A stretch of 64,000 bases of DNA from Acidiferrobacterales bacterium (lineage in GTDB: Bacteria; Pseudomonadota; Gammaproteobacteria; Arenicellales; Poriferihabitantaceae), in assembly GCA_019633985.1 (NCBI GenBank), contig JAHQWE010000070.1, positions 1 through 64,000 of the forward strand, given 5' to 3'. The notes below the pieces were generated by a model. The model made no database searches, was not told the origin of the DNA, and worked only from the letters and a program-made list of their open reading frames with translations. A program made the translations under genes and the position numbers. The first letter of the stretch is position 1. The number at the start of each line of letters is the position of its first letter. Positions 1 through 64,000 of the stretch are shown here, piece by piece.

Positions 1-257
1 CCAACAAAGGGCAGCATATGGTGCTCACACATGGAGTACAGCTCAATGTCTTTGACGATGACCATTTGGTCGTTATCCGACTCGAAAATGGCATTGTTGA
101 CCACTTCTTCGAGACTCTGATCATATCCGTGGGTCAGGTATTTGAGCGCTTTTGCCGCTCGCATCGGGGTATCTTTCAACCCGTCTCTATTTACATCTTC
201 CCCAATCAGCCCCAGCATTTGCTCGTAATGGCCGGCTATTTCTTCTACATCTTTCAT
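1..257 (-). CDS. folE: GTP cyclohydrolase I, 5'-end fragment
   Basis: First enzyme of tetrahydrofolate synthesis (GTP to 7,8-dihydroneopterin triphosphate), cytoplasmic. Only the first 85 codons are present; the gene runs off the left edge. The translation has the family N-terminus ([19 protein letters not shown]), the D-T-P-M-R stretch around residues 29-33 and the start of the zinc site, C77-E-H-H80 followed by M-L-P-F-V-G. The ATG at 257 is fixed by an in-frame TGA nine codons upstream (276-278 region). A perfect 12-bp palindrome lies 13-24 bp upstream of the start (separate entry). Divergent from the ATPase gene at 436. Identification is firm; symbol by family recognition. Confidence 0.93.
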
Positions 258-269
258 GGTTTGTTGTTG

Positions 270-281
270 TGAAACGTTTCA
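270..281. promoter_or_regulatory. Perfect 12-bp palindrome, LacI/Cra-type operator candidate
   Basis: TGAAACGTTTCA, a perfect palindrome with a central CG, 13 bp upstream of the folE start codon. It has the form of operators bound by LacI-family repressors and is identical to the usual consensus given for Cra/FruR. Seen: the palindrome and its position. Inferred: that a LacI-family protein binds here. No LacI-family gene is in this window. Confidence 0.45.
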
Positions 282-435
282 AAGCCATTGTATCACCCGA
301 TATGACCGGTATTTCCTGTGATCAGTCTGGATTTCGGCGCTTTTTTGCATCTTCTGAACGGGGTATCATTCAGCCTGCGTAGAGGCATTCGCCTTGAGAA
401 TCTTGACTGAGCATTTCAAACAGACAAAAACAATC

Positions 436-2001
436 ATGAGTACTGAAAATGGCATTCTGATCGGCGGCGTAGATCAGCAACAGGTCGTAATGAATCCGAG
501 AATGGCGAATCGCCACGGTATGATCGCCGGGGCTACGGGAACCGGCAAAACCGTTACCATGCAGATTCTGGCTGAGGAGTTTTCCAAGGCGGGTGTTCCG
601 GTGCTAATGGCCGATGTGAAAGGTGATGTGTCTGGTCTGATGTGTGCGGCGACGGCCCATCCAAAAATAGATGAGCGCATTGAAGCAATTGGTATCACCG
701 ATTACGAAATGGTGGCCAACCCGGTGGTGTTTTGGGATTTGTATGGAAAGAAAGGACACCCCGTTCGCGCCACTATTAGCGAGCTGGGTCCGCTCCTGAT
801 TTCTAATCTTCTGGATTTAAACGAGACCCAAACCGGGGTGATGTATGCGGCATTTAAGATCGCTGACGACAACGGTATGTTGTTGCTGGATCTTGAAGAT
901 CTTCAGGCTCTCCTCGGGTTTATGGCGGAGAATGCGTCAGAGCTTCGTGGTGACTATGGCAATTTTACTAGCGCAAGCATCGGCGCGATTCAGCGCGATC
1001 TGCTGGTTCTAGAAGAGCAGGATGCCGAGGTATTTCTGGGTGAACCTGTTTTACAGCTCGACGACCTGATGCGTCAGGATTTTTCCGGTCGCGGCATCAT
1101 TAACATTCTTGATGTGACTACCATTATTTCGCGTGGTCCAAAACTTTACGCTACTTTCTTACTTTGGTTGATGGCCGAGCTGTTTGAAAATATGCCTGAA
1201 GTAGGTGATGCCGATAAACCCAAGTTTGTGATGTTCTTTGACGAAGCGCATTTGCTGTTTGATGATGCTCCCAAGGCGTTGGTGGATAAAATTGAACAGG
1301 TTGTTCGCTTGATTCGTTCCAAGGGGATTGGTGTGTACTTCGTCAGTCAAAGCCCTCTCGATATTCCGGAAGATGTGCTGGGCCAGCTCGGTATGAAAAT
1401 CCAGCACGCCCTGCGTGCGTTCACTCCCAAAGAACAAAAAGCGGTGAAAGTGGTTGCCGAAAACTTTCGTGCCAATGAAGAAATTGATACTGAGAAAGTG
1501 ATCACTGAGCTTGGTGTTGGCGAGGCGTTGGTCTCGGTACTAGATGGAGACGGTGTACCTACGCCGGTAGAGCAGATTTTGATTCGACCTCCGCAATCAC
1601 GAATCGGCCCTGCCTCTGATGACGAGCGAAAAGAACAGATCAAACGTTCGCCCATTGGCGACCGTTATGATGAATCTGAGAATCGTGAATCGGCAATGGA
1701 AAAACTCAACGCTCGAGCGGAAGAGCAGCTGCGTAAAGCCGAAGAGGAGGAAGAGCGAATTCAGGCAGAAAAAGATGCGAAAGAAGCTGCGAAGATCGCG
1801 GAGCGAGAAGCACGCGAAGCTGAGAAAGAGCGCAAACGACTAGAGCGGGAGGCCGCTCGTGAAGAGAAGAAACGCCGCGCAGGTAGCGGCAGGCAAACGG
1901 CGGGCGAAGCGATGATGAAGAGTATTGCACGATCCGTTGGTACCCAAATTGGCCGTCGTGTCATTCGTGGTGTTCTGGGCTCGTTATTTGGCGGGCGATA
2001 A
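436..2001 (+). CDS. HerA/YjgR-like P-loop ATPase (DUF853 family)
   Basis: Putative ATP-dependent DNA-translocase-like protein of the YjgR/DUF853 branch of HerA-FtsK ATPases; its cellular role is not established. From the ATG at 436 the product is 521 residues, near the usual family length. Walker A G-A-T-G-T-G-K-T lies at residues 32-39, Walker B F-V-M-F-F-D-E-A-H near 264-272. The C-terminal 100 residues hold a highly charged E/K/R coiled coil followed by a small Gly/Arg-rich tail. An in-frame TTG at 394 would add 14 residues, but the M-S-T-E-N-G start matches the family better. Its TAA directly abuts the next ATG, so the two genes are probably co-translated. Confidence 0.85.
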   Translation: MSTENGILIGGVDQQQVVMNPRMANRHGMIAGATGTGKTVTMQILAEEFSKAGVPVLMADVKGDVSGLMCAATAHPKIDERIEAIGITDYEMVANPVVFWDLYGKKGHPVRATISELGPLLISNLLDLNETQTGVMYAAFKIADDNGMLLLDLEDLQALLGFMAENASELRGDYGNFTSASIGAIQRDLLVLEEQDAEVFLGEPVLQLDDLMRQDFSGRGIINILDVTTIISRGPKLYATFLLWLMAELFENMPEVGDADKPKFVMFFDEAHLLFDDAPKALVDKIEQVVRLIRSKGIGVYFVSQSPLDIPEDVLGQLGMKIQHALRAFTPKEQKAVKVVAENFRANEEIDTEKVITELGVGEALVSVLDGDGVPTPVEQILIRPPQSRIGPASDDERKEQIKRSPIGDRYDESENRESAMEKLNARAEEQLRKAEEEEERIQAEKDAKEAAKIAEREAREAEKERKRLEREAAREEKKRRAGSGRQTAGEAMMKSIARSVGTQIGRRVIRGVLGSLFGGR

Positions 2002-3171
2002 ATGTCCACTAACAACGCTGGTCGGAAGCTGTCGCTGGAAACACGTGCGATCCACGCTGGAGAGCCGTCCCCGAGAATTGGCGGCGCCATTACATTACCG
2101 ATTTTTCAAAGCTCGACCTATGAGTCAACCAGAGAGGATAACTATCACGCTATCCCCTATTTAAGGCTGAACAATTCTCCCAATCATCTATCGCTTCACG
2201 CAAAGCTGGCTGATCTTGAATGCACCGAGGCGGGCCTGGTCACCGCTAGCGGAATGGCAGCGATTACTACCGCATTGCTCAGCGTGTTAAAAGCGGGAGA
2301 CCACCTGCTGGTGCAGAGCGGTCTATATGGTGGTACGCATACTTTTATCACTCATGATTTACCCCAGCTTGGCGTGTCATTTGATTTTGTTGATTTGAAC
2401 GACCCAGGTGAATGGCAAACCAAACTAAGATCAAACACCCGTGCGTTTTATGCTGAAAGCATGACCAATCCCTTGCTGACAGTAGGCGATTTGCCAGCTG
2501 TGGTGGATTTCTGCCGGGAAAATGATCTGGTATCTATGATTGACAATACCCTGGCATCGCCAGTGAATTTCCAACCCGCGACAATTGGATTTGATCTGGT
2601 ATTGCATAGTTGTACGAAATACCTGAATGGCCATTCTGATATCGTCGCAGGGGCGATACTTGGGAATGAAGAGCATGTGCAGGCAGCTAAATTAAAGCTG
2701 GATCACTATGGCGCGACGCTCGATCCGCACGCCTGCTTTTTGTTACAACGTGGTATCAAAACCTTGTCTCTCCGCGTAAATAAACAAAATAGCAATGCCA
2801 TGGCGGTGGCCAGGCTATTAGAGAAGCACCCGAAGGTGACCAAAGTCAACTATGCTGGACTGCCGTCTCATGTCGATCACCACCGGGCATCAAAACTGTT
2901 TCGCGGATATGGCGGACTGCTCAGCTTTGATCACTGTGAAGGGAGTCTCGGTGCTCATCAGCTGATAGATCGGTTGAATCTAGTGACGGAAGCAGTCAGT
3001 CTGGGTGGCACTGAAACTTTGGCGACGATTCCGGCTGAGTCTTCCCACGCGGGTGTTTCGGAGGCCGAAAGAAATGCCATCGGTATTGGAAGTGGGTTGG
3101 TGCGCCTCGCCATTGGCATTGAAGGCGAACAGGATTTACTCGATGATTTTACACAGGCACTGTCCAACTAG
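2002..3171 (+). CDS. Cys/Met-metabolism PLP enzyme (cystathionine lyase/synthase family)
   Basis: Fold-type I PLP enzyme of the trans-sulfuration family, 389 residues. The Schiff-base lysine is K206 in S-C-T-K-Y-L-N-G-H-S-D; the upstream G-M-A-A-I cofactor motif and the D-N-T-L aspartate are also visible. The usual Y-S-R-x-x-N-P-T segment is replaced by Y-L-R-L-N-N-S-P-N-H, typical of a subgroup whose substrate is not clear, so beta-lyase, gamma-lyase and gamma-synthase cannot be told apart. The ATG follows the upstream TAA without a single spacer base. No methionine or cysteine biosynthesis genes are next to it. Confidence 0.85.
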   Translation: MSTNNAGRKLSLETRAIHAGEPSPRIGGAITLPIFQSSTYESTREDNYHAIPYLRLNNSPNHLSLHAKLADLECTEAGLVTASGMAAITTALLSVLKAGDHLLVQSGLYGGTHTFITHDLPQLGVSFDFVDLNDPGEWQTKLRSNTRAFYAESMTNPLLTVGDLPAVVDFCRENDLVSMIDNTLASPVNFQPATIGFDLVLHSCTKYLNGHSDIVAGAILGNEEHVQAAKLKLDHYGATLDPHACFLLQRGIKTLSLRVNKQNSNAMAVARLLEKHPKVTKVNYAGLPSHVDHHRASKLFRGYGGLLSFDHCEGSLGAHQLIDRLNLVTEAVSLGGTETLATIPAESSHAGVSEAERNAIGIGSGLVRLAIGIEGEQDLLDDFTQALSN

Positions 3172-3183
3172 AGGCGAATTGAT

Positions 3184-4014
3184 ATGGCAGAAGTATTAGG
3201 CGCTGGTTCTATCAGAAAGATGAAAACCAGCCTCGGCCCTCCAGCACAGTATCGCCTTCCGCTTGGAGATTCGCTGATCGAAATGAATCCTTTAATTGGT
3301 GAAACTATCAAGATGAACTTTGATGGAGAAATTCACTGTATTCACTGCGACCGAGTTACCAAGAAGAGTTTCAGTCAGGGTTACTGCTTTCCGTGTTTTA
3401 AAACACTGGCCGAATGCGATATGTGTATTATGCGGCCGGAAACCTGTCACTTTGCCGAGGGTACCTGCCGTGATGCTGAGTGGGCGCAGGGGCATTGCAT
3501 GCAATCCCACTACGTTTATATTGCCAACTCTTCGGGACTCAAAGTCGGGATTACGCGTGGTGATCAGCTTCCCACTCGATGGATTGATCAGGGTGCAAAT
3601 CAAGCGATTCAAATTTTTCGGGTGAAGAATCGATTTCATTCCGGGTTGCTGGAGACGACTATCAAACAGTACGTAAGTGATCGAACCGACTGGCGTAAAA
3701 TGTTAAAAGGCGGTGCCGAATCGGTCGATTTAAAAGCAGCAGCACAAGACATCGTAGACCAGGCGTCTGCCGGGCTGACTGCGCTCTCCGAAAATCATGC
3801 GGATCTCCAGTGGCAGACTTTGGACGAACCAGTGACTGAGATCAGTTATCCAGTAGAGGAATATCCAACAAAGGTGAGTAGTTTTAACTTTGATAAAACA
3901 CCGGAAGTTGGTGGTGTGCTGAGAGGCATAAAAGGACAGTATCTTATTCTAGATGGTGGAGTCATCAACATGCGTAAGTTTAGTGGTTATCACATTTCGC
4001 TTGCTCGAGGTTAG
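3184..4014 (+). CDS. DUF2797 family protein with a cysteine-rich N-terminal region
   Basis: 276 residues, conserved family of unknown function. Nine cysteines fall between residues 52 and 105 (C52-x2-C55, C68-x2-C71, C78-x2-C81, then C88, C95, C105), which suggests bound zinc or another metal. They are followed by H-Y-V-Y-I-A-N and L-K-V-G-I-T-R around 109-125, a pattern like a GIY-YIG nuclease core; whether it is catalytic is not known. It starts 12 bp after the PLP gene and ends 9 bp before the next gene, so it is probably in the same transcript. Confidence 0.75.
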   Translation: MAEVLGAGSIRKMKTSLGPPAQYRLPLGDSLIEMNPLIGETIKMNFDGEIHCIHCDRVTKKSFSQGYCFPCFKTLAECDMCIMRPETCHFAEGTCRDAEWAQGHCMQSHYVYIANSSGLKVGITRGDQLPTRWIDQGANQAIQIFRVKNRFHSGLLETTIKQYVSDRTDWRKMLKGGAESVDLKAAAQDIVDQASAGLTALSENHADLQWQTLDEPVTEISYPVEEYPTKVSSFNFDKTPEVGGVLRGIKGQYLILDGGVINMRKFSGYHISLARG

Positions 4015-4023
4015 CGACGCACT

Positions 4024-5235
4024 ATGTTGAAATTCTTTCACGCCCCTGATCCTTTGGTTCTACCAAAGACCGTTCGTTTCCCCGAAATCAAACTCAAGGG
4101 CAGTTCGAAAACCAACGCCCAGGGCTATATTCCTTTCAGCCATATTTATATGACTTCAGCCAGTCAGCTCGGTCATCTGTGCAAGGCGATAGATTACGAT
4201 GGTCGAATCATCGTAATGGGGGAGTCTGGGGAAAAAGGCGTGTTGGAGCACAAGCGTTGTCCGATTAACCTGAGTTTTCGAAAAGAGGGCATTGCCAGTG
4301 CGCTAAAGAATAGTGGCCTGGAAAAGAACGATTCCATCAATGTTGCCATTGTTAATGGAATGGGCCGAGGCTATGGAGATAATGTTTCTGGGTTAGGCGC
4401 ACTGCAGCATTTTTACCGCTTTTTAAGCTCACGGTTTTCTGATGTCAAGGTTGACTTGATACAACGCAATACCGCTTTGCAGGGGCTGATCTATCAACGT
4501 TACAGCGAGGTTAATGAAACCAAGCAACTTCCAATCAGCGTGACTGAGTTCTATCAATATGATGCCTATATTGATCTTACAGACCTGCTGAATTTCGATC
4601 AATTCCACAAGATGCCACTGTTTGATTTCTTTCTGCATGCGCTCTCGATGCAGAAAAAAGTCCTGTTGAAGCGAAGTAAGCATACGCAATTGAACATTGA
4701 TACAAATGAGAGAGATCGTTTGCGAAATCAGGCGTTGATTCGCGCAGGACTGGGAAGTAGGAAACTAGTGTTAATGCACCCGTCTGCGAGCACAGGCTTG
4801 CGGACGATGCCCGTAGAAACCGCCGACCGCTTGGTGGACTACATTTTGAGCAATAGCGATGCCTTGATCGTAAGCTGTGTACCGCTATCCTCAGGGCATC
4901 AAAGGGTGGTGAATATGTCAGATCTATCGACCGGTATTCACGAATTCGTGCATATTATTGCGGCATGCGATGCAGTGGTAAGCGTAGGTACAGTGACCTA
5001 TCACGTCTCGGGGAGCTTGAAGATTCCTACTTATCTGATTCCCACAGTGAATGCGGATATTGAATCTGCCAAAAATTTGTCAGCGGTCAAAGTACATATG
5101 CCAAAAGCGGTGAAACAGTTTGTCTCTGAAAAGCATATGAGCAGAGATGAAACGGATATCTCCGGGGTGCAACCGATCTGGGAGAGTGTGACCGAAAAAG
5201 ACATTGCTGGCTTTCTTAAAAAAGCACTCTCTTAA
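4024..5235 (+). CDS. GT-B fold glycosyltransferase-like protein (family 9/heptosyltransferase-like)
   Basis: 403 residues. I recognise only the C-terminal half: V-L-M-H-P-S-A-S near residue 250, then I-I-A-A-C-D-A-V-V-S-V-G-T-V-T-Y-H-V-S-G and a following I-P-T-Y-L-I-P, the layout of the nucleotide-sugar-binding domain of family 9 (ADP-heptose:LPS heptosyltransferase) proteins. The N-terminal half is divergent. A role in surface glycan or LPS assembly is inferred from this and from the glycosyltransferase 15 bp downstream. The substrate cannot be told. Confidence 0.55.
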   Translation: MLKFFHAPDPLVLPKTVRFPEIKLKGSSKTNAQGYIPFSHIYMTSASQLGHLCKAIDYDGRIIVMGESGEKGVLEHKRCPINLSFRKEGIASALKNSGLEKNDSINVAIVNGMGRGYGDNVSGLGALQHFYRFLSSRFSDVKVDLIQRNTALQGLIYQRYSEVNETKQLPISVTEFYQYDAYIDLTDLLNFDQFHKMPLFDFFLHALSMQKKVLLKRSKHTQLNIDTNERDRLRNQALIRAGLGSRKLVLMHPSASTGLRTMPVETADRLVDYILSNSDALIVSCVPLSSGHQRVVNMSDLSTGIHEFVHIIAACDAVVSVGTVTYHVSGSLKIPTYLIPTVNADIESAKNLSAVKVHMPKAVKQFVSEKHMSRDETDISGVQPIWESVTEKDIAGFLKKALS

Positions 5236-5250
5236 GCAGGATTCAGTTCG

Positions 5251-6219
5251 ATGAGCAGGGTAGGTATCGTAAGCATGATGCGAGATCCCGGCGAGGTGTT
5301 GAGAACTTTTGTTCAATATCATCGTAGTATTGGCTTTAGTGATTTCATTATTTTGTTTGATGACCCCTGTGATAGTGATATTGCACTTGCGTCAACACTT
5401 GAGGGAGTTACTGCGGTAGCTGTTGATGAGGGAGTTCGAGACGCATGGCGGTCACTTCGGTGCTACGATCAATGTAAGGATTTCGTCGATAACACTGTAG
5501 GAGCTCGCCAACTTCTCAACATTGAATATGGCTTTAATCTCGCCATGGAGATGGGCGTAGAGTGGCTTTTACATATTGATATTGATGAACTGTTTTTTAT
5601 CAAAAACGGTGATGTTATATCCCACGTAGACGCACTCCGTGAAACCGGAAAGGATGCGGCGGCCTATCACAACTATGAGGCAGTACCACTTACGTTTGAT
5701 ATTGACAATTACTTTCAAACAGTTCGGTATTTTAAAAAACCGATTCCGTTGCTGCAGTATCAGAAGATTAAACGGAAAGATGTCTGGCCAGCTGGCCGAC
5801 GCTATTTTAATTTTTACAATAACGGCAAAGGCATGACCCGGGTGTTTCCCGGGGTCTATCCATTGGGGGCGCATCGATGGAGGCATGATGACGGCCCTTT
5901 GAACAAGGTTACTTTTTATAACCCCGCTATATTGCACTACTCAGTTTGTGGCTACCGTTACTTTGAACAGAAATATCGGCATCGAGGAAATTTTAGTGAT
6001 GTACGTATGAATAAAGATATGCGCAGGAATGGTGCGACTCTGGATTTAGATGCAAGAGATGCGTATGCCGCGAATGATGCGAATCTGGCTCGAGACATCT
6101 ACCGAAGTAGGGTAATGATGGAGAAGGAAGAGGCAATGCGTTTGGAGAAGGCTGGAATTCTGCGGCAGTTTAATATTCAGAAATTTCTTCAGAAAGCGCC
6201 GGATAATTCACAAGGCTAA
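5251..6219 (+). CDS. Glycosyltransferase family 2-like protein
   Basis: 322 residues. It begins with V-G-I-V-S-M-M-R-D, followed by a conserved block with W-L-L-H-I-D-I-D-E-L-F-F whose D110-x-D112 is the nucleotide-sugar/metal D-x-D motif. This is the pattern of the GT2-related family with a conserved E-x-x-E-W-(x)n-D-x-D-E (Glyco_tranf_2_4 / GT92-like). Later H-R-W-R-H and H-Y-S-V-C-G-Y segments are also typical. Likely cytoplasmic, transferring a sugar in cell-surface polysaccharide synthesis. It ends 31 bp from the convergent FkbM methyltransferase, which may act on the same glycan. Confidence 0.72.
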   Translation: MSRVGIVSMMRDPGEVLRTFVQYHRSIGFSDFIILFDDPCDSDIALASTLEGVTAVAVDEGVRDAWRSLRCYDQCKDFVDNTVGARQLLNIEYGFNLAMEMGVEWLLHIDIDELFFIKNGDVISHVDALRETGKDAAAYHNYEAVPLTFDIDNYFQTVRYFKKPIPLLQYQKIKRKDVWPAGRRYFNFYNNGKGMTRVFPGVYPLGAHRWRHDDGPLNKVTFYNPAILHYSVCGYRYFEQKYRHRGNFSDVRMNKDMRRNGATLDLDARDAYAANDANLARDIYRSRVMMEKEEAMRLEKAGILRQFNIQKFLQKAPDNSQG

Positions 6220-6250
6220 CGACTCGTTTCTCTCAGCAAAACCACCAACG

Positions 6251-6934
6251 CTAGATTAAAGCCTGGTTGACCGCAAAAACCTTTTCACCGCCAGATGCCG
6301 GCAGCTTCTCCATATGGGCACAGGCAATTTCAAATGATTGTGAACAACCGAGCGTAATGCGATTGTGGAGTTCGGCAACAATCAATCTTGTATTTCTCGC
6401 CCAATATCCGGGGAAGTCAAATACCTCTTTTTCCCCGCCTTCGATATCCAGCTTCAGAATGTCAACACCTCCGGTATCGGCATCGTAAATCAACTCATCC
6501 AGTGTAATCCCATCAATCAGATGGAGTGATTCTGGACTAGGGTTGTCTCGGGGCTGCTCAACTATCGAAAATCCCCAGTCGCCGGTTCCCCTGTCCATGA
6601 GATCCACTTTTCTCGAACGCGCAACGATCGCTTTGTTTAAGGCGGTGATATTGGGAAAGGGGTGTATGTTCTCTAGCAGTATTTCAAAATTGGCCTGGGA
6701 TGGCTCGATGGTCAGTATTCGGGCGTCAGGATAATTCAGGGCAAACCAAATTGCCGCTGTACCAATATAACCACCGGCATCGATGATGAGATCAAATTTG
6801 AGTTTGGGCAGTGAAGATCTACAAGGGGCGAATTCTTCTGTTAGCAAACAGGATTTCGCCACATGACGATCAGGTGTACCTTTTCGTAATGCTAAAGAGA
6901 CTCCGCCAATTGTGTCATACACAATTTGTGCCAT
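6251..6934 (-). CDS. FkbM family SAM-dependent methyltransferase
   Basis: 227 residues. The SAM-binding motif I is I-D-A-G-G-Y-I-G-T-A near residues 51-60, with T-I-E-P-S closing the second strand. D-I-L-K-L-D-I-E-G-G-E-K-E-V is the FkbM hallmark, and A-E-L-H-N-R follows. FkbM proteins O-methylate sugars, polyketides and other small molecules. Last gene of a five-gene minus-strand operon, 5 bp after the alcohol dehydrogenase. The neighbouring converging glycosyltransferases suggest a sugar substrate; this is inference. Confidence 0.85.
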   Translation of the reverse strand: MAQIVYDTIGGVSLALRKGTPDRHVAKSCLLTEEFAPCRSSLPKLKFDLIIDAGGYIGTAAIWFALNYPDARILTIEPSQANFEILLENIHPFPNITALNKAIVARSRKVDLMDRGTGDWGFSIVEQPRDNPSPESLHLIDGITLDELIYDADTGGVDILKLDIEGGEKEVFDFPGYWARNTRLIVAELHNRITLGCSQSFEIACAHMEKLPASGGEKVFAVNQALI

Positions 6935-6939
6935 TGGTA

Positions 6940-8094
6940 TTAACCAAACTCCCCGCGAATCGCGTTGGTCACAATCTGACTGTAGTCGTTGGCGCTATGG
7001 AGAATGGGGTTTGTTGAAGCCGATGGATCGGCCACCGCCATTTCCCCGAGTTCACCGACTCTTTCTTCATTTATCCCGATCATCGAGAGGTTCTCATGAA
7101 TACCAATTTCTTCGCGAAGATCGAGGACCCATTGTAGGAAGTGATCAAAATCAGAGGGGAGTGAGAGGTAGCGTGCGAGTCGCTCTATCTGAGGCTCGAT
7201 GGCACTGCGATTCGCAACGAGTACATAGGGCATCAAAATGGCGTTCAGCATGCCATGATGAGCGTCGTAAATAGCGCCCAAAGGATGCGCCAGTGCATGC
7301 ATCGCTCCCAACCCGCGTTGAAAAGCAGTAGCGCCCATGGTCGACGCAACCAGCATTTGTCTGCGTGCTTCTATGTTGCTGCCTTCTTTCACCGCGGTGG
7401 GTAAGTATTCTTTCACCAGTCGAATACCTTCTATCGCGATGCCTTCCGCCATTGGGTGATAAACCGGAGAACAGAATGCCTCAAGACTATGTGATAGCGC
7501 ATCCATTCCCGTTGCCGCTGTCAGCGAGGCAGGCAGGCCGGTTGTCAGTTCGGCGTCGAGGATCACGCAGCCTGGCAGCATTTTGGGGTGAAAGATAATC
7601 GCTTTTTTCTCTTCCGCCTCATTCACGATGACAGAAGCGCGTCCCACTTCAGACCCCGTGCCCGCGGTGGTTGGTATCGCAACAATGGGCGGAATCTTCT
7701 CGGGGTCAGCGTTTAACCAGTTGTCTCCAACATCTTCCAGGTCCCACAGGGAGCAGGTTTGATTGGCCGCTACCGCAATGGCTTTGCCCGCATCCAAACC
7801 GCTGCCTCCGCCAAGAGCAATCACACCATCATGCTTGCCTTCAAGATAAGCCTGGATGCCGCTCTCAACATTGGTGCCGGTCGGGTTGGGTTTAATATCG
7901 CTAAATAGCGCAGCATGAATACCCTCTTTTTTGCAGCATGCCAATATGTTTTTGGTCATGTCCAAAGCTGCCAGCCCGGGATCGGTCACCAGCAAAGGAG
8001 TGGTCATTCCAAACTCTTTGCAGATAGCGGCAATCTCATTGACACGGCCTTCGCCGTTTCTCATGGCAGTAGGATAGTTCCAGTTTATATTCAT
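6940..8094 (-). CDS. Iron-containing (group III) alcohol dehydrogenase
   Basis: 384 residues, the usual family length. The NAD(P)-binding G-G-G-S-G-L-D-A-G-K-A motif is present near residue 98. The metal-binding residues of the family are visible: D and H in M-D-A-L-S-H-S-L-E-A, and two histidines in H-A-L-A-H-P-L-G-A-I-Y-D-A-H-H-G. It should reduce or oxidise an alcohol or aldehyde with NAD(P)H in the cytoplasm; substrates vary widely in this family. It lies 17 bp downstream of the sensor kinase and 5 bp upstream of the FkbM gene, so it may be controlled by the adjacent two-component pair. Confidence 0.9.
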   Translation of the reverse strand: MNINWNYPTAMRNGEGRVNEIAAICKEFGMTTPLLVTDPGLAALDMTKNILACCKKEGIHAALFSDIKPNPTGTNVESGIQAYLEGKHDGVIALGGGSGLDAGKAIAVAANQTCSLWDLEDVGDNWLNADPEKIPPIVAIPTTAGTGSEVGRASVIVNEAEEKKAIIFHPKMLPGCVILDAELTTGLPASLTAATGMDALSHSLEAFCSPVYHPMAEGIAIEGIRLVKEYLPTAVKEGSNIEARRQMLVASTMGATAFQRGLGAMHALAHPLGAIYDAHHGMLNAILMPYVLVANRSAIEPQIERLARYLSLPSDFDHFLQWVLDLREEIGIHENLSMIGINEERVGELGEMAVADPSASTNPILHSANDYSQIVTNAIRGEFG

Positions 8095-8111
8095 GTTTTT
8101 TTCGATGTTCG

Positions 8112-9416
8112 CTAATTGTTAGGAAAAGCACAGCGGATTTTAGTCCCTACATTCGCTTCGCTGGCGATCGTTAGTTTGCCACCATGGGCTTCGACGATCA
8201 CTTTACACAAGTGGAGTCCTAGCCCATAGCCTCCGGTTTTTCTCTGTCGGGAAGGGTCCGCGCGATAAAACGGTTCGGTTAAATGCGGGATTTGCGCTGG
8301 GTCAATGCCTTCTCCGCTATCTGTGACGTAAATACAGTGATGACTGCCTTCCTGGACGACCGAGACGGTTGGTTTCCGCTCGGGGTCAACACTATGTTTG
8401 ACCGCATTACTCAGAAGGTTGCGCATAAGGAGTTTGATTCTCACCACATCGACCTTGGCGTCAACCGCATCCATTTCCATGACTTTAATGTACTTGCGAA
8501 ATTCCTGTTGAACTTGTTCTCGAATCAAATGGTCAAGGCGGGTTTGTTCCAGGTTTAAACTGACGTGGCGGCTGTTCAGGCGCTCACTTTCAAGAAGCTC
8601 TGTAATCATCTGTTCCATCGAAGCAATGTCTTTCTCGACCTCTCGCTTTGCTGATGATTCATCCATCAGTGCAAGATTTACCCGGCTTCTGGTCAGCGGT
8701 GAGCGAAGCTCGTGGCTGATGCCTAGTAGCAACTGTCTTTTGGCCTCCAGCATATCGCTAATATCATCTGCCATCGCATTGACATCATCCGCTAAATCAC
8801 CCAACTGGTCATCACGCCGCTTGCTGATGCGGTGGGATAAATCTCCACTACCAATGACTTTTACACCGGACTGAATTTCCTCGATAGGGCGAAAAAGTAT
8901 CTTGGTAGCATAGTAGATTAAAACTAACACACCCAATATGGTGAGCAGCAACGCCTTGTTATAGGGTGGTTGAGAGAATAGTTCTTCAGGCTGTAGTATT
9001 TCGAAATACACATCATAGCCGTGTTGGTGCGTGTGTAAGAGGAGACCTTTTTCATAGGTTTTAAACTGATAGCCTTGTTTATCTCTGGTCGTTTGCAGGT
9101 TGCGGGGAAACAAATTTCTTAGCTTATCTCGATTAGGAGGTGCAGCAGAGGTGCTCCATTGTTCAGTTCCGAAAACGTGAATTTCAACCGGACTGTTTTC
9201 TGCAATGACTGCTGCGTTTTCACGATTTGGTGGAGTGCCTAGCTGCTGCTCCATCAATTGCACATAGTGCACCATGAAGGGCTGCGTACTGGTTTTCAGG
9301 TGAGTGGCAAACCCCTTGCCCACGATTGCACCAACCAGAAGCAGCAGCACTACGCCCGCGCAGATAAACAGCAGCAGCAGTTTGGTAGATAAGGAATGAG
9401 AAAGTTTGCTAAACAT
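8112..9416 (-). CDS. Membrane sensor histidine kinase (CpxA/EnvZ type)
   Basis: 434 residues. A TM helix near 13-33, a periplasmic sensor of about 115 residues, a second TM helix near 150-167, HAMP, HisKA with phospho-acceptor H235 in G-I-S-H-E-L-R-S-P-L-T-R, then HATPase_c with N-box N-L-L-S-N-A-V-K-H-S, G1 D-S-G-E-G-I-D and G2 G-G-Y-G-L-G-L-H. All residues for kinase activity are present. The partner is the OmpR-type regulator 21 bp upstream. The periplasmic domain is not one I recognise, so the signal is unknown. Confidence 0.92.
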   Translation of the reverse strand: MFSKLSHSLSTKLLLLFICAGVVLLLLVGAIVGKGFATHLKTSTQPFMVHYVQLMEQQLGTPPNRENAAVIAENSPVEIHVFGTEQWSTSAAPPNRDKLRNLFPRNLQTTRDKQGYQFKTYEKGLLLHTHQHGYDVYFEILQPEELFSQPPYNKALLLTILGVLVLIYYATKILFRPIEEIQSGVKVIGSGDLSHRISKRRDDQLGDLADDVNAMADDISDMLEAKRQLLLGISHELRSPLTRSRVNLALMDESSAKREVEKDIASMEQMITELLESERLNSRHVSLNLEQTRLDHLIREQVQQEFRKYIKVMEMDAVDAKVDVVRIKLLMRNLLSNAVKHSVDPERKPTVSVVQEGSHHCIYVTDSGEGIDPAQIPHLTEPFYRADPSRQRKTGGYGLGLHLCKVIVEAHGGKLTIASEANVGTKIRCAFPNN

Positions 9417-9437
9417 GGCCTGCCAGTAAGGCGAATA

Positions 9438-10127
9438 TCAGGATGGTGTTTCTGTATTGTCTTTGGGTGCAACAAAGCGATATCCAGCACCCCACACTGT
9501 TTTAATATAGTCTGTTGGTTTCAGCTTCTGACGTAATCGGCTAACGAGTATATCTACCGCGCGGGTTAGCATCTCGACTTCCGTGCCTTTTAATATATTC
9601 AAAATTTCATCGCGACTAAAATCTTTTCCCGGGGCGCTGCCGAGCACCGTTAGCAATCGATACTCGTTGGAGGTCAACGAGATTTCCTGCCCGCATACGA
9701 CAACCTTTTCCAGTGCCGTGTCGATTTCGAGATCTTTAAACTTCAGGATGCTGGGAGCGGGCGCTGGTGGATTCCGTTTCAGAATATTTTGAATTCGCAT
9801 AACCAACTCTCGTGGCTCGAATGGTTTGGCCACATAGTCATCGGCGCCCAGCTCCAGCCCGATTAATCTGTCATCTACTTCCCCTCGAGCAGAGAGCATG
9901 ACAATAGGGATTTGCCATTGCTTTTTAATCTGCTTGCACAGAGTAAAACCATCCACCTCGGGTAGCATGACGTCGAGGATGACCAGTTCAAACGTTTCTT
10001 TCTCCAGCAGTTCTATGCCTTGCTCAGGATGGGTTGCACCGACCAAATTTAAATCGAAGCGGGCAAAGTAATCCGCCAGCGGTGCAGCGAGCCGCTCATC
10101 ATCATCGATGATTAGAACCTTACTCAT
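9438..10127 (-). CDS. OmpR/PhoB family response regulator
   Basis: 229 residues. Receiver domain with acidic D-D-D near residues 8-10, phospho-acceptor D52 in I-L-D-V-M-L-P-E-V-D-G-F, conserved T/S region M-L-S-A-R-G and K in V-A-K-P-F. C-terminal winged helix ends with V-W-G-A-G-Y-R-F-V-A. Start ATG overlaps the upstream methyltransferase stop by one base (TAATG), which suggests translational coupling. With the kinase gene after it, this is a complete two-component pair, probably autoregulated from the promoter at about 10.8 kb. Confidence 0.93.
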   Translation of the reverse strand: MSKVLIIDDDERLAAPLADYFARFDLNLVGATHPEQGIELLEKETFELVILDVMLPEVDGFTLCKQIKKQWQIPIVMLSARGEVDDRLIGLELGADDYVAKPFEPRELVMRIQNILKRNPPAPAPSILKFKDLEIDTALEKVVVCGQEISLTSNEYRLLTVLGSAPGKDFSRDEILNILKGTEVEMLTRAVDILVSRLRQKLKPTDYIKTVWGAGYRFVAPKDNTETPS

Positions 10128-10777
10128 TAATTATCTTTCACAGACTTTTGATAGAGGCAGAACCAGCCCTCAGCAGGCGAGTTTTCAAAGTATTGACCTT
10201 CTTCCAGAGATAAAGTGGCAATCTGGTTGTCGCTCAGTAGTTTAGCGAAAGTGACATCAAAACCCCGGGCATGCCACAGATCGAAATGGACGGTACAGGC
10301 AAACAAGCCGCCCGGTTTTAAAACACGAATAATTTCTTCAATCGGTTGCGGCCCCACATGACCATGGGTGAATGTACCGGAAGAAATCGCTGCATCATAC
10401 TGATCGTCGTCGAACTGCAGTGGCTGATTCAAGTCGCCTACAACCAAATTTCGATAAATGTTCTTTCGCCTGGCTACTTCGATCATTTCGCCTGATACGT
10501 CGATACCATCAATGTTGCATTCAATCTCGTTTTGCAAGGTTTCTCCAGTTAAACCCGTCCCACAGCCTACGTCCAGCACATTGGGATACGACACCGTGAG
10601 ATATTGCGAGAGCAAGTGTACGATGCCTACAGGTGACAAATAATCCAGAGAAGCCATATTGGCGTCATACTCCTTTGCCCATTTTCGGTAGAAGTGGATC
10701 GCGTCTTGAGTGTCATCCAGACCGTAGGCGTCAGCGAGAAACTGATCGTTATCGGTTGGATCCTTTTTATTCATCAT
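10127..10777 (-). CDS. Class I SAM-dependent methyltransferase
   Basis: 216 residues, Methyltransf_11/25 type. Motif I V-L-D-V-G-C-G-T-G lies at residues 67-75, acidic I-D-G-I-D-V-S follows, and G-D-L-N-Q-P and I-R-V-L-K-P-G-G fit motifs II and III. Substrate unknown. It is the first gene of the operon with the two-component system; the stop codon overlaps the regulator start. GGAGG sits right in front of a tandem ATG-ATG, so the second ATG (10774) may be the one used. No membrane segment. Confidence 0.8.
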   Translation of the reverse strand: MMNKKDPTDNDQFLADAYGLDDTQDAIHFYRKWAKEYDANMASLDYLSPVGIVHLLSQYLTVSYPNVLDVGCGTGLTGETLQNEIECNIDGIDVSGEMIEVARRKNIYRNLVVGDLNQPLQFDDDQYDAAISSGTFTHGHVGPQPIEEIIRVLKPGGLFACTVHFDLWHARGFDVTFAKLLSDNQIATLSLEEGQYFENSPAEGWFCLYQKSVKDN

Positions 10778-10830
10778 GCCTCCACAACGTCATAAGAGTA
10801 TCGCAGAACGCATCTTATCTTTTTAGAAAT

Positions 10831-10851
10831 ATGAATGTGATGTTCATTCAT
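10831..10851. promoter_or_regulatory. 7-bp inverted repeat upstream of the methyltransferase operon
   Basis: ATGAATG, 7-base spacer, CATTCAT, about 54 bp upstream of the operon start at 10777. Perfect dyad in an otherwise gene-free 146-bp gap. It is a candidate binding site for the operon's own OmpR-type regulator or another dimeric regulator. OmpR-type regulators usually prefer direct repeats, so the assignment is weak. Confidence 0.3.
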
Positions 10852-10923
10852 TGATTCAACGCTACCTCACGCGTGTTGCGTTCTTAGTTAATGTGTCGCT
10901 TTTAAGAGGCAGCAACCTGTCTC

Positions 10924-11811
10924 TTAGCGCTCCGCCGTCGGCGAGTTAATCACCATTGCGACCCCAATCACACACAGTAACATGCCACCAATGGCGATGA
11001 GACTGAGCCGTTCGTCAAAGAGTAGCCAGGCCTCCACCGCTACCGCCGGTGGTACCAGATAGAACAGGCTGGCTACTTTACCCGCTTCGCCCATTCGAAT
11101 CAGCCACATCAATAATACCACTGCCCCCAATGAGAGAACCCCGACCAACCAGGTCAGGGCAAGTATAAATCGGGTGCTCCAGAAGATATCCTGGTATTCA
11201 AAGAACATCGATAAAATCAGAAGAAAGAGGGCGCTGGCGATGTATTGCAAACAAACACTGGGCAACAAATCGAATGAAGTGCAAAACTTCTTTTGGTAGA
11301 TCGTACCGATCGAAATCCCTAGTAATGCTATTGCACATAACGTCAGTCCCAGCAGAGATACACCTTCAATTCCGATACCTCGTTCCACAATAATCACGGT
11401 GATGCCGGCGAAGCCAAGAAAGGTGCCAATGAGTTTGATCACGGTGATTCGCTCGCCGAGCCATAAAGTGGAGAAGATCACCGTCAGTAACGGCTGCAGC
11501 CCAACAATGATCGCACTGAGCCCGCTATCGACGCCGCGATAAATCGCCGCAAATACGCCGCCAAGATAAATGCTATGCATCAATATGCCGACCACGCTAA
11601 TGTGTAAATAGTCTATTGGCCGTTTTGGCCAGGTGAATCGAACGAAGGGAATCAGACAGAGCAATAAAAATGCCGCAATCCCATGTCTGATGGTCAGAAA
11701 TGTAAAGGGTTCGGCGGCGATCAGGCCATACTTGGCGCCAATAAAACCCGTGCTCCACAGCAGTACAAAGAGTAGGGGGGCCAATAGGCCGATCAGGCTG
11801 GTTTTTGACAT
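10924..11811 (-). CDS. EamA/DMT family metabolite exporter
   Basis: 295 residues, ten hydrophobic segments in two repeated halves of five, the EamA (DUF6) architecture of drug/metabolite transporters. N-terminus L-L-F-V-L-L-W-S-T-G-F-I-G-A-K-Y-G-L is the classic first EamA helix. Inner-membrane exporter of unknown small metabolites, often amino acids or purines. Single gene with its own promoter region upstream, not coupled to its neighbours. Confidence 0.88.
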   Translation of the reverse strand: MSKTSLIGLLAPLLFVLLWSTGFIGAKYGLIAAEPFTFLTIRHGIAAFLLLCLIPFVRFTWPKRPIDYLHISVVGILMHSIYLGGVFAAIYRGVDSGLSAIIVGLQPLLTVIFSTLWLGERITVIKLIGTFLGFAGITVIIVERGIGIEGVSLLGLTLCAIALLGISIGTIYQKKFCTSFDLLPSVCLQYIASALFLLILSMFFEYQDIFWSTRFILALTWLVGVLSLGAVVLLMWLIRMGEAGKVASLFYLVPPAVAVEAWLLFDERLSLIAIGGMLLCVIGVAMVINSPTAER

Positions 11812-12052
11812 CGGCGGATGTTAACGCACCCAGCCTTCTTTGCGAGATTTCGCTGCAATGCCATTGTGAATAGTTACCCAAACTTTCAAGGGTTGCCGAC
11901 GTTTGATTCCTTAAGTCGAGTGCGAGCGAAATGCGAGACCAGAACCAGGCTTGGTTAAAGAATCACAGGCCAATGGTGATCAGCATCACAGCAGGCGGTC
12001 GGCGAACAAGCGACACTACATTTACACGATCACACCGGAAAAGGATAAGACA

Positions 12053-12256
12053 ATGCAAAGACTTACTTCATTTGACAGAATGCCTGGAAAACACGGTCAG
12101 GTTCATATGGTAAAACTGCCCGCTAACTGCAGCGTACCAAGCTGGCTGGTTCACGCACAGATTGAGTTAGACGGAAAGCGCGTTTTTGTCAGAATGCTGG
12201 AAACGGGTGCGATGGGTGGTGGTGCAGTCGGACTGGTAGTTTCACCAGTTTACTAG
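12053..12256 (+). CDS. Small hypothetical protein, 67 residues
   Basis: ATG at 12053 preceded by AAGGATAA with good Shine-Dalgarno spacing. The product has no membrane segment or signal peptide; it contains alternating hydrophobic strands (A-Q-I-E-L-D, R-V-F-V-R-M-L) and a Gly-rich M-G-G-G-A-V-G-L-V-V end, which suggests a small beta-rich fold. I do not recognise a family. An in-frame extension upstream to 11951 exists but lacks a ribosome site. Stands alone between the EamA gene and the Lrp gene. Confidence 0.55.
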   Translation: MQRLTSFDRMPGKHGQVHMVKLPANCSVPSWLVHAQIELDGKRVFVRMLETGAMGGGAVGLVVSPVY

Positions 12257-12334
12257 AGTCGAATCCAAATTTTATCTCATGCCAGAGCACGGCACATTTA
12301 GCTCTGACTCGCTGCAAATGCGATCTGCCGGGGT

Positions 12335-12784
12335 TTAGCCACTTTCCTTGACAGACTCCATGACCACGAATGTGGACGTACTGGCCACATAGGGTAATTC
12401 AGAAATGATTTCTCCCAGCACCTTCCGGTAGTGTGCAATATCGCTGGTCCGAACCTTTAACAAATAATCAAACCCTGCTGCGGTCATGTGGCACTGTTCT
12501 ATCTCAGCGACTCGCTGCACCGCATCATTGAAGCGCTTTAAGGCGACGGATCGTGTGTCTTCCAGGGTCACCTGGACAAATGCAATATGCTCCAACCCCA
12601 ATTGACTATGGTCGATTCTGGCGCTGTAGCCTTTAATCACCCCAGAACTTTCCAGGTTTCTAAGTCGGTTTACCACCGGGGTTTTCGATAAACCAACCTT
12701 TTCCGCCAGCGCTCTCATGGAGAGACGGGCGTTGTTTTGTAGGGCTTTGACCAGTTTTTGGTCAATAGAATCTATTTTCAGCAA
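12335..12784 (-). CDS. Lrp/AsnC family regulator, probable activator of putA (PutR-like)
   Basis: 149 residues. N-terminal AsnC-type helix-turn-helix (L-S-M-R-A-L-A-E-K-V-G-L-S-K-T-P-V-V-N-R near 21-40) and a C-terminal RAM ligand-binding domain (A-G-F-D-Y-L-L-K-V-R and the final L-P-Y-V-A-S-T-S-T-F). Divergent from putA with 131 bp between start codons, the classic arrangement in which an Lrp-type protein activates proline degradation in response to proline. PutA here has no DNA-binding domain of its own, which fits. Role inferred from position. Confidence 0.85.
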   Translation of the reverse strand: MLKIDSIDQKLVKALQNNARLSMRALAEKVGLSKTPVVNRLRNLESSGVIKGYSARIDHSQLGLEHIAFVQVTLEDTRSVALKRFNDAVQRVAEIEQCHMTAAGFDYLLKVRTSDIAHYRKVLGEIISELPYVASTSTFVVMESVKESG

Positions 12785-12846
12785 TTAATTAGTCTATTAG
12801 TAGTGAATAACAAAAAATTATAGGCTAAATCACATGAAGATTAGAA

Positions 12847-12874
12847 GAGAATAGGTCAAATAGGTTTTATTCTC
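12847..12874. promoter_or_regulatory. Inverted repeat in the Lrp-putA intergenic region
   Basis: GAGAATA, 14-base spacer, TATTCTC: a perfect 7-bp dyad in the AT-rich region between the divergent regulator and putA, 41 bp upstream of the putA ATG. Candidate operator for the Lrp-type regulator. Binding is not shown by sequence alone. Confidence 0.4.
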
Positions 12875-12915
12875 CTGATAAATTGGTCGCTATCTGCAAT
12901 AACCATTCCACTGTC

Positions 12916-15900
12916 ATGCCGGAACCCTCTCGTTCACCAATAAGGGCGCTTTACCTGGAGCCCCAGGATCAGTCTATCGAGCGTCTGCAGGCAGCGCTGG
13001 ATTTATCACTGCAGCAGCGAGACCATATTCAATTAAAAACCGTTGCCTTGGTCGAGGCCGTCCGAACGCGGGATGATCCGGGCGTGATGCAGTCATTCCT
13101 AGCTGAATATGGTTTGTCCACCGAGGAGGGCGTCGCTCTGATGTGTCTCGCAGAAGCGTTGCTTCGCGTTCCCGACGATGAAACCATCGATGAGTTGATC
13201 CAGGACAAAATTGTCCCCCATGATTGGGCTTCCCATATTGGAGATTCCGGATCCATTCTAGTGAACGCGTCCACCTGGGCGCTGATGTTAACCGGTCGGG
13301 TGTTGGAGGATGAGTCGGAAGGGGTAGTGGGCGCCCTTCGAGGGGTGATGAAACGATTGGGCGAGCCTGTTATCCGGTTGGCGGTTGAGCGAGCAATGCG
13401 CGAAATGGGGGAGCAGTTTGTGTTGGGCCAGGATATTGGTGAAGCCACCTCTAACGGCAACGCACTGGTGGCTCAGGGGTACACCTATTCCTACGACATG
13501 CTCGGCGAAGCTGCCGTTACCGAACCCGATGCCCAGCGGTATCTGGACGCGTATGCGGCGGCAATTGACGCGTTAGCTGAGCGGGCACACTCAGATGACC
13601 TGCGGGAGAATCCAGGCATTTCTGTTAAATTATCTGCACTACATCCGCGTTATCACGCAACCCACCGATCGGTGATGCTAGAGCAGTTGCATGAGCGACT
13701 GCTTATGCTCGCGCAAAAGGCTAAAGCAGCTGGGATTGGCTTGAATATTGATGCAGAAGAGGCCGACCGACTTGACCTGTCACTGGATGTGATCAAGTCC
13801 GTGCTGGCGGACGGTTCTCTGGGAGGTTGGGATGGTTTTGGAATTGTGGTTCAAGCCTACGGTCCGAGAGCGTTGCCAGTGATCGAATGGTTATACCAAA
13901 TTGCTGAACATACTGATCGAAAAATCATGGTGCGTCTGGTTAAAGGCGCTTATTGGGATACGGAAATCAAGCGTGCTCAAGTGATGGGTCTCAACGGCTA
14001 CCCGGTATATACCCGTAAATCTGTGACGGATCTCAGTTATCTTGCCTGCGCGCAGCGGTTGCTGCAAATGACTGATCGTATTTATCCGCAGTTCGCCACC
14101 CATAATGCCCATACGGTGTCCGCCGTCTTGGCAATGGCGGGAAGTGATAAAAACTGTTTTGAATTCCAGAGACTCCACGGCATGGGGGATGCGTTACATG
14201 ACATCGTAAGACAGGAGTATGAAACGCGCTGCCGTATTTATGCACCCGTTGGTACCCATGAAGATTTGCTCGCGTATCTGGTAAGAAGATTGCTTGAGAA
14301 CGGCGCAAACTCGAGCTTTGTCAATCAAATTGTCGATCTCGACATTTCTCCTGAGGAGATTGCATCTGATCCGGTGATGGCGGTGGCAGAGTTGTCTGAA
14401 TCCGGGCTCGCATCGCTGGTGATGCCCAGTAATATCTTTTTACCGGAGCGCGTGAATTCACAGGGTTGGGATATCACCGACCCGGCTCGCCTTGAATCGT
14501 TGGAACGCGCAATGTCTGCATTTTTATCTCCAAAACAATGGATGCCAGACGAATCTTCACTCGGCGGTATCGAACGAGTAGTTGTGAATCCGGCAAACTC
14601 CCAAGAGGTGGTGGGCAGAGTGGTACAGGCAGCCCCGGAAGATATATCCGCCGCGATTCAAGCAGCCGTTGGTGCCGCATCATTCTGGAGTTCTAAAGAC
14701 GTGAGTTTGAGGGCGCAAGTACTTTCTCGAGCGGCAGATCTTTATGAAAAAAACGCCCCTGAAATTTTTGCGTTGTTAATGCGAGAGGCAGGTAAAACTC
14801 GGGAGGATGCGATTGCGGAAATTCGTGAGGCGGTCGACTTTTTGCGTTACTACAGCACGCGGGCCAGCGAAGTTGAAACCGATACTGAAGCCCGCGGCTG
14901 TATCGTGTGCATCTCTCCCTGGAATTTTCCTCTGGCGATCTTCACCGGGCAAATAGCTGCCGCACTTGCAACGGGGAATACCGTATTGGCGAAACCTGCT
15001 GAGCAAACTCCACTTATCGCTTTACTTGCGGTTTCGCTATTGCATGAAGCAGGGGTTCCAAGAGAGGTGTTGCAAGTGCTTCCGGGAGAGGGGGTTGATG
15101 TCGGAGCCGCATTGGTTGCATCAACTGATATTGCTGGCGTCTGTTTCACAGGTTCCACCGCTGTTGCCGGTATGATTGATCGGCAGCTGGCAATCACTGC
15201 ACCCGCTGACGCGATGCTGATTGCTGAAACCGGCGGACTTAACGCCATGATTGTCGATTCCACAGCGCTGCTTGAACAGGCGGTATTGGATATTGTACAA
15301 AGCGCGTTCCAGAGCGCTGGCCAGCGCTGTTCAGCCTTGCGAGTGGTTTATGTCCAAGAGGAAATCAGTGAGCGTCTGCTGACGATGTTGCGCGGAGCCA
15401 TGGATGAATTGCAAGTGGGTGATCCCCTGCGACTCGAGACGGATGTAGGGCCGATCATCGATAAAGAGGCGAAGGAAAATATTCAACACTATTGTGACCA
15501 GATGGCATCAGAGGGTCGAATACTCCACCAAGTGACGATGACCCCCACTGAAGGTTTTGTCGCTCCTACAGTCATTAAAGTGTCTGGGATTGAACAAATG
15601 GAGCAGGAGATATTTGGACCAGTGCTGCATTTCGCTACCTTTGCATCCACTGAAATAGAGAGCGTCGTGCGAGCTGTCAATCAATCCCACTACGGTCTGA
15701 CCTTCGGCTTACACACACGCATCGATCAACGCGTACAAGAAATCGTTGACCAAACCCAAGTCGGAAATTTTTATGTTAATCGAAATCAGATTGGCGCTGC
15801 AGTGGGTTCGCAGCCTTTTGGGGGAGAAGGCTTGTCTGGAACGGGTCCAAAGGCGGGCGGGCCGCATTATTTGCGACGTTTTCGAAAGCGGTCAACAAAT

Positions 15901-16530
15901 CAAAAAGCGTTTCCGCATAGTGGCCATAAAGAGACTCTTGTTCAAGTCACTGAATCTGAGTTTCACCAATGTCTAAAGCGCATCAATGGATGCCCAACGG
16001 CTGAGCCGGAACAACAGTTGACGTGGTTAAGAAGTCGACTTCGGGGTCGTGCTGCAGAAGCACTCGCAGACAGTGCTGCTTTGGATTGTGGGCCAATCGA
16101 CCTTCCTGGCCCGACCGGCGAATCCAATCAGTTGCTGTTGGTACCTCTTGGGACGGTAATTTGCGTGTCACAAGATGCAGATCGGCTGCTTGAAATGGTT
16201 GTCCAGGCTTTGCGCATGGGCAACCGGGTTTTGGCAGCAGGAGTCGGTGTGAAAAAGTCGTTGCGTTGCATCAAGGCATGTCCTCAACTACAAATTTTGG
16301 AGAGCGACATTCAGCCAGCTTGGTTGTCTACCGGCGAATTCCAGGGAATTGCCGCGGACCAGAGCGTAAGGTTGTCCGCAATCCGCCAGGTGTTGTCGCA
16401 GCGCGAGGGCGCAATAATGCGGCTGATAACGGAGCGACATTACGCCGCAGCGTATGGCGTTGAGCGCGCTTTATGTATCGATACAACTGCGGCTGGGGGG
16501 AATGCAGCTTTACTTGCAGAGACAGTGTAA
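12916..16530 (+). CDS. putA: Bifunctional proline dehydrogenase / P5C dehydrogenase
   Basis: Oxidises proline to glutamate in two steps. From the ATG at 12916 it is 1204 residues (an in-frame TTG at 12883 would add 11). FAD-binding PRODH domain about 190-460, with V-K-L-S-A-L-H-P-R-Y, R-L-V-K-G-A-Y-W-D-T-E and F-A-T-H-N-A-H-T. ALDH domain about 530-1010, with P-W-N-F-P, F-T-G-S-T, E-T-G-G-L-N-A and catalytic C805 in G-Q-R-C-S-A-L-R. A further 190-residue C-terminal domain carries an ALDH-like stretch, as in long PutA proteins. The N-terminus lacks the ribbon-helix-helix repressor domain of enteric PutA. Transcription is probably driven by the divergent Lrp protein. Confidence 0.95.
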   Translation: MPEPSRSPIRALYLEPQDQSIERLQAALDLSLQQRDHIQLKTVALVEAVRTRDDPGVMQSFLAEYGLSTEEGVALMCLAEALLRVPDDETIDELIQDKIVPHDWASHIGDSGSILVNASTWALMLTGRVLEDESEGVVGALRGVMKRLGEPVIRLAVERAMREMGEQFVLGQDIGEATSNGNALVAQGYTYSYDMLGEAAVTEPDAQRYLDAYAAAIDALAERAHSDDLRENPGISVKLSALHPRYHATHRSVMLEQLHERLLMLAQKAKAAGIGLNIDAEEADRLDLSLDVIKSVLADGSLGGWDGFGIVVQAYGPRALPVIEWLYQIAEHTDRKIMVRLVKGAYWDTEIKRAQVMGLNGYPVYTRKSVTDLSYLACAQRLLQMTDRIYPQFATHNAHTVSAVLAMAGSDKNCFEFQRLHGMGDALHDIVRQEYETRCRIYAPVGTHEDLLAYLVRRLLENGANSSFVNQIVDLDISPEEIASDPVMAVAELSESGLASLVMPSNIFLPERVNSQGWDITDPARLESLERAMSAFLSPKQWMPDESSLGGIERVVVNPANSQEVVGRVVQAAPEDISAAIQAAVGAASFWSSKDVSLRAQVLSRAADLYEKNAPEIFALLMREAGKTREDAIAEIREAVDFLRYYSTRASEVETDTEARGCIVCISPWNFPLAIFTGQIAAALATGNTVLAKPAEQTPLIALLAVSLLHEAGVPREVLQVLPGEGVDVGAALVASTDIAGVCFTGSTAVAGMIDRQLAITAPADAMLIAETGGLNAMIVDSTALLEQAVLDIVQSAFQSAGQRCSALRVVYVQEEISERLLTMLRGAMDELQVGDPLRLETDVGPIIDKEAKENIQHYCDQMASEGRILHQVTMTPTEGFVAPTVIKVSGIEQMEQEIFGPVLHFATFASTEIESVVRAVNQSHYGLTFGLHTRIDQRVQEIVDQTQVGNFYVNRNQIGAAVGSQPFGGEGLSGTGPKAGGPHYLRRFRKRSTNQKAFPHSGHKETLVQVTESEFHQCLKRINGCPTAEPEQQLTWLRSRLRGRAAEALADSAALDCGPIDLPGPTGESNQLLLVPLGTVICVSQDADRLLEMVVQALRMGNRVLAAGVGVKKSLRCIKACPQLQILESDIQPAWLSTGEFQGIAADQSVRLSAIRQVLSQREGAIMRLITERHYAAAYGVERALCIDTTAAGGNAALLAETV

Positions 16531-16634
16531 GCTTTATTATTTGTAAAAACTATGGTTTTTATATATACAAACGATTTTGCCTATTAATAGTAATACGTGA
16601 CAATTGATCCAGAACTTAATTGCAGGAGATCAAA

Positions 16635-17105
16635 ATGAACACGATGAATATTGGTATCAACGAAAATGATCGTATAGAAATCGCTGAGGGCTTGAAAAAA
16701 TTACTGGCCGATTCGTATACGCTTTATCTGCAAACCCATAATTTTCATTGGAACGTGACTGGCCCACAGTTTCGCGAGTTACATCTCATGTTTGAAGAGC
16801 ATTACACCGAGCTTTCCACTGCGGTGGACGAGATCGCCGAACGCATTCGTACCCTAGGTGTTGCTGCCCCAGGTACCTATAAAGCGTTTGCGGAATATAG
16901 TGCGATTCAGGAGGTAGACGGCGTGCCGAAGGCGAAAGAAATGGTGTCAATTCTGACTGAAGGTCACGAGCAGGTAGTGCGGACTGCGCGGAATGTTTTA
17001 GCCGTCGCCCAGGAGGCCGCCGATGAATCAACCGCGGCTTTGGTCTCAGATCGAATGCGTATTCACGAAAAAACGGCGTGGATGCTGCGCGCGCTGGCGG
17101 GTTGA
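16635..17105 (+). CDS. dps: Dps-family DNA-binding ferritin-like protein
   Basis: 156 residues from ATG 16635, preceded by AGGAG with 8-base spacing; a TTG five codons upstream is ruled out by this site. The Dps ferroxidase signature is present: H-N-F-H-W-N-V-T-G, then H[10 protein letters not shown], [11 protein letters not shown]. Forms dodecamers that store iron and protect DNA from peroxide. The N-terminal tail is short and not lysine-rich, so DNA binding is less certain than iron oxidation. Followed by a strong terminator at 17213. Confidence 0.92.
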
Positions 17106-17212
17106 TTGCCCTAAGCTGAACGACACCATTGCACGAATGCTCTGATCTGGTATATTTTGGTCTGCCGCGTAATACGCTGGCTGAAAAAACCAATAAATAC
17201 CATAAGGAGCGG

Positions 17213-17257
17213 GCCCCTCAGCTACTTGAACCAAATGTTCAAGTCGAGGGGCTTTTT
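17213..17257 (+). terminator. Rho-independent terminator downstream of dps
   Basis: G-C-rich stem GCCCCTC/GAGGGGC enclosing a second stem CTTGAAC/GTTCAAG, followed directly by five T. It lies about 110 bp after the dps stop and upstream of the adenine deaminase coding start, so it ends the dps transcript and argues against starting the next gene upstream of it. Confidence 0.85.
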
Positions 17258-17326
17258 CATTTCTGCTGCGATACTCCAGAAATGTGTCTCTTGGTATTGA
17301 TTCATGCCGATTCCTGGAGCCGTATC

Positions 17327-18328
17327 TTGATTGACCAACTGCCTAAAGTCGAATTACATTGCCATATTGAAGGTACCTTCGAGCCCGAATTGATGTTTGC
17401 CATTGCTGAACGCAATGGCATCGAGTTGCCTTATTCATCGGTTGAAGCACTTCACGAAGCCTATCAATTCACTCGTTTGCAGGACTTTCTGGACATCTAC
17501 TACCAGGGGATGAACGTGCTGCAAAAGGAGCAAGACTTCTACGACTTGACCATGTCGTATCTGAAAAAAGTTCACCATCAAAATGTTCGGCATACTGAAA
17601 TCTTTTTTGATCCACAAGGGCATACTGATCGGGGAATTGAATTTGAAATCGCCATTCATGGCATACATCAGGCCCTTACTGATGCTGAATCTGAGCTGGG
17701 AATCAGCTCTAAATTGATTATGTGTTTTTTGCGACACCTTGATCAAAACCAGGCATTTGAAACTCTTGAGCAGGCGCGTCCGTTCCGGCACTTAATTACC
17801 GGCGTGGGGCTGGATTCCAGCGAGCGCGACCATCCACCAGAAAAATTTGCAGATGTATTTGTTGCGGCCGGAGAACAGGGATATCTGCGGGTCGCTCATG
17901 CGGGTGAAGAAGGGCCTCCTGAATATGTTGAAACCGCGATTGATGTGCTGGAAGTCAATCGAATTGATCATGGAAACAGTTGCATGCAAAAACCTGATCT
18001 TGTGGAACGATTGGTGGAGAGGCAAATTCCGTTGACTGTCTGTCCACTATCAAACACCCGACTTTGTGTGGTTGATGATATGTCTGAACACCCGTTAAAG
18101 AAAATGTTGGACGCGGGCCTAAATGTCACAGTTAATTCTGATGACCCCGCTTACTTCGGTGGCTATATGAATGAAAACTATCGAGCAGTAGTCGACGCGC
18201 TATCGCTTTCGAATGGTGAGATTGCAACCCTAGCGCAAAATTCGATTGATGCCAGCTTTGCGGATGACGATCGCAAGAAGAAGCTCAGCGCAGAACTATC
18301 AAATTATTTGGGCGAGTTTGCCGACTAA
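17327..18328 (+). CDS. Adenine deaminase (COG1816 family), probable TTG start
   Basis: Zinc hydrolase that converts adenine to hypoxanthine in purine salvage. The metal motif H-C-H-I-E-G near residue 10, H-A-G-E-E-G-P-P, I-D-H-G and N-S-D-D-P-A-Y-F are all present. H-A-G-E-E-G-P-P and P-L-S-N-T-R-L are typical of the adenine-specific branch (as in Pseudomonas) rather than adenosine deaminase. The TTG at 17327 follows GGAG by 7 bases and gives 333 residues, the family length. An upstream ATG at 17282 adds 15 residues without a ribosome site, and longer starts lie within or before the dps terminator. Five bases separate it from DUF2130. Confidence 0.85.
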   Translation: MIDQLPKVELHCHIEGTFEPELMFAIAERNGIELPYSSVEALHEAYQFTRLQDFLDIYYQGMNVLQKEQDFYDLTMSYLKKVHHQNVRHTEIFFDPQGHTDRGIEFEIAIHGIHQALTDAESELGISSKLIMCFLRHLDQNQAFETLEQARPFRHLITGVGLDSSERDHPPEKFADVFVAAGEQGYLRVAHAGEEGPPEYVETAIDVLEVNRIDHGNSCMQKPDLVERLVERQIPLTVCPLSNTRLCVVDDMSEHPLKKMLDAGLNVTVNSDDPAYFGGYMNENYRAVVDALSLSNGEIATLAQNSIDASFADDDRKKKLSAELSNYLGEFAD

Positions 18329-18332
18329 AGAT

Positions 18333-19595
18333 ATGGCGGAACCAAAACCAGGTAACCAGATTGTTTGTCCGTCTTGTGGCAGTACTATTGACGTACACGA
18401 TGCACTGCATCACCAGTTGGAAAGCGAGCTGAAGCAACAATTCGCAGAGCAGCGTGCGTCAGAGCAAAAGAAAATGGCCGTGGAGCTGGCCGCAATTGAG
18501 GAGCAGCGGGTGGCGCTAGACGCATCCGTCAAACAGCAGGCCAAGCAAACCCGGGAAGCCATCGAACGAGGAATCAAGGAGCGAGAAAGCGCTTTAGCGG
18601 ATTCGATCAAACAAAAGTTGCAGTCTGAGCAAGCGGAGCAGCTTGCTGCTATGAACAAGGAGTTGAGTGAAAAATCCTCACAGCTCAAGGAATTCAATCG
18701 AATTAAATCCGATATAGAGCGCCTTAAGCGAGAAAAAGAGGAAATGCGAGATGCCCTGGAAGTGGAGAATCAACAAAAACTCAATCAGGCACTTGCCACG
18801 GAAAAAGAAAAGGTGCGCCAGGCAGTAGAAGAAAAGAATCAGCTGGATCTTGCCGAGCGTAACAAAGTGATCTCTGATCTCAATGAAAAGCTGAAGGAAG
18901 CGCAGCGCAAGGCCGAGCAGGGTTCAATGCAGTTGCAGGGTGAAGTTATGGAGCTGGCGATAGAGCAATGGCTCAAAGAGCAGTTTCCTCTCGACACAAT
19001 CGAAGAGATCAAGAAAGGCGCAACGGGGGCAGATTGCCTACAAATCATCCATACCCGGAGTCGTCAGAACTGTGGTTCGATTTATTATGAGAGTAAACGT
19101 ACTAAAGCCTTTTCGCCGACATGGATAGAAAAATTTCGTCAGGATATTCGAGATAAGAATGCCGATGTTGGCGTTCTGGTGACCCAAACGATGCCGGCGG
19201 ATATGCCTCAGATGGGATTAAGAGATGGTGTCTGGATCTGCACATTTCAGGAGTTTAGAGGTTTGTCCCTGGTGCTCAGAGAGGCCGCGATTAAGATGAG
19301 TGAAGCACTGGTTGCCCAGGATAACAAGGGTGACAAGATGGGCATGCTCTATGACTTCTTGACTGGGGGCGAGTTTCGTCAACAAGTAGAAGCGATTGTG
19401 GAGGGTTTTACACAAATGCAAACAGATTTGGCGTCAGAGAAAAGAGCAATGCAAAAAATCTGGAAACAACGTGAGAAACAAATCGAAAAGGTGCTGCTGA
19501 ATACCACGGGCATGTATGGTTCTATTCAGGGCATTGCCGGTGAAGCGATTGGAACCGTGTCACTACTGGAATTGTCCGAAGCAACAGACGATTAA
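18333..19595 (+). CDS. DUF2130 protein: coiled coil plus nuclease-like domain
   Basis: 420 residues. A short zinc-ribbon-like start with C-P-S-C, a coiled coil rich in A, E, K and Q from about 30 to 215, then a globular domain. In that domain D234 (G-A-D-C) is followed 19 residues later by E253-S-K255 on a Y-Y-E-S-K strand, the spacing of a PD-(D/E)xK nuclease core, and an I-x-x-D-V-G-V-L-V-T-Q strand follows. Family function is not established. ATG at 18333 is 5 bp after the deaminase stop, so it is probably co-transcribed. Confidence 0.78.
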   Translation: MAEPKPGNQIVCPSCGSTIDVHDALHHQLESELKQQFAEQRASEQKKMAVELAAIEEQRVALDASVKQQAKQTREAIERGIKERESALADSIKQKLQSEQAEQLAAMNKELSEKSSQLKEFNRIKSDIERLKREKEEMRDALEVENQQKLNQALATEKEKVRQAVEEKNQLDLAERNKVISDLNEKLKEAQRKAEQGSMQLQGEVMELAIEQWLKEQFPLDTIEEIKKGATGADCLQIIHTRSRQNCGSIYYESKRTKAFSPTWIEKFRQDIRDKNADVGVLVTQTMPADMPQMGLRDGVWICTFQEFRGLSLVLREAAIKMSEALVAQDNKGDKMGMLYDFLTGGEFRQQVEAIVEGFTQMQTDLASEKRAMQKIWKQREKQIEKVLLNTTGMYGSIQGIAGEAIGTVSLLELSEATDD

Positions 19596-19626
19596 TGTTC
19601 TTTTGAATGCGAGAGCAGTTGCGAGT

Positions 19627-20391
19627 TTAATCTTTGTCGGGTACACGAAAGTGTTTTCCCGTAAGCGTAGTCGCAGGATCAAGTAGATACAGAAAGTGGT
19701 TAAGAAGCAGCGGATCATCGCAAGACCGCAGTGCAGAGCGGGCCTCAGCGGGATAGTATTTGTGTCTGATTGCGGAAGCGACTTTACCAGGAGAGAGCGT
19801 GTTAAATCGAACAGCGGTTTGTTCTTCAGAGAAGGTTTCGCACACATTGTTTAACGCTGCGAATGCCGCACCCACCGGCCCCCAATAGGCTTTGCCCACT
19901 GCTCCACTACTCAGGCTGGGAAGCACAACCGAGGCGTTGTTCGCTTTCTCTAATAATGGCAGCAGGGCGCCGACAACGGCAGCCGGCGTGATCACTGTTG
20001 TTTGAAAAAAGGATTGCCACACATCAGGTTTGGAAAGCGGGATCGGTGAGAGAGGGGCAGCACTCGTTGCGAGGTAAACAACGCCTTCAATGGCATCATA
20101 TTCTCCAGCCAGACTTTCTGCCAGTTGCGCTAGATGTTCTGGGCCGGCCTTGGTGAGATCGATCGCCACGCTAAGCGGTTCGGCGCCGCCCTCTGCGACA
20201 ACGCGGTCGTAAAGCTCGGTAACCAGCCTTTCTTTTCTCTCTACAAATATCAATTCCGCACCATGCCTAGCAAGGTGTATGGAAATTGTGTTACCAAGAT
20301 CAGTCGCTGCACCGATGACAATAATTCGTCTGTTGCTAAGCAAGTTTTGAGGCGGTGAGTAAGGCTCGGTAAGCAGGTTTGGGTAAGGCAT
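19627..20391 (-). CDS. YciK-like SDR protein with lost catalytic residues
   Basis: 254 residues with an SDR Rossmann fold aligning along its length to YciK-type oxidoreductases. The cofactor loop reads I-G-A-A-T-D-L-G instead of T-G-A-S-D-G-I-G, the structural N-A-G becomes A-T-S near residue 109, and in the active-site helix the tyrosine and lysine of Y-x3-K are replaced by V173 and F177. S-S-G-A around 161-164 may keep the serine. The protein should not be a normal dehydrogenase; it could bind NAD(P) as a sensor, or be a scaffold. The reading frame is intact. Convergent with DUF2130 and divergent from the response regulator. Confidence 0.78.
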   Translation of the reverse strand: MPYPNLLTEPYSPPQNLLSNRRIIVIGAATDLGNTISIHLARHGAELIFVERKERLVTELYDRVVAEGGAEPLSVAIDLTKAGPEHLAQLAESLAGEYDAIEGVVYLATSAAPLSPIPLSKPDVWQSFFQTTVITPAAVVGALLPLLEKANNASVVLPSLSSGAVGKAYWGPVGAAFAALNNVCETFSEEQTAVRFNTLSPGKVASAIRHKYYPAEARSALRSCDDPLLLNHFLYLLDPATTLTGKHFRVPDKD

Positions 20392-20470
20392 TTAGAAACG
20401 CAGGGTAGACTGACTGATCAATAGACAATATTATCACGCGTCAATAAAACCTGATCGGTTTCGCATCATA

Positions 20471-21121
20471 ATGAGCAAAACAGTCATCATCTCCGATGAT
20501 CATCCACTATTTAGACAAGCGCTGAGAACCGCGATTGCACCGCTGTTTAGCAATGCCAATATCATCGAAGTAGAAACTCTTGCCGAAACACAAGATCAGC
20601 TTGCCGATCATTCTGTTGATTTGTTGCTGCTTGATTTACGTATGAGTGATAGTAAAGGTCTGGTTGGGTTAATGATTATCAAAGGTAGCTATCCGGAGGT
20701 GCCGGTGATTATTGTTTCGGCTTCGGAAGGTGCCGAGACTATTCGATCAGCGATTCAGGCGGGCGCATCGGGCTATATTTCCAAATCGGCGTCCCCGGAC
20801 CAAATTCGAGAATCTATTTCCCTGGTGGCGCAAGGTGAGGTGGCGATCCCGGATGTGGCGCGATCCGACGTTTCTGATAGCGAGCGTCAGGAGCTGGAGG
20901 CGATCGAAAATATCAGTTTACTTACGCCCACGCAGCTAAAGGTGTTGGTGAAAATGACTGAGGGCATGCTGAACAAGCAGATTGCCTACTACATGGATAT
21001 CTCGGAGGCGACTGTGAAGTCCCATGTTACCGCGATATTTAAAAAACTACAGGTTAGAACCCGAACTCAGGCTGTTGTACTGGCGAAGCAGCTCGAGGTA
21101 GTGTTGTCAGACGAAGACTAA
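20471..21121 (+). CDS. NarL/LuxR-type response regulator, ErdR-like
   Basis: 216 residues. Receiver with D-D near residues 9-10 and phospho-acceptor D55 in L-L-L-L-D-L-R-M-S-D; GerE/LuxR helix-turn-helix over about 150-210 (L-T-P-T-Q-L-K-V-L, N-K-Q-I-A-Y-Y-M-D-I-S, A-T-V-K-S-H-V-T-A-I). The sequence resembles ErdR of pseudomonads, which controls acetyl-CoA synthetase and ethanol or acetate use, by family recognition. ErdR's presumed partner is a symporter-fused hybrid kinase (MxtR), and such a kinase lies at 30197-33691. No kinase gene is adjacent. Confidence 0.87.
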   Translation: MSKTVIISDDHPLFRQALRTAIAPLFSNANIIEVETLAETQDQLADHSVDLLLLDLRMSDSKGLVGLMIIKGSYPEVPVIIVSASEGAETIRSAIQAGASGYISKSASPDQIRESISLVAQGEVAIPDVARSDVSDSERQELEAIENISLLTPTQLKVLVKMTEGMLNKQIAYYMDISEATVKSHVTAIFKKLQVRTRTQAVVLAKQLEVVLSDED

Positions 21122-21163
21122 GCATCGAGATTTCACCAGCGCAGTCAAAAAGGAGTTTATTGA

Positions 21164-21529
21164 ATGACGTATGAAGAGTTCAATCAGTTCTGTGAACATC
21201 TGCCAGCCACTTCGTATGTCAGGCAATGGGGAGATTCCCATGTATGGAAGGTCGGCGGAAAAGTGTTTGCAATAGGAGGATGGCAAAAGTCGGGCGATCC
21301 CGCTTTTACATTTAAAACCACGGATTCCGATTTTCACTTTTTAAGCGATCAACCTGGTTATCGTCCTGCCCCGTATATGGCTTCACGGGGGATGAAATGG
21401 ATTCAACAATACGATGCGTCACATGTTCAGGATGAAGATGTTCTATTTTACGTTAAAGAATCACATCGCGTCGTGTCGCTAGGGTTGACGAAGAAATTGC
21501 AAAGGGAACTGGGCTTGAATCAGATTTAA
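21164..21529 (+). CDS. MmcQ/YjbR family DNA-binding-like protein
   Basis: 121 residues. The family's N-terminal helix (E-E-F-N-Q-F-C-E-H-L-P), the W-G-D-S-H-V-W-K-V-G-G-K-V-F-A strand pair, and the R-P-A-P-Y-M-A-S-R-G-M-K-W-I segment are clear. YjbR proteins have a cyclophilin-like fold related to CyaY and a proposed DNA-binding role; their function is unsettled. AGGAG at 21151 sits 8 bp before the ATG. Downstream of the ErdR-like gene with a 42-bp gap. Confidence 0.85.
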   Translation: MTYEEFNQFCEHLPATSYVRQWGDSHVWKVGGKVFAIGGWQKSGDPAFTFKTTDSDFHFLSDQPGYRPAPYMASRGMKWIQQYDASHVQDEDVLFYVKESHRVVSLGLTKKLQRELGLNQI

Positions 21530-21705
21530 TTTTGTCCCTCTCATTTTTGAAGATGTGTTGATCGCTTTATTTCCGCTCGATTCTGAGCTCCTGGACAATC
21601 CTCGATCAGCGCACAGCTTGGTCAATGACGTGTCAGAGCCTCGGAAGCCTGGAATAAGTAGTGGTATATTTTCGTGAAACAAACTAGCTCTAAGTCGCAA
21701 GCTGA

Positions 21706-24700
21706 TCAAGTTTCAGCTATGTCCATAATTTTTCCGCTTGTTATCTGGTAATTCAGCAGGCGTGCATAATCAGCTTGTTTGTTTAATAGCTCGAGGTGAG
21801 ACCCTTGTTCTTGTATTTCTCCGTTCCGAAGCACAACGATTTGATCCGCGTTGCGGATCGTTGCTAGCCGGTGAGCGATAACCAAAGTAGTTCGATTCTG
21901 CATCAACGAATGAAGAGCGCGATGCACCGCTCTTTCACTGATCGCATCGAGGTGCGAGGTGGCTTCGTCAAGAATCAATATTGGCGCATCCCGTAAAAAC
22001 GCGCGTGCGATAGAAACACGTTGACGTTGTCCTCCGGATAAAGCATAGCCTCGTTCACCCACCCGAGTTTGTAGTCCGATGGGTAGACGTTCAATGAACT
22101 CCTCGAGCTCAGCACTTCGAATGGCGTGTCGAACCTCGGCATCGCTGGCGTCAGGTTTGGCCATGCGTAAATTCGCCTCCAGCGTATCATTAAAAAGATA
22201 GGTGTCCTGTGCAACTAGGGCGACCTGCAACCTTAAATAGTCCACAGGAAATTCCGCTAAATTACGATTTGCGAGAGTGATTGTTCCTTTCGTGGGGTCC
22301 CAAAATCGCAAGAGTAGATGTGCTAGCGTGCTTTTACCTGCGCCAGATGCGCCGACGAGTGCCACTGTAGACCCTGCGGGAATATGAAGGTCCACGTCCT
22401 TGAGTGCCGGTGTATGCTGGCCTTCGTAACAGAAATGAACCCCATTGAAGTCGATGTCGAAAACTGCATTCTGAGGCAGTTGTTCTGTCTGATCCCTATC
22501 CGTTTTTACGTCGCAGACTGTGGGCTCGCAATCATGAACTTGAATCAGGCGATTAGTGGCTGCAAACGTTTCAGCCAACTGTCTCCCTGCATCAGAAATT
22601 TCAACAACAGGTAAAAAGGCGGCCATAGAAGCGAGTGCCAACAAAGGTAGATAAACTGCGTCCAGATCTCCCGCTGATACCAGTGAAATCGACACCAAAA
22701 TAACTGCAAGGCCAGAGGCCACGGTCAAAAAGTCAGTGATGACAATATGCTTTGTCATTTCACTGAAGAAGGGTTGGCGTTGTTGCTGGTGTTGACCCAT
22801 GAGATCCACGAATTGTGAACGGCGCTGTGCGGTTGCCTGATAGCTGAGCAACTCCCCCAGTCCTTGAATGCTTTCGATTGTATGGGCGGATAACGCACCC
22901 AATACCTGACGTGCTCGCCCTGCAAGGCGGTCAATTCGGCGTCGCATCATCACCGGCATAAAACCGACCATGAGCAGAAAGGGGAACAATGTCAGTGCCA
23001 GCATTGGATGAAAACTAGTGAGCAACACCAACACCAACGAAGGGACAAGGACGGCGACAAAAACCGGGGTAATTGTATGGGCGAAGAAGTATTCAACCAT
23101 CTCGATATCATGCGTCGCGAGGTTGATGAGATCGCCACTTCGTCGGCGCAACATAAACGCAGGTGCCAGTGTGTCGAGTTTTTGGAACAAGGCAATACGC
23201 ATTTTCGAAAGCATCCGAAAAGCCATATCATGCGCAAGCCAGGACTCCAGCCAATGGAAAAGTGCCGCAACAATCGCTATCACACTCAGTCCGATCAGCC
23301 ATATAGAATAGTCTTCACCGGTTTTTACCGCTACCGCCGCCATTGCCGACATCAGACTAACGCCGATAAAGGCTAACACGCGCAATACACCTAAGCTAAA
23401 AGTGGTCACCAGACGACCTGTCCAGGGCGCAGCAAATTTGAGCAATTGACCCAGCACCTGCCTCCATGAATAAGTGTCGGATTTCAAGATATCGCCTTGT
23501 AAACCCAATACATCATTGACTTCCTCTTGCCGCTTTTCCTGAGCATTTTCTGGGCTTGTCACACTACTGCCAATTTGTGCATCAACGAAGGTTGACTGAA
23601 TTGACTCTCCTTCACGATCAGCGGCCTGGGATGACATGAGTGTGTGATATACCCCTTGCTTCCTAATTAGCTGCGTGTGCGACCCTTGTTCGACCACTCG
23701 TCCTTGATGAAGAACTAAAATACGGTCGCATCCAATGATGCTCGACAGTCGATGAGCCATGATTAAGGTAGTTCGCCCCTGCATCAACCGATCCAGTGCA
23801 CTTTGAATGACCGCTTCATTCCTGGCATCAACGGATGACAATGCCTCATCAAGAATCAATATAGGGGCATCTCGCAATATCGCGCGGGCAATAGAGAGTC
23901 GTTGTTTTTGACCCCCAGACAGTCGCACACCCCGTTCACCAATCATCGTCTCATAGCCTTCAGGTAACGAAGCAATAAATTCATGGGCGTTCGCCAGCTT
24001 GGCAGCCCTAATGAGATCGCTGTCGTTTGCACAATGATTGCCCAACAATAAATTTTCTCGCACAGTACCGTGAAACAGATGCGTGTCCTGGCTTACCACA
24101 GCGAACTGCTTTCTCAGATGGTCCAGTGGCATCTCCTTGATATTCACGTTACCGATTCGAATCTGGCCACGGTTCGGATCATAGAATCGCAACAAAAGTC
24201 GGGCGATAGTGGATTTCCCTCCGCCACTGCTGCCTACTATCCCGATCCTTTCTCCAGCAGCAATATCAAAATTCAAGTTATTGTGCACCAAGCCACGTGA
24301 TTGATCTTGAGCATTTTTTTCCCGATCGTAGGAGAATGTGACCTGATCAAAAGAAACACTTGCATTGAGTTCAGCCGGAGCTGAGTTACCTCTATCAGAG
24401 ATTTTAGACTCAGCATTAAGTACGGCAAACACTTGCTTCTCAGCGGACTCGGCCAGCATTCCATCATGCAATAGTCCGCGTAGTTCACGTAATGGTCGAA
24501 ATACTTCGACACCCAGGAGTAGCACCATTACCAATGCTTCAAACTCCATTAATCCGTGACTGACACGGTAGGCGGAAACCGCTATTGCTGCCACAGCTCC
24601 AAGGGCAATACCGATATCCGTAATACCTCTCGAGAGCGAATTGGTAGCTAAAACCCACATGGTGCTTTGAAACAGGGCATCGGCGTGGCGAGCTAATTTG

Positions 24701-25356
24701 GCTTCACGTGCTTTGCTCTGGCCAAACGCTTTTAACGTGACAAGACCTTGAAGTGCATCGAGGAATTCAGATGCGAATGCCCGATAAGCTTGCGAACGTC
24801 TTAGTGAGTTTTCCGTATCCCAACGATGAAACAGTCCAGGCGCGAGCAAAGTAAACAACGCAGCGGCCAGTAGCGTTAGCGCCACGGGGAAATCCAAAAA
24901 AGAAACGATGATAAAGATGACAAACGGTGTGATCAGTGCAACGAAAAACTGCGGTAGAAAGCGTCCGAAATAAATCTCAAGTTGTTCTACCCCCTCAACC
25001 GCTGCCGAACTGATTTCACCGCTGCGCAAATGCGAAAAGTGCGCTGGTCCAAGTACTACAAGCTGGTCGAACAGTCTTGTACGGATGCGGTGCTGCACCT
25101 GCATGGCTGTACTGTGTGCAACCATTATTCGCAAATAATCCCAGTAAGCATAGATCACCATCAATGCCAGAATTCCCGCCGCAGTGAGCCAGACCTGCTC
25201 TAAGGTCGCTCCACCCAGAACTTGACCGATGAGCCATCCCATCAGCAATAAGCGCAGCATTCCAAGCACAGAACCGGCGAGTCCCATACCAATCGAAATG
25301 TTGATTCTGTCGCGTACGCCTTCTGTCAAGGACCAAAGGTTGCGATTCAGGTACAT
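21706..25356 (-). CDS. Fused double ABC exporter, CydD/CydC-like (TMD-NBD-TMD-NBD)
   Basis: 1216 residues: two complete ABC exporter halves joined in one chain. Half one: six TM helices, Walker A G-S-S-G-G-G-K-S-T near 377, signature L-S-G-G-Q-K-Q-R, Walker B I-L-I-L-D-E-A. Half two: Walker A G-A-S-G-A-G-K-S-T near 1004, L-S-G-G-Q-R-Q-R, I-L-I-L-D-E-A-T. Both ATP sites look intact, unlike many heterodimeric exporters. The first half has the CydD-like G-V-E-Q-L-E-I-Y-F-G-R-F-L-P-Q segment; CydDC exports glutathione and cysteine to the periplasm for cytochrome assembly. Here cydAB is not nearby, so the substrate is open. Divergent from a LysR regulator. Confidence 0.88.
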   Translation of the reverse strand: MYLNRNLWSLTEGVRDRINISIGMGLAGSVLGMLRLLLMGWLIGQVLGGATLEQVWLTAAGILALMVIYAYWDYLRIMVAHSTAMQVQHRIRTRLFDQLVVLGPAHFSHLRSGEISSAAVEGVEQLEIYFGRFLPQFFVALITPFVIFIIVSFLDFPVALTLLAAALFTLLAPGLFHRWDTENSLRRSQAYRAFASEFLDALQGLVTLKAFGQSKAREAKLARHADALFQSTMWVLATNSLSRGITDIGIALGAVAAIAVSAYRVSHGLMEFEALVMVLLLGVEVFRPLRELRGLLHDGMLAESAEKQVFAVLNAESKISDRGNSAPAELNASVSFDQVTFSYDREKNAQDQSRGLVHNNLNFDIAAGERIGIVGSSGGGKSTIARLLLRFYDPNRGQIRIGNVNIKEMPLDHLRKQFAVVSQDTHLFHGTVRENLLLGNHCANDSDLIRAAKLANAHEFIASLPEGYETMIGERGVRLSGGQKQRLSIARAILRDAPILILDEALSSVDARNEAVIQSALDRLMQGRTTLIMAHRLSSIIGCDRILVLHQGRVVEQGSHTQLIRKQGVYHTLMSSQAADREGESIQSTFVDAQIGSSVTSPENAQEKRQEEVNDVLGLQGDILKSDTYSWRQVLGQLLKFAAPWTGRLVTTFSLGVLRVLAFIGVSLMSAMAAVAVKTGEDYSIWLIGLSVIAIVAALFHWLESWLAHDMAFRMLSKMRIALFQKLDTLAPAFMLRRRSGDLINLATHDIEMVEYFFAHTITPVFVAVLVPSLVLVLLTSFHPMLALTLFPFLLMVGFMPVMMRRRIDRLAGRARQVLGALSAHTIESIQGLGELLSYQATAQRRSQFVDLMGQHQQQRQPFFSEMTKHIVITDFLTVASGLAVILVSISLVSAGDLDAVYLPLLALASMAAFLPVVEISDAGRQLAETFAATNRLIQVHDCEPTVCDVKTDRDQTEQLPQNAVFDIDFNGVHFCYEGQHTPALKDVDLHIPAGSTVALVGASGAGKSTLAHLLLRFWDPTKGTITLANRNLAEFPVDYLRLQVALVAQDTYLFNDTLEANLRMAKPDASDAEVRHAIRSAELEEFIERLPIGLQTRVGERGYALSGGQRQRVSIARAFLRDAPILILDEATSHLDAISERAVHRALHSLMQNRTTLVIAHRLATIRNADQIVVLRNGEIQEQGSHLELLNKQADYARLLNYQITSGKIMDIAET

Positions 25357-25401
25357 GATGAGCCTTGATTTTTATTGTTGAGAGAGTCAAGCCTACTCTT
25401 A

Positions 25402-25451
25402 AAATATTTGAATAGCTCTAAGAAATAATGCATAGTATCTATTCATATTTG
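25402..25451. promoter_or_regulatory. Long imperfect dyad between the ABC exporter and LysR genes
   Basis: TGAATAG at 25409-25415 pairs with CTATTCA at 25439-25445, and the flanks AAATA/TATTT extend it with one extra base. Inside it lies ATAG-TAT-CTAT (25432-25442). The 112-bp region is AT-rich and shared by the two divergent promoters, so this is a good candidate site for the LysR protein encoded beside it. Confidence 0.42.
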
Positions 25452-25468
25452 TGTAGAGAGACTATTCG

Positions 25469-26398
25469 ATGAATTTGGATTGGGACGACTTACGAGTCTT
25501 TCTCGCCATCAGTGAACAAGGCAATTTATCGGCGGCTTCCAGGGAGCTCAAAGTCAGCCAGCCGACAGTTGGCAGGCGTTTGAAGTCTCTTGAGGAAAGC
25601 CTCGGTACCCAACTGTTCGATCGTCTGCCCGACGGACTGGCGTTAACCAATCACGGTGAGCAACTGGTGCCCCTGGCGCGCAATATGGAAACCGCGGCGG
25701 ACGCAGTGTGGAGACAGCAGGCCAGCTTCACAAACGAAGTGAAAGGTACTGTTCGCATTTCGATGTATGAACAGATTGCTCAGTTTTTTATGCAACATCT
25801 TCCCGCATTACAAAAACGTTGCAACCAAATTGAAATCGAACTATCCATTGCCCACAATGCCGCCAATTTGTCCCGTCGAGAAGCGGATCTGCTCATCCGT
25901 GAATGCCTTCCAGACATTCCCGACATTATTGCTAAAAAGCTGGGGCACTATCACTATGCGGTTTATGGCAGCAAATATTATATTGATACGCATCCATCCG
26001 CTTTGACTGAGCGCCGATATGAGGATTGCGATTGGGTTGGATTTGATGATGAGCACACCGGTTTTTTCGGTCAGCAATGGCTGCGCGAGAAGCTCGCTAA
26101 AAGAAAACCTGTTGTAAGAAGTAACAATGGTGTCGTGTTGCTGGACGCAATGCTAAAAGGAGCAGGGATTGGTGTTCTTCCCTGTTTTGTTGGTGATCAA
26201 GAATCTCAGCTCCAACGATTGGAGGTGGTACCCGGTGATGGGCCTACACTCTATTTACTGGTGCACAAAGATATGCGCAAATCCCCCGCTGTTCGTTTAA
26301 TGATGGATTCGGTCACCGGTTTATTTGCAGAATATAATGATATTTTACATGGCGCGCATACGCATAGACACTCGCCGGGATCGCATTCACATCGGTGA
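25469..26398 (+). CDS. LysR-family regulator with a His-rich C-terminal tail
   Basis: 309 residues. N-terminal winged HTH (F-L-A-I-S-E-Q-G-N-L-S-A-A-S-R-E-L and S-Q-P-T-V-G-R-R-L-K), then a LysR substrate-binding domain (R-I-S-M-Y-E near 91, G-A-G-I-G-V-L-P near 225). The last 16 residues are H-G-A-H-T-H-R-H-S-P-G-S-H-S-H-R, seven of them histidine, an addition not usual in LysR proteins that could bind Ni, Zn or Cu. Divergent from the fused ABC exporter, which it probably regulates together with itself. Confidence 0.88.
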   Translation: MNLDWDDLRVFLAISEQGNLSAASRELKVSQPTVGRRLKSLEESLGTQLFDRLPDGLALTNHGEQLVPLARNMETAADAVWRQQASFTNEVKGTVRISMYEQIAQFFMQHLPALQKRCNQIEIELSIAHNAANLSRREADLLIRECLPDIPDIIAKKLGHYHYAVYGSKYYIDTHPSALTERRYEDCDWVGFDDEHTGFFGQQWLREKLAKRKPVVRSNNGVVLLDAMLKGAGIGVLPCFVGDQESQLQRLEVVPGDGPTLYLLVHKDMRKSPAVRLMMDSVTGLFAEYNDILHGAHTHRHSPGSHSHR

Positions 26399-26806
26399 AG
26401 CAGTTCGCGCGTGTCTATTTAAATGGGTAGGCAGGCAGACCACGAGAAGATAGTCTTATTGTTCCCGGCTAACTGAAAGATTAGAGGGTTGAAACGACCA
26501 ATTCCTCGCTGACTCTACGGCCTTAGAGGCCGATAAGATTTTCAATGAAGACAGTCGAATTGTGCAAACCATATCGGGAGTGTAGTAGTGAGCGATTTGC
26601 ATTCGATAGCTTCACCGATATCGGTTGATGTTCCTACATCTTGTCGTGATTTAACAAGGAAATGCTCCGCTATTCACCACTAGGTCGCGCAGTGTATTCT
26701 CGAATTAAATTAACGAGTGTTGATTACGCGGATGTGGGATACTTCATCGAGTAGTACGTAACGTACGTTATTCTTTGAAAATTTTGAGAACAGCTAAGGT
26801 TAAGCG
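26399..26806. other. 408-bp gene-free region
   Basis: No ORF with coding character or ribosome site on either strand. It contains small dyads: CGGCCTTAGAGGCCG near 26518-26533, CCGATATCGG near 26614-26623, and AACGTACGTT at 26760-26769 beside TACGTA at 26755-26760, about 40 bp before the GNAT gene. Stop codons are dense in all frames. No tRNA-like cloverleaf or terminator was recognised. Confidence 0.5.
26760..26769. promoter_or_regulatory. 10-bp palindrome upstream of the GNAT gene
   Basis: AACGTACGTT, perfect dyad, overlapping the palindrome TACGTA one base upstream. It lies 37 bp before the GNAT start. Possible operator; no regulator can be named. Confidence 0.25.
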
Positions 26807-27250
26807 ATGGTATCACTTAGAATATCGACAAGGAGTGAACTCGCCATTTTCGATCTCATTGATCGCCAGGAACACGCCAGCAATTTCATCACTCAAATTG
26901 GATTAAAAGCGCACCAAGAGATGTATGACAATGCGCTTGCAACCTACTTGAGCATTGAAAATAAAAATATAGAAACATCCGGGTATATTCTTTTGATGCA
27001 CGAACCAGATAAACGTAGTGTGGAATTACGCAGGATCTCTGTGGATCAAGCAAAACGTGGGGTCGGTCAAATTGCAATGATAGAAGTGGAGAAATTTTGC
27101 AAAAGAAATTTCAGCGCACAGAGAATCTGGTTGGACGTGTATGAAGACAATGCTGTTGGAAGACATATTTACGAAAAACTAGGGTATGAGCAGTTCAGCC
27201 TAGAGCGAAGAGATGAAAGAAATTTGCTCTTTTACGAAAAAGCCATTTGA
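26807..27250 (+). CDS. GNAT-family N-acetyltransferase
   Basis: 147 residues. The acetyl-CoA pyrophosphate loop is R-G-V-G-Q-I-A-M near residues 84-91, preceded by the strand V-E-L-R-R-I-S-V and followed by W-L-D-V-Y-E-D-N-A-V-G-R-H-I-Y-E-K-L-G-Y-E, the classic GNAT C-terminal motif. Acceptor substrate unknown (small molecule or protein N-terminus). Isolated, with weak base-composition bias to A+T, in an accessory stretch. Confidence 0.85.
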   Translation: MVSLRISTRSELAIFDLIDRQEHASNFITQIGLKAHQEMYDNALATYLSIENKNIETSGYILLMHEPDKRSVELRRISVDQAKRGVGQIAMIEVEKFCKRNFSAQRIWLDVYEDNAVGRHIYEKLGYEQFSLERRDERNLLFYEKAI

Positions 27251-27342
27251 GCGGATCAAATTTCCGTTGATCCATGCTGTACTCAGAGCGATGAGTATTA
27301 GTTCGCCGGTTATGGTTTAACAGATAAAAGCGGAGCACGTGT

Positions 27343-27711
27343 ATGGATGACGACAATAGTTTTGATTCGGTTTTTGATGGTTTGCGTGAGATATTGATTC
27401 CTTATTCCGAGAAGCTGACGGTGGTTGTTGATCAAGCAGATCATTTCTATCTGGATACCCAATATATAATGAAGAATAAGAAACCGATGTATTTTGCCTC
27501 GGTCAAGCTGAATAAAAATTATGTCAGTTTTCACTTGATGCCTGTCTACGTTTTCACCGACTTACTGAAAGATATCTCCCCGGAATTAAAAAAGCGGATG
27601 CAGGGAAAATCCTGTTTCAATTTTAAAAATTTGGATGGTGATCTGTTTCAAGAGTTGCGTAAACTTACAAAACGCGGATACGCGGAGTATGGAAAGGCAG
27701 GCTATTTGTAG
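27343..27711 (+). CDS. DUF1801-like small protein
   Basis: 122 residues. Features: strands F-A-S-V-K-L and Y-V-S-F-H-L-M-P-V-Y, then I-S-P-E-L-K-K-R-M-Q-G-K-S-C-F-N-F, then a helix E-L-R-K-L-T-K-R-G-Y. This resembles the DUF1801/YdhG-like fold (frataxin-like alpha-beta) by recollection of the M-Q-G-K-S-C-F-N-F segment. Function unknown. GGAG about 11 bp before the ATG. Cytoplasmic, no signal peptide. Confidence 0.6.
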   Translation: MDDDNSFDSVFDGLREILIPYSEKLTVVVDQADHFYLDTQYIMKNKKPMYFASVKLNKNYVSFHLMPVYVFTDLLKDISPELKKRMQGKSCFNFKNLDGDLFQELRKLTKRGYAEYGKAGYL

Positions 27712-27791
27712 TGGTGTTTGGGTTTAATCTGGGACCCGGTGTTTATTCAGTAATCTAAAACAGTATGCATAATTTGGAGTGACTTGTTTTT

Positions 27792-28157
27792 ATGCGGAGC
27801 ATAAAATTCGGTTTGATCGCGGCTCTCGTCGGTAGTCTCTATTTAGTTGTACCGTACAGTGCGGGTAAAAGCTGTCTTGGCATGGAGTGTCTGAAATATA
27901 CGATTGCTTCTATTCCCGTTGTGTTTATCGGTATGCCATGGAGTAAACTTATTTTGGAAACTCCGGTTTCAAATGAAATAAGATCACAAACAATGAGCCG
28001 GGGTTCAGTGTTGCAAAAAGCTTTGTGGCCGAGAATTGGCGGTTACATTTTTTTCTACTTGCTCAATGTTTTTGTCGTTTTCGGTGTTGTGCATCGCCTT
28101 TTTTGTAATATTCGCAAGAAAAGAAACCATCGAAAAGCCAGTCTAAACGGCTCCTAA
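27792..28157 (+). CDS. Small hypothetical membrane protein
   Basis: 121 residues, not recognised. Hydrophobic segments at about 7-23, 37-52 and 84-102, with a basic C-terminal tail (R-K-K-R-N-H-R-K). Two cysteines C28 and C33 lie in the loop between the first two segments, probably periplasmic, and could form a disulfide. GGAG upstream of the ATG. Between DUF1801-like and AhpD-like genes; no functional link is evident. Confidence 0.5.
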   Translation: MRSIKFGLIAALVGSLYLVVPYSAGKSCLGMECLKYTIASIPVVFIGMPWSKLILETPVSNEIRSQTMSRGSVLQKALWPRIGGYIFFYLLNVFVVFGVVHRLFCNIRKKRNHRKASLNGS

Positions 28158-28276
28158 TTGGCAGAGAGTCAATGCTTTGATTTAAATTTGGTGAGGTAAG
28201 TTAGTTTGGTAGCTTGAGTCGCTTAAGGCCAAGTGGTTTTACCGGATTAAGAAGCCAGACAGGGGAGAATTATTCA

Positions 28277-28714
28277 GTGCAAATCAACTACGCAGAAATA
28301 AATCGACGAGCCCTAGAGCTTATGTTGTCTACAAAGAAGCATCTTGTTTCGGTAGATGATCAACTAAAGGCATTGGTCGAGCTACGTGTCTCTCAAGTAA
28401 ACGGGTGCGCCTATTGCGTAGACCTTCATACCCTTGAAGCCCGGGAGTTGGGGGTGGATACGCAAAAACTGGACTGTCTGACAGTGTGGAAAGAAAGCGG
28501 ACTTTTCTCCAAACGTGACAGAGCTGCTTTGGGCTGGGCAGAAGACGTGACCAATATTTCAACTGTTTCTGATATCGACAGGAAGCTAAAGATGATTCTA
28601 CGAGAGTTTTCCGAGGTAGAAGTGGTCGACCTGACATTCGTCATCGCGGTAATGAACAGTTTGAATCGTCTTGCAATCAGTTTCGGTGATAAGCCCGCGA
28701 AGAGGAGTCCGTAG
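28277..28714 (+). CDS. AhpD-like carboxymuconolactone decarboxylase family protein
   Basis: 145 residues from a GTG at 28277, which is preceded by AGGGGAG with 9-base spacing; an in-frame TTG at 28214 lacks such a site. The AhpD-type redox motif is C44-A-Y-C47-x3-H51, after E-L-R-V-S-Q-V-N-G. Members of this branch reduce peroxides or act as peroxidase-linked disulfide proteins (alkylhydroperoxidase core). C-terminal helices with L-N-R-L-A-I-S match the family. No ahpC nearby. Confidence 0.87.
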   Translation: MQINYAEINRRALELMLSTKKHLVSVDDQLKALVELRVSQVNGCAYCVDLHTLEARELGVDTQKLDCLTVWKESGLFSKRDRAALGWAEDVTNISTVSDIDRKLKMILREFSEVEVVDLTFVIAVMNSLNRLAISFGDKPAKRSP

Positions 28715-28825
28715 TTTTGGGAGCAATTCCGATCAGCCCCTTCATCTGTCATTCTCGCAAGCATCCTCTTCACGGTTCGTCTATCTGCGTTCTTCCCAAT
28801 CACTCAAACTCCGTCGACGGGGGTG

Positions 28826-28897
28826 TCAAAAGAATACTGGAAGATTGGCGCCGACTATGGCGCCGATCATGACGCCTAAAAGAATAAAATCTGACAT
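28826..28897 (-). CDS. Possible 23-residue hydrophobic micropeptide
   Basis: ATG at 28897 preceded by AGGGA on the minus strand with 10-base spacing; ends with TGA at 28826. The peptide is mostly one hydrophobic helix with I-G-A-I-V-G-A, like a single TM segment. It is divergent from the LysR gene at 29005 with about 107 bp between starts, a place where a LysR target gene would normally begin. It may be a real micropeptide, a leader peptide, or the remnant of a lost gene. Confidence 0.3.
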   Translation of the reverse strand: MSDFILLGVMIGAIVGANLPVFF

Positions 28898-29004
28898 GTT
28901 GCTGTTTCCCTATGGAATGTTGTTGACATACAGGGAGTATAGTATTGAATATATTTCAATAAAAACGATATATATTCATCTTTAAGTTGATTTAAAATCA
29001 ATAC

Positions 29005-29892
29005 ATGACTTTGATTCAACTTCGTACTCTCATTTCGATTGCCGAAACCAATAGCTTTACTCTCGCTGCGGATCGATTGTTTATCACCGCTTCAGCGGTG
29101 TCTCATCAGATGCGAGATCTAGAGGAGGAGCTGAACATCGCGCTTTTTGATCGCTCTACCCGCCCCCCTACATTGAACGGCCATGGACATGCCGTCGTCG
29201 AACGCGGTCGTGCTTTAATTCAGCAATTCGATACCCTGGTAGAGCTGGCGAAATCCCCTGGTGAAATCGGTGGGCAGCTGATGCTGGGGTGCGTAAGTGG
29301 CGTATCCAGTGCATTGATTCCAGAGGCCTTAGCCAGGCTGCGGGCTTCGCATCCTGCTGTTCGAGTGAGTATTGAAGAGGGTTTGTCTGAAGCACTGTCG
29401 CATCGCGTTTATCGGCGAGAGCTGGATGCGGCGATAATTACCGCCTTACCGGAAACCGACCCGGAACTGAAGTCAATTCTGATTACCGAAGAAGCGATGA
29501 TGGTAGTGGCGCCTCGTGATTGTCCTTACTCGAAATGGCAGGATGTGTTGTCTTCTTATCCGTTCATTCGGCTGAATCGACGTGCGGGAATGGGTAGGGT
29601 AATTGATCGTGAGGTTAGAGCAAACCGTATCAATGTTGAGGAGGCGATGGAGCTCGATTCTTCTGCGGCGGTGGTAGGGATGGCACGTGCTGGACTTGGA
29701 GCAGGGGTAGTCCCCGAAGGTCGACTACGCTACGCCACTGAAGACGAAGTAAAAGTCATGCCATTCGGGAATCCGCCTATCCATCGACAGGTAGTACTGG
29801 TTGAGCGCCGTAATAATCCACGTTCTGATTTATCGCAACTTGTTTATGACGAGGTCAGGCGGATCACGAAGGAAAAAAGCAACTCCAGTTGA
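29005..29892 (+). CDS. LysR-family transcriptional regulator
   Basis: 295 residues. HTH from about 5 to 60 (L-I-S-I-A-E-T-N-S-F-T-L-A-A-D-R-L and S-A-V-S-H-Q-M-R-D-L-E-E-E-L), effector-binding domain with G-Q-L-M-L-G-C-V-S-G-V and a later G-A-G-V-V-P-E. Target unknown: no complete divergent gene is present upstream, only a 23-residue ORF. Upstream region is AT-rich with runs of A and T that fit a promoter. Confidence 0.9.
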   Translation: MTLIQLRTLISIAETNSFTLAADRLFITASAVSHQMRDLEEELNIALFDRSTRPPTLNGHGHAVVERGRALIQQFDTLVELAKSPGEIGGQLMLGCVSGVSSALIPEALARLRASHPAVRVSIEEGLSEALSHRVYRRELDAAIITALPETDPELKSILITEEAMMVVAPRDCPYSKWQDVLSSYPFIRLNRRAGMGRVIDREVRANRINVEEAMELDSSAAVVGMARAGLGAGVVPEGRLRYATEDEVKVMPFGNPPIHRQVVLVERRNNPRSDLSQLVYDEVRRITKEKSNSS

Positions 29893-30196
29893 AAGTTGGC
29901 TCTAATACCTAACATCATTAATTTTGTGCAGAAGAAAACAACTAATGTACTTGACGAGCAGAGTGGTTGTTAGGGGATAACGAAAGTCGTTCGCGGTTTC
30001 AATCTTTAAATTCTCCGCGTGTATCAACTTGCACTGTTCGTGTCGACATAGAGTGTCAAAGTGATTCTTTTATGAGACACATGCAGCATTAGGTCCATCG
30101 GCCCGCAAATTCATTTCTCTGCAAAATATCCTGCCGTGCGATCGGGATTTGTACGCTCGACTTCGGTGTTTCAATGTGTCAACGAAAGGGTATGGT
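29893..30196. other. 304-bp gene-free region between convergent genes
   Basis: Separates the LysR gene from the 3' end of the hybrid kinase. No coding ORF, no clear rho-independent terminator with a T-run and no repeat was found. It is more than the usual convergent gap and could hide an RNA, but nothing in the sequence supports one directly. Confidence 0.4.
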
Positions 30197-33100
30197 CTAA
30201 GCCATTTCCACCGCAGAAGATTGCTCTTTCTTTTCAGCATGAGCGCGTTTCAGCATGGATCGCAATGAAGATGGATCTACGGGTTTAGGTAGAAAAAATA
30301 CGCCGCTCGCCCTGGCCTGGTTTCTCACTGCAGGATCTTGTTCAGCAGAAATGATGATGCCTGTGGCTACTTGGTACTCTTCTCTCGCTTTCATCACCAG
30401 ATCGAAACCGCTTAATCGATCACCCAAACTGTAGTCAGCAACGATCACGTCAAATCGATGATGAGCGAAAGCATTGATTGAGCTTTGTACGTCTGAACAA
30501 GCGACTACCTCGCAACCCCAACGTTTCAAGAGAAGTGTTGTAGCCTCCAATACATCGTCCATATCTTCCACGCAGATAACCTGTAAACCTTCCATTCTGC
30601 CAAGAGGAGTCCATCGTTTTCGGCTTGGGTAGGTCACCACATTGTTTTCTTTTTGCATCGGCAAGGTCACACTAAAATTACTTCCTCGTCCAAGGACTGA
30701 TCGTACCCGTACAGGATGTGCCAGAATCTGAGAGAGTCGCTGAGTGATCGACAAACCAAGTCCGAGCCCTTTGTCTTCACGGTTATCCTGCGAAGCGTCG
30801 ATTTGAAAAAACTCTCGGAATATTACGTTTAAATCGTTTTCCGCAATACCGATGCCAGTATCAATTACCTGCACTTCCAACTTGTCTTCCTGCTTTCGAC
30901 AGCCCACCAGAATTGTTCCTGATTCGGTATAGCGAATCGCGTTGGAAATGAAGTTTTGCAGCATGGATCGTAGTAACCTGCGATCACTTCGTACCCCAAT
31001 ATGACGCTTGCGTACCTTAAGCTTCAACCCGCGGCGTTCAGCTAGGGGTGCCATTTCAATCTCCAGTTCGCTGAGTAGTTCGTATATGTCGAAAGATGCG
31101 ATTTCTGCTGTGAGCGAACCGGAATCCAGCTTGGAAATATCGAGTAAGGCGCGAAGGAGTTTGTCGGCACTGACAAGAGAGTGATCGACCTTTCCGGCGA
31201 GATCAAACACCTCCTGATCTTCTTGCGCAGGGTGCTCACGAATACTCTGATTAAATAGTCTTGCAGCATTAATAGGCTGAAGTAGATCGTGACTTGCCGC
31301 AGCGAGAAACTGCGTCTTGCCCTCAGTAACCTGTTGCAGTCGCTTATTAAGTTGCTCAAGATCTCGAGTGCGATCTGCAACTCGCATCTCCAGTTCTTCA
31401 TTGACCTTTCTGAGTAATGCCTCAGCGGCAACAGTTTGGGTGGTGTCGGTAAAGCTGGTGACGAACCCGCCACCAGGCATAGGATTACCCTGAGACTTTA
31501 TATATCGACCGTTTTTTCTTTGGCGTTGATAGCTATGAGGTTGTCCTGCGGTGAGATGGGTCATCCGCTTGGTAACATGTTGCTCAACATCGCCAGGGCC
31601 ACACTCGCCTCTCTCTGCATTGAACCGAATCAGGTCTTCGACCGGCATACCCACATAGAGAAAATCGTTCGGGTAATCGAACAATTCGATATATCGATTG
31701 TTCCATGCAACCAGCCTTTGCTCGCTATCGATAACGCTAATACCCTGCGTAATATTTTCAAATCCAGCCTGTAGTAATTCGCGGTTAAAGGTAATCGCCT
31801 GGGAGGTTTCATCCATGAGCAGAACAAGATCTTCCGCACTGATATCTTCACCAAGCAGTGTCTGCGCAACAACATGCCGAGCAGATGAAGCGCCAATCAC
31901 CGAAGCGATAACACGTTCAATATCTCGCACTAGTTGCGGGCTTACTGGGTCATCAGGATTGAGTGGTTCGGTATTGGATTCGTGGCGGCGGAAGATGTCG
32001 GCCGCACTTTTTTCACCAACAATGCTTTCACAGAGAGTGCGTGCGTCCTTGATACATGCCACAGTTTGTTCGCTGCGTCCAACGCCGATTTCCTGTTCAA
32101 CAGGACTTGAATGCAGGAAGATACTGGCCTGAATTTTATCGATCAAAGAAGGGGTGTAGCGGACAGAACCAATGATGATTCCAGCCGCATTCAATAACAG
32201 GCTCCAGAAGACACCGTGCGTAAGAGGTGGTAATCCCGTTAAACCAAAAAGGTGTTGTGGATGGGCCCAGCTAGCAGTGGTGAAGATCAGATTCAGCTGC
32301 GCAGTGTCGACAAAATTGGGTAGTAACAAACAATAGGCCCAGGTGGCAAACCCGGCGATCAAGCCCGCCATCGCACCGCGACGGTTAGCACCTTGCCAGT
32401 ACAATCCTGCGAGTACTACGGGTGCAAATTGAGCGATTGCGGCAAAGGACAGCAAACCAATATTCGCTAATCCCTGCGTGGTATCAGAAAGCAAATAGTA
32501 GCCGTAAGAGAACAACATGATCAGGCCAATCACGATACGTCGGATGATCAGGATGATGCGATTGATGTCCGGTCGTTGCAAAATGCGCAGAGACTTCATA
32601 TTGATCAAAATGGGCATCACAATGTCGTTACATACCATTGTGCTCAAGCTGATTGCAGCGACAATTACCATTCCAGTTGCCGCAGACAGACCGCCAATAA
32701 ACGCCATCGTCGCGAGAAAAGTTTCCCCGCGTGCAAGCGGCATGCTTAGCACATAGAGATCTGCATTGCTTCCAATCGGCATGTAAGTATTCCCCACCAG
32801 TGCAATAGGAAGCACGACAATGCTGATTAATAGCAGGTAGGTCGGCAACAACCAGCGAGCTGTATTGACCTGATTGGGACTGTTTGCTTCAACCACCGTT
32901 ACGTGAAACTGCCGCGGCAGTAACAAGATAGCTGACATGCTCAACATCATTTTGGTGAGAAACTCGATGGTGGAGCCTGAGCCGGAGGTGGCTGAGCTGG
33001 AAGTCACTCCTGGGTCTAGCCAGCTGAGCGCAAAAACATCGGTTGAGTTCACTAGCAGCTGATAAGAGAAATATCCCACCATTAATATAGCGATTAGTTT

Positions 33101-33691
33101 GACAATCGATTCAAACGCTATAGCTTTGATTAACCCAAGATGATGCTCGGTGGAGTTAAGGTGACGAGTACCAAACAGGATGGTAAAGATCGCGAGCATG
33201 ATGGCACTGTACAACGCGGTATCGCCCAGCAGACTTTCTGTATCTGCTGCTTCAGCCGTGATGGTATTGAATGCCATCGAAATTGCCTGTAGTTGCAGGG
33301 AGATGTAGGGTAGCGAGCCAACTACCGCGATGCAGGTCACGAGAATGGCAACTTGTCTGCTCTTGCCATAGCGTGAAGAAATAAAGTCCGAAATGGAGGT
33401 GATGTTTTGCTGTTTACTAACGCTGATTATGCGCTGAATAAAACGATAGCCAAATAGAAACAGCAGAATCGGCCCAAGGTAAATGGCAAAGAAATCCCAA
33501 CCACGGGTAGCCGCCGTGCCGACAGCGCCAAAGAATGTCCATGAGGAACAGTAGACCGCCAGGGATAAACTGTAGACCACCGCCGATGTCGTTCGAGGAT
33601 ACCCGCGGTCACCCCGATAGGCGATATAAAACAACAGGCAGATATACAAAATGCCTGCGAGTGCCAGTACTTGGGTGGAAATAATGCTCAT
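30197..33691 (-). CDS. Symporter-fused hybrid histidine kinase, MxtR-like
   Basis: 1164 residues from ATG 33691 (a TTG one codon earlier is possible). About 1-500: 13-TM sodium:solute symporter domain (Y-C-S-S-W-T-F-F-G-A-V-G near 50). PAS domain about 640-750 (G-I-S-V-I-D-S-E-Q-R), coiled linker, HisKA with phospho-acceptor histidine about 797 in A-A-S-H-D-L-L-Q-P-I, HATPase with D-T-G-I-G and G-L-G-L-G-L-S, and a C-terminal receiver with D about 1085 in V-A-D-Y-S-L-G. This is the layout of MxtR/CrbS sensors of two-carbon metabolism in pseudomonads and vibrios. The ErdR-like regulator at 20471 is the likely partner. Confidence 0.9.
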   Translation of the reverse strand: MSIISTQVLALAGILYICLLFYIAYRGDRGYPRTTSAVVYSLSLAVYCSSWTFFGAVGTAATRGWDFFAIYLGPILLFLFGYRFIQRIISVSKQQNITSISDFISSRYGKSRQVAILVTCIAVVGSLPYISLQLQAISMAFNTITAEAADTESLLGDTALYSAIMLAIFTILFGTRHLNSTEHHLGLIKAIAFESIVKLIAILMVGYFSYQLLVNSTDVFALSWLDPGVTSSSATSGSGSTIEFLTKMMLSMSAILLLPRQFHVTVVEANSPNQVNTARWLLPTYLLLISIVVLPIALVGNTYMPIGSNADLYVLSMPLARGETFLATMAFIGGLSAATGMVIVAAISLSTMVCNDIVMPILINMKSLRILQRPDINRIILIIRRIVIGLIMLFSYGYYLLSDTTQGLANIGLLSFAAIAQFAPVVLAGLYWQGANRRGAMAGLIAGFATWAYCLLLPNFVDTAQLNLIFTTASWAHPQHLFGLTGLPPLTHGVFWSLLLNAAGIIIGSVRYTPSLIDKIQASIFLHSSPVEQEIGVGRSEQTVACIKDARTLCESIVGEKSAADIFRRHESNTEPLNPDDPVSPQLVRDIERVIASVIGASSARHVVAQTLLGEDISAEDLVLLMDETSQAITFNRELLQAGFENITQGISVIDSEQRLVAWNNRYIELFDYPNDFLYVGMPVEDLIRFNAERGECGPGDVEQHVTKRMTHLTAGQPHSYQRQRKNGRYIKSQGNPMPGGGFVTSFTDTTQTVAAEALLRKVNEELEMRVADRTRDLEQLNKRLQQVTEGKTQFLAAASHDLLQPINAARLFNQSIREHPAQEDQEVFDLAGKVDHSLVSADKLLRALLDISKLDSGSLTAEIASFDIYELLSELEIEMAPLAERRGLKLKVRKRHIGVRSDRRLLRSMLQNFISNAIRYTESGTILVGCRKQEDKLEVQVIDTGIGIAENDLNVIFREFFQIDASQDNREDKGLGLGLSITQRLSQILAHPVRVRSVLGRGSNFSVTLPMQKENNVVTYPSRKRWTPLGRMEGLQVICVEDMDDVLEATTLLLKRWGCEVVACSDVQSSINAFAHHRFDVIVADYSLGDRLSGFDLVMKAREEYQVATGIIISAEQDPAVRNQARASGVFFLPKPVDPSSLRSMLKRAHAEKKEQSSAVEMA

Positions 33692-33974
33692 CAATCAATT
33701 TTTTTCAAAATGAAAACCTACCATATTTAGCAAGCTTTTGATCAAAATAAAGATGTCGGTCGTATGAGTAAACTCATCGATTTGAAAGTAGGCTTGAGAA
33801 ATAGGGCGACTTACTGTGTTTTCAGTATGCAGGGGCCATTGTGGTTACCCTCTGAAAAACGAAACACGGTATCTTGGTGCTCGGTTGCCGCGGTGGTTAG
33901 CCCCAATTCCTCATGCTTTGCAACTATTGACGCTTTCTGTTATTACCCCGAGTTGACCCTAATGACGAAACGCC

Positions 33975-34457
33975 ATGTTGATTGAAAAAGATAAAATTGT
34001 GGGCTTCCACTACCGACTCCACGAAGGTGATCAGGTGTTGGAAGATTCCTATGCAGAGAATCAGCCGGTACTCTATATGCAGGGACGCAACGGCATTCTT
34101 GACGCTTTGGAAGCCGAGCTCGAGGGTAAGCAAAGGGGAGACAAGATAGATGTGACACTGCCCCCAGAGAAGGCCTACGGCATCAGAAAGCCAGATGCTG
34201 TCGAGCGTATCCCGGTAAAGTATTTGATCGGAAATAAGAAGCCCCGTAAAGGTCAGATCGTGCAGGTAAATACCCAGCATGGCCCGCGCGAGGTTGTGGT
34301 GCTTAAGGTCGGTCGCTTTAATGTGGATGTTGATACCAATCACCCAATGTCCGGAAAAACGCTGCGCTTTGACATCGAGATTACTGAGGTCAGAGAACCC
34401 ACTGAAGAGGAAATCAGCCACGGTCACGCCCACGGTGCTGGTGGACATCAGCACTAG
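33975..34457 (+). CDS. slyD: FKBP-type peptidyl-prolyl isomerase SlyD
   Basis: 160 residues. N-terminal FKBP half (V-L-E-D-S and G-I-L-D-A-L-E), insert-in-flap chaperone domain (about 70-125: P-P-E-K-A-Y-G-I-R, V-N-T-Q-H-G-P-R), then the closing FKBP strand N-H-P-M-S-G-K-T-L-R-F. The tail has six histidines in H-G-H-A-H-G-A-G-G-H-Q-H, shorter than in E. coli but still a nickel-binding site. Cytosolic folding helper. It starts a pair with the M24 gene 22 bp downstream. Confidence 0.93.
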   Translation: MLIEKDKIVGFHYRLHEGDQVLEDSYAENQPVLYMQGRNGILDALEAELEGKQRGDKIDVTLPPEKAYGIRKPDAVERIPVKYLIGNKKPRKGQIVQVNTQHGPREVVVLKVGRFNVDVDTNHPMSGKTLRFDIEITEVREPTEEEISHGHAHGAGGHQH

Positions 34458-34479
34458 TACGTCAATACCTGACTGAATT

Positions 34480-35667
34480 ATGTTGAATTCATCTTTTAGT
34501 AAGACGCCAAACAGAGGATTCCCTGAATCCGAATTTGCCGAAAGGACACAGCGACTACAAAGCGCAATGCACGACGCAGGCTGTGACGCTGTCGTTCTGA
34601 CCACAGAGCCAAACGTTCGTTATTTCAGCGGTTTCTTTACTCAGTTTTGGCAAAGTCCCACTCGTCCCTGGTTCTTAATCATTCCTTCGGCGGGAAAGCC
34701 GGTCGCAGTGATTCCAGAGATTGGCAGTGCCGGTATGGCAGATACTTGGATTGAAGATATCCGAACCTGGTCATCACCAAGGCCGGAGGATGATGGGATC
34801 TCATTACTGGTGGAAGCTGTTGATGAATTGCCCCGCCGTTTCGGGAAGGTAGGTATGACGCTTGGGGCGGAAACTATGTTACGAATGCCGCAACGCAACT
34901 TTGAACATTTTCGGAATAAATTAAGTGGGAGAGAAGTCATCGATGTCGGGGCTATCCTCCACCAGCAAAGGATGGTGAAGTCGACGCTGGAGATTGAAAA
35001 GACCAGATATATCTGTGGTATTGCTTCCGAGGCGTTTGCCAACGTAGAAAACTATGCACGCGCCGGAATGAGCGAGAGAGAAGTGTGTAAGCAAATGCAA
35101 TTGGATCTGCTGTCATCGGGTGCCGACACTGCAGGTTATATGGTTGCTGGTTCGGGCAAAGGGGGATATGACAGTATCATTATGGGGCCCACTAATCGCC
35201 AATTAGCAACTGGGGATATTCTAATCATCGATACTGGCTCTACGTGGGATGGCTACTTTTGTGACTTTGATCGTAACTGGGGGTTTGAGACCGCGGATGA
35301 TGCGTCGCTGAGGGCGTATGAAGTTGTTTGGAAGGCGACAGAAGCCGGGTTTATGGCAGCGCGCCCTGGCGCAACTACTTCAGATGTCTGGCGTGCAATG
35401 AATGAGGTGATGGTTGATGGAGGTAGCCTGGGCAACGAAGTCGGTCGATTGGGTCATGGTCTCGGTATCGAATTAACCGAGCGTCCGTCAAATACCAGCG
35501 ATGATGGCACCCCTCTCAAGGCTGGGATGATTCTGACTTTGGAGCCCGGAATGACTTTTGCAGCTGGAAAACAGATGGTGCATGAAGAGAATATTGTGAT
35601 TACCGATGATGGCGCGGAATGGCTAACCCAACGGGCTGCGCCGGAAATGCCCGTTTTGAAAAATTAA
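34480..35667 (+). CDS. M24-family metallopeptidase / creatinase-like (Xaa-Pro peptidase type)
   Basis: 395 residues. N-terminal creatinase/prolidase domain up to about 165, then a pita-bread catalytic domain with all five dinuclear metal ligands: D251 in I-I-D-T-G-S, D in C-D-F-D-R-N-W, H in G-H-G-L-G-I-E, E in L-E-P-G-M and E in H-E-E-N-I-V. Likely a proline-specific peptidase; but the family also includes creatinase, ectoine hydrolase and DMSP lyase DddP, so the substrate is open. 22 bp after slyD. Confidence 0.82.
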   Translation: MLNSSFSKTPNRGFPESEFAERTQRLQSAMHDAGCDAVVLTTEPNVRYFSGFFTQFWQSPTRPWFLIIPSAGKPVAVIPEIGSAGMADTWIEDIRTWSSPRPEDDGISLLVEAVDELPRRFGKVGMTLGAETMLRMPQRNFEHFRNKLSGREVIDVGAILHQQRMVKSTLEIEKTRYICGIASEAFANVENYARAGMSEREVCKQMQLDLLSSGADTAGYMVAGSGKGGYDSIIMGPTNRQLATGDILIIDTGSTWDGYFCDFDRNWGFETADDASLRAYEVVWKATEAGFMAARPGATTSDVWRAMNEVMVDGGSLGNEVGRLGHGLGIELTERPSNTSDDGTPLKAGMILTLEPGMTFAAGKQMVHEENIVITDDGAEWLTQRAAPEMPVLKN

Positions 35668-35787
35668 CAACCGTTACAATTGAAGCGATAACGGCTCATC
35701 GGGCTTTGTAAAGGCATGGGAGTATTAAGCATTGTCTTGATTATGCCGATCGTCTGATGAACGGGGAGTCGGAGTTATAATGGCCCT

Positions 35788-36231
35788 ATGTTTCTCTCTA
35801 CCTTGCTCATCAACTGCGTTTTGACAGCTCTCGTAGTGTATGTCCACTATGAATCCTTACGTGTGATTAGCAATTGGTTAGACAGTCGGCCTCGGCATCG
35901 GAAGATTCATTTAATGGTAGCGGTATTAGGCGCGTTGTTAGCCCATACGGTTGAAGTGTGGATATACGGTGTCGCGATTTACGGGTTGGCGAATGTTCCC
36001 GAAATGGGCGGCTTGACGGGTTTAGATAGTGGCGGTTTGGTGGATTGCCTTTACTTCTCACTCAGTAATTACACCAGTCTGGGTATGGGGGATATCCAGC
36101 CACAAGGAATGATTCGCTTTGTGGCTGGTTTCGAGGCGTTGACTGGTTTGGTATTGATTACCTGGACTGCCTCATTTTTGTTTCTGGAGATGCAGCGGAT
36201 CTGGAAGACTCCAGATTTAACAGAGAGCTAA
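35788..36231 (+). CDS. Two-TM ion channel domain protein with an atypical filter
   Basis: 147 residues: a TM helix at 2-22, a second at 43-66, a pore loop, and a TM helix at 113-134, as in Ion_trans_2 channels with an extra N-terminal helix. The selectivity filter is T96-S-L-G-M-G-D102 where potassium channels have T-(V/I)-G-Y-G-D with the same spacing. M for Y and L for V may alter selectivity. The surrounding F-S-L-S-N-Y-T and I-Q-P-Q-G-x-x-R-F fit the channel family. Convergent with leuB, 3 bp apart. Confidence 0.75.
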   Translation: MFLSTLLINCVLTALVVYVHYESLRVISNWLDSRPRHRKIHLMVAVLGALLAHTVEVWIYGVAIYGLANVPEMGGLTGLDSGGLVDCLYFSLSNYTSLGMGDIQPQGMIRFVAGFEALTGLVLITWTASFLFLEMQRIWKTPDLTES

Positions 36232-36234
36232 GAA

Positions 36235-37338
36235 TTAGATTCGAAGCGCTGCCAAAGATTCTGCGACGCGATCTCCAAATTCCTGGGTGCTTACGATCGT
36301 CACGCCAGTTCCGGGCTTCGATAGATCCGAGGTCGAATAGCCTGCCGCAAATACACTTTGCATGGACTGCCACAGATTCTTCGCTTCCTGATTCAAACCG
36401 AAACTCATTTCCAACATCATGGCAACTGAACCAATCATGGAATACGGGTTAGCGATATTCTTACCGGCAATATCCGGCGCAGATCCATGGGACGGCTCGT
36501 AGTAAGATTTCTCTGGTCCGATGCAGGCAGAAGGCATTAAGCCGAGTGATCCAAGAATCCCGCCGGCCTGATCGCTCAAAATATCACCAAATAGATTCTC
36601 CATTACCATCACATCAAACTGTCCTGGATTGAGGCACATATAGGTTGATGCCGCATCCACCAAAACATGTGAGACCTGAATTTCGGGAAACTCCTGACCC
36701 ACTTCGCCGACGATGTCCGTCCATAGCACACTGGACTTCAGAACATTGCTTTTGTGAATGCTATGCAGTGTTTTCTTTCGCTTCATCGCAGTTTCGAAAG
36801 CAATGCGAACAATGCGCTCGATTTGTTCTTCATCGTATTCCAGTTGTTCACGGGCATATCGCAAACCGCGATCGTTGACGCCTGTTTCTTTCTCACCGAA
36901 ATACAGACCACCGACTAATTCGCGGATAATAATAAAATCGATGCCGTCACCGATGACTTCCGGTTTGAGCGGAGAAAAATGTCCAAGCGAAGCAGGTAAA
37001 TAAACCGGTCGAAAGTTCGCAAAAGTGTCATATCGCCTGCGCATTGGCAGTAAGCCTCCGCGCTCAGGTTGCTCATCCAGTGGAATCTTTTTGGATTCTT
37101 CATGACTGAGACCGATGGTGCCTTTCAATATGGCATCGGCATCATCGCAGATCGTCTTCGATTCTTCCGGGAAGCTGTGGCCATGGGAAAACCAGGCGGT
37201 CGCGCCAAACGCCGCAGGATTGAGTTCAAACTGCACGTCATTTCTGGATTCCACCAGCTTTAGTATTTTGACCGCTTCGGCCATGATTTCTTCGCCGATG
37301 CCATCACCGGCAAGAAGTGCAATTTTATAATTCGTCAT
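36235..37338 (-). CDS. leuB: 3-isopropylmalate dehydrogenase
   Basis: 367 residues, family length about 360. Oxidative decarboxylation in leucine synthesis. The A-G-D-G-I-G-E-E-I-M start, R-R-R-Y-D-T-F-A-N-F-R-P, R-E-L-V-G-G-L-Y-F-G, N-L-F-G-D-I-L-S-D-Q-A-G and H-G-S-A-P-D-I-A-G blocks match LeuB. It lacks neighbouring leuCD or leuA, so it could be a paralogue with another 3-isopropylmalate-like or tartrate-like substrate. Convergent with the channel gene. Confidence 0.88.
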   Translation of the reverse strand: MTNYKIALLAGDGIGEEIMAEAVKILKLVESRNDVQFELNPAAFGATAWFSHGHSFPEESKTICDDADAILKGTIGLSHEESKKIPLDEQPERGGLLPMRRRYDTFANFRPVYLPASLGHFSPLKPEVIGDGIDFIIIRELVGGLYFGEKETGVNDRGLRYAREQLEYDEEQIERIVRIAFETAMKRKKTLHSIHKSNVLKSSVLWTDIVGEVGQEFPEIQVSHVLVDAASTYMCLNPGQFDVMVMENLFGDILSDQAGGILGSLGLMPSACIGPEKSYYEPSHGSAPDIAGKNIANPYSMIGSVAMMLEMSFGLNQEAKNLWQSMQSVFAAGYSTSDLSKPGTGVTIVSTQEFGDRVAESLAALRI

Positions 37339-37416
37339 TGTCTGAAAAAACCTGAGTCTTGATATAGGTAGTTACGTGGGAATAGGGCGTGAATCAAGCA
37401 GTGGAGAAAATTGACG

Positions 37417-38196
37417 TTACTTCGGCCAGTTTGGCTTCCTTTTTTCAATAAAAGCGTCAATGCCTTCGCGTGCTTCGTCTAGCATCATGTTGCCTGCAAT
37501 CGCGTCAGTTGCTAGCGCATAAGCTTCGGGTAAGTCGTTTTCCAGCTGCTGATAGAACAAACGCTTGCCGAGGCGAATAGCGTTTTTAGGTCGAGCCGCT
37601 ACTTCGTCTGCGAGTTGTTGAACCGCAGCGTTCAACTCCGTCGCGGGCACAGACTCGTTAATTAACCCATATTCAAGCGCGGTAGCAGTATCGATGAACT
37701 GCCCCGTGAGCAGCATCCGCATTGCCCGCTTTCGTGAGATATTACGTGATAACGCGACCGCAGGCGTGGAGCAAAATAGCCCGAGATTGATTCCAGACAC
37801 GGCAAATTGGCATTCCTCAGCCGCGACTGCGAGATCACAGGTGGCGACTAACTGACAACCCGCAGCGGTTGCCATACCCTGTACTTTGGCGATCACCGGC
37901 TGCGGCAATCCCACAATTTTTTGCATCATCGTACTACATTGACTAAACAGATCATGCTGATAACCGTGGTCATCATTTGCTCGCATTTGCTTTAAATCAT
38001 GTCCTGCGCAAAACGCTTTACCACTGGCGGCAAGTATTACCACGCGTATGCGGTCGTCGTCCGCAATTTGATCGAGTGCCTCGATCATCTTGCTGAGAAG
38101 TTCTTCAGAAAGCGCGTTGTATTGCTTTGGCCGGTTCAGCGTAAGGGTGCAAATTGCGCCTTCAACAGATTTTTGCAGAATAGTCGATGCGGTCAT
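37417..38196 (-). CDS. Enoyl-CoA hydratase/isomerase homologue lacking both catalytic glutamates
   Basis: 259 residues from ATG 38196; the ORF extends upstream to 38280 but the start of homology is here (M-T-A-S-T-I-L). Crotonase fold with oxyanion-hole blocks A-F-C-A-G-H-D-L (59-66) and A-A-G-C-Q-L (111-116). The two Glu of classical hydratases are replaced: Q115 where G-G-G-C-E-L has E, and G135 in S-G-I-N-L-G where P-E-I-x-L-G has E. Resembles the ECHDC3 branch, whose reaction is uncertain. CoA-ester binding is likely, hydration is not. Confidence 0.82.
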   Translation of the reverse strand: MTASTILQKSVEGAICTLTLNRPKQYNALSEELLSKMIEALDQIADDDRIRVVILAASGKAFCAGHDLKQMRANDDHGYQHDLFSQCSTMMQKIVGLPQPVIAKVQGMATAAGCQLVATCDLAVAAEECQFAVSGINLGLFCSTPAVALSRNISRKRAMRMLLTGQFIDTATALEYGLINESVPATELNAAVQQLADEVAARPKNAIRLGKRLFYQQLENDLPEAYALATDAIAGNMMLDEAREGIDAFIEKRKPNWPK

Positions 38197-38258
38197 ATAC
38201 CAATAATCATTGTGCTGTAGGTCTGCAAACAGCGTACCACAAGCAAAGCTTTTGGCTG

Positions 38259-38286
38259 AAAAAAAAGGATGCCGGAGCATCCTTTT
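38259..38286 (-). terminator. Rho-independent terminator after the cytochrome c5 gene
   Basis: Read on the minus strand: AAAGGATGC, loop TCCG, GCATCCTTT, then a run of T. It lies 25 bp after the cytochrome stop and upstream of the enoyl-CoA hydratase, so the two minus-strand genes are separate transcription units. The stem is followed by T-rich sequence only on the minus strand side; the plus strand also has a shorter T-tract, so weak bidirectional action is possible. Confidence 0.88.
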
Positions 38287-38310
38287 GTCGCAGATCCCGG
38301 GTAGTCAAGA

Positions 38311-38775
38311 TTAGTTGACCATAAACTCCACAGCGGCGGCGACTTCTTCATCGCTCAGGCTCGCATTACCGCCACGAGCAGGCATTACTCCGGCGTTACC
38401 CTGAAAACCATTAATGGCATGTTCGATCAGCACTTCCATGCCCTGCGCCAGACGTGGCTCCCACGCCGCTGCGTCACCGACTTTAGGTGCACCAGCAACT
38501 CCTGCTCCGTGACACGCCAAACAGGCAACGTTATATACTGCTTCACCATCCGGTTCCTCCGTGCTGGCCACTTCAACAGTAGCTGCGCTCGCCGCTTGTT
38601 CGGCAGCTTGTTCGGCTGTTAGAACGTTCAGTGAGCCAACTGGGGCAACGCGTGCAGCCAACGACTCCTCTGAGTTATGGTCAGCGAAACTGATACTCGT
38701 TACGCTGATCAACAGGGATGCCGCAACGGCGCTGAACGCTGACATCGCAGCGATCCGATTTGAATTGATTTTCAT
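38311..38775 (-). CDS. Class I c-type cytochrome, cytochrome c5-like
   Basis: 154 residues, periplasmic. Signal peptide of about 31 residues with cleavage after S-F-A (S-I-S-F-A-D), then an Ala/Glu-rich linker, then one heme c domain. Heme motif C85-L-A-C-H89, Met ligand in G-V-M-P-A-R-G-G, and a typical V-x-Y-x-x-A-C-L-A-C-H-G-A-G-V-A-G-A-P-K-V-G. Small electron carrier in aerobic respiration. Followed by a strong terminator. A TATAAT (complement of 38811-38816) lies 36 bp upstream of the ATG. Confidence 0.92.
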   Translation of the reverse strand: MKINSNRIAAMSAFSAVAASLLISVTSISFADHNSEESLAARVAPVGSLNVLTAEQAAEQAASAATVEVASTEEPDGEAVYNVACLACHGAGVAGAPKVGDAAAWEPRLAQGMEVLIEHAINGFQGNAGVMPARGGNASLSDEEVAAAVEFMVN

Positions 38776-38844
38776 GAACAGGTCATTGAGAGAGCAAAAA
38801 ATGAGACGCGATTATAAGCAAAACTAGCCGATCATCGCTATCTG

Positions 38845-38867
38845 GAATTGCCTTAAATCGGCAATTC
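38845..38867. repeat. Inverted repeat just after the LysE gene
   Basis: GAATTGCC, 7-base loop, GGCAATTC, perfect 8-bp dyad starting 5 bp after the LysE stop (38873). No T-run follows on the minus strand, so it is not a classical terminator; it may stabilise the lysE 3' end or bind a regulator of the downstream cytochrome gene. Confidence 0.35.
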
Positions 38868-38872
38868 AGCGC

Positions 38873-39508
38873 CTATCTGCGGCTGAATGCCAGCCAGATT
38901 CCGCCACCAATTAGAAAGCAACCCGCAAGCTTTTCCAAGATAATGACTTTGCCGCTAGACACCAGCTTCCGCATTTGTCCCGCGGCGACCGCATAGGCGC
39001 CGTCGAGCAAGGTACCTACCACCATAAACGTAGCGCCGAGCATAAGCACCTGAGGGATGGGATCTCTGGACGGATCGACGAACTGAGGAATAAACGCGCC
39101 GAAGAAAAACAGCGCCTTTGGGTTCGACCAGATTACAAGAAAGCCCTGAAAAAAATAGTGTAACCAACCTTTTCCCGATCTTGTCGCTGGGTCATCAGTC
39201 TCAACTGGGTTTACCATCCTGCCTTTTGAGCGCCACATTTTGATGCCAAGCCAGATTAGATAGATTGCCCCGATAAATCGAACAACATCGAAAACCACAG
39301 CCATTTTCTCGACGATAGAAGCAAATCCAAGGGCCAGAACTAACACCATCAGCCCCAGCCCCAGCTGGGTTCCGGCGACGTTAAGCAGCCCGGCGCGCGA
39401 TCCCGCGTTCAAACTGTTGGCGACGATGACAGTGACCGTAGGCCCGGGAACGATGACGAGAGCGGCAGAGGCCGCGATAAAGAGTAAATAGGTTGAAAGA
39501 TCAATCAT
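38873..39508 (-). CDS. LysE/RhtB family translocator
   Basis: 211 residues from ATG 39508; the open frame continues further but only overlaps the rdgC start without homology. LysE hallmark V-P-G-P-T-V-T-V-I-V near residues 20-29, then G-x-R-A-G-L-L-N-V-A-G-T-Q-L-G, five to six TM helices, and N-P-K-A-L-F-F-F-G-A-F-I-P-Q-F-V. Inner-membrane amino acid or homoserine-lactone-like exporter. Divergent from rdgC. Confidence 0.88.
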   Translation of the reverse strand: MIDLSTYLLFIAASAALVIVPGPTVTVIVANSLNAGSRAGLLNVAGTQLGLGLMVLVLALGFASIVEKMAVVFDVVRFIGAIYLIWLGIKMWRSKGRMVNPVETDDPATRSGKGWLHYFFQGFLVIWSNPKALFFFGAFIPQFVDPSRDPIPQVLMLGATFMVVGTLLDGAYAVAAGQMRKLVSSGKVIILEKLAGCFLIGGGIWLAFSRR

Positions 39509-39655
39509 CAGTTGGCAAGGATGGGCGAGGAAAATTCTGCGGTAACCGCAACAACGGTGTTTATCAGGAGCGATTGTAGGGGATTTCTTTCGAAGAATCT
39601 CTGATAGCAGATTTGATTCCGCTATACTCCCGCCTCTTTTTTTCACACGATTGGT

Positions 39656-40576
39656 ATGTGGTTTAAGAACCTGATAATTTTTGAATTTGAGGATCCAGCA
39701 GACGCTCTGAAACTCATCACCGAACCACAACTCGAAAGGGGTTTGGCTTCCCAGGCATTTAAACCCTGTGGTCCCCAAGAGCCGGAATCGTTAGGCTGGA
39801 CCACACCCATGGGGCACCTCTCTGATCAACTATTTCACGCTGGTGGGGGTTACTTTTTGCTGACAGCGCGGAGAGAGGAGCGCTTGCTTCCAGCATCGGT
39901 GGTGCGTGAAGCAGTCAATGAGAAAGTGCTTGAAATAGAACTGGCTGAAGAGCGGAAAGTCGGGCGAAAACAAAAGCTCGAGATTCGGGACCAGCTCACT
40001 TTCGAAATGATGCCTAGGGCATTTACCCGTTCGGTGCGAACTCAAGGATTGATCTTGCCGAAAGAAAACCTGATCGTAGTCGATGCCGCCAGTAGAAAAA
40101 CTGCAGAGCAGTGGGTGTCTTTGTTACGAATTTCTCTAGGTTCCTTGCCGGTTAGACCGGTTGAATCTAAACAATCCCTCCCCGCTCTATTTACTAACTG
40201 GTTGAGTGGTAAGGCGAGCCTGCCAAACCAAATCTCGCTGGGCGAAGAATGCGATTTGCAGTCGCAGGAAGATCAGGGGGCGGTAGTACGATTTCGCAGG
40301 CAAATGCTAGAAGGCGATGAAATAACGGTACATACTAAGGCCGGTAAGATTGCAACTCGGCTAGCAGTCGACTGGAATGAATCACTGGCATTTACCCTGA
40401 CTGATGCGCTAGAAATCAAACGGCTGCGGTTTGCAGACACTGTGGTTGAGCAAGTTGAGGTGGAAGAGATTCATGATGAAGCTGCGGAATTTGACGCGCG
40501 ATTCGCCTTAATGGGTCTGGAGTTTTCCCGATTCTTGCCGGCTTTGTTCGACGCATTAGGCGGATTACAAAAATAG
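39656..40576 (+). CDS. rdgC: Recombination-associated protein RdgC
   Basis: 306 residues, usual length. Family start M-W-F-K-N-L-I-I-F, G-W-T-T-P-M-G, L-L-T-A-R-R-E-E-R-L-L-P-A-S-V-V-R and the central K-Q-K-L-E-I-R-D-Q-L are recognisable. RdgC forms ring dimers that encircle DNA and restrain RecA. Cytosolic, nucleoid-bound. It begins a plus-strand run with the ArgO-like exporter 10 bp later. Confidence 0.94.
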   Translation: MWFKNLIIFEFEDPADALKLITEPQLERGLASQAFKPCGPQEPESLGWTTPMGHLSDQLFHAGGGYFLLTARREERLLPASVVREAVNEKVLEIELAEERKVGRKQKLEIRDQLTFEMMPRAFTRSVRTQGLILPKENLIVVDAASRKTAEQWVSLLRISLGSLPVRPVESKQSLPALFTNWLSGKASLPNQISLGEECDLQSQEDQGAVVRFRRQMLEGDEITVHTKAGKIATRLAVDWNESLAFTLTDALEIKRLRFADTVVEQVEVEEIHDEAAEFDARFALMGLEFSRFLPALFDALGGLQK

Positions 40577-40586
40577 AATCGGCATC

Positions 40587-41198
40587 GTGATTGAATTCGC
40601 CCCTTTCGGTCGTGGATTCGGGCTTAGCCTAGGTTTAATTGCCGCAATTGGTGCGCAAAACGCGTATGTGCTAACTCGCGGCATTCTCCGGAATCACCAT
40701 TTCGCAGTGGCGGCTGTCTGTTCGGTACTGGACACCATTCTGATATTTAGCGGCGTGTTGGGGATGGGCAAAGTCGTTGCGGCCTATCCGCAGTCCATCA
40801 CTGTATTAACGCTATTTGGCGCGCTATTTCTATTTGCTTATGGAGGGACCTCATTCAGGCGAATGATGCAGTCCCAGGCGTTACGGGCAGACCATCAGAT
40901 CGTGACATTGAAAACAGCGATCCTCACCATGGTGACTCTCAGTTTATTCAATCCACATTTATATCTCGATACTGTGGTCTTGTTGGGAAGTGTTAGCGTT
41001 CAGGAGTTGCCAGAGAATCGGTTAACTTTTGCCGCCGGTGCCTGTCTTGCCTCAATAACGTGGTTTTTTATGCTGGCGTTGGGCGGACAGTGGATGCAGC
41101 GCTGGTTTCAGACTCCCGCAGCGTGGCGCTTGCTGGATGGCTTTGTTGGCGTTGTAATGTGGTCTTTGGCTATCATGCTTGTTAAAGACATGTTTTAA
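40587..41198 (+). CDS. ArgO/LysE family amino acid exporter
   Basis: 203 residues, six hydrophobic segments. A-A-I-G-A-Q-N-A-Y-V-L-T-R-G-I-L-R-N near residues 18-35 is the ArgO/LysE signature (basic amino acid exporter branch), and F-N-P-H-L-Y-L-D-T-V-V-L-L-G-S follows. Start is a GTG at 40587, 10 bp after the rdgC stop. Inner membrane, exports arginine or lysine by family. Probably in the rdgC transcript. Confidence 0.87.
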   Translation: MIEFAPFGRGFGLSLGLIAAIGAQNAYVLTRGILRNHHFAVAAVCSVLDTILIFSGVLGMGKVVAAYPQSITVLTLFGALFLFAYGGTSFRRMMQSQALRADHQIVTLKTAILTMVTLSLFNPHLYLDTVVLLGSVSVQELPENRLTFAAGACLASITWFFMLALGGQWMQRWFQTPAAWRLLDGFVGVVMWSLAIMLVKDMF

Positions 41199-41240
41199 GC
41201 TTGTGTCGCTTTCGGTGAAACAAAATCAATGAATGAGTAA

Positions 41241-42080
41241 ATGAAATTTCAAGGTACAAAGCAATATGTCGCAACCAGCGATTTGCAGATGGCGGTCAAT
41301 GCAGCCGTCACGCTTCAACGACCACTTCTGATCAAGGGGGAGCCGGGTACGGGAAAAACCATGCTCGCGGAGCAGGTGGCCCAGGCTCTAGAGATGCCGC
41401 TTATTCAATGGCATATCAAATCAACTACCAAGGCGCAGCAAGGGTTGTATGAATACGATGCCGTTTCCCGGCTCCGTGATTCACAGCTCGGTAATAATGT
41501 TGATGATATCGGTCGATATATCTCCAGGGGGAAACTCTGGCAGGCGTTTGAAGCAAAATCTCCAGCCGTATTGTTGATCGATGAAATCGACAAAGCGGAT
41601 ATCGAGTTTCCTAATGATCTCTTACTTGAGCTCGATAAAATGGAGTTTCATGTATATGAAACCGGAGAAACGGTGCGAGCAACACATCGCCCGGTCATCA
41701 TTATTACCAGCAACAATGAAAAAGAGCTTCCGGATGCGTTTCTGCGACGGTGTTTTTTTCACTTTATCCAGTTTCCTGATAAGGAGACCATGACAGAAAT
41801 CATTCGCGTGCATTATCCGGATATCAAAGAAAAACTCGTGCAGGAGGCGCTAGAGGTGTTTTTTGATATTCGCGATATCCCTGGTTTGAAAAAGAGGCCA
41901 TCAACCAGCGAACTGATTGACTGGTTGAAGCTGCTGATGTCTGATGATATTCCTGATACCGTTCTACAGCAGCGAGATAAGTCAAAAGCAATTCCACCGT
42001 TATATGGTGCACTACTTAAAAATGAACAGGACGTGCAATTGCTGGAAAGGCTGGCGTTTATGCATCGGCGTCAAAGCTAA
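41241..42080 (+). CDS. MoxR-family AAA+ ATPase
   Basis: 279 residues. Walker A G-E-P-G-T-G-K-T at about 31-38, Walker B L-L-I-D-E-I-D-K-A, sensor 1 I-T-S-N-N-E, and arginine-rich R-R-C-F-F-H-F. MoxR ATPases work with a von Willebrand A partner to assemble or activate another protein. The partner is encoded 21 bp downstream (CoxE-like). The target is unknown here; no CO dehydrogenase, methanol dehydrogenase or nitric oxide reductase genes are adjacent. Confidence 0.92.
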   Translation: MKFQGTKQYVATSDLQMAVNAAVTLQRPLLIKGEPGTGKTMLAEQVAQALEMPLIQWHIKSTTKAQQGLYEYDAVSRLRDSQLGNNVDDIGRYISRGKLWQAFEAKSPAVLLIDEIDKADIEFPNDLLLELDKMEFHVYETGETVRATHRPVIIITSNNEKELPDAFLRRCFFHFIQFPDKETMTEIIRVHYPDIKEKLVQEALEVFFDIRDIPGLKKRPSTSELIDWLKLLMSDDIPDTVLQQRDKSKAIPPLYGALLKNEQDVQLLERLAFMHRRQS

Positions 42081-42101
42081 CCCACTACCTCTCCGTCGAT
42101 T

Positions 42102-43277
42102 GTGTTAGTTAATCTGTTCTACTGTTTAAGAGAGTACGGCGTACCTGTGTCGATACGTGAACATGTCGACTTGCTCTCGGCGTTGGATGCAGGTCTAGCC
42201 TACGCGGATCAGGAGCAGTTTTATTTCTTGGCGCGAACAGCGCTTGTAAAAGATGAAAAACATTTTGATAAGTTTGACCGGGCGATGACGGCGTTTTGGT
42301 CTGGGCTAGATTCCCTGGAAGGACTAGTTGAAGCAAGCATCCCTGACGAATGGCTACGTAGTGAGTTTTTAAAACAACTCTCAGAGGAAGAGAAAGCAAA
42401 AATTGATAGCCTTGGTGGACTGGATGAGCTGATCAAGAAATTCAAAGAACGCCTGGAAGAACAACAAAAACGGCATGCCGGTGGCAACAAATGGATTGGT
42501 ACCGGCGGTACATCTCCTTTTAGTCATGGTGGATATCATCCCTCCGGAATTCGCATTGGTGGGGAAGGGCAGCACAATCGCGCTGTTAAAGTATGGGAGA
42601 AACGAGAATTTCGAAATCTGGATGATTCCATTGAACTCGGCACCCGTAATTTAAAAATAGCGCTGCGGAGATTGCGAAAGTTTGCGAGGGAGGGCGCCGC
42701 AGATCAATTTGATCTGGACGATACCATTCACTCTACCGCTCGCAATGCCGGGTTGTTAGATATCAAGATGGTCCCGGAAAAACACAATGCGGTGAAGGTG
42801 TTGTTGTTTTTCGACGTTGGGGGTTCCATGAATCGTCACGTGAAAATTTGCGAAGAGCTATTTTCCGCAGCACGCACTGAGTTTAAGCATCTGGAGTTTT
42901 TTTACTTCCACAACTGTTTGTACGAGTCGGTATGGAAGGACAATCGCCGACGCTATAGTGAAGGTATTTCTACTCTCGATGTCATGAATCGATATGGCAG
43001 CGACTATAAGGTTATTTTTGTTGGAGATGCCTCTATGTCGCCATGGGAAATTGTTTATCCCGGTGGGAGTGTCGAACATAATAACGCGGAAGCGGGGCAA
43101 ACCTGGCTGGAACGCATCGGACAAAGCTACCATAAAATTGCATGGATCAACCCTGTTCCTGAAAAGCAGTGGGACTACACGCAGTCAATTGGTTTGATTC
43201 AGTCGATCGTCGACGACAAGATGTTTCCTTTAACTGTGAAAGGTCTTGAACAAGCAATGACACACCTTGCTCGCTAA
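42102..43277 (+). CDS. CoxE-like VWA-domain protein
   Basis: 391 residues from a GTG start. N-terminal helical region of about 190 residues with a charged coiled part, then a VWA domain: MIDAS D-V-G-G-S (D-x-G-x-S) near residue 233, and later D-A-S and T-W-L-E-R-I segments. CoxE/VWA proteins are the fixed partners of MoxR ATPases in metal-enzyme maturation. The gap to the MoxR gene is 21 bp, so they form an operon. Confidence 0.87.
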   Translation: MLVNLFYCLREYGVPVSIREHVDLLSALDAGLAYADQEQFYFLARTALVKDEKHFDKFDRAMTAFWSGLDSLEGLVEASIPDEWLRSEFLKQLSEEEKAKIDSLGGLDELIKKFKERLEEQQKRHAGGNKWIGTGGTSPFSHGGYHPSGIRIGGEGQHNRAVKVWEKREFRNLDDSIELGTRNLKIALRRLRKFAREGAADQFDLDDTIHSTARNAGLLDIKMVPEKHNAVKVLLFFDVGGSMNRHVKICEELFSAARTEFKHLEFFYFHNCLYESVWKDNRRRYSEGISTLDVMNRYGSDYKVIFVGDASMSPWEIVYPGGSVEHNNAEAGQTWLERIGQSYHKIAWINPVPEKQWDYTQSIGLIQSIVDDKMFPLTVKGLEQAMTHLAR

Positions 43278-43553
43278 ACCCCCTATTTCTAGTACCAAAC
43301 CTATACCAAACCGGATCAATTGTGGTTTGTATCTTTTATCAAACTGGGTAGAATGACGCTGCTTTCACAAAATAAGTGAAGCCGGTGACGTTTTCTTCAC
43401 AAGATACCTTTCGTTGTTTTGTGAGGCCGGATAGCAAGAGAGCATGACCCAAGTTTCAACTGCGACCTGGGGCATGCAATGTTGATGTTCGTAACCCTTC
43501 ACCGAACCACTATTATTAATTAACGATCTAAACTCCAACTAGGAGGAGGCTCC

Positions 43554-44855
43554 ATGACTGTAGAAGAACTCCAGGCTATGATCGAGGCCGCCAATAAGAT
43601 AAATCTTGAGATTTATTATTATTGGGCGACCGCGATCATGATCCTGATCCACGCCGGTTTTTTGATGTACGAAATGGGCGCATCCCGCGTCAAACACACC
43701 CTAGCGTCCGGTACGAAAAACGTACTCGCCTTCGCCTTTATGATTCCCACTTTCTATATGTTCGGATGGTGGATATATCTGGCGATGACAAACGGATTTG
43801 TTCCTAATTTTGAAGCAGGTGCAGGCGGTGTTCCATGGGGTGAGTCAATGGGGCCTAATTTGCAGGACAACGCAACCGGCGTATTTGTCGGGGCATTCAC
43901 TTTATTTGCATGTACTACAGCATCAATAATGTCAGGCGCCGTTATTGAACGTATTCGTATGGCGGCATTCATCATTCTTGCAGTTGTGCTGGGATCGGTT
44001 GTTTGGGTGTTGTCTGCGTCCTGGGGCTGGCACTATGCTGGTTGGATGGTCACGAAGTGGGGCTACCATGACTTCGGCGCATCTGGTGTGGTTCACATGA
44101 TCTCAGGCTTCTTCGCATTGGGTGTATTGATCAACCTTGGACCAAGAATTGGCAAATACAACGCGGATGGTTCAGCGAATGCAATCAAAGGCCATAGTTT
44201 GCCAATGACCGTCGCGGGTCTTATGCTGATTGTGACCGGTTTCTTCGGTTTCCTTGGCGCTTGCGTTATTTTTCCAGGAACTGCTGTCAGTTTTGCCGCG
44301 GATCAGTGGACGAATATATATGGCGGACCCACTACGCTATCGGCAATTTGTTTTAACACCTTGATGGCAGTTGCAGGCGGTATTATTGGTTGCTATGTCA
44401 AAACACGGGATCCTTTCTGGATGATGTCCGGTGCCTTGTGTGGTGTGATTTCAGCAGCAGCCGGATTAGATATGTGGAATCCAAGTCTTGCCTTTGCTGT
44501 GGCATTTGCGGGCGGTCTGCTTGGTCCTGTAGCTGCAAGCTTTATCGAGAAGATGGGTATCGATGATGCGGTTGGTGCGGTTGCCGTACACGGTGTTTGC
44601 GGTGTCTGGGGCTTGTTAGCGGTGGGCATCTTCATGGGAGGTTATCCTTCCCCAGGTGAGGGAATTCCAGTGATTAGCTTTTATGGCCAGTTTATGGGCA
44701 TGCTGGTTATGTTGGCTTTGGGATTCATCCCGGGATACGTCCTTTCCCTACTTTTCAAAATGATGGGAATACTGCGTGCCAGCGATGGTGTTCAGCGTGC
44801 TGGTATGGATGTTGAAGTGGTTGGTACCGCTTATCCTGAAGAAGTTCGATCTTGA
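43554..44855 (+). CDS. amt: Ammonium transporter, Amt family
   Basis: 433 residues, eleven TM segments. The twin-His pore residues are present in G-V-V-H-M-I-S-G and A-V-H-G-V-C-G-V-W-G, and D in H-D-F-G-A-S-G. Passes NH4+/NH3 across the inner membrane. The cytosolic tail R-A-G-M-D-V-E-V-V-G resembles the E-x-G-L-D region that meets PII proteins, but no glnK gene is adjacent. AGGAGGAGG 4 bp before the ATG is a very strong ribosome site. A 55-residue membrane protein follows 19 bp later. Confidence 0.94.
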   Translation: MTVEELQAMIEAANKINLEIYYYWATAIMILIHAGFLMYEMGASRVKHTLASGTKNVLAFAFMIPTFYMFGWWIYLAMTNGFVPNFEAGAGGVPWGESMGPNLQDNATGVFVGAFTLFACTTASIMSGAVIERIRMAAFIILAVVLGSVVWVLSASWGWHYAGWMVTKWGYHDFGASGVVHMISGFFALGVLINLGPRIGKYNADGSANAIKGHSLPMTVAGLMLIVTGFFGFLGACVIFPGTAVSFAADQWTNIYGGPTTLSAICFNTLMAVAGGIIGCYVKTRDPFWMMSGALCGVISAAAGLDMWNPSLAFAVAFAGGLLGPVAASFIEKMGIDDAVGAVAVHGVCGVWGLLAVGIFMGGYPSPGEGIPVISFYGQFMGMLVMLALGFIPGYVLSLLFKMMGILRASDGVQRAGMDVEVVGTAYPEEVRS

Positions 44856-44874
44856 TTATTACGAGGAATATGAA

Positions 44875-45042
44875 ATGTTAAATTCAAGTCCAATTGATAG
44901 CTGGGAAGGCGCTGGCGCTTTCTTTAACTACGCCGGCAGCGGCGGTGCTGTATTCTGGTTCTGGGTAATGGTAGTACTTTGTTTAGTACCTATCGTAGTT
45001 GCCTTGAAAGCAGAGAGCGCTGCTGAATCGGAGCATGACTAA
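44875..45042 (+). CDS. 55-residue single-TM protein encoded behind amt
   Basis: ATG at 44875 preceded by GAGGA with about 7-base spacing. Residues 1-23 are polar (W-E-G-A-G-A-F-F-N-Y-A-G-S-G-G), residues 24-43 form one TM helix (F-W-F-W-V-M-V-V-L-C-L-V-P-I-V-V-A-L), and the tail is K-A-E-S-A-A-E-S-E-H-D. Not a family I know. It lies 19 bp after amt, before a shared terminator, so it is co-transcribed. A small regulatory or assembly partner of the Amt trimer is the simplest guess. Confidence 0.75.
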   Translation: MLNSSPIDSWEGAGAFFNYAGSGGAVFWFWVMVVLCLVPIVVALKAESAAESEHD

Positions 45043-45096
45043 CTTTAAGTCATAACAAAAAAGACAAAACGGCGCTTCGGCGCTGTGGAACTTGCA

Positions 45097-45125
45097 GGGG
45101 AGAGCTTTCGAGCTCTCCCCTTTTT
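45097..45125 (+). terminator. Rho-independent terminator of the amt operon
   Basis: GGGGAGAGCT, loop TTCG, AGCTCTCCCC followed by T5, 54 bp after the 55-residue ORF. Very stable stem with a UUCG-type tetraloop. A smaller GGCGCTTCGGCGC hairpin lies just upstream. Confidence 0.93.
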
Positions 45126-45380
45126 GTTTGCGTTGGTGATTCATCGAGATTGTACTGAAGTCAGAGCAGGTAGATGGATCAACGATTGGCCGTCAAACTT
45201 GTCTGGATACGCTTAGCGTCCATGCTCTACCGGGCATGTGGCCTATTTGCCGCACACGATTCAGCCAAGTCCAGCCCCCAATCAATGATGAGGCGAGTTT
45301 GGGGAAGGGCGAAAAAGCCGTTGTTGTTTGTGCAAATGATTCACATGCTGATTGGATCTCCTTAAACAATGCATATAGCA
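45126..45380. other. Gene-free region between the amt terminator and the dienelactone hydrolase
   Basis: 255 bp, and 338 bp from the 55-residue ORF to the next gene. No ORF with ribosome site; no strong hairpin other than the amt terminator. The convergent dienelactone hydrolase ends at 45381. Nothing else to call. Confidence 0.4.
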
Positions 45381-46205
45381 TTATCCCAAATGCGTTTTGA
45401 AGAACGTAGTGGTTCTCTCCCATGCCAAGGCTGCGTCTTCTGCGTCGTAGCGGGCGCTTGTGGGATTAGCAAAGGCATGATCTGAGTCATACCAGTGAAC
45501 GCTCAGAGCTTCGGCTTTGCCAGCAGTAGACATGGAATCGATAAATCCATCTACCATGGGTTGATTAATCCAGCCATCCTTTGTCGCAAAATGACCAAGA
45601 ACTGGGCTGTTAAGACTAGCGAGATCTTCAGGGGTTTTTTTGACATTGCCATAATAAATGACGGTGGCATCAACCGGGCTGGCGATCGAAGCGTTTAAGG
45701 ACCACCCGCCGCCGAAGCACCAACCAATCGTGCCTACTTTCCCATTGGTGGCGGCATGATTTTTAAGAAAGTCGATCCAGCTGGTAAGGGTGTCAGTTGC
45801 CATGTCGCCGTCAACCTGTTGCATGAAGCTGCGAGCGTCATCAGGGCTGGTAGCTACCTTGCCGTCGTACAAATCAACAGCCAGCGCCACATATCCTTGA
45901 TTGGCCAGTTCTGCAGCGACGGATTTGATCTGATCATTGAGTCCCCACCAGTCATGTATCAATAGTACCGCCGGGGCTTTTTCTGCGGCTGGCATCGCGA
46001 TGGCCGCGTTCACTTTTTTGCCACCTGCCGTGGTAATGCTGACATCACTGAGTGAGTCGGCTGCAGCATGAGTGAGCTCGGGTATCGCGAGTACCGTGGC
46101 CAGTGGTAGCGTTGCCAAGCCTTTTAGAAAGAGACGACGCTCTTCCTGTGAGACTTCGATCGGTGGCAGGTTTTGATGCTCTCCGCATCCAGTTATTTCA
46201 CACAT
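45381..46205 (-). CDS. Dienelactone hydrolase family protein with Tat signal
   Basis: 274 residues. The N-terminal region has E-R-R-L-F-L-K-G-L-A followed by a hydrophobic stretch: a twin-arginine export signal, preceded by a 22-residue extension. Catalytic triad of the alpha/beta-hydrolase fold: Cys in G-W-C-F-G-G-G, Asp in T-K-D-G-W, His in D-H-A-F, with H-D-W-W-G-L in the oxyanion region. Periplasmic hydrolase, substrate unknown. A CEITGC pair of cysteines at the start is unusual for a Tat substrate. Confidence 0.85.
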   Translation of the reverse strand: MCEITGCGEHQNLPPIEVSQEERRLFLKGLATLPLATVLAIPELTHAAADSLSDVSITTAGGKKVNAAIAMPAAEKAPAVLLIHDWWGLNDQIKSVAAELANQGYVALAVDLYDGKVATSPDDARSFMQQVDGDMATDTLTSWIDFLKNHAATNGKVGTIGWCFGGGWSLNASIASPVDATVIYYGNVKKTPEDLASLNSPVLGHFATKDGWINQPMVDGFIDSMSTAGKAEALSVHWYDSDHAFANPTSARYDAEDAALAWERTTTFFKTHLG

Positions 46206-46570
46206 GAGTTTTTCTCCATATCGGTTGTTGATCGAGTGGTTGCCGGTCCCGATGACTTGTGTAGATCGTGACCGATAGATCTATTTAAACAAGTTTTTTA
46301 TGTAGCCTCCCTATACGCGCAGATGGGGAAATGTTTCAGTCCTTGGTTTCAGGATTGGCTCGGTTAACACTCCACCCAGATAACCCGACTTTCTCCGCTG
46401 CATCGCCTAAATTTCCTGGCGTACAAATCTTGTATGCCCCACTTTTAACATTGATTGAGTAACATTAAGGAAAATTCCTGTTGGGTATACTGGGTTGCTG
46501 ACAAATTGTGCAAAAAAATCCGGTTTCTCGAGGTCAGACTAAAGTCGTTGACCATTACAGAGGGAAGTCG
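46206..46570. other. Gene-free upstream region of glcB and the dienelactone hydrolase
   Basis: Divergent 469-bp spacer in total (46206-46674). No coding ORF. The left part should hold the dienelactone hydrolase promoter; the right part has the glcB promoter and leader repeat described separately. No RNA gene recognised. Confidence 0.45.
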
Positions 46571-46600
46571 TTGCCTCAATGGCTAAAGAATTCTTATAAT
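46571..46600 (+). promoter_or_regulatory. Probable sigma-70 promoter of glcB
   Basis: TTGCCT (46571-46576), 18-base spacer, perfect TATAAT (46595-46600), followed by AT-rich sequence. Transcription would begin near 46607, giving a leader of about 68 bases that includes the inverted repeat at 46631. Confidence 0.6.
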
Positions 46601-46630
46601 ATACATATTAATAATTTATAAACCTTATAT

Positions 46631-46653
46631 ACCTATTTGATAAGCAAATAGGT
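46631..46653 (+). promoter_or_regulatory. 9-bp inverted repeat in the glcB leader
   Basis: ACCTATTTG, spacer ATAAG, CAAATAGGT: perfect dyad 22 bp upstream of the glcB ATG and about 24 bases after the inferred start point. Either an operator placed to block transcription, or an RNA hairpin just ahead of translation. No ribosome site of normal strength lies between it and the ATG. Confidence 0.5.
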
Positions 46654-46674
46654 TCTACCCGATAAACGAGAATC

Positions 46675-48840
46675 ATGACCGATCGAACTGATGTAGCCGG
46701 CCTGAGTGTCGACAAAAACCTCTATGCCTTGGTAAACGACAGCATCCTGCCCGGTACCGATGTTGACCCAGCCCACTTCTGGGACCAACTGGCACAAATC
46801 GTCGAGGATCTCGGTCCAAAAAATAGAGCGTTGCTTGATAAACGTGACCTCATGCAAAAACAAATCGATGAATGGCATGTAGAACAAGGTAACGACTACG
46901 ATTTTGCTGCTTACAAAAAAATGTTGCAGGATATTGGTTATCTGTTGCCTGATGGCGAGGATTTCCAGGTTACTACAGACAATGTCGACGACGAAGTCAC
47001 TACCATAGCAGGCCCACAACTGGTGGTGCCCGTAGATAATGCGCGCTACGCGTTAAACGCCGCCAACGCGCGCTGGAACAGTTTATACGACGCATTGTAT
47101 GGCACAGATGTTATTCTGGAAGTGGACGGTTGTAAAAAAACCAGTCGGTACAATCCTGTGCGTGGTGCAAAGGTAATCGAGTACGCAAGACAGTTTCTTG
47201 ACAGCGCTGTTCCCTTAGCTGTGGGAAGTCATAGCTATGCAGTGAAATACAAGGTTCGTGCGGGAAAACTAGTAGTGGTGATGGGGGATGGAACCGAAAC
47301 CACACTGGGGCAGCGCGAATGTTTTGCCGGATATAGTGGAGACGCCGAGTCTCCGGACGCGATTCTTCTTCGGCACCATCATCTCTATATTGAAATTCGA
47401 ATTGGTGAAGGGTTTTTCATTGGCCAAGGTGATTTGGCAAATGTCTATGACGTTCATCTGGAGTCGGCGATTACCACTATCATGGACTGTGAAGATTCAG
47501 TGGCGGCTGTGGATGCAGAAGACAAATGTCGAGTATATGGAAACTGGGCAGGTTTGATGAAGGGCGATTTAATTGCCAAGGTGAACAAGGGGAAACAGGT
47601 CATTGACCGTACCCTGGAAAAGGATCGTGAATACACTGCTCCTGATGGCTCGCGTTTGTCTCTTCATGGTCGGAGTTTGATGTTTGTGAGAAACGTTGGC
47701 ACGCATATGTACACTGATGCGGTGACAAAGGGCGGTGAAGACATACCTGAAACATTTCTCGACGCCATGGTAACTGTCGCTGCGGCAAAGCATGATTTGC
47801 TGGGTAAGACTTCTTTCCGCAATAGCCGCAATGGCAGTGTCTACATTGTGAAGCCAAAAATGCATGGCCCCGAAGAAGTGGCGGCGGCTGTCGAGTTATT
47901 TGAGCGCGTAGAAGACGCTCTGGGCTTGAAGCGCAATACACTGAAGATCGGCATCATGGACGAGGAAAGAAGAACCACCGTGAATTTGAAAGCCTGTATT
48001 GAGATTGCGAAAGAGCGGGTCATCTTTATCAACACCGGGTTCCTCGATCGTACTGGCGATGAAATCCATACTTGTATGGAAGCTGGTGCAGTGTTGCCTA
48101 AAAACGATATGAAGGCGACACCCTGGCTGCTGGCTTACGAAGACTGGAACGTCGATGTGGGTTTGGAATGTGGCCTTCCTGGTCATGCCCAGATTGGCAA
48201 GGGAATGTGGGCTGCTCCGGATAATATGGCAGCAATGATGGAACAAAAAATTGGCCACCCTCGTGCGGGCGCAAACACAGCTTGGGTGCCTTCTCCGGTC
48301 GCGGCAACCCTTCACGCGATGCACTATCACATGGTGAACGTGCTAGCGCGTCAGGATGAACTGCGCGATTGTCTAAATGCGGATATCGATGAGATCCTGA
48401 GTGTTCCGTTACTCAAAGATCGCACTGTATCCGACAGTGAGTTAATCCGAGAGCTCGAAAACAACGCACAAGGTATTCTTGGCTACGTTGTAAGATGGAT
48501 TGATCAGGGTGTTGGCTGCTCTAAAGTTCCTGATATTGCGGATACCGAGCTGATGGAAGACCGCGCCACGCTAAGAATATCCAGTCAGCATATCGCAAAC
48601 TGGCTTCACCATGGACTGACTACCAAAGAGCAAGTGATTTCTGTATTTGAGAAAATGGCTGGAGTGGTCGATCGGCAAAATAGCGGTGATCCGAACTATC
48701 GAAATATGGCACCAGGATTTGACGGAGTCGCTTACCATGCCGCTCTTGATCTGGTATTTAAAGGACGTGATGTAGAAAATGGTTATACCGAACCTGTTTT
48801 GCATGCGCGTCGCCGTGAAGCCAAGGCATTGCAGGGATAG
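46675..48840 (+). CDS. glcB: Malate synthase G
   Basis: 721 residues, the length of isoform G. Condenses glyoxylate and acetyl-CoA to malate. Typical blocks: [17 protein letters not shown] near residue 268, [10 protein letters not shown] near 337, [13 protein letters not shown] near 424, and [14 protein letters not shown] near 526. aceK, the other glyoxylate-shunt regulator, lies 2 kb away; isocitrate lyase is not in the window. Expected to be induced on acetate or glycolate. Confidence 0.96.
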
Positions 48841-48914
48841 TTAATAGATTAGCTTTGATCGGAGAAACCGACCTGGGAGAGAAAAGGTAGGTCAGAATAG
48901 CGCCTTGAGGCTGG

Positions 48915-49382
48915 CTAGCCTTTTAAGAGTCTAGCTTTATCGCGTTTCCATTCTCGCTCTTTGATGGTTTGGCGCTTATCGTGCTGTTTCTTACCCTTTG
49001 CGAGCGCTATTTTCAGCTTCGCTCTGCCTTTCGACCAGTACATGGAAAGTGGAACGAGGGTATAGCCCTCCCGATCTACCGCACCGATCAGCTTGCTAAT
49101 TTCCTTTCGATTTAGCAACAATTTTCTACTTCTGGTAGGTGTCGGGTGAATGTGCGTCGAGGCTTGTTGTAACGGGGAAATATGGGCGCCAACGAGGAAT
49201 ATTTCGCCATTTTGGATGATAACGTAGCTTTCCTTGAGCTGGACGCGACCAGCCCGCAGACTTTTCACTTCCCAACCTTCCAACACCATACCTGCTTCGA
49301 ACTGCTCTTCAATAAAGTAGTCGAAGGTTGCTTTGCGATTGACCGCAATCGTGTTGGAATCTTGTTTCTTTTGTTTGGCCAT
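48915..49382 (-). CDS. smpB: SsrA-binding protein SmpB
   Basis: 155 residues from ATG 49382; the frame is open 12 codons further without a ribosome site, and an in-frame M-A-K start three codons downstream is also possible. Family core [18 protein letters not shown], then H-I-S-P-L, and the basic tail [21 protein letters not shown]. Needed for tmRNA rescue of stalled ribosomes. Divergent from ratA, the usual gamma-proteobacterial order. The ssrA gene is not in the window. Confidence 0.96.
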
Positions 49383-49497
49383 AGTGATCATCCAGAGGCC
49401 GGAATTGTGTCCGGACAACGGCAGGCGCTGAAGTATAATCCACCGTTTCGATTTTTGCTTATTTGGTTTTCTCTCTACTCTGTATGCCTATCCCGCA

Positions 49498-49941
49498 ATG
49501 ACGCACAAAGTTGAACGATCTGCCCTTGTGATGCACACTGCTGAGCAGATGTTTGCATTGGTGAATGACGTAGATCGGTACCATGAGTTTTTGCCATGGT
49601 GTGGAGGCTCTAGAGTGATTTCACATGAAAGCAATATTATGGTTGCCAGCGTAGATATTGCTTTCAAAGGGGTTCGAAAAACATTCACTACCCGTAATAC
49701 CCAAAACCCCAGTGATAGATTGGATATGGAGCTGGTGGACGGCCCATTTAGCGAATTAGTGGGAGCCTGGACGTTTAAATCGATCTCTGAAGAGGCTAGC
49801 CGTATATCGTTATCTTTGGAATTCGGTTTTTCCAGTAGGGTGGTGGAAGGATTGGTTGGACCGGTTTTTCGCCTGATCGCTGATTCGATGGTGGACTCTT
49901 TTTGTCAGCGTGCTGACCAGATTTATTCTGGTAAAGAATGA
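49498..49941 (+). CDS. ratA: RatA-like START-domain protein
   Basis: 147 residues of the SRPBCC/START fold (CoQ-binding or polyketide cyclase group): A-E-Q-M-F-A-L-V-N-D-V-D-R-Y-H-E-F-L-P-W-C and S-F-C-Q-R-A-D at the end match RatA/YfjG. In E. coli RatA blocks 70S formation; homologues are also linked to coenzyme Q. Its stop overlaps the next ATG (ATGA), showing translational coupling with the RnfH-like gene. Confidence 0.9.
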   Translation: MTHKVERSALVMHTAEQMFALVNDVDRYHEFLPWCGGSRVISHESNIMVASVDIAFKGVRKTFTTRNTQNPSDRLDMELVDGPFSELVGAWTFKSISEEASRISLSLEFGFSSRVVEGLVGPVFRLIADSMVDSFCQRADQIYSGKE

Positions 49942-50228
49942 TGTTCCAGGTCGAAGTGGTATATGCGACACCGGATGAGCAGACGATTATTGAGCTCCAG
50001 GTTCCTTCCTCTGCGACTATCCGCGATGCGATTGAACTGTCAGGAATTCTCGATCGGTTTCCTGATCTCGAAATCAGTGACGACAATGTTGGAATTTTTG
50101 CCTATCGCCACCCTCTAGATCATTTGCTCAACGATGGTGATCGCGTCGAAATCTACCGGCCCCTTTTGATGAGTCCGACCGAGGCGCGCCGCATTCGAGC
50201 TGCGGCCAAAGCAACAAAGCAAGGCTGA
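49938..50228 (+). CDS. ratB: RnfH/RatB family ubiquitin-fold protein
   Basis: 96 residues. Beta-grasp fold with V-E-V-V-Y-A-T-P-D-E-Q at the start and A-Y-R-H-P-L-D-H-L-L-N-D-G-D-R-V-E-I-Y-R-P-L at the end, the family signature. Function unknown, conserved beside ratA. Four-base overlap with ratA. Two tandem ATG codons (49938, 49941) are possible starts. Confidence 0.92.
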   Translation: MMFQVEVVYATPDEQTIIELQVPSSATIRDAIELSGILDRFPDLEISDDNVGIFAYRHPLDHLLNDGDRVEIYRPLLMSPTEARRIRAAAKATKQG

Positions 50229-50518
50229 TTACTTGAATTAGATTCAACTGTCCCAATATTGGAGTGTCGCTGTGAGCTTCCGGCACCTCGACGGTATCTC
50301 ATTGAACTAAAAGCATAAAAAAAGTATCGCTTAGAGTGGCGAAGATATTTGTCGATGAATCCTTTGCTTTGATTGCATTGATATAACGCTTTTGGTATAA
50401 ACCCGCGCCTGATTTTACTACTGGAGCCGATATCAACAGCTTCAGATGAGTGCCGACTAACGTCCGAGAGACGACGTCGGTCTGAGATAACAATGTTCCT
50501 TTGGAGATTGAACCCTGA

Positions 50519-50953
50519 ATGGCAACAAAGAAAAAACCTGAACTTCTGATTCACGGTGTAGTTCCTTATAAGCCGAAGAAGAATGAGGAGTATATGAATC
50601 CTGCTCAGATTGAACATTTTCGTGAAATCTTGAAAGGATGGCGGTCAGAGTTAAAAGATGAAACTGATCGCACAGTTACCCATATGCAGGACGAGACAGC
50701 GAATCACCCCGATCCGACCGATCGAGCCAGCCAGGAAACTGACATGGCTCTGGAACTTCGCGGTCGTGATAGAGACCGTAAACTAATCAAAAAAATCGAG
50801 GAATCCATCACCTTTCTAAACTCCGGTGATTTTGGATACTGTGAGAGTTGTGGCGAAGAAATTGGATTAAAACGCCTCGAAGCTCGGCCCACGGCCAGTC
50901 TGTGTATTGATTGTAAAACCGTCGACGAAATTCGCGAAAAGCAACTCTCCTAA
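50519..50953 (+). CDS. dksA: RNA polymerase-binding factor DksA
   Basis: 144 residues. Coiled-coil arm from about 28 to 100, with D-x-x-D/A acidic tip (D-P-T-D-R-A-S-Q-E), then zinc finger C-E-S-C ... C-I-D-C and a C-terminal helix. Works with ppGpp at the secondary channel of RNA polymerase. TTTGGAG lies 12 bp before ATG. A 290-bp gene-free leader upstream probably contains its promoter. Confidence 0.94.
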   Translation: MATKKKPELLIHGVVPYKPKKNEEYMNPAQIEHFREILKGWRSELKDETDRTVTHMQDETANHPDPTDRASQETDMALELRGRDRDRKLIKKIEESITFLNSGDFGYCESCGEEIGLKRLEARPTASLCIDCKTVDEIREKQLS

Positions 50954-51032
50954 ATTTTTGTTGCCGGGTGCCAGATCAGCTGACCCTGCGCTCATGTAAT
51001 CTCATTTGATCTCACGTGATCATCTGAACTTG

Positions 51033-52811
51033 TCAGATTGCTACGTGCGGATAGAGATCGGGATACCTCACAACAAAGCGTCGTGACTGAGAGTATGGAA
51101 ACACGTCATGGCGCTTTTTTTCCTTGATGTCGGTCTGTACTTTCTTCCAATAATCAGGCTCCAGCAGTTCCGGGTGATGTCGGATAAATTGCTCGCGTAC
51201 TTTGGGGTGATTGATGACAAAGTGCTCGAATTGCTCCGGGAAAAAATCGTCTTCTCCAACATGGAACCAAGGTTCGCTGGATAATTCTTCCTCCATACTG
51301 TGAGCTTTTGGGATCTTTCGTATCTTTACTTCGTTAAGGTGGCAAATTTCATCATAGTCATAGAACACCACTCTGCCGTGTCGAGTGACGCCGAAGTTCT
51401 TTAACAACATATCTCCAGGAAAAATATTCGCAGCGATCATTTCCTTGATTGCATTGCCATAACTGATCACAGATTCTTCCAGTAATTTTTCATCTGCATG
51501 ATCGAGATAGATGTTAAACGGTACCATTCTCCTTTCAATGTAAAGATGGCGGATGATCACATGTTTGTCATCGATGATAAGACTGGACGCAATGGTATTT
51601 TTCAACTCCTCCAGCAGTTCCGTAGAGAAACGCTCAATGGGAAATGCGACATGGGAAAACTCCAGCGTATCCGCCATCCGGCCCACTCTGTCATGCATTT
51701 TAACTAGTTGATATTTTTCTTTTACGGTTTTGCGATCCATATCTTTCGGCGGCGCAAAGTGATCTTTAATTACCTTGAAGACATAGTGAAAAGACGGCAG
51801 CGTAAATACACTCATGACCATTCCCTTAATTCCGGGCGCGATGACGAGTTTGTCGCTTGAGTGTTCGAGATGGTGGAGAAACTCTCTGTAGAACAGCGTT
51901 TTCCCCTGCTTTTGTAAGCCGATGCAGGTATAGAGATCTGCTTCGGACTTGGTCGGTAAAATTGACCCCAAGAAACTCACAACCCCAGACGGGACATCGC
52001 AGTTCACCATAAAGTAAGCGCGAGTAAAACTGAAAATCAGTGCGAGGTCGTTGACATCAGTGATCACCGTATCCACGTAGAGTTCCTTTTTATCACTGGT
52101 CAAAATAGGAATAACAAATCCCCGCGTTTCAAGACCAACCATCGCTCGTCCGACAATATAGGCCGCCTTATTTCGATAGAATAGGGAAGAGACAATGTGT
52201 AATTGTCGATATGGTGGTGGTTTTAGCGCACTTCGAAGCGCCGGTTCGATATCCGTAGCGATGAGTTTTGCGTCCCTGTCCAAATCTTGCCAGGGTTGAT
52301 TTAAACCAAATGATAACAACGCCTTCTTGATGCAGGCGTCGAACCCTTCATCATCTGGGTAAAAACTGTTGTAAGCCGGATGATCAAGATCGAGAAAGTC
52401 GACTGCCCGTCCGGGTTTTACGAAAATGTAGTCGTTGTTGAAATAACGGCTGTCAAATAACTGACAGAACACCGAATTGTAGAAACTCTCTGCAAGTTCT
52501 GGCTGGTTGTGTTCGTACAAAAGCCACAGGTACCAGCGTTTGACATCTTGCCATAATTTTTCGTCCACACTTTCGAGGATAAACTGTTGCTTTAAAAACT
52601 CGACGGCTTCGTTGACTCTGCGATCATAAAAATAGATACGCTCTTTGCGCGCTTCTGATTCACTTTCCCAATCTGCATTTTCAAATCGCTCTTTGGCGGA
52701 TAATGTAATTTCCTGGAAGATACGAATGTGCCGATTGAATCCGCCGAGAATCGATTCGGCGATTTTGCGGCTGTTGTTGGCGGCGGGGACACTCGCAGGT
52801 ATTGCTGTCAT
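51033..52811 (-). CDS. aceK: Isocitrate dehydrogenase kinase/phosphatase
   Basis: 592 residues (E. coli 578). Recognised by Y-I-V-G-R-A-M, I-A-P-G-I-K-G-M-V-M near residue 327, P-F-N-I-Y-L-D-H-A and V-V-F-Y-D-Y-D-E-I-C-H-L. It controls flux between the TCA cycle and the glyoxylate shunt by modifying isocitrate dehydrogenase. Last gene of a minus-strand operon with dtd 15 bp before it. glcB, whose product uses glyoxylate, lies 2 kb away. Confidence 0.95.
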   Translation of the reverse strand: MTAIPASVPAANNSRKIAESILGGFNRHIRIFQEITLSAKERFENADWESESEARKERIYFYDRRVNEAVEFLKQQFILESVDEKLWQDVKRWYLWLLYEHNQPELAESFYNSVFCQLFDSRYFNNDYIFVKPGRAVDFLDLDHPAYNSFYPDDEGFDACIKKALLSFGLNQPWQDLDRDAKLIATDIEPALRSALKPPPYRQLHIVSSLFYRNKAAYIVGRAMVGLETRGFVIPILTSDKKELYVDTVITDVNDLALIFSFTRAYFMVNCDVPSGVVSFLGSILPTKSEADLYTCIGLQKQGKTLFYREFLHHLEHSSDKLVIAPGIKGMVMSVFTLPSFHYVFKVIKDHFAPPKDMDRKTVKEKYQLVKMHDRVGRMADTLEFSHVAFPIERFSTELLEELKNTIASSLIIDDKHVIIRHLYIERRMVPFNIYLDHADEKLLEESVISYGNAIKEMIAANIFPGDMLLKNFGVTRHGRVVFYDYDEICHLNEVKIRKIPKAHSMEEELSSEPWFHVGEDDFFPEQFEHFVINHPKVREQFIRHHPELLEPDYWKKVQTDIKEKKRHDVFPYSQSRRFVVRYPDLYPHVAI

Positions 52812-52826
52812 GAATTAGAGATTAGA

Positions 52827-53291
52827 TCAAAAGGTCAGCTGAAGAGTAAATGGTCCATCGTTTACCAGAGAAACCACCATGTCGGCGCCGAAAACGCCGG
52901 TTGGAACAGGCTTTCCTAATTTTACCTCCAGACACTGATGGAATCTCTCAAATGCGAGTTTGGCCACTTCGGGGTGCATGGCGTCGGTAAAATCTGGCCG
53001 ACGCCCTTTTTCGCTCTTTCCAAATAAAGTGAATTGGGGGATCAATAGAATGTCTCCTTCTTTTTCCAGCACCGAGAAATCGAGTTTCCCTTTTTGATTT
53101 GAAAAAACGCGCATATTCACGAGTTTGTTACTAGCTTTTTCAAGCACCGGCTCGAGCGCGTTATCTTCGAATAATGTCTGATCTAATTTGCCGAAGCCAG
53201 CCAGTAGAAGCAATCCCTGTTGGATTTCGCCTACCGTTTGTTTGGCAATGTCGACCCTGGCGCTGGCTACCCGCTGTAAAAGAATTCTCAT
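52827..53291 (-). CDS. dtd: D-aminoacyl-tRNA deacylase
   Basis: 154 residues, slightly longer than the usual 145. Hydrolyses D-aminoacyl-tRNA to stop D-amino acids in protein. Family blocks: M-R-I-L-L-Q-R-V-A-S-A-R-V, P-Q-F-T-L-F-G (usually S-Q-F-T-L), G-R-R-P-D-F-T-D-A, and the cross-subunit N-x-G-P-x-T, here N-D-G-P-F-T, with F in the place of the usual V. The start codon overlaps the upstream stop by 4 bp. Confidence 0.93.
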   Translation of the reverse strand: MRILLQRVASARVDIAKQTVGEIQQGLLLLAGFGKLDQTLFEDNALEPVLEKASNKLVNMRVFSNQKGKLDFSVLEKEGDILLIPQFTLFGKSEKGRRPDFTDAMHPEVAKLAFERFHQCLEVKLGKPVPTGVFGADMVVSLVNDGPFTLQLTF

Positions 53292-55366
53292 TCTACGAAT
53301 ATATCAGGCCAGTTGTCATTTCCGGTGTGAAACGTAAGACGCGTTGCATCACTCGCGGGTTGACCAATTTCCCACAGAAAGATCTCATAATCTGCAGTGT
53401 CGTGTTCATGGTCGCCTTTACTTGCTCCAAACACCAGATACTTGCCATCGTTTGAATCTTCAGGCCAGTACTCGTGACTGTATTCCCCGGGAAGATCGAG
53501 TAGTGGAGTGGCTTGAAGTGTTTCAGGATCGATTTCATAAAACATGGTTTTTTGTTTGCCACCGTGTCCGACCTGATACAAACGATCACCGTTGTAAGAC
53601 CAGTTGAGTTCGCAGCCATCCAACACGCCATCGAGCTGATGATTTTGTTGCCACAGTCCGGTGCCCCAAAATCCGGTATTCAAATTCAAAGCGGTTTGTC
53701 GAGTTGTGAACACGACTGCGGCAGTAAGCGGGTGAATGTCGGGTGATGACAATGGGGAATCCAGTGGTACAGCGTTATTTTGTCCAGGCATGAAAAGTAT
53801 CTCTGATTTATTAGTCAGAAGATTATATTGATGGATGCTTTGGCCATCTTTGAGATATCCGATGACGTTTTCATCAACCCAGAAAGGGTAACTCGCCGTA
53901 TCGGTGATTTTTGTCTCGACGCCAGTACCTAAATCTTTAATCCAAACATTCCAAGCAACTGAATTTCGCTGAGAAACCCATGTTTCTCGAGAGCGCGCGA
54001 AAACCAGCTTTCTACCATCGGCTGAGATGCGTGGCCAGGTTTCCGTATGAGGGTGTGTTGTTAGTTGTTCAATCTTTCCCGATGGCAAATTCATTTTAAG
54101 AATATCGTGATTTCCGAATCGGTTGGAGCTCCAAACCACAAACCCGTCTATGCCTTTCCCTGACAGAGACGTCAGGCTGGATTGAACTTCCGGCTGCATT
54201 GCCTCTATGAGGCTCTCGCCCACAGGCGGGGCACTACTTGAGCCTAATTTCAAATGACTTCGGTATTGCAAAGCCAGGAAGAAGCAACCCACCAAAAAGA
54301 CAAACATCGCCGCCGCTATCTTTAATTTCTCTGTCCGATGCATCGCCGTAGACTGTGTTGATCGAACCAAAAAAACAAAGAGAAGCAGGCAAATCAGTCC
54401 TAGGCCATAATCGATCGACTGACTCCAGACATGGACACCTAACAGTGCTAGAAAACTGTCTGACGCGGAGAATCCCAGTGCCGCGAGTGTCAAAGTGCCG
54501 CCGGTTTCGTAGGTACCAAAACTCATAAGGGTTGGAATTGGCAAACTTGCACTGATTTCTGCCCCCACCAGCGCAGCCAGTACTTTTTCCCAAGGTGCTT
54601 CTGCCAACTGCGTGAATGCTGGCGAGGCTACGGCTAAAAATAATATAAACAGACCGGCGTACTTCAGCACCCGAATTGTGACGGATAAGAGAAAGACTGA
54701 ACCAAACACACCAGCGCGGCGGCAGGTAAGAATGGAATCGTTCAGCTGCTCTGCGAGAGATATCATTGCCTTGAACCATTTGTGTCTGACAGGCAGACGT
54801 TTAAGAAGGTGAATGACGTGGGGTAGGAAAACTGTGAGAGAAAGCACCCCAATTGTTACCACAACTAACACTAACGCAAAGGTGATCCAGATCCAGACTT
54901 TGGCATCTCCGGTGAGTACGAGTATTAGTCCCGAAATGAAAATAATGAAGGCAAGGGCAATAAAGTCAAACACCACTGCGATGGACAGAGAGGAAAGACA
55001 ATGGCTAGCTTTCACTGCATAACCCCTGTTAAGCAGTGCTACGTAAATGAGTTCACCTAATCTAGCGGGAAGCAAATCTACCATCATGTTTCGTACACCA
55101 GTTACCAATCCAAATTGAAACAAGGAAGGTGCTTCCCCGACACTCGACGCCTTTACCAAAATTCGATAGCGAATTGCTCTTAACAATAGTCCAAAAATGG
55201 TAAGAACGATATAAATCGCAATACTTGCGCGCACAGTGTCTTTGAGTAACTGTAGGAGCGAAGGGCGGGTTGCGTCATCAACGTCCGTGCCAAATAACTT
55301 GAGCATCAATGTGATAATCATCGCAGAAACGCCGCCTGCGACAATAAGTCTGGTGAGTGTCTTCAT
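53288..55366 (-). CDS. Fusion: LPG-synthase-type TM domain plus TolB-like beta-propeller
   Basis: 692 residues. About 1-345: eight-TM domain of the lysylphosphatidylglycerol synthase TM / UPF0104 (AglD, flippase-like) family, with R-A-I-R-Y-R-I-L, D-L-L-P-A-R-L-G-E and I-S-A-S-L-P-I-P-T-L; the P-A-R-x-G-E motif is the family hallmark. A further TM helix near 350-370. About 400-690: WD40/TolB-like propeller repeats (W-S-S-N-R-F-G-N-H-D-I, W-P-R-I-S-A-D-G-R-K-L-V-F, repeated D-G-x-x-L). The propeller should face the periplasm. Role unknown; probably lipid or glycan translocation linked to a sensing or binding domain. Confidence 0.75.
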   Translation of the reverse strand: MKTLTRLIVAGGVSAMIITLMLKLFGTDVDDATRPSLLQLLKDTVRASIAIYIVLTIFGLLLRAIRYRILVKASSVGEAPSLFQFGLVTGVRNMMVDLLPARLGELIYVALLNRGYAVKASHCLSSLSIAVVFDFIALAFIIFISGLILVLTGDAKVWIWITFALVLVVVTIGVLSLTVFLPHVIHLLKRLPVRHKWFKAMISLAEQLNDSILTCRRAGVFGSVFLLSVTIRVLKYAGLFILFLAVASPAFTQLAEAPWEKVLAALVGAEISASLPIPTLMSFGTYETGGTLTLAALGFSASDSFLALLGVHVWSQSIDYGLGLICLLLFVFLVRSTQSTAMHRTEKLKIAAAMFVFLVGCFFLALQYRSHLKLGSSSAPPVGESLIEAMQPEVQSSLTSLSGKGIDGFVVWSSNRFGNHDILKMNLPSGKIEQLTTHPHTETWPRISADGRKLVFARSRETWVSQRNSVAWNVWIKDLGTGVETKITDTASYPFWVDENVIGYLKDGQSIHQYNLLTNKSEILFMPGQNNAVPLDSPLSSPDIHPLTAAVVFTTRQTALNLNTGFWGTGLWQQNHQLDGVLDGCELNWSYNGDRLYQVGHGGKQKTMFYEIDPETLQATPLLDLPGEYSHEYWPEDSNDGKYLVFGASKGDHEHDTADYEIFLWEIGQPASDATRLTFHTGNDNWPDIFVE

Positions 55367-55408
55367 CCGAGACCGGCCTGGGCGCGAAAAGAGGATTTCA
55401 TTAAAAGC

Positions 55409-55858
55409 TTATCGCAATCGATCTTCCAGTCGACTCTTGCGAAGACGAAATTGTTCCCGCGTGCGATCAAAGTTTCCAATTCTCATGAGCGAGCGGAAGT
55501 GGTAGTAGCACATTCCGGCGGAAACCATGAACATCCAGGCGGATATGAGAAATACAATTTTCTTGGTTTGGGCGCTGGGATCAAACGCGAATGTACCTGT
55601 CAGTATTGCCAGCGATGAGAAGGCGATACAGAGCGCCATTAAAATGACAGTGTAGGTGGAGCGGTTTAATTTTCGTTCATCAGAGTGAATGCGTCTCAGA
55701 TATTCCTCTTCGGTTTCCAGTTCTTCAATACGATCCCGTATTTTTTGATCACGCCGTTCAAGATAGTTAAATACCAACAACCCGACCAGGCCAGAGCTGG
55801 ACACCAGTATGACAATCAGGCTGGCTATTATCAGTTTTTCCACAGCGAAGAGATTCAT
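55409..55858 (-). CDS. Hypothetical two-TM protein with a coiled coil
   Basis: 149 residues, not recognised. TM helix at about 9-30, charged coiled-coil region about 34-62 (Y-L-E-R-R-D-Q-K-I-R-D-R-I-E-E-L-E-T-E-E-E), TM helices at about 70-88 and 102-121, basic C-terminus. 42 bp before the propeller fusion gene on the same strand, so probably the first gene of an operon with it, dtd and aceK. Confidence 0.6.
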   Translation of the reverse strand: MNLFAVEKLIIASLIVILVSSSGLVGLLVFNYLERRDQKIRDRIEELETEEEYLRRIHSDERKLNRSTYTVILMALCIAFSSLAILTGTFAFDPSAQTKKIVFLISAWMFMVSAGMCYYHFRSLMRIGNFDRTREQFRLRKSRLEDRLR

Positions 55859-56236
55859 GTATTGAGGGCGAATTATAACGGAATAGTCATTTGATCCCGT
55901 TGTTGTCTTATGGAGTGTGGCTTATAGTTAACAAACCGTCGGCAGTGCAGGGATATTGGAACGAAGGTTAAAATCATTGGTATCTGTGAAAATGAAACAA
56001 TAAGGTCAAGGTAGTGTGTGAAGATGCGTTCTGCTAGATCTTGTTTCAGAACGTATGGTTGATTGAAGTTAATCATCTCTTCACCGCTTTGACTGACGAG
56101 CGGAATGAGTATGTTTGTTTACCGCTAAGCCACTAAACCCTAATAGATAGCTCATTAAAATTTAAATCTGGTTTGCTCTATTTGCGTCACAGGCTCTCTA
56201 GAACTTAATTGTTATCACTCTTCGAATGAACCATTT
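55859..56236. other. 378-bp gene-free divergent region
   Basis: Holds the promoters of the two-TM gene (minus) and the DUF4139 gene (plus). An open frame on the minus strand (55873-56076) has no ribosome site and an unlikely composition. No repeat or hairpin was found. AT-rich near 56150-56230. Confidence 0.45.
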
Positions 56237-57673
56237 ATGAACAGCAAAATTTATATTTTTAGCCTGACCTTGTTGTGCTTGTCCCCAGTGATGAATTTAT
56301 CAGCGGAAGAGTTGAGATCTGACCTGTCAGATCAAACTTCGATTGCGGTGACTATCTACAATGAAAATCTGGCGTTGGTCAGAGATTCCCGCTCGGTGTC
56401 ATTGAAGCAGGGGGTTCAATCACTAGCAATACGCGATGTCAGTGCGCAAATCCGTCCAGAAACTGCATTAGTGACGGCATCTGACGACACGCCAAGTTCA
56501 GATATTCGATTGCTAGAGCAAAATTTTGATTTCGATCTTTTAACACCCGCCAGTCTGATTGAAAAGTATGTGGGTGAAAAAGTAACCGCGGTGACGATAA
56601 ATCCTGCAACAGGCAATGAAACCCGAGAGCAGGCGGTGGTATTAGCAACGAATCAAGGCATTGTGCTGCAATTCAGTGATCGAATTGAAACGCAATTTCC
56701 TGGCAGATTGATATTCGATTCGGTGCCGCAAAGCCTGCGCGATCGCCCCACTTTAGTGTTGATGCTGGAAAGTGGCGTTAAAACTACCACGGCGTTGGAG
56801 CTTAGCTATCTTACCTCAGGCCTCGGATGGAAAGCCGACTACGTAGCGAGCTTGAATGATGATGAAAGTGCCATTGATCTAAATGGCTGGGTCACGCTGA
56901 CCAACCAAAGCGGGACGACTTATAAGGACGCATTACTCCAGCTTGTGGCCGGGGACGTGCAGCAAGTCAGAGAACGTTTGCCTCAAATGCGGGCAGTAGC
57001 GTTGGAATCCGCTATGGCCGATGCCAGTTCTTTTCAGCAAGAATCCTTATTTGATTACCATCTTTACACCCTTCCGAGAAGTACTACTTTACGCAATCAA
57101 CAAACTAAGCAGGTGGCATTACTGCAATCGAGCTCGGTGCCGGTACAAAAACAATACAAGCTTAGAGGCGATGGTCGTTTGTTTGGGGGTCGCGCAACTG
57201 GAGAGGTTAAACAGGATGTAGGTGTTTTTGTTGAATTTGATAATACGCAAGAGGGGAACCTTGGCATGCCGCTACCCGCGGGCGTCGTGCGTGTCTATAA
57301 AAATGATCTTTCCGGGAGAACGCAGTTTATTGGTGAAGACCGTATCGATCATACTCCCAATCTGGAACGGGTCATGCTCAAACTGGGCAACGCCTTTGAT
57401 GTTAAGGCGAAAACGGTTCAGACCACGTTTCAGAAGGTGGTGAATATTGGCCAGTACAATTTTTCAGCAGAGATTGGGCAACGAATAACACTAAGTAATG
57501 CAAAAAAGCAGAGTGTGACGGTGCAGGTGAGGGAGGTTATCCCTGGTGACTGGCAAATGCGTATTGAAACCCATGGACACCGAAAGGTGGCCTCTAATAT
57601 GGTTGAGTGGCGGATAGATGTTCCCCCAGAATCTTCGGTCGCGCTCGAGTTTACGGCGCTTGTCCGCTACTAA
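56237..57673 (+). CDS. DUF4139 domain-containing periplasmic protein
   Basis: 478 residues. Signal peptide of about 23 residues (S-L-T-L-L-C-L-S-P-V-M-N-L-S-A-E). Typical DUF4139 segments: V-T-I-Y-N-E-N-L-A-L-V, Y-L-T-S-G-L-G-W-K-A-D-Y, L-N-G-W-V-T-L-T-N-Q-S-G. The D-L-S-G-R-T-Q-F-I-G-E-D-x-I-D-H-T-P and final V-E-W-R-I-D-V segments also fit. Probably a beta-rich exported protein, function unknown. Single gene. Confidence 0.85.
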   Translation: MNSKIYIFSLTLLCLSPVMNLSAEELRSDLSDQTSIAVTIYNENLALVRDSRSVSLKQGVQSLAIRDVSAQIRPETALVTASDDTPSSDIRLLEQNFDFDLLTPASLIEKYVGEKVTAVTINPATGNETREQAVVLATNQGIVLQFSDRIETQFPGRLIFDSVPQSLRDRPTLVLMLESGVKTTTALELSYLTSGLGWKADYVASLNDDESAIDLNGWVTLTNQSGTTYKDALLQLVAGDVQQVRERLPQMRAVALESAMADASSFQQESLFDYHLYTLPRSTTLRNQQTKQVALLQSSSVPVQKQYKLRGDGRLFGGRATGEVKQDVGVFVEFDNTQEGNLGMPLPAGVVRVYKNDLSGRTQFIGEDRIDHTPNLERVMLKLGNAFDVKAKTVQTTFQKVVNIGQYNFSAEIGQRITLSNAKKQSVTVQVREVIPGDWQMRIETHGHRKVASNMVEWRIDVPPESSVALEFTALVRY

Positions 57674-57822
57674 TAAACGATGGCAATCGAGCTGATGCAT
57701 GGTTGTGGAGTACCCGGTAAACGATACACTGAAATTCATTGATTGCTTCCAGGCACCTACAAGTGAGATACATGTCTACACTGGCTTTTTTCCCGGAGCT
57801 TTGTAGGCATATAGGACTCCTT

Positions 57823-58977
57823 TTAGGAACTTGCTCCCAACTCTATAGCGCGCTTCTGGCTTAAATCCCGGTCTTCTTCTGTCACATTCCAGCCCGCCGT
57901 ATGCTCAGCCACCAGCTGCTTCATCATTTCAATGTGATCGAGAGAGCTGTTAAGGCACTCAATATATTCGTAGCGTTCTCCACCAGCTTCAAGAAAAACG
58001 TCTCGATTTTCCATCGCAATTTCTTCGATGGTTTCCAGGCAGTCTACGCTAAATCCGGGACAAATTACCTGTACAGATTTAACCGCTGATTTACCTAGTT
58101 CCTCTAGTGTCTGATCAGTGTATGGCTGCAACCATTTTTTGGGACCTAGTCTGGATTGGAAACTAATTTGCCACTCTGACTCGGAAAGTAAGAGTGCCTC
58201 AGCCAACAATCTTCCAGTCTTGACGCACTGACAATGATAAGGGTCTCCCTGCAAGAAATAGGCCTCTGGAATGCCGTGAAATGACAGAAGAAGTTTGTCC
58301 GCGCGACCATATTGTTCCCAGTGTTTGCGCACGCTGTTGGCCAACGCGGTGATATACCCAGGGTGCTCGTGATACTGATTGATAAAGCGCATTTCGGGAA
58401 TCCATCTCCAGTTTTTGAGTTCCGCAGCGACTGCGTCAAAGGTGGTGGCGGTGGTGGTGGACGAATATTGTGGATAAAGAGGGAATACTAATATTTTATG
58501 TGCACCTTGCTGTCTGAGTCGTTCAAGACCGTCTGAAATTGACGGTGATCCATAACGCATGGAAAATTCGACCAACATATTACTTTCAGCTAATTCACTT
58601 CGTAAAGCATGCAGCTGATCCATTGATATCGACATTAACGGGGAGCCTTTCTCAGTCCAGACTTTGCGATAGGCTGCAGCTGCTTTTTTTGGTCGGGTAT
58701 TCAGGATTACTCCATTCAAAACGAACCACCAAATAAGTCTTGGTACCTCTACTACTCGCCGATCCCAAAGAAACTCTTTGAGAAACCGCCTGACGCTGGA
58801 TTTATCGGCTGATTCAGGGGTACCCAGATTAGTGAGCAATACACCGATCCGAGGCTGAGTAAGATGGTCATAGTTGTTTTGGATATGGTTTTTCACGGCG
58901 AATCTACTTGAAAGACGGGTGGATTCTAAAGCAAGCAGGCGTGAAATTTCCGTAGGAAACTCGAAATAGTCCGTCAA
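57823..58977 (-). CDS. hemH: Ferrochelatase
   Basis: 384 residues. Inserts Fe(II) into protoporphyrin IX at the inner membrane face. Active-site block S-F-H-G-I-P-E-A-Y with the metal histidine, F-Q-S-R-L-G-P-K-K-W-L-Q-P-Y-T-D and C-P-G-F-S-V-D-C-L-E-T. Family start is close to V-L-L-T-N-L-G-T-P, so about 35 residues before it are an extension or indicate a later start. C-P-G-F region cysteines may relate to a Fe-S cluster in some homologues, not claimed here. Confidence 0.94.
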   Translation of the reverse strand: MTDYFEFPTEISRLLALESTRLSSRFAVKNHIQNNYDHLTQPRIGVLLTNLGTPESADKSSVRRFLKEFLWDRRVVEVPRLIWWFVLNGVILNTRPKKAAAAYRKVWTEKGSPLMSISMDQLHALRSELAESNMLVEFSMRYGSPSISDGLERLRQQGAHKILVFPLYPQYSSTTTATTFDAVAAELKNWRWIPEMRFINQYHEHPGYITALANSVRKHWEQYGRADKLLLSFHGIPEAYFLQGDPYHCQCVKTGRLLAEALLLSESEWQISFQSRLGPKKWLQPYTDQTLEELGKSAVKSVQVICPGFSVDCLETIEEIAMENRDVFLEAGGERYEYIECLNSSLDHIEMMKQLVAEHTAGWNVTEEDRDLSQKRAIELGASS

Positions 58978-59133
58978 CAGTCTCGCGTAATGCAGCTATA
59001 CCAAGTGTCATGCCTGGTATTAAAGATCGCCTTGACCCAGCCAGAGAGCGGCGAAGAAACGCTGAAAGCAAGGTTCTTTCCACCTCGGTTATCTCGCACT
59101 TTAAGATATAAACTTAAGAGCGAGTAGTGACCA

Positions 59134-59379
59134 TTACTCTATTGTAGCAACGTCCTCTGCGGCAAATCCCTTGTCACGCGTGATCAGACCGAACTCAACT
59201 CGCTGGCCTTCAAACAACGTCTTAAATCCCTCGCCGCGGATTTCCCGAAAATGCACAAATACGTCGTCACCCACGTTGTCACGTTGGATAAACCCATACC
59301 CCTTTCTATTGTCGAACCACTTTACAGTTCCCACATGTCGTTCGGAACTATTTTGATCATATGATGATCCATTTGACAT
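59134..59379 (-). CDS. Cold-shock domain protein (CspA family)
   Basis: 81 residues with an N-terminal extension of about 14 ([11 protein letters not shown]). RNP1 K-G-Y-G-F-I-Q and RNP2 D-V-F-V-H-F. Single-stranded nucleic acid chaperone. The ATG is preceded by AAGGAGGT, a near-perfect ribosome site, 7 bases away. The leader upstream is 300+ bases and highly structured (separate entry). Whether it is cold-induced cannot be told. Confidence 0.92.
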
Positions 59380-59744
59380 GATATTACCTCCTTATCATGT
59401 TCTGTAAGGCGTTGCCTTACGATCTTAATTATTGTGTCTATCAGAAACCGGCGTTATACACCTGTCCCCCGAACAACTTTCTGATAGCCATTACCAATTG
59501 TCAAAATGTGACTTTGACAATACAGCTTGTTGTTGTATTCACTCTACGCAATTCATTTTGAGAATGTTTATAAACATCAACGGATCTGCGTTCATGTTTT
59601 ATACAAGTCGACGTCCCTTTAACTCTTGTACCTCACTTACAACTACTCCCATTTTAACGCAGATGTGACAATAATCCAACGACATTATCGCGCAGATACA
59701 AGGACTCGCTTCTCTGAAGATTCTCGATTGTCAGGTTGATTACG
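59380..59744 (-). promoter_or_regulatory. Structured leader/promoter region of the cold-shock gene
   Basis: 365 bp between parE and csp, no gene. On the csp transcript strand it contains three nested or serial perfect hairpins: ATTGTCAAA/TTTGACAAT (arms 59497-59505 and 59513-59521), CTATCAGAAA/TTTCTGATAG (59438-59447 and 59478-59487) and GTAAGGC/GCCTTAC (59404-59410 and 59414-59420), the last one 11 bases before the Shine-Dalgarno site. A weak promoter candidate on this strand is TTGGAT-17 bp-TAAAAT (59651-59679). Long structured leaders are known for cspA mRNAs and act as temperature switches. Seen: hairpins. Inferred: RNA switch. Confidence 0.6.
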
Positions 59745-61637
59745 CTAAGCGACTTCCGCCCTATCGCCGTTGGTGCTTAACCAGGTCTTTCTGTCTGGTG
59801 CGCGCTTTTTTGATAACAGCATATCCATTGTTTCAAAAGGCTTATCTGCTTTTTTGATTTGTAACTGTACAAGACTTCTTGAGTCAGGCTTCATGGTAGT
59901 TTCACGAAGTTGTAAAGGGTTCATTTCACCCAAACCTTTAAATCGCTGCACGTTGACCTTGCCACGGATTTTTTCCTTTTCGATATTCTCTAGTACTTTA
60001 TTTTTCTCTTCTTCGTCGAGCGCGTAGAATACTTTCTTTGCTACATCGATCCGATAAAGAGGGGGCATCGCAACGCAAACGCGACCGGTATCAACGAGTG
60101 CGGGAAAATGGCGAAGAAAAAGGGCGCACAATAAAGTGGCAATGTGCAACCCATCGGAGTCAGCATCCGCGAGAATACAAACCTTTCCGTATCGCAGTCC
60201 TTCAAGGTTCTCTGACCCGGGGTCGACACCCAGAGCGACAGCGATATCATGGACTTCTTGGGAAGCAAGGACTTCTGCTGAGTCGACCTCCCAGGTGTTC
60301 AAGATCTTTCCACGGAGTGGCATGATTGCCTGGAAAATTCTGTCACGTGCTTGTTTGGCTGACCCGCCTGCTGAATCACCTTCAACCAGGAACAACTCTG
60401 TTCGCTCCAGATCGTCACTGGTACAGTCCGCTAATTTTCCAGGTAACGCCGGGCCACTGGTTATTTTTTTTCGCTGCACCCGCTTTCCAGCTCGCAGTCT
60501 TCGCTGTGCGTTATCGATGGCAAGCTGGGCAATCAGTTCGGCATCTTTGGTATGCTGGTTTAACCAAAGACTAAAATCATCCTTTACCGGATTTTGAACG
60601 AATGATGTGGTTTCTCTTGAAGAGAGACGATCTTTGGTTTGCCCGCTAAATTGTGGTTCTTTAATTCGAACCGACAAGATGGTGCTACAGTTGCTCCAGA
60701 CATCTTCTGGAGTGAGCTTGACGCCGCGCGGAAGCATATCCCGGAATTCACAAAACTCACGTATCGCCTCGGTTAAGCCACTTCGTAGTCCGGAAACATG
60801 GGTGCCTCCTTGTATGGTAGGAATCAAATTGACGTAGCTCTCTGTCAGACATTCTCCGCCATCAAGCACCCACGCCGCCGCCCATTCGATCTCGCCTTCT
60901 GAGTTTTTGTGCTCGCAGACAAAAGGTTCGGTTGGTAGCAGCTCCGCGCCTTCCATACTATCCAGCATGTACTCCTTGAGACCACTCTCATATTGCCACT
61001 GCTCATCATTTTCCGGTTTTTCTTCATCCTTAAAAATGACTTCCAATCCCGAACACAATACGGCTTTAGCGCGTAGACTTCGTTTGAGGCGTCCTAAATG
61101 GAATTTCGGGGAATCAAAAAAAGCAGGGTCCGGATGAAATCGAATGGTGGTGCCCGTATTGCGTTTGCCGGCAGTACCCACTTCGGTCAGTTCCGACTGC
61201 TTGTCACCATTTGCAAAAGCCATATGGTACTCCTTGCCATTTCTCTTGACCCACACTTCAAATTGATCCGATAAAGCGTTAACCACGGAGACCCCCACAC
61301 CGTGTAAACCTCCCGAAAAGCTGTAGTTGCCCTCAGAAAATTTTCCTCCCGCGTGGAGTTTGGTGAGGATTAATTCAACTCCGCTCATGCCGTGTTCTTT
61401 GTGTTTGTCTACTGGCATCCCTCGACCGTTATCCTGAACAGTAAGCGCGCCATCGGCATGTAAGGTCACTCTGATTACATTGGCGTGTCCGGCGATAGCT
61501 TCATCGACGCTGTTGTCGATGACTTCATGGGCAAGGTGATTGGGCCGATCGGTTTCGGTATACATACCTGGGCGCTTACGCACAGGCTCTAGGCCGGTCA
61601 AAACTTCCAGGGAGGAGGCGTCGTAATTACTGCTCAT
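59745..61637 (-). CDS. parE: DNA topoisomerase IV subunit B
   Basis: 630 residues, parE length. GHKL ATPase: E in N-S-V-D-E-A-I-A-G, G-R-G-M-P-V-D, G-L-H-G-V-G-V-S-V-V-N; TOPRIM: V-E-G-D-S-A-G-G-S-A-K-Q-A-R and D-A-D-S-D-G; C-terminal P-L-Q-L-R-E-T-T-M. It decatenates daughter chromosomes with ParC, which is not in the window. Divergent from xseB with about 207 bp between them. Confidence 0.95.
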   Translation of the reverse strand: MSSNYDASSLEVLTGLEPVRKRPGMYTETDRPNHLAHEVIDNSVDEAIAGHANVIRVTLHADGALTVQDNGRGMPVDKHKEHGMSGVELILTKLHAGGKFSEGNYSFSGGLHGVGVSVVNALSDQFEVWVKRNGKEYHMAFANGDKQSELTEVGTAGKRNTGTTIRFHPDPAFFDSPKFHLGRLKRSLRAKAVLCSGLEVIFKDEEKPENDEQWQYESGLKEYMLDSMEGAELLPTEPFVCEHKNSEGEIEWAAAWVLDGGECLTESYVNLIPTIQGGTHVSGLRSGLTEAIREFCEFRDMLPRGVKLTPEDVWSNCSTILSVRIKEPQFSGQTKDRLSSRETTSFVQNPVKDDFSLWLNQHTKDAELIAQLAIDNAQRRLRAGKRVQRKKITSGPALPGKLADCTSDDLERTELFLVEGDSAGGSAKQARDRIFQAIMPLRGKILNTWEVDSAEVLASQEVHDIAVALGVDPGSENLEGLRYGKVCILADADSDGLHIATLLCALFLRHFPALVDTGRVCVAMPPLYRIDVAKKVFYALDEEEKNKVLENIEKEKIRGKVNVQRFKGLGEMNPLQLRETTMKPDSRSLVQLQIKKADKPFETMDMLLSKKRAPDRKTWLSTNGDRAEVA

Positions 61638-61844
61638 ATCGTCTCAATAAAATAGCTGGCCGGATCATACCGTATTGTGTTGTGATTGCCTCTCCTATCT
61701 AGATATTTATCTATCCGTAAAAGTTCGAGCTTCCTGGGCTACATCAATCAGATCTGGGATCGGGGGCTCTGAGTCTATGGGGAATTCTGATAAACTCTCG
61801 CCTGAATTTCCCCCCATTGATACATCTTTACGTTTCGACAATTT

Positions 61845-62129
61845 ATGCCTGCAACAAAGAAGAAGAACGCCGCACCAGACTTTGAAAATCTACTGGGTGA
61901 GCTGGATGAAATCGTTAATCGGATGGAGCAGGGCGACCAGTCGCTCGATCAGACGATGAGGGATTTCGAACGCGGTATGGTGCTGTCTGAACAATGCCAA
62001 AAAAGTCTGGATGCAGCGCAGCAAAAAGTGGAAAAACTGGTTGAGAAACATGGTGGAGCACAGCTCGAACAAATGGAAGATTTGGATGACGATTTTGATG
62101 ACGAACTCGATGAGGAATACGACGACTAG
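61845..62129 (+). CDS. xseB: Exodeoxyribonuclease VII small subunit
   Basis: 94 residues. Family core F-E-N-L-L-G-E-L-D-E-I-V-N-R-M-E-Q-G, helical, then an acidic C-terminal tail (about 20 residues, mostly D and E) longer than in E. coli. Binds XseA. First gene of the conserved xseB-ispA-dxs order. No ribosome site stronger than GCAACAAAG-type is visible. Confidence 0.93.
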   Translation: MPATKKKNAAPDFENLLGELDEIVNRMEQGDQSLDQTMRDFERGMVLSEQCQKSLDAAQQKVEKLVEKHGGAQLEQMEDLDDDFDDELDEEYDD

Positions 62130-62276
62130 CAAGCTAGTAGTTTATCCACGTTGAGGTCCGACTTTCTGGTGGTTGCTCGTCTGGTGACAAACTGCCGAAT
62201 TCGAAGATTTTGATATTCAGCAATCACATTGAGGTCGAATCTTTTTTTGACCGAAAGCCAATTCGACACTAAACGA

Positions 62277-63170
62277 TTGAATACTCACGACCAAATTCGG
62301 GAGAAATATCAAAAGCGCCTGGAGAGTGCCCTGGATAAACGGCTTCCCGGTAAAGATGTGTCTCCTGAAAATCTCCATCGAGCGCTACGATATGCGTGTC
62401 TCGGTGGTGGTAAACGTCTTCGCGCCATGCTCGTTTACGTCGTTGGAGAAGAAATGGGTGCTGCACTCAATATCCTGGATGTACCAGCCTGCGCTGTGGA
62501 ACTCATACATGCTTACTCTCTGGTGCACGACGATTTGCCTTGCATGGATGATGACACCCTGCGACGCGGCCAACCGACTTGTCATGTCGCGTTTGGCGAG
62601 GCGACAGCATTGCTCGCCGGTGATGCAGCGCAGACATTGGCTTTTGAACTGCTTGCTCGAGATTCCGCGCTGGATGTATCGTCAGAGCAGAAGATTGAGA
62701 TGATTGGAGTGCTATCTGAGGCGACAGGAACTCGAGGTATGGCGGGGGGGCAGTCGCTGGATATGGATGCGACAAACCAGCAGTTGAGCCAGGAAGCCCT
62801 GACGACGTTGCATCGAATGAAAACCGGTGCCTTGATCAAAGCAAGTTGTTTGTTGGGCGGTCTGGCGGCGCCTTCGGTGTCAACGGATCAGCTGGAATTG
62901 CTCAAAAACTATGGAAATGCCCTGGGCCTCGCTTTTCAGGTGAAGGATGATATTTTGGATGTCACCGCAAACACCGAAACTCTCGGGAAGACGGCTGGCG
63001 CAGATGAAAAAATGAAAAAGTCGACCTATGTCACGATAATGGGGCTCGAAGCGGCGCGACAAACTTGTGCAGATTTGTGCGCGGAAGCGGTCGAATCAGC
63101 TCGACTATTGGGAGATAATCGGGGAATGTTAGCAAGTTTAGCCCAATTCGCCGGGAACCGGAGCTTTTGA
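62277..63170 (+). CDS. ispA: Farnesyl diphosphate synthase (IspA), probable TTG start
   Basis: 297 residues from TTG 62277. The two aspartate motifs are [10 protein letters not shown] and F-Q-V-K-D-D-I-L-D, and G-G-G-K-R-L-R is at 42-48, the same place as in E. coli IspA, which argues for this TTG. The open frame goes back to a TTG at 62229, giving 313 residues. No ATG occurs before residue 49, so a non-ATG start is certain. Its TGA overlaps the dxs ATG by one base. Makes FPP for quinones, undecaprenyl phosphate and heme o. Confidence 0.9.
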
Positions 63171-64000
63171 TGATCGCTGAGAAGTATCCTCTTCTGCACG
63201 CCGTCGACAATCCGGCACAGTTGCGTGAGCTGTCTAACGCCGAACTACTGACCCTGGCAGACGAGTTGCGCCAGTTCCTGATCGAGATTACCTCGCAAAC
63301 AGGCGGGCATCTCGCACCTGGTCTCGGCACGGTCGAACTCACCATTGCGCTTCACTATGTTTTCAACACGCCAGTAGATCGCATCGTATGGGACATTGGG
63401 CATCAGGCTTACCCCCACAAAATACTGACAAATCGGCGGGATAGTTTTAATACCATACGTCAGAAGGACGGGCTGTCGGGATTTCTTAAAAGGAAAGAGA
63501 GCGAATTTGACACTTTTGGTGCGGGCCACGCCAGCACCTCGATCAGCGCTGCGCTGGGAATGGCGGTAGCGAACACGATCAATAATATCAGTAGTGAAGT
63601 AGTTGCCATTATTGGGGATGGTTCACTCACCGGTGGAATGGCTTTCGAAGCGCTGAACAACGCTGGCGATCTCGATGCCAACTTACTGGTGATCTTGAAC
63701 GATAATGAAATGTCCATCTCACCGAACGTGGGGGCGATCTCCAACTATCTTGCGCGGATTTTGTCCGGGCAGGCTTACACCACTGTTCGCGAGGGGAGCA
63801 AAACTGTACTGAGCACCTTACCCCCGCCACTGAAGGACTATGTACGACGCTGGGAAGAACATATGAAAGGTATGGTCATGCCCAGCACGTTGTTTGAAGA
63901 GCTCGGTTTTTACTATATCGGCCCGGTTGACGGTCACGACTTAAACACGGTCATTAAAACACTGGAAAACATGAAGGAACTGGACGGTCCCAGATTTCTT
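63170..64000 (+). CDS. dxs: 1-deoxy-D-xylulose-5-phosphate synthase, 5' part
   Basis: 277 codons present, the rest is outside the window. First enzyme of the MEP isoprenoid pathway, TPP-dependent. Visible: [15 protein letters not shown] near residues 39-53 with the conserved H, D-I-G-H-Q-A-Y, and the TPP/Mg motif [17 protein letters not shown]. The start ATG overlaps the ispA TGA (TGATG), a sign of coupling. Confidence 0.97.

Follow-up and report, generated by a model that had tools for sequence, protein, structure and literature searches.

A small single-helix membrane protein genetically paired with a divergent subfamily of Amt transporters

Amt proteins are textbook homotrimers that have been studied for three decades, and one-TM small subunits dedicated to one large membrane complex, such as KdpF (with KdpA) and CydX (with cytochrome bd), are also well known. 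AcrZ (with AcrB) and MgtS and MgtU work in a comparable way, each having one TM helix within 30–60 residues and serving one large membrane complex (PMC10710835). For E. coli AmtB, no small subunit was found in database records or open-licence reviews, and an Amt accessory subunit goes unmentioned in the review PMC10433425. The S1 site of AmtB consists of F107, W148 and S219, and enhanced methylammonium uptake has been reported for the S219A variant (PMC10433425). A small protein that does act on an Amt is sP36 of Methanosarcina mazei (61 aa), which resides in the cytoplasm until a nitrogen upshift sends it to the membrane, and which works together with GlnK1 (PMC10714827). Other Amts, Sd-Amt1 (8qj3, 8qj4, 8qpf) and Ks-Amt5 (6eu6), carry fused signalling domains, which in Ks-Amt5 is a histidine kinase (PMC5764959). 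The genes listed for marine TMA/DMA/MMA clusters include amt (PMC5520151, PMC7574528); in the available portions of both papers it is described as an ammonium transporter, with no word of a small gene beside it.

Here we consider a 64,000-nucleotide stretch of DNA (the window) in which a divergent amt gene is followed by a gene for a 55-residue membrane protein. A description of this small gene, or of any Amt to which a small subunit is obligatory, was not found in the open-licence literature; an account in a subscription journal is possible. Small TM subunits and Amts are already known kinds, and what is new here is the small-protein family and a branch of Amts with an apparently obligate small subunit.

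The amt operon and its small gene

The amt gene (43554..44855, + strand) encodes a divergent Amt-family transporter of 433 aa, which scores 204.6 bits against PF00909 (gathering cut-off 23.2) and is ~26% identical to E. coli AmtB. Behind it, a 19-nt spacer (44856..44874, + strand; GAGGAATATGAAATG) holds an AGGA-type ribosome-binding site, GAGGA, and leads to the small gene (44875..45042, + strand), whose translation is MLNSSPIDSWEGAGAFFNYAGSGGAVFWFWVMVVLCLVPIVVALKAESAAESEHD (55 aa). The position of the start codon is kept in relatives; a longer GTG-start ORF (44776–45042) exists in the same frame, and the conservation among relatives begins only at the ATG at 44875. Both genes share an intrinsic terminator (45096..45121, + strand) with an 11-bp stem, a 4-nt loop and a T-run, and a second hairpin of 7 bp lies upstream of it. 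The folding z of the 3′ region is −4.28. The original prediction of a 55-residue ORF with its own ribosome site 19 bp behind amt, and of a shared terminator, is borne out by these features. Upstream of amt, at 41241–43277 (+ strand), there are an AAA+ ATPase-like gene and a second ORF that may encode a VWA-domain partner, with no evident link to amt.

The small ORF is a real coding gene, and purifying selection acts on its relatives: of eight pairs compared, seven gave a dN/dS of ~0.05–0.17 and one was saturated at synonymous sites, and codon differences between the window gene and its relatives are concentrated at third positions. The notion that the ORF is an incidental neighbour of amt, non-functional or in an unrelated frame, could appeal to its small size only; given these dN/dS values, the spread of conserved relatives across two phyla or more, and the exclusive pairing described below, which already refutes chance, its probability is next to negligible.

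Pairing of the small gene with one Amt subfamily

When 109 genomes of the same order were searched with the single sequence of the small protein, 29 held a homologue at E ≤ 0.01 (the window itself at 8e-34, the best relative at 2e-26). When 84,980 genomes were scanned with the pattern SP[IF]x[SAT]W[ED]GA[GAE], without any amt information, 80 loci were kept, and in 79 of these amt lay on the same strand directly upstream, which confirms a conserved pairing; the one exception (L080) starts at a contig end. The hosts include Gammaproteobacteria (Amphritea, Neptuniibacter, Oceanospirillaceae, Cocleimonas and sponge symbionts), Alphaproteobacteria (Salipiger, Methyloceanibacter, Dongia, Jiella) and Bacillota (Aquibacillus, Alteribacillus, Gracilibacillus), so that conservation is far from limited to one species. 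A record labelled Oceanobacillus sp. (L134/G856) holds a proteobacterial-looking partnered Amt and a tdm-like gene; as this assembly is broken into 509 contigs or more, contamination or mislabelling is likely there.

The window protein belongs to type A of the small proteins. Type B is likewise a small single-TM protein, with the pattern MSTTxxxxWAxxLAEIGxIYPFVGxE...WHxxQxRxE, and since the two types align by profile (hhalign probability 94.5%, E 8e-8) we treat them as one family. Neither type had a match over cut-off in Pfam, NCBIfam, PADLOC or PDB chain sequences, the best weak matches covering the TM segment only (DUF4381 at 20 bits against a cut-off of 27.2; CcmD in PDB at E 0.047), and the original statement that no family is known for the protein therefore holds. 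A Pfam search found no P-II domain in it, and a search of phage records found no relatives.

To sample from the side of the transporter, the window Amt was compared with 274 gammaproteobacterial and 240 alphaproteobacterial genomes and the 109 genomes of the order, several also being searched with PF00909. The DNA behind each fetched Amt was then inspected for a small gene, which played no part in selection. Amts were divided by identity to the window Amt into clade A (≥52%, including the window Amt), clade B (38–52%) and classical AmtB-like proteins (~25–33%). A type A gene lay behind 46 of 46 clade A Amts, six of them from genomes originally picked for holding the small gene, a type B gene behind 56 of 56 clade B Amts, and a small gene behind none of 61 classical Amts; the effective numbers are smaller, since only identical near-duplicates were removed. 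The small gene is thus paired one-to-one with an Amt subfamily, and the idea of a small subunit of Amt, taken as a genetic partnership, is strongly supported. One classical Amt with an apparent small gene (L197) was a false positive of the regular expression, which had matched an unrelated soluble protein. The gene that seemed missing at L037, L151 and L171 is there and had escaped the expression, and at L250, another supposed exception, it is present with a GTG start.

The same division is seen within single genomes. The host of the window has four Amts, and the small gene lies behind the two divergent ones only (contig C53, the window, and C71), while of its classical Amts one adjoins a PII gene (C88) and the other (C75) has neither a PII nor a small gene; the division between divergent and classical Amts recurs in five other genomes. 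The PII gene adjoining the classical amt (G000:C88:15913–16230, L141) has one TAG in the matched stretch, from decay, an assembly error or a stop at its very end. Amts of the partnered kind are also found in 11 plasmid records, and at all nine places opened the next gene after amt is annotated as a ‘hypothetical protein’.

Several loci hold more than one Amt. At the start of L064, L065, L067 and L070, ~3 kb upstream and in the same orientation, there is a second Amt that shares ~42–44% identity with the window Amt; genes of the clade A-like and clade B-like kinds can therefore be near neighbours. In Amphritea and relatives (L112–L118 and L123, at ~8.2–9.5 kb), a classical Amt (~31%) follows the partnered one at a distance of a few kb, and a motif search behind these classical Amts detected no small gene. 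At L078/L021 the Amt frame is split by a frameshift, probably an assembly error of the MAG, with an intact small gene downstream.

In a FastTree tree, clade A (support 89), clade B (100) and the two together (100) each form one side of a branch. The partnered Amts reach the cut-off of no NCBIfam Amt model, the window Amt falling below those of TIGR00836, TIGR03644 and PRK10666. Assignment of the window Amt or clade B to the marine subtype TIGR03644 was rejected, the cut-off being 514 against 189.7 bits for the window Amt and 135–201 bits for four others from clades A and B.

Because every examined member of one large Amt subfamily is followed by the small gene, and no ordinary Amt is, a built-in subunit is probable. 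The reading we favour, with somewhat better than even confidence, is that the small protein is a dedicated and constitutive subunit of a distinct Amt subfamily for the uptake of methylated amines and/or ammonium.

Orientation of the small protein and its possible roles

The small protein has three parts. Its N-terminal segment (residues 1–24; 44875..44946, + strand) carries the motif SSPIxxWEGAxAFFxxA; in alignments W10 is invariant, and S5, P6, I7, G12, A13 and A15 are each conserved in at least 90% of sequences (alignment A2). A TM helix follows (residues 25–44; 44947..45006, + strand; hydropathy 2.8), and the protein ends in a short charged tail (residues 45–55; 45007..45039, + strand) in which E47 is conserved in an (H/A)E position after the helix. 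This agrees with the original description of a polar N-terminus with aromatic residues, one TM helix and a net acidic tail. Across types A and B, the mean count of K/R is 0.14–0.17 before the helix against 2.4–3.0 after it; K/R lie on the C side in 90–97% of members and no member of either type is reversed. In five clade A relatives a signal-peptide-like extension ending in AQA or similar precedes the motif. In one genus (L022–L028, L284–L288) a signal-peptide-like extension is ~28 residues long, ends in AQA or VQA and precedes the conserved motif. From the K/R bias and the extensions we infer an N-out/C-in topology, with SPIxxWEGA in the periplasm and the tail, which across the family is ~10–40 residues long and poorly conserved, in the cytoplasm.

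This orientation bears on the suggestion that the small protein stands in for local PII control. The claim that no glnK is nearby was correct, as a search of the 64-kb window revealed nothing like glnK, and in 12.5-kb stretches around 20 Amts per tier a neighbouring glnK was present at 0/20 clade A, 0/20 clade B and 17/20 classical Amts. Such an absence (0/40 partnered Amts) is compatible with replacement, and sP36 is a precedent for a small protein inhibiting an Amt (AmtB1 of M. mazei; PMC10714827), and so the small protein might gate the Amt according to nitrogen status. However, PII acts on the cytoplasmic side and the conserved motif is predicted to be periplasmic, with a short and variable tail, and the small gene is fixed in the operon without separate control. 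Moreover, the host retains PII genes on contigs other than that of the window. The comparison with sP36 is also imperfect: it is soluble, reaching the membrane from the cytoplasm and acting together with GlnK1, whereas the present family is predicted to consist of operon-fixed TM proteins with no glnK nearby, the two being set apart by description and not by sequence. PII substitution is therefore not supported, and with the conserved part on what would be the wrong side and the gene fixed in its operon, we consider it the weakest serious option and improbable. A different physiology, that of methylated-amine clusters, would account for the missing glnK no less well than a substitute regulator.

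The partnered Amts can themselves be compared with AmtB. Like AmtB, the partner is a genuine Amt: the 136 partnered Amts keep F107, W148, D160, H168, F215 and H318 (AmtB numbering), and hence the twin-His and Phe-gate. Unlike AmtB, all of them have F103A and S219C, Q104F, Y140W and W212F are fixed, and G163A is found in nearly all; they also differ from AmtB in lacking glnK and having an obligate small TM gene. The serine of the S1 site is thus a cysteine, and its aromatics F107 and W148 are kept. Since the twin-His and Phe-gate are retained while F103, S219, W212 and Y140 are exchanged, the conducting core is preserved and the outer vestibule remodelled.

These conducting residues also weigh on the proposal that the Amt serves as a receptor for ammonium or methylammonium, from which the small protein relays a signal. 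Among solved structures, the window Amt is nearest to the receptors Sd-Amt1 and Ks-Amt5, by sequence (110 and 108 bits) and by fold (Foldseek ranks 1–4), and yet the partnered Amts retain the twin-His and Phe-gate and have no conserved output domain or adjoining kinase. In the FastTree tree the receptors, which carry fused signalling domains, do not group with the partnered Amts, and an origin from sensor Amts was rejected on this ground, if only weakly because the receptors sit on long branches. Taken with the other evidence, a sensor complex is very improbable.

As a subunit, the small protein would be produced from the amt operon and inserted with its SPIxxWEGA/aromatic N-terminus in the periplasm and its short charged tail in the cytoplasm. 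It most probably binds the Amt trimer within the membrane, and its role is likely to be constitutive and not regulatory. Its N-terminal segment may cover or complete the outer vestibule, where the F103 and S219 of AmtB are lost, a mechanism that we put forward tentatively and consider rather doubtful. AcrZ, KdpF, CydX, MgtS and MgtU would be the nearest functional likenesses, but they have other partners and no family match, and the conserved tryptophan/aromatic motif, predicted to be periplasmic, sets the present proteins apart; we do not claim membership of any of these families.

An AF2 run on a read-through fusion of Amt and small protein (L083; 25-residue linker, 22 paired rows), a monomer fusion that cannot show a site in the trimer, gave a pTM of 0.86, with the Amt well folded and the small protein's TM helix, equivalent to that of the window protein, at pLDDT >90. 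The conserved N-terminus was unplaced (pLDDT <50 up to residue 479); since the small protein alone scored no worse there (pLDDT 55–60), the Amt context adds no confidence at this end. In mean-field DCA on 100 pairs, an underpowered set (Neff ~37), the top inter-protein pairs mostly involve TM segments (e.g. A315/A319 with V31) and score below the strongest intra-Amt pairs, and they do not enter our reading.

The main rival to a transport subunit is an assembly or stability factor, which would serve the insertion, trimerisation or FtsH protection of the Amt and take no part in transport, like MgtS and MgtU with MgtA and MgtB. A dedicated chaperone would be just as consistent with strict pairing, and small TM proteins in such roles are known (PMC10710835). 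The highest conservation, however, is in the segment predicted to be periplasmic and not in the TM helix, and the partnered Amts have fixed vestibule changes in common, two features that suggest a place in the transport path; we therefore hold a stability factor to be unlikely.

Methylated amines and the meaning of the pairing

In relatives of the window pair, the amt and small genes are linked to methylated-amine genes. With identity thresholds of ≥55% for tmm, ≥44% for near-full-length tdm, ≥65% for dmmC, ≥54% for gmaS and ≥50% for mgsC, such genes were nearby in 10/20 clade A, 12/20 clade B and 1/20 classical stretches of the 12.5-kb survey, in which kinship was ignored. Half of the clade A loci have none within ~6 kb, and the window locus has none within 64 kb. 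Of the 80 loci kept from the pattern scan, 33 hold a tdm-like gene and 23 hold tmm. On plasmids of Thioclava, Ruegeria and Ponticoccus, the amt–small pair lies between dmm and gmaS/mgs genes, and Rhodobacterales amts of clades A and B lie in clusters of the published TMA/DMA/MMA kind and may correspond to the amt of those papers. A GmaS-like gene (≥57% identity) was present in 24/24 genomes of the order with a partnered Amt, including the host, compared with 1/6 without one, the six being hand-picked and kinship ignored.

On this genomic context, a methylated amine as the substrate of the partnered Amt has close to an even chance. The complex of Amt and small protein would then be a (methyl)ammonium porter with tuned capture, feeding gamma-glutamylmethylamide synthetase (GmaS) and the methylated-amine pathway. 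The fuller proposal is that this large and widespread branch of Amts consists of two-component porters for methylammonium or other methylated amines, with a rebuilt outer vestibule, an obligate small subunit facing the periplasm and no PII control, and that they serve as importers for marine methylated-amine pathways, which is a reasonable possibility that falls short of probable.

If the small protein is a true subunit, structures and assays of such Amts alone would represent an incomplete complex. Natural variation, in the form of the fixed F103A and S219C exchanges, also offers a way to test the long-debated S1 site. Methylated amines are described as climate-active and as an important marine nitrogen source (PMC5520151, PMC7948447), and, if our reading is right, many marine genes annotated as ammonium transporters may import methylated amines instead.
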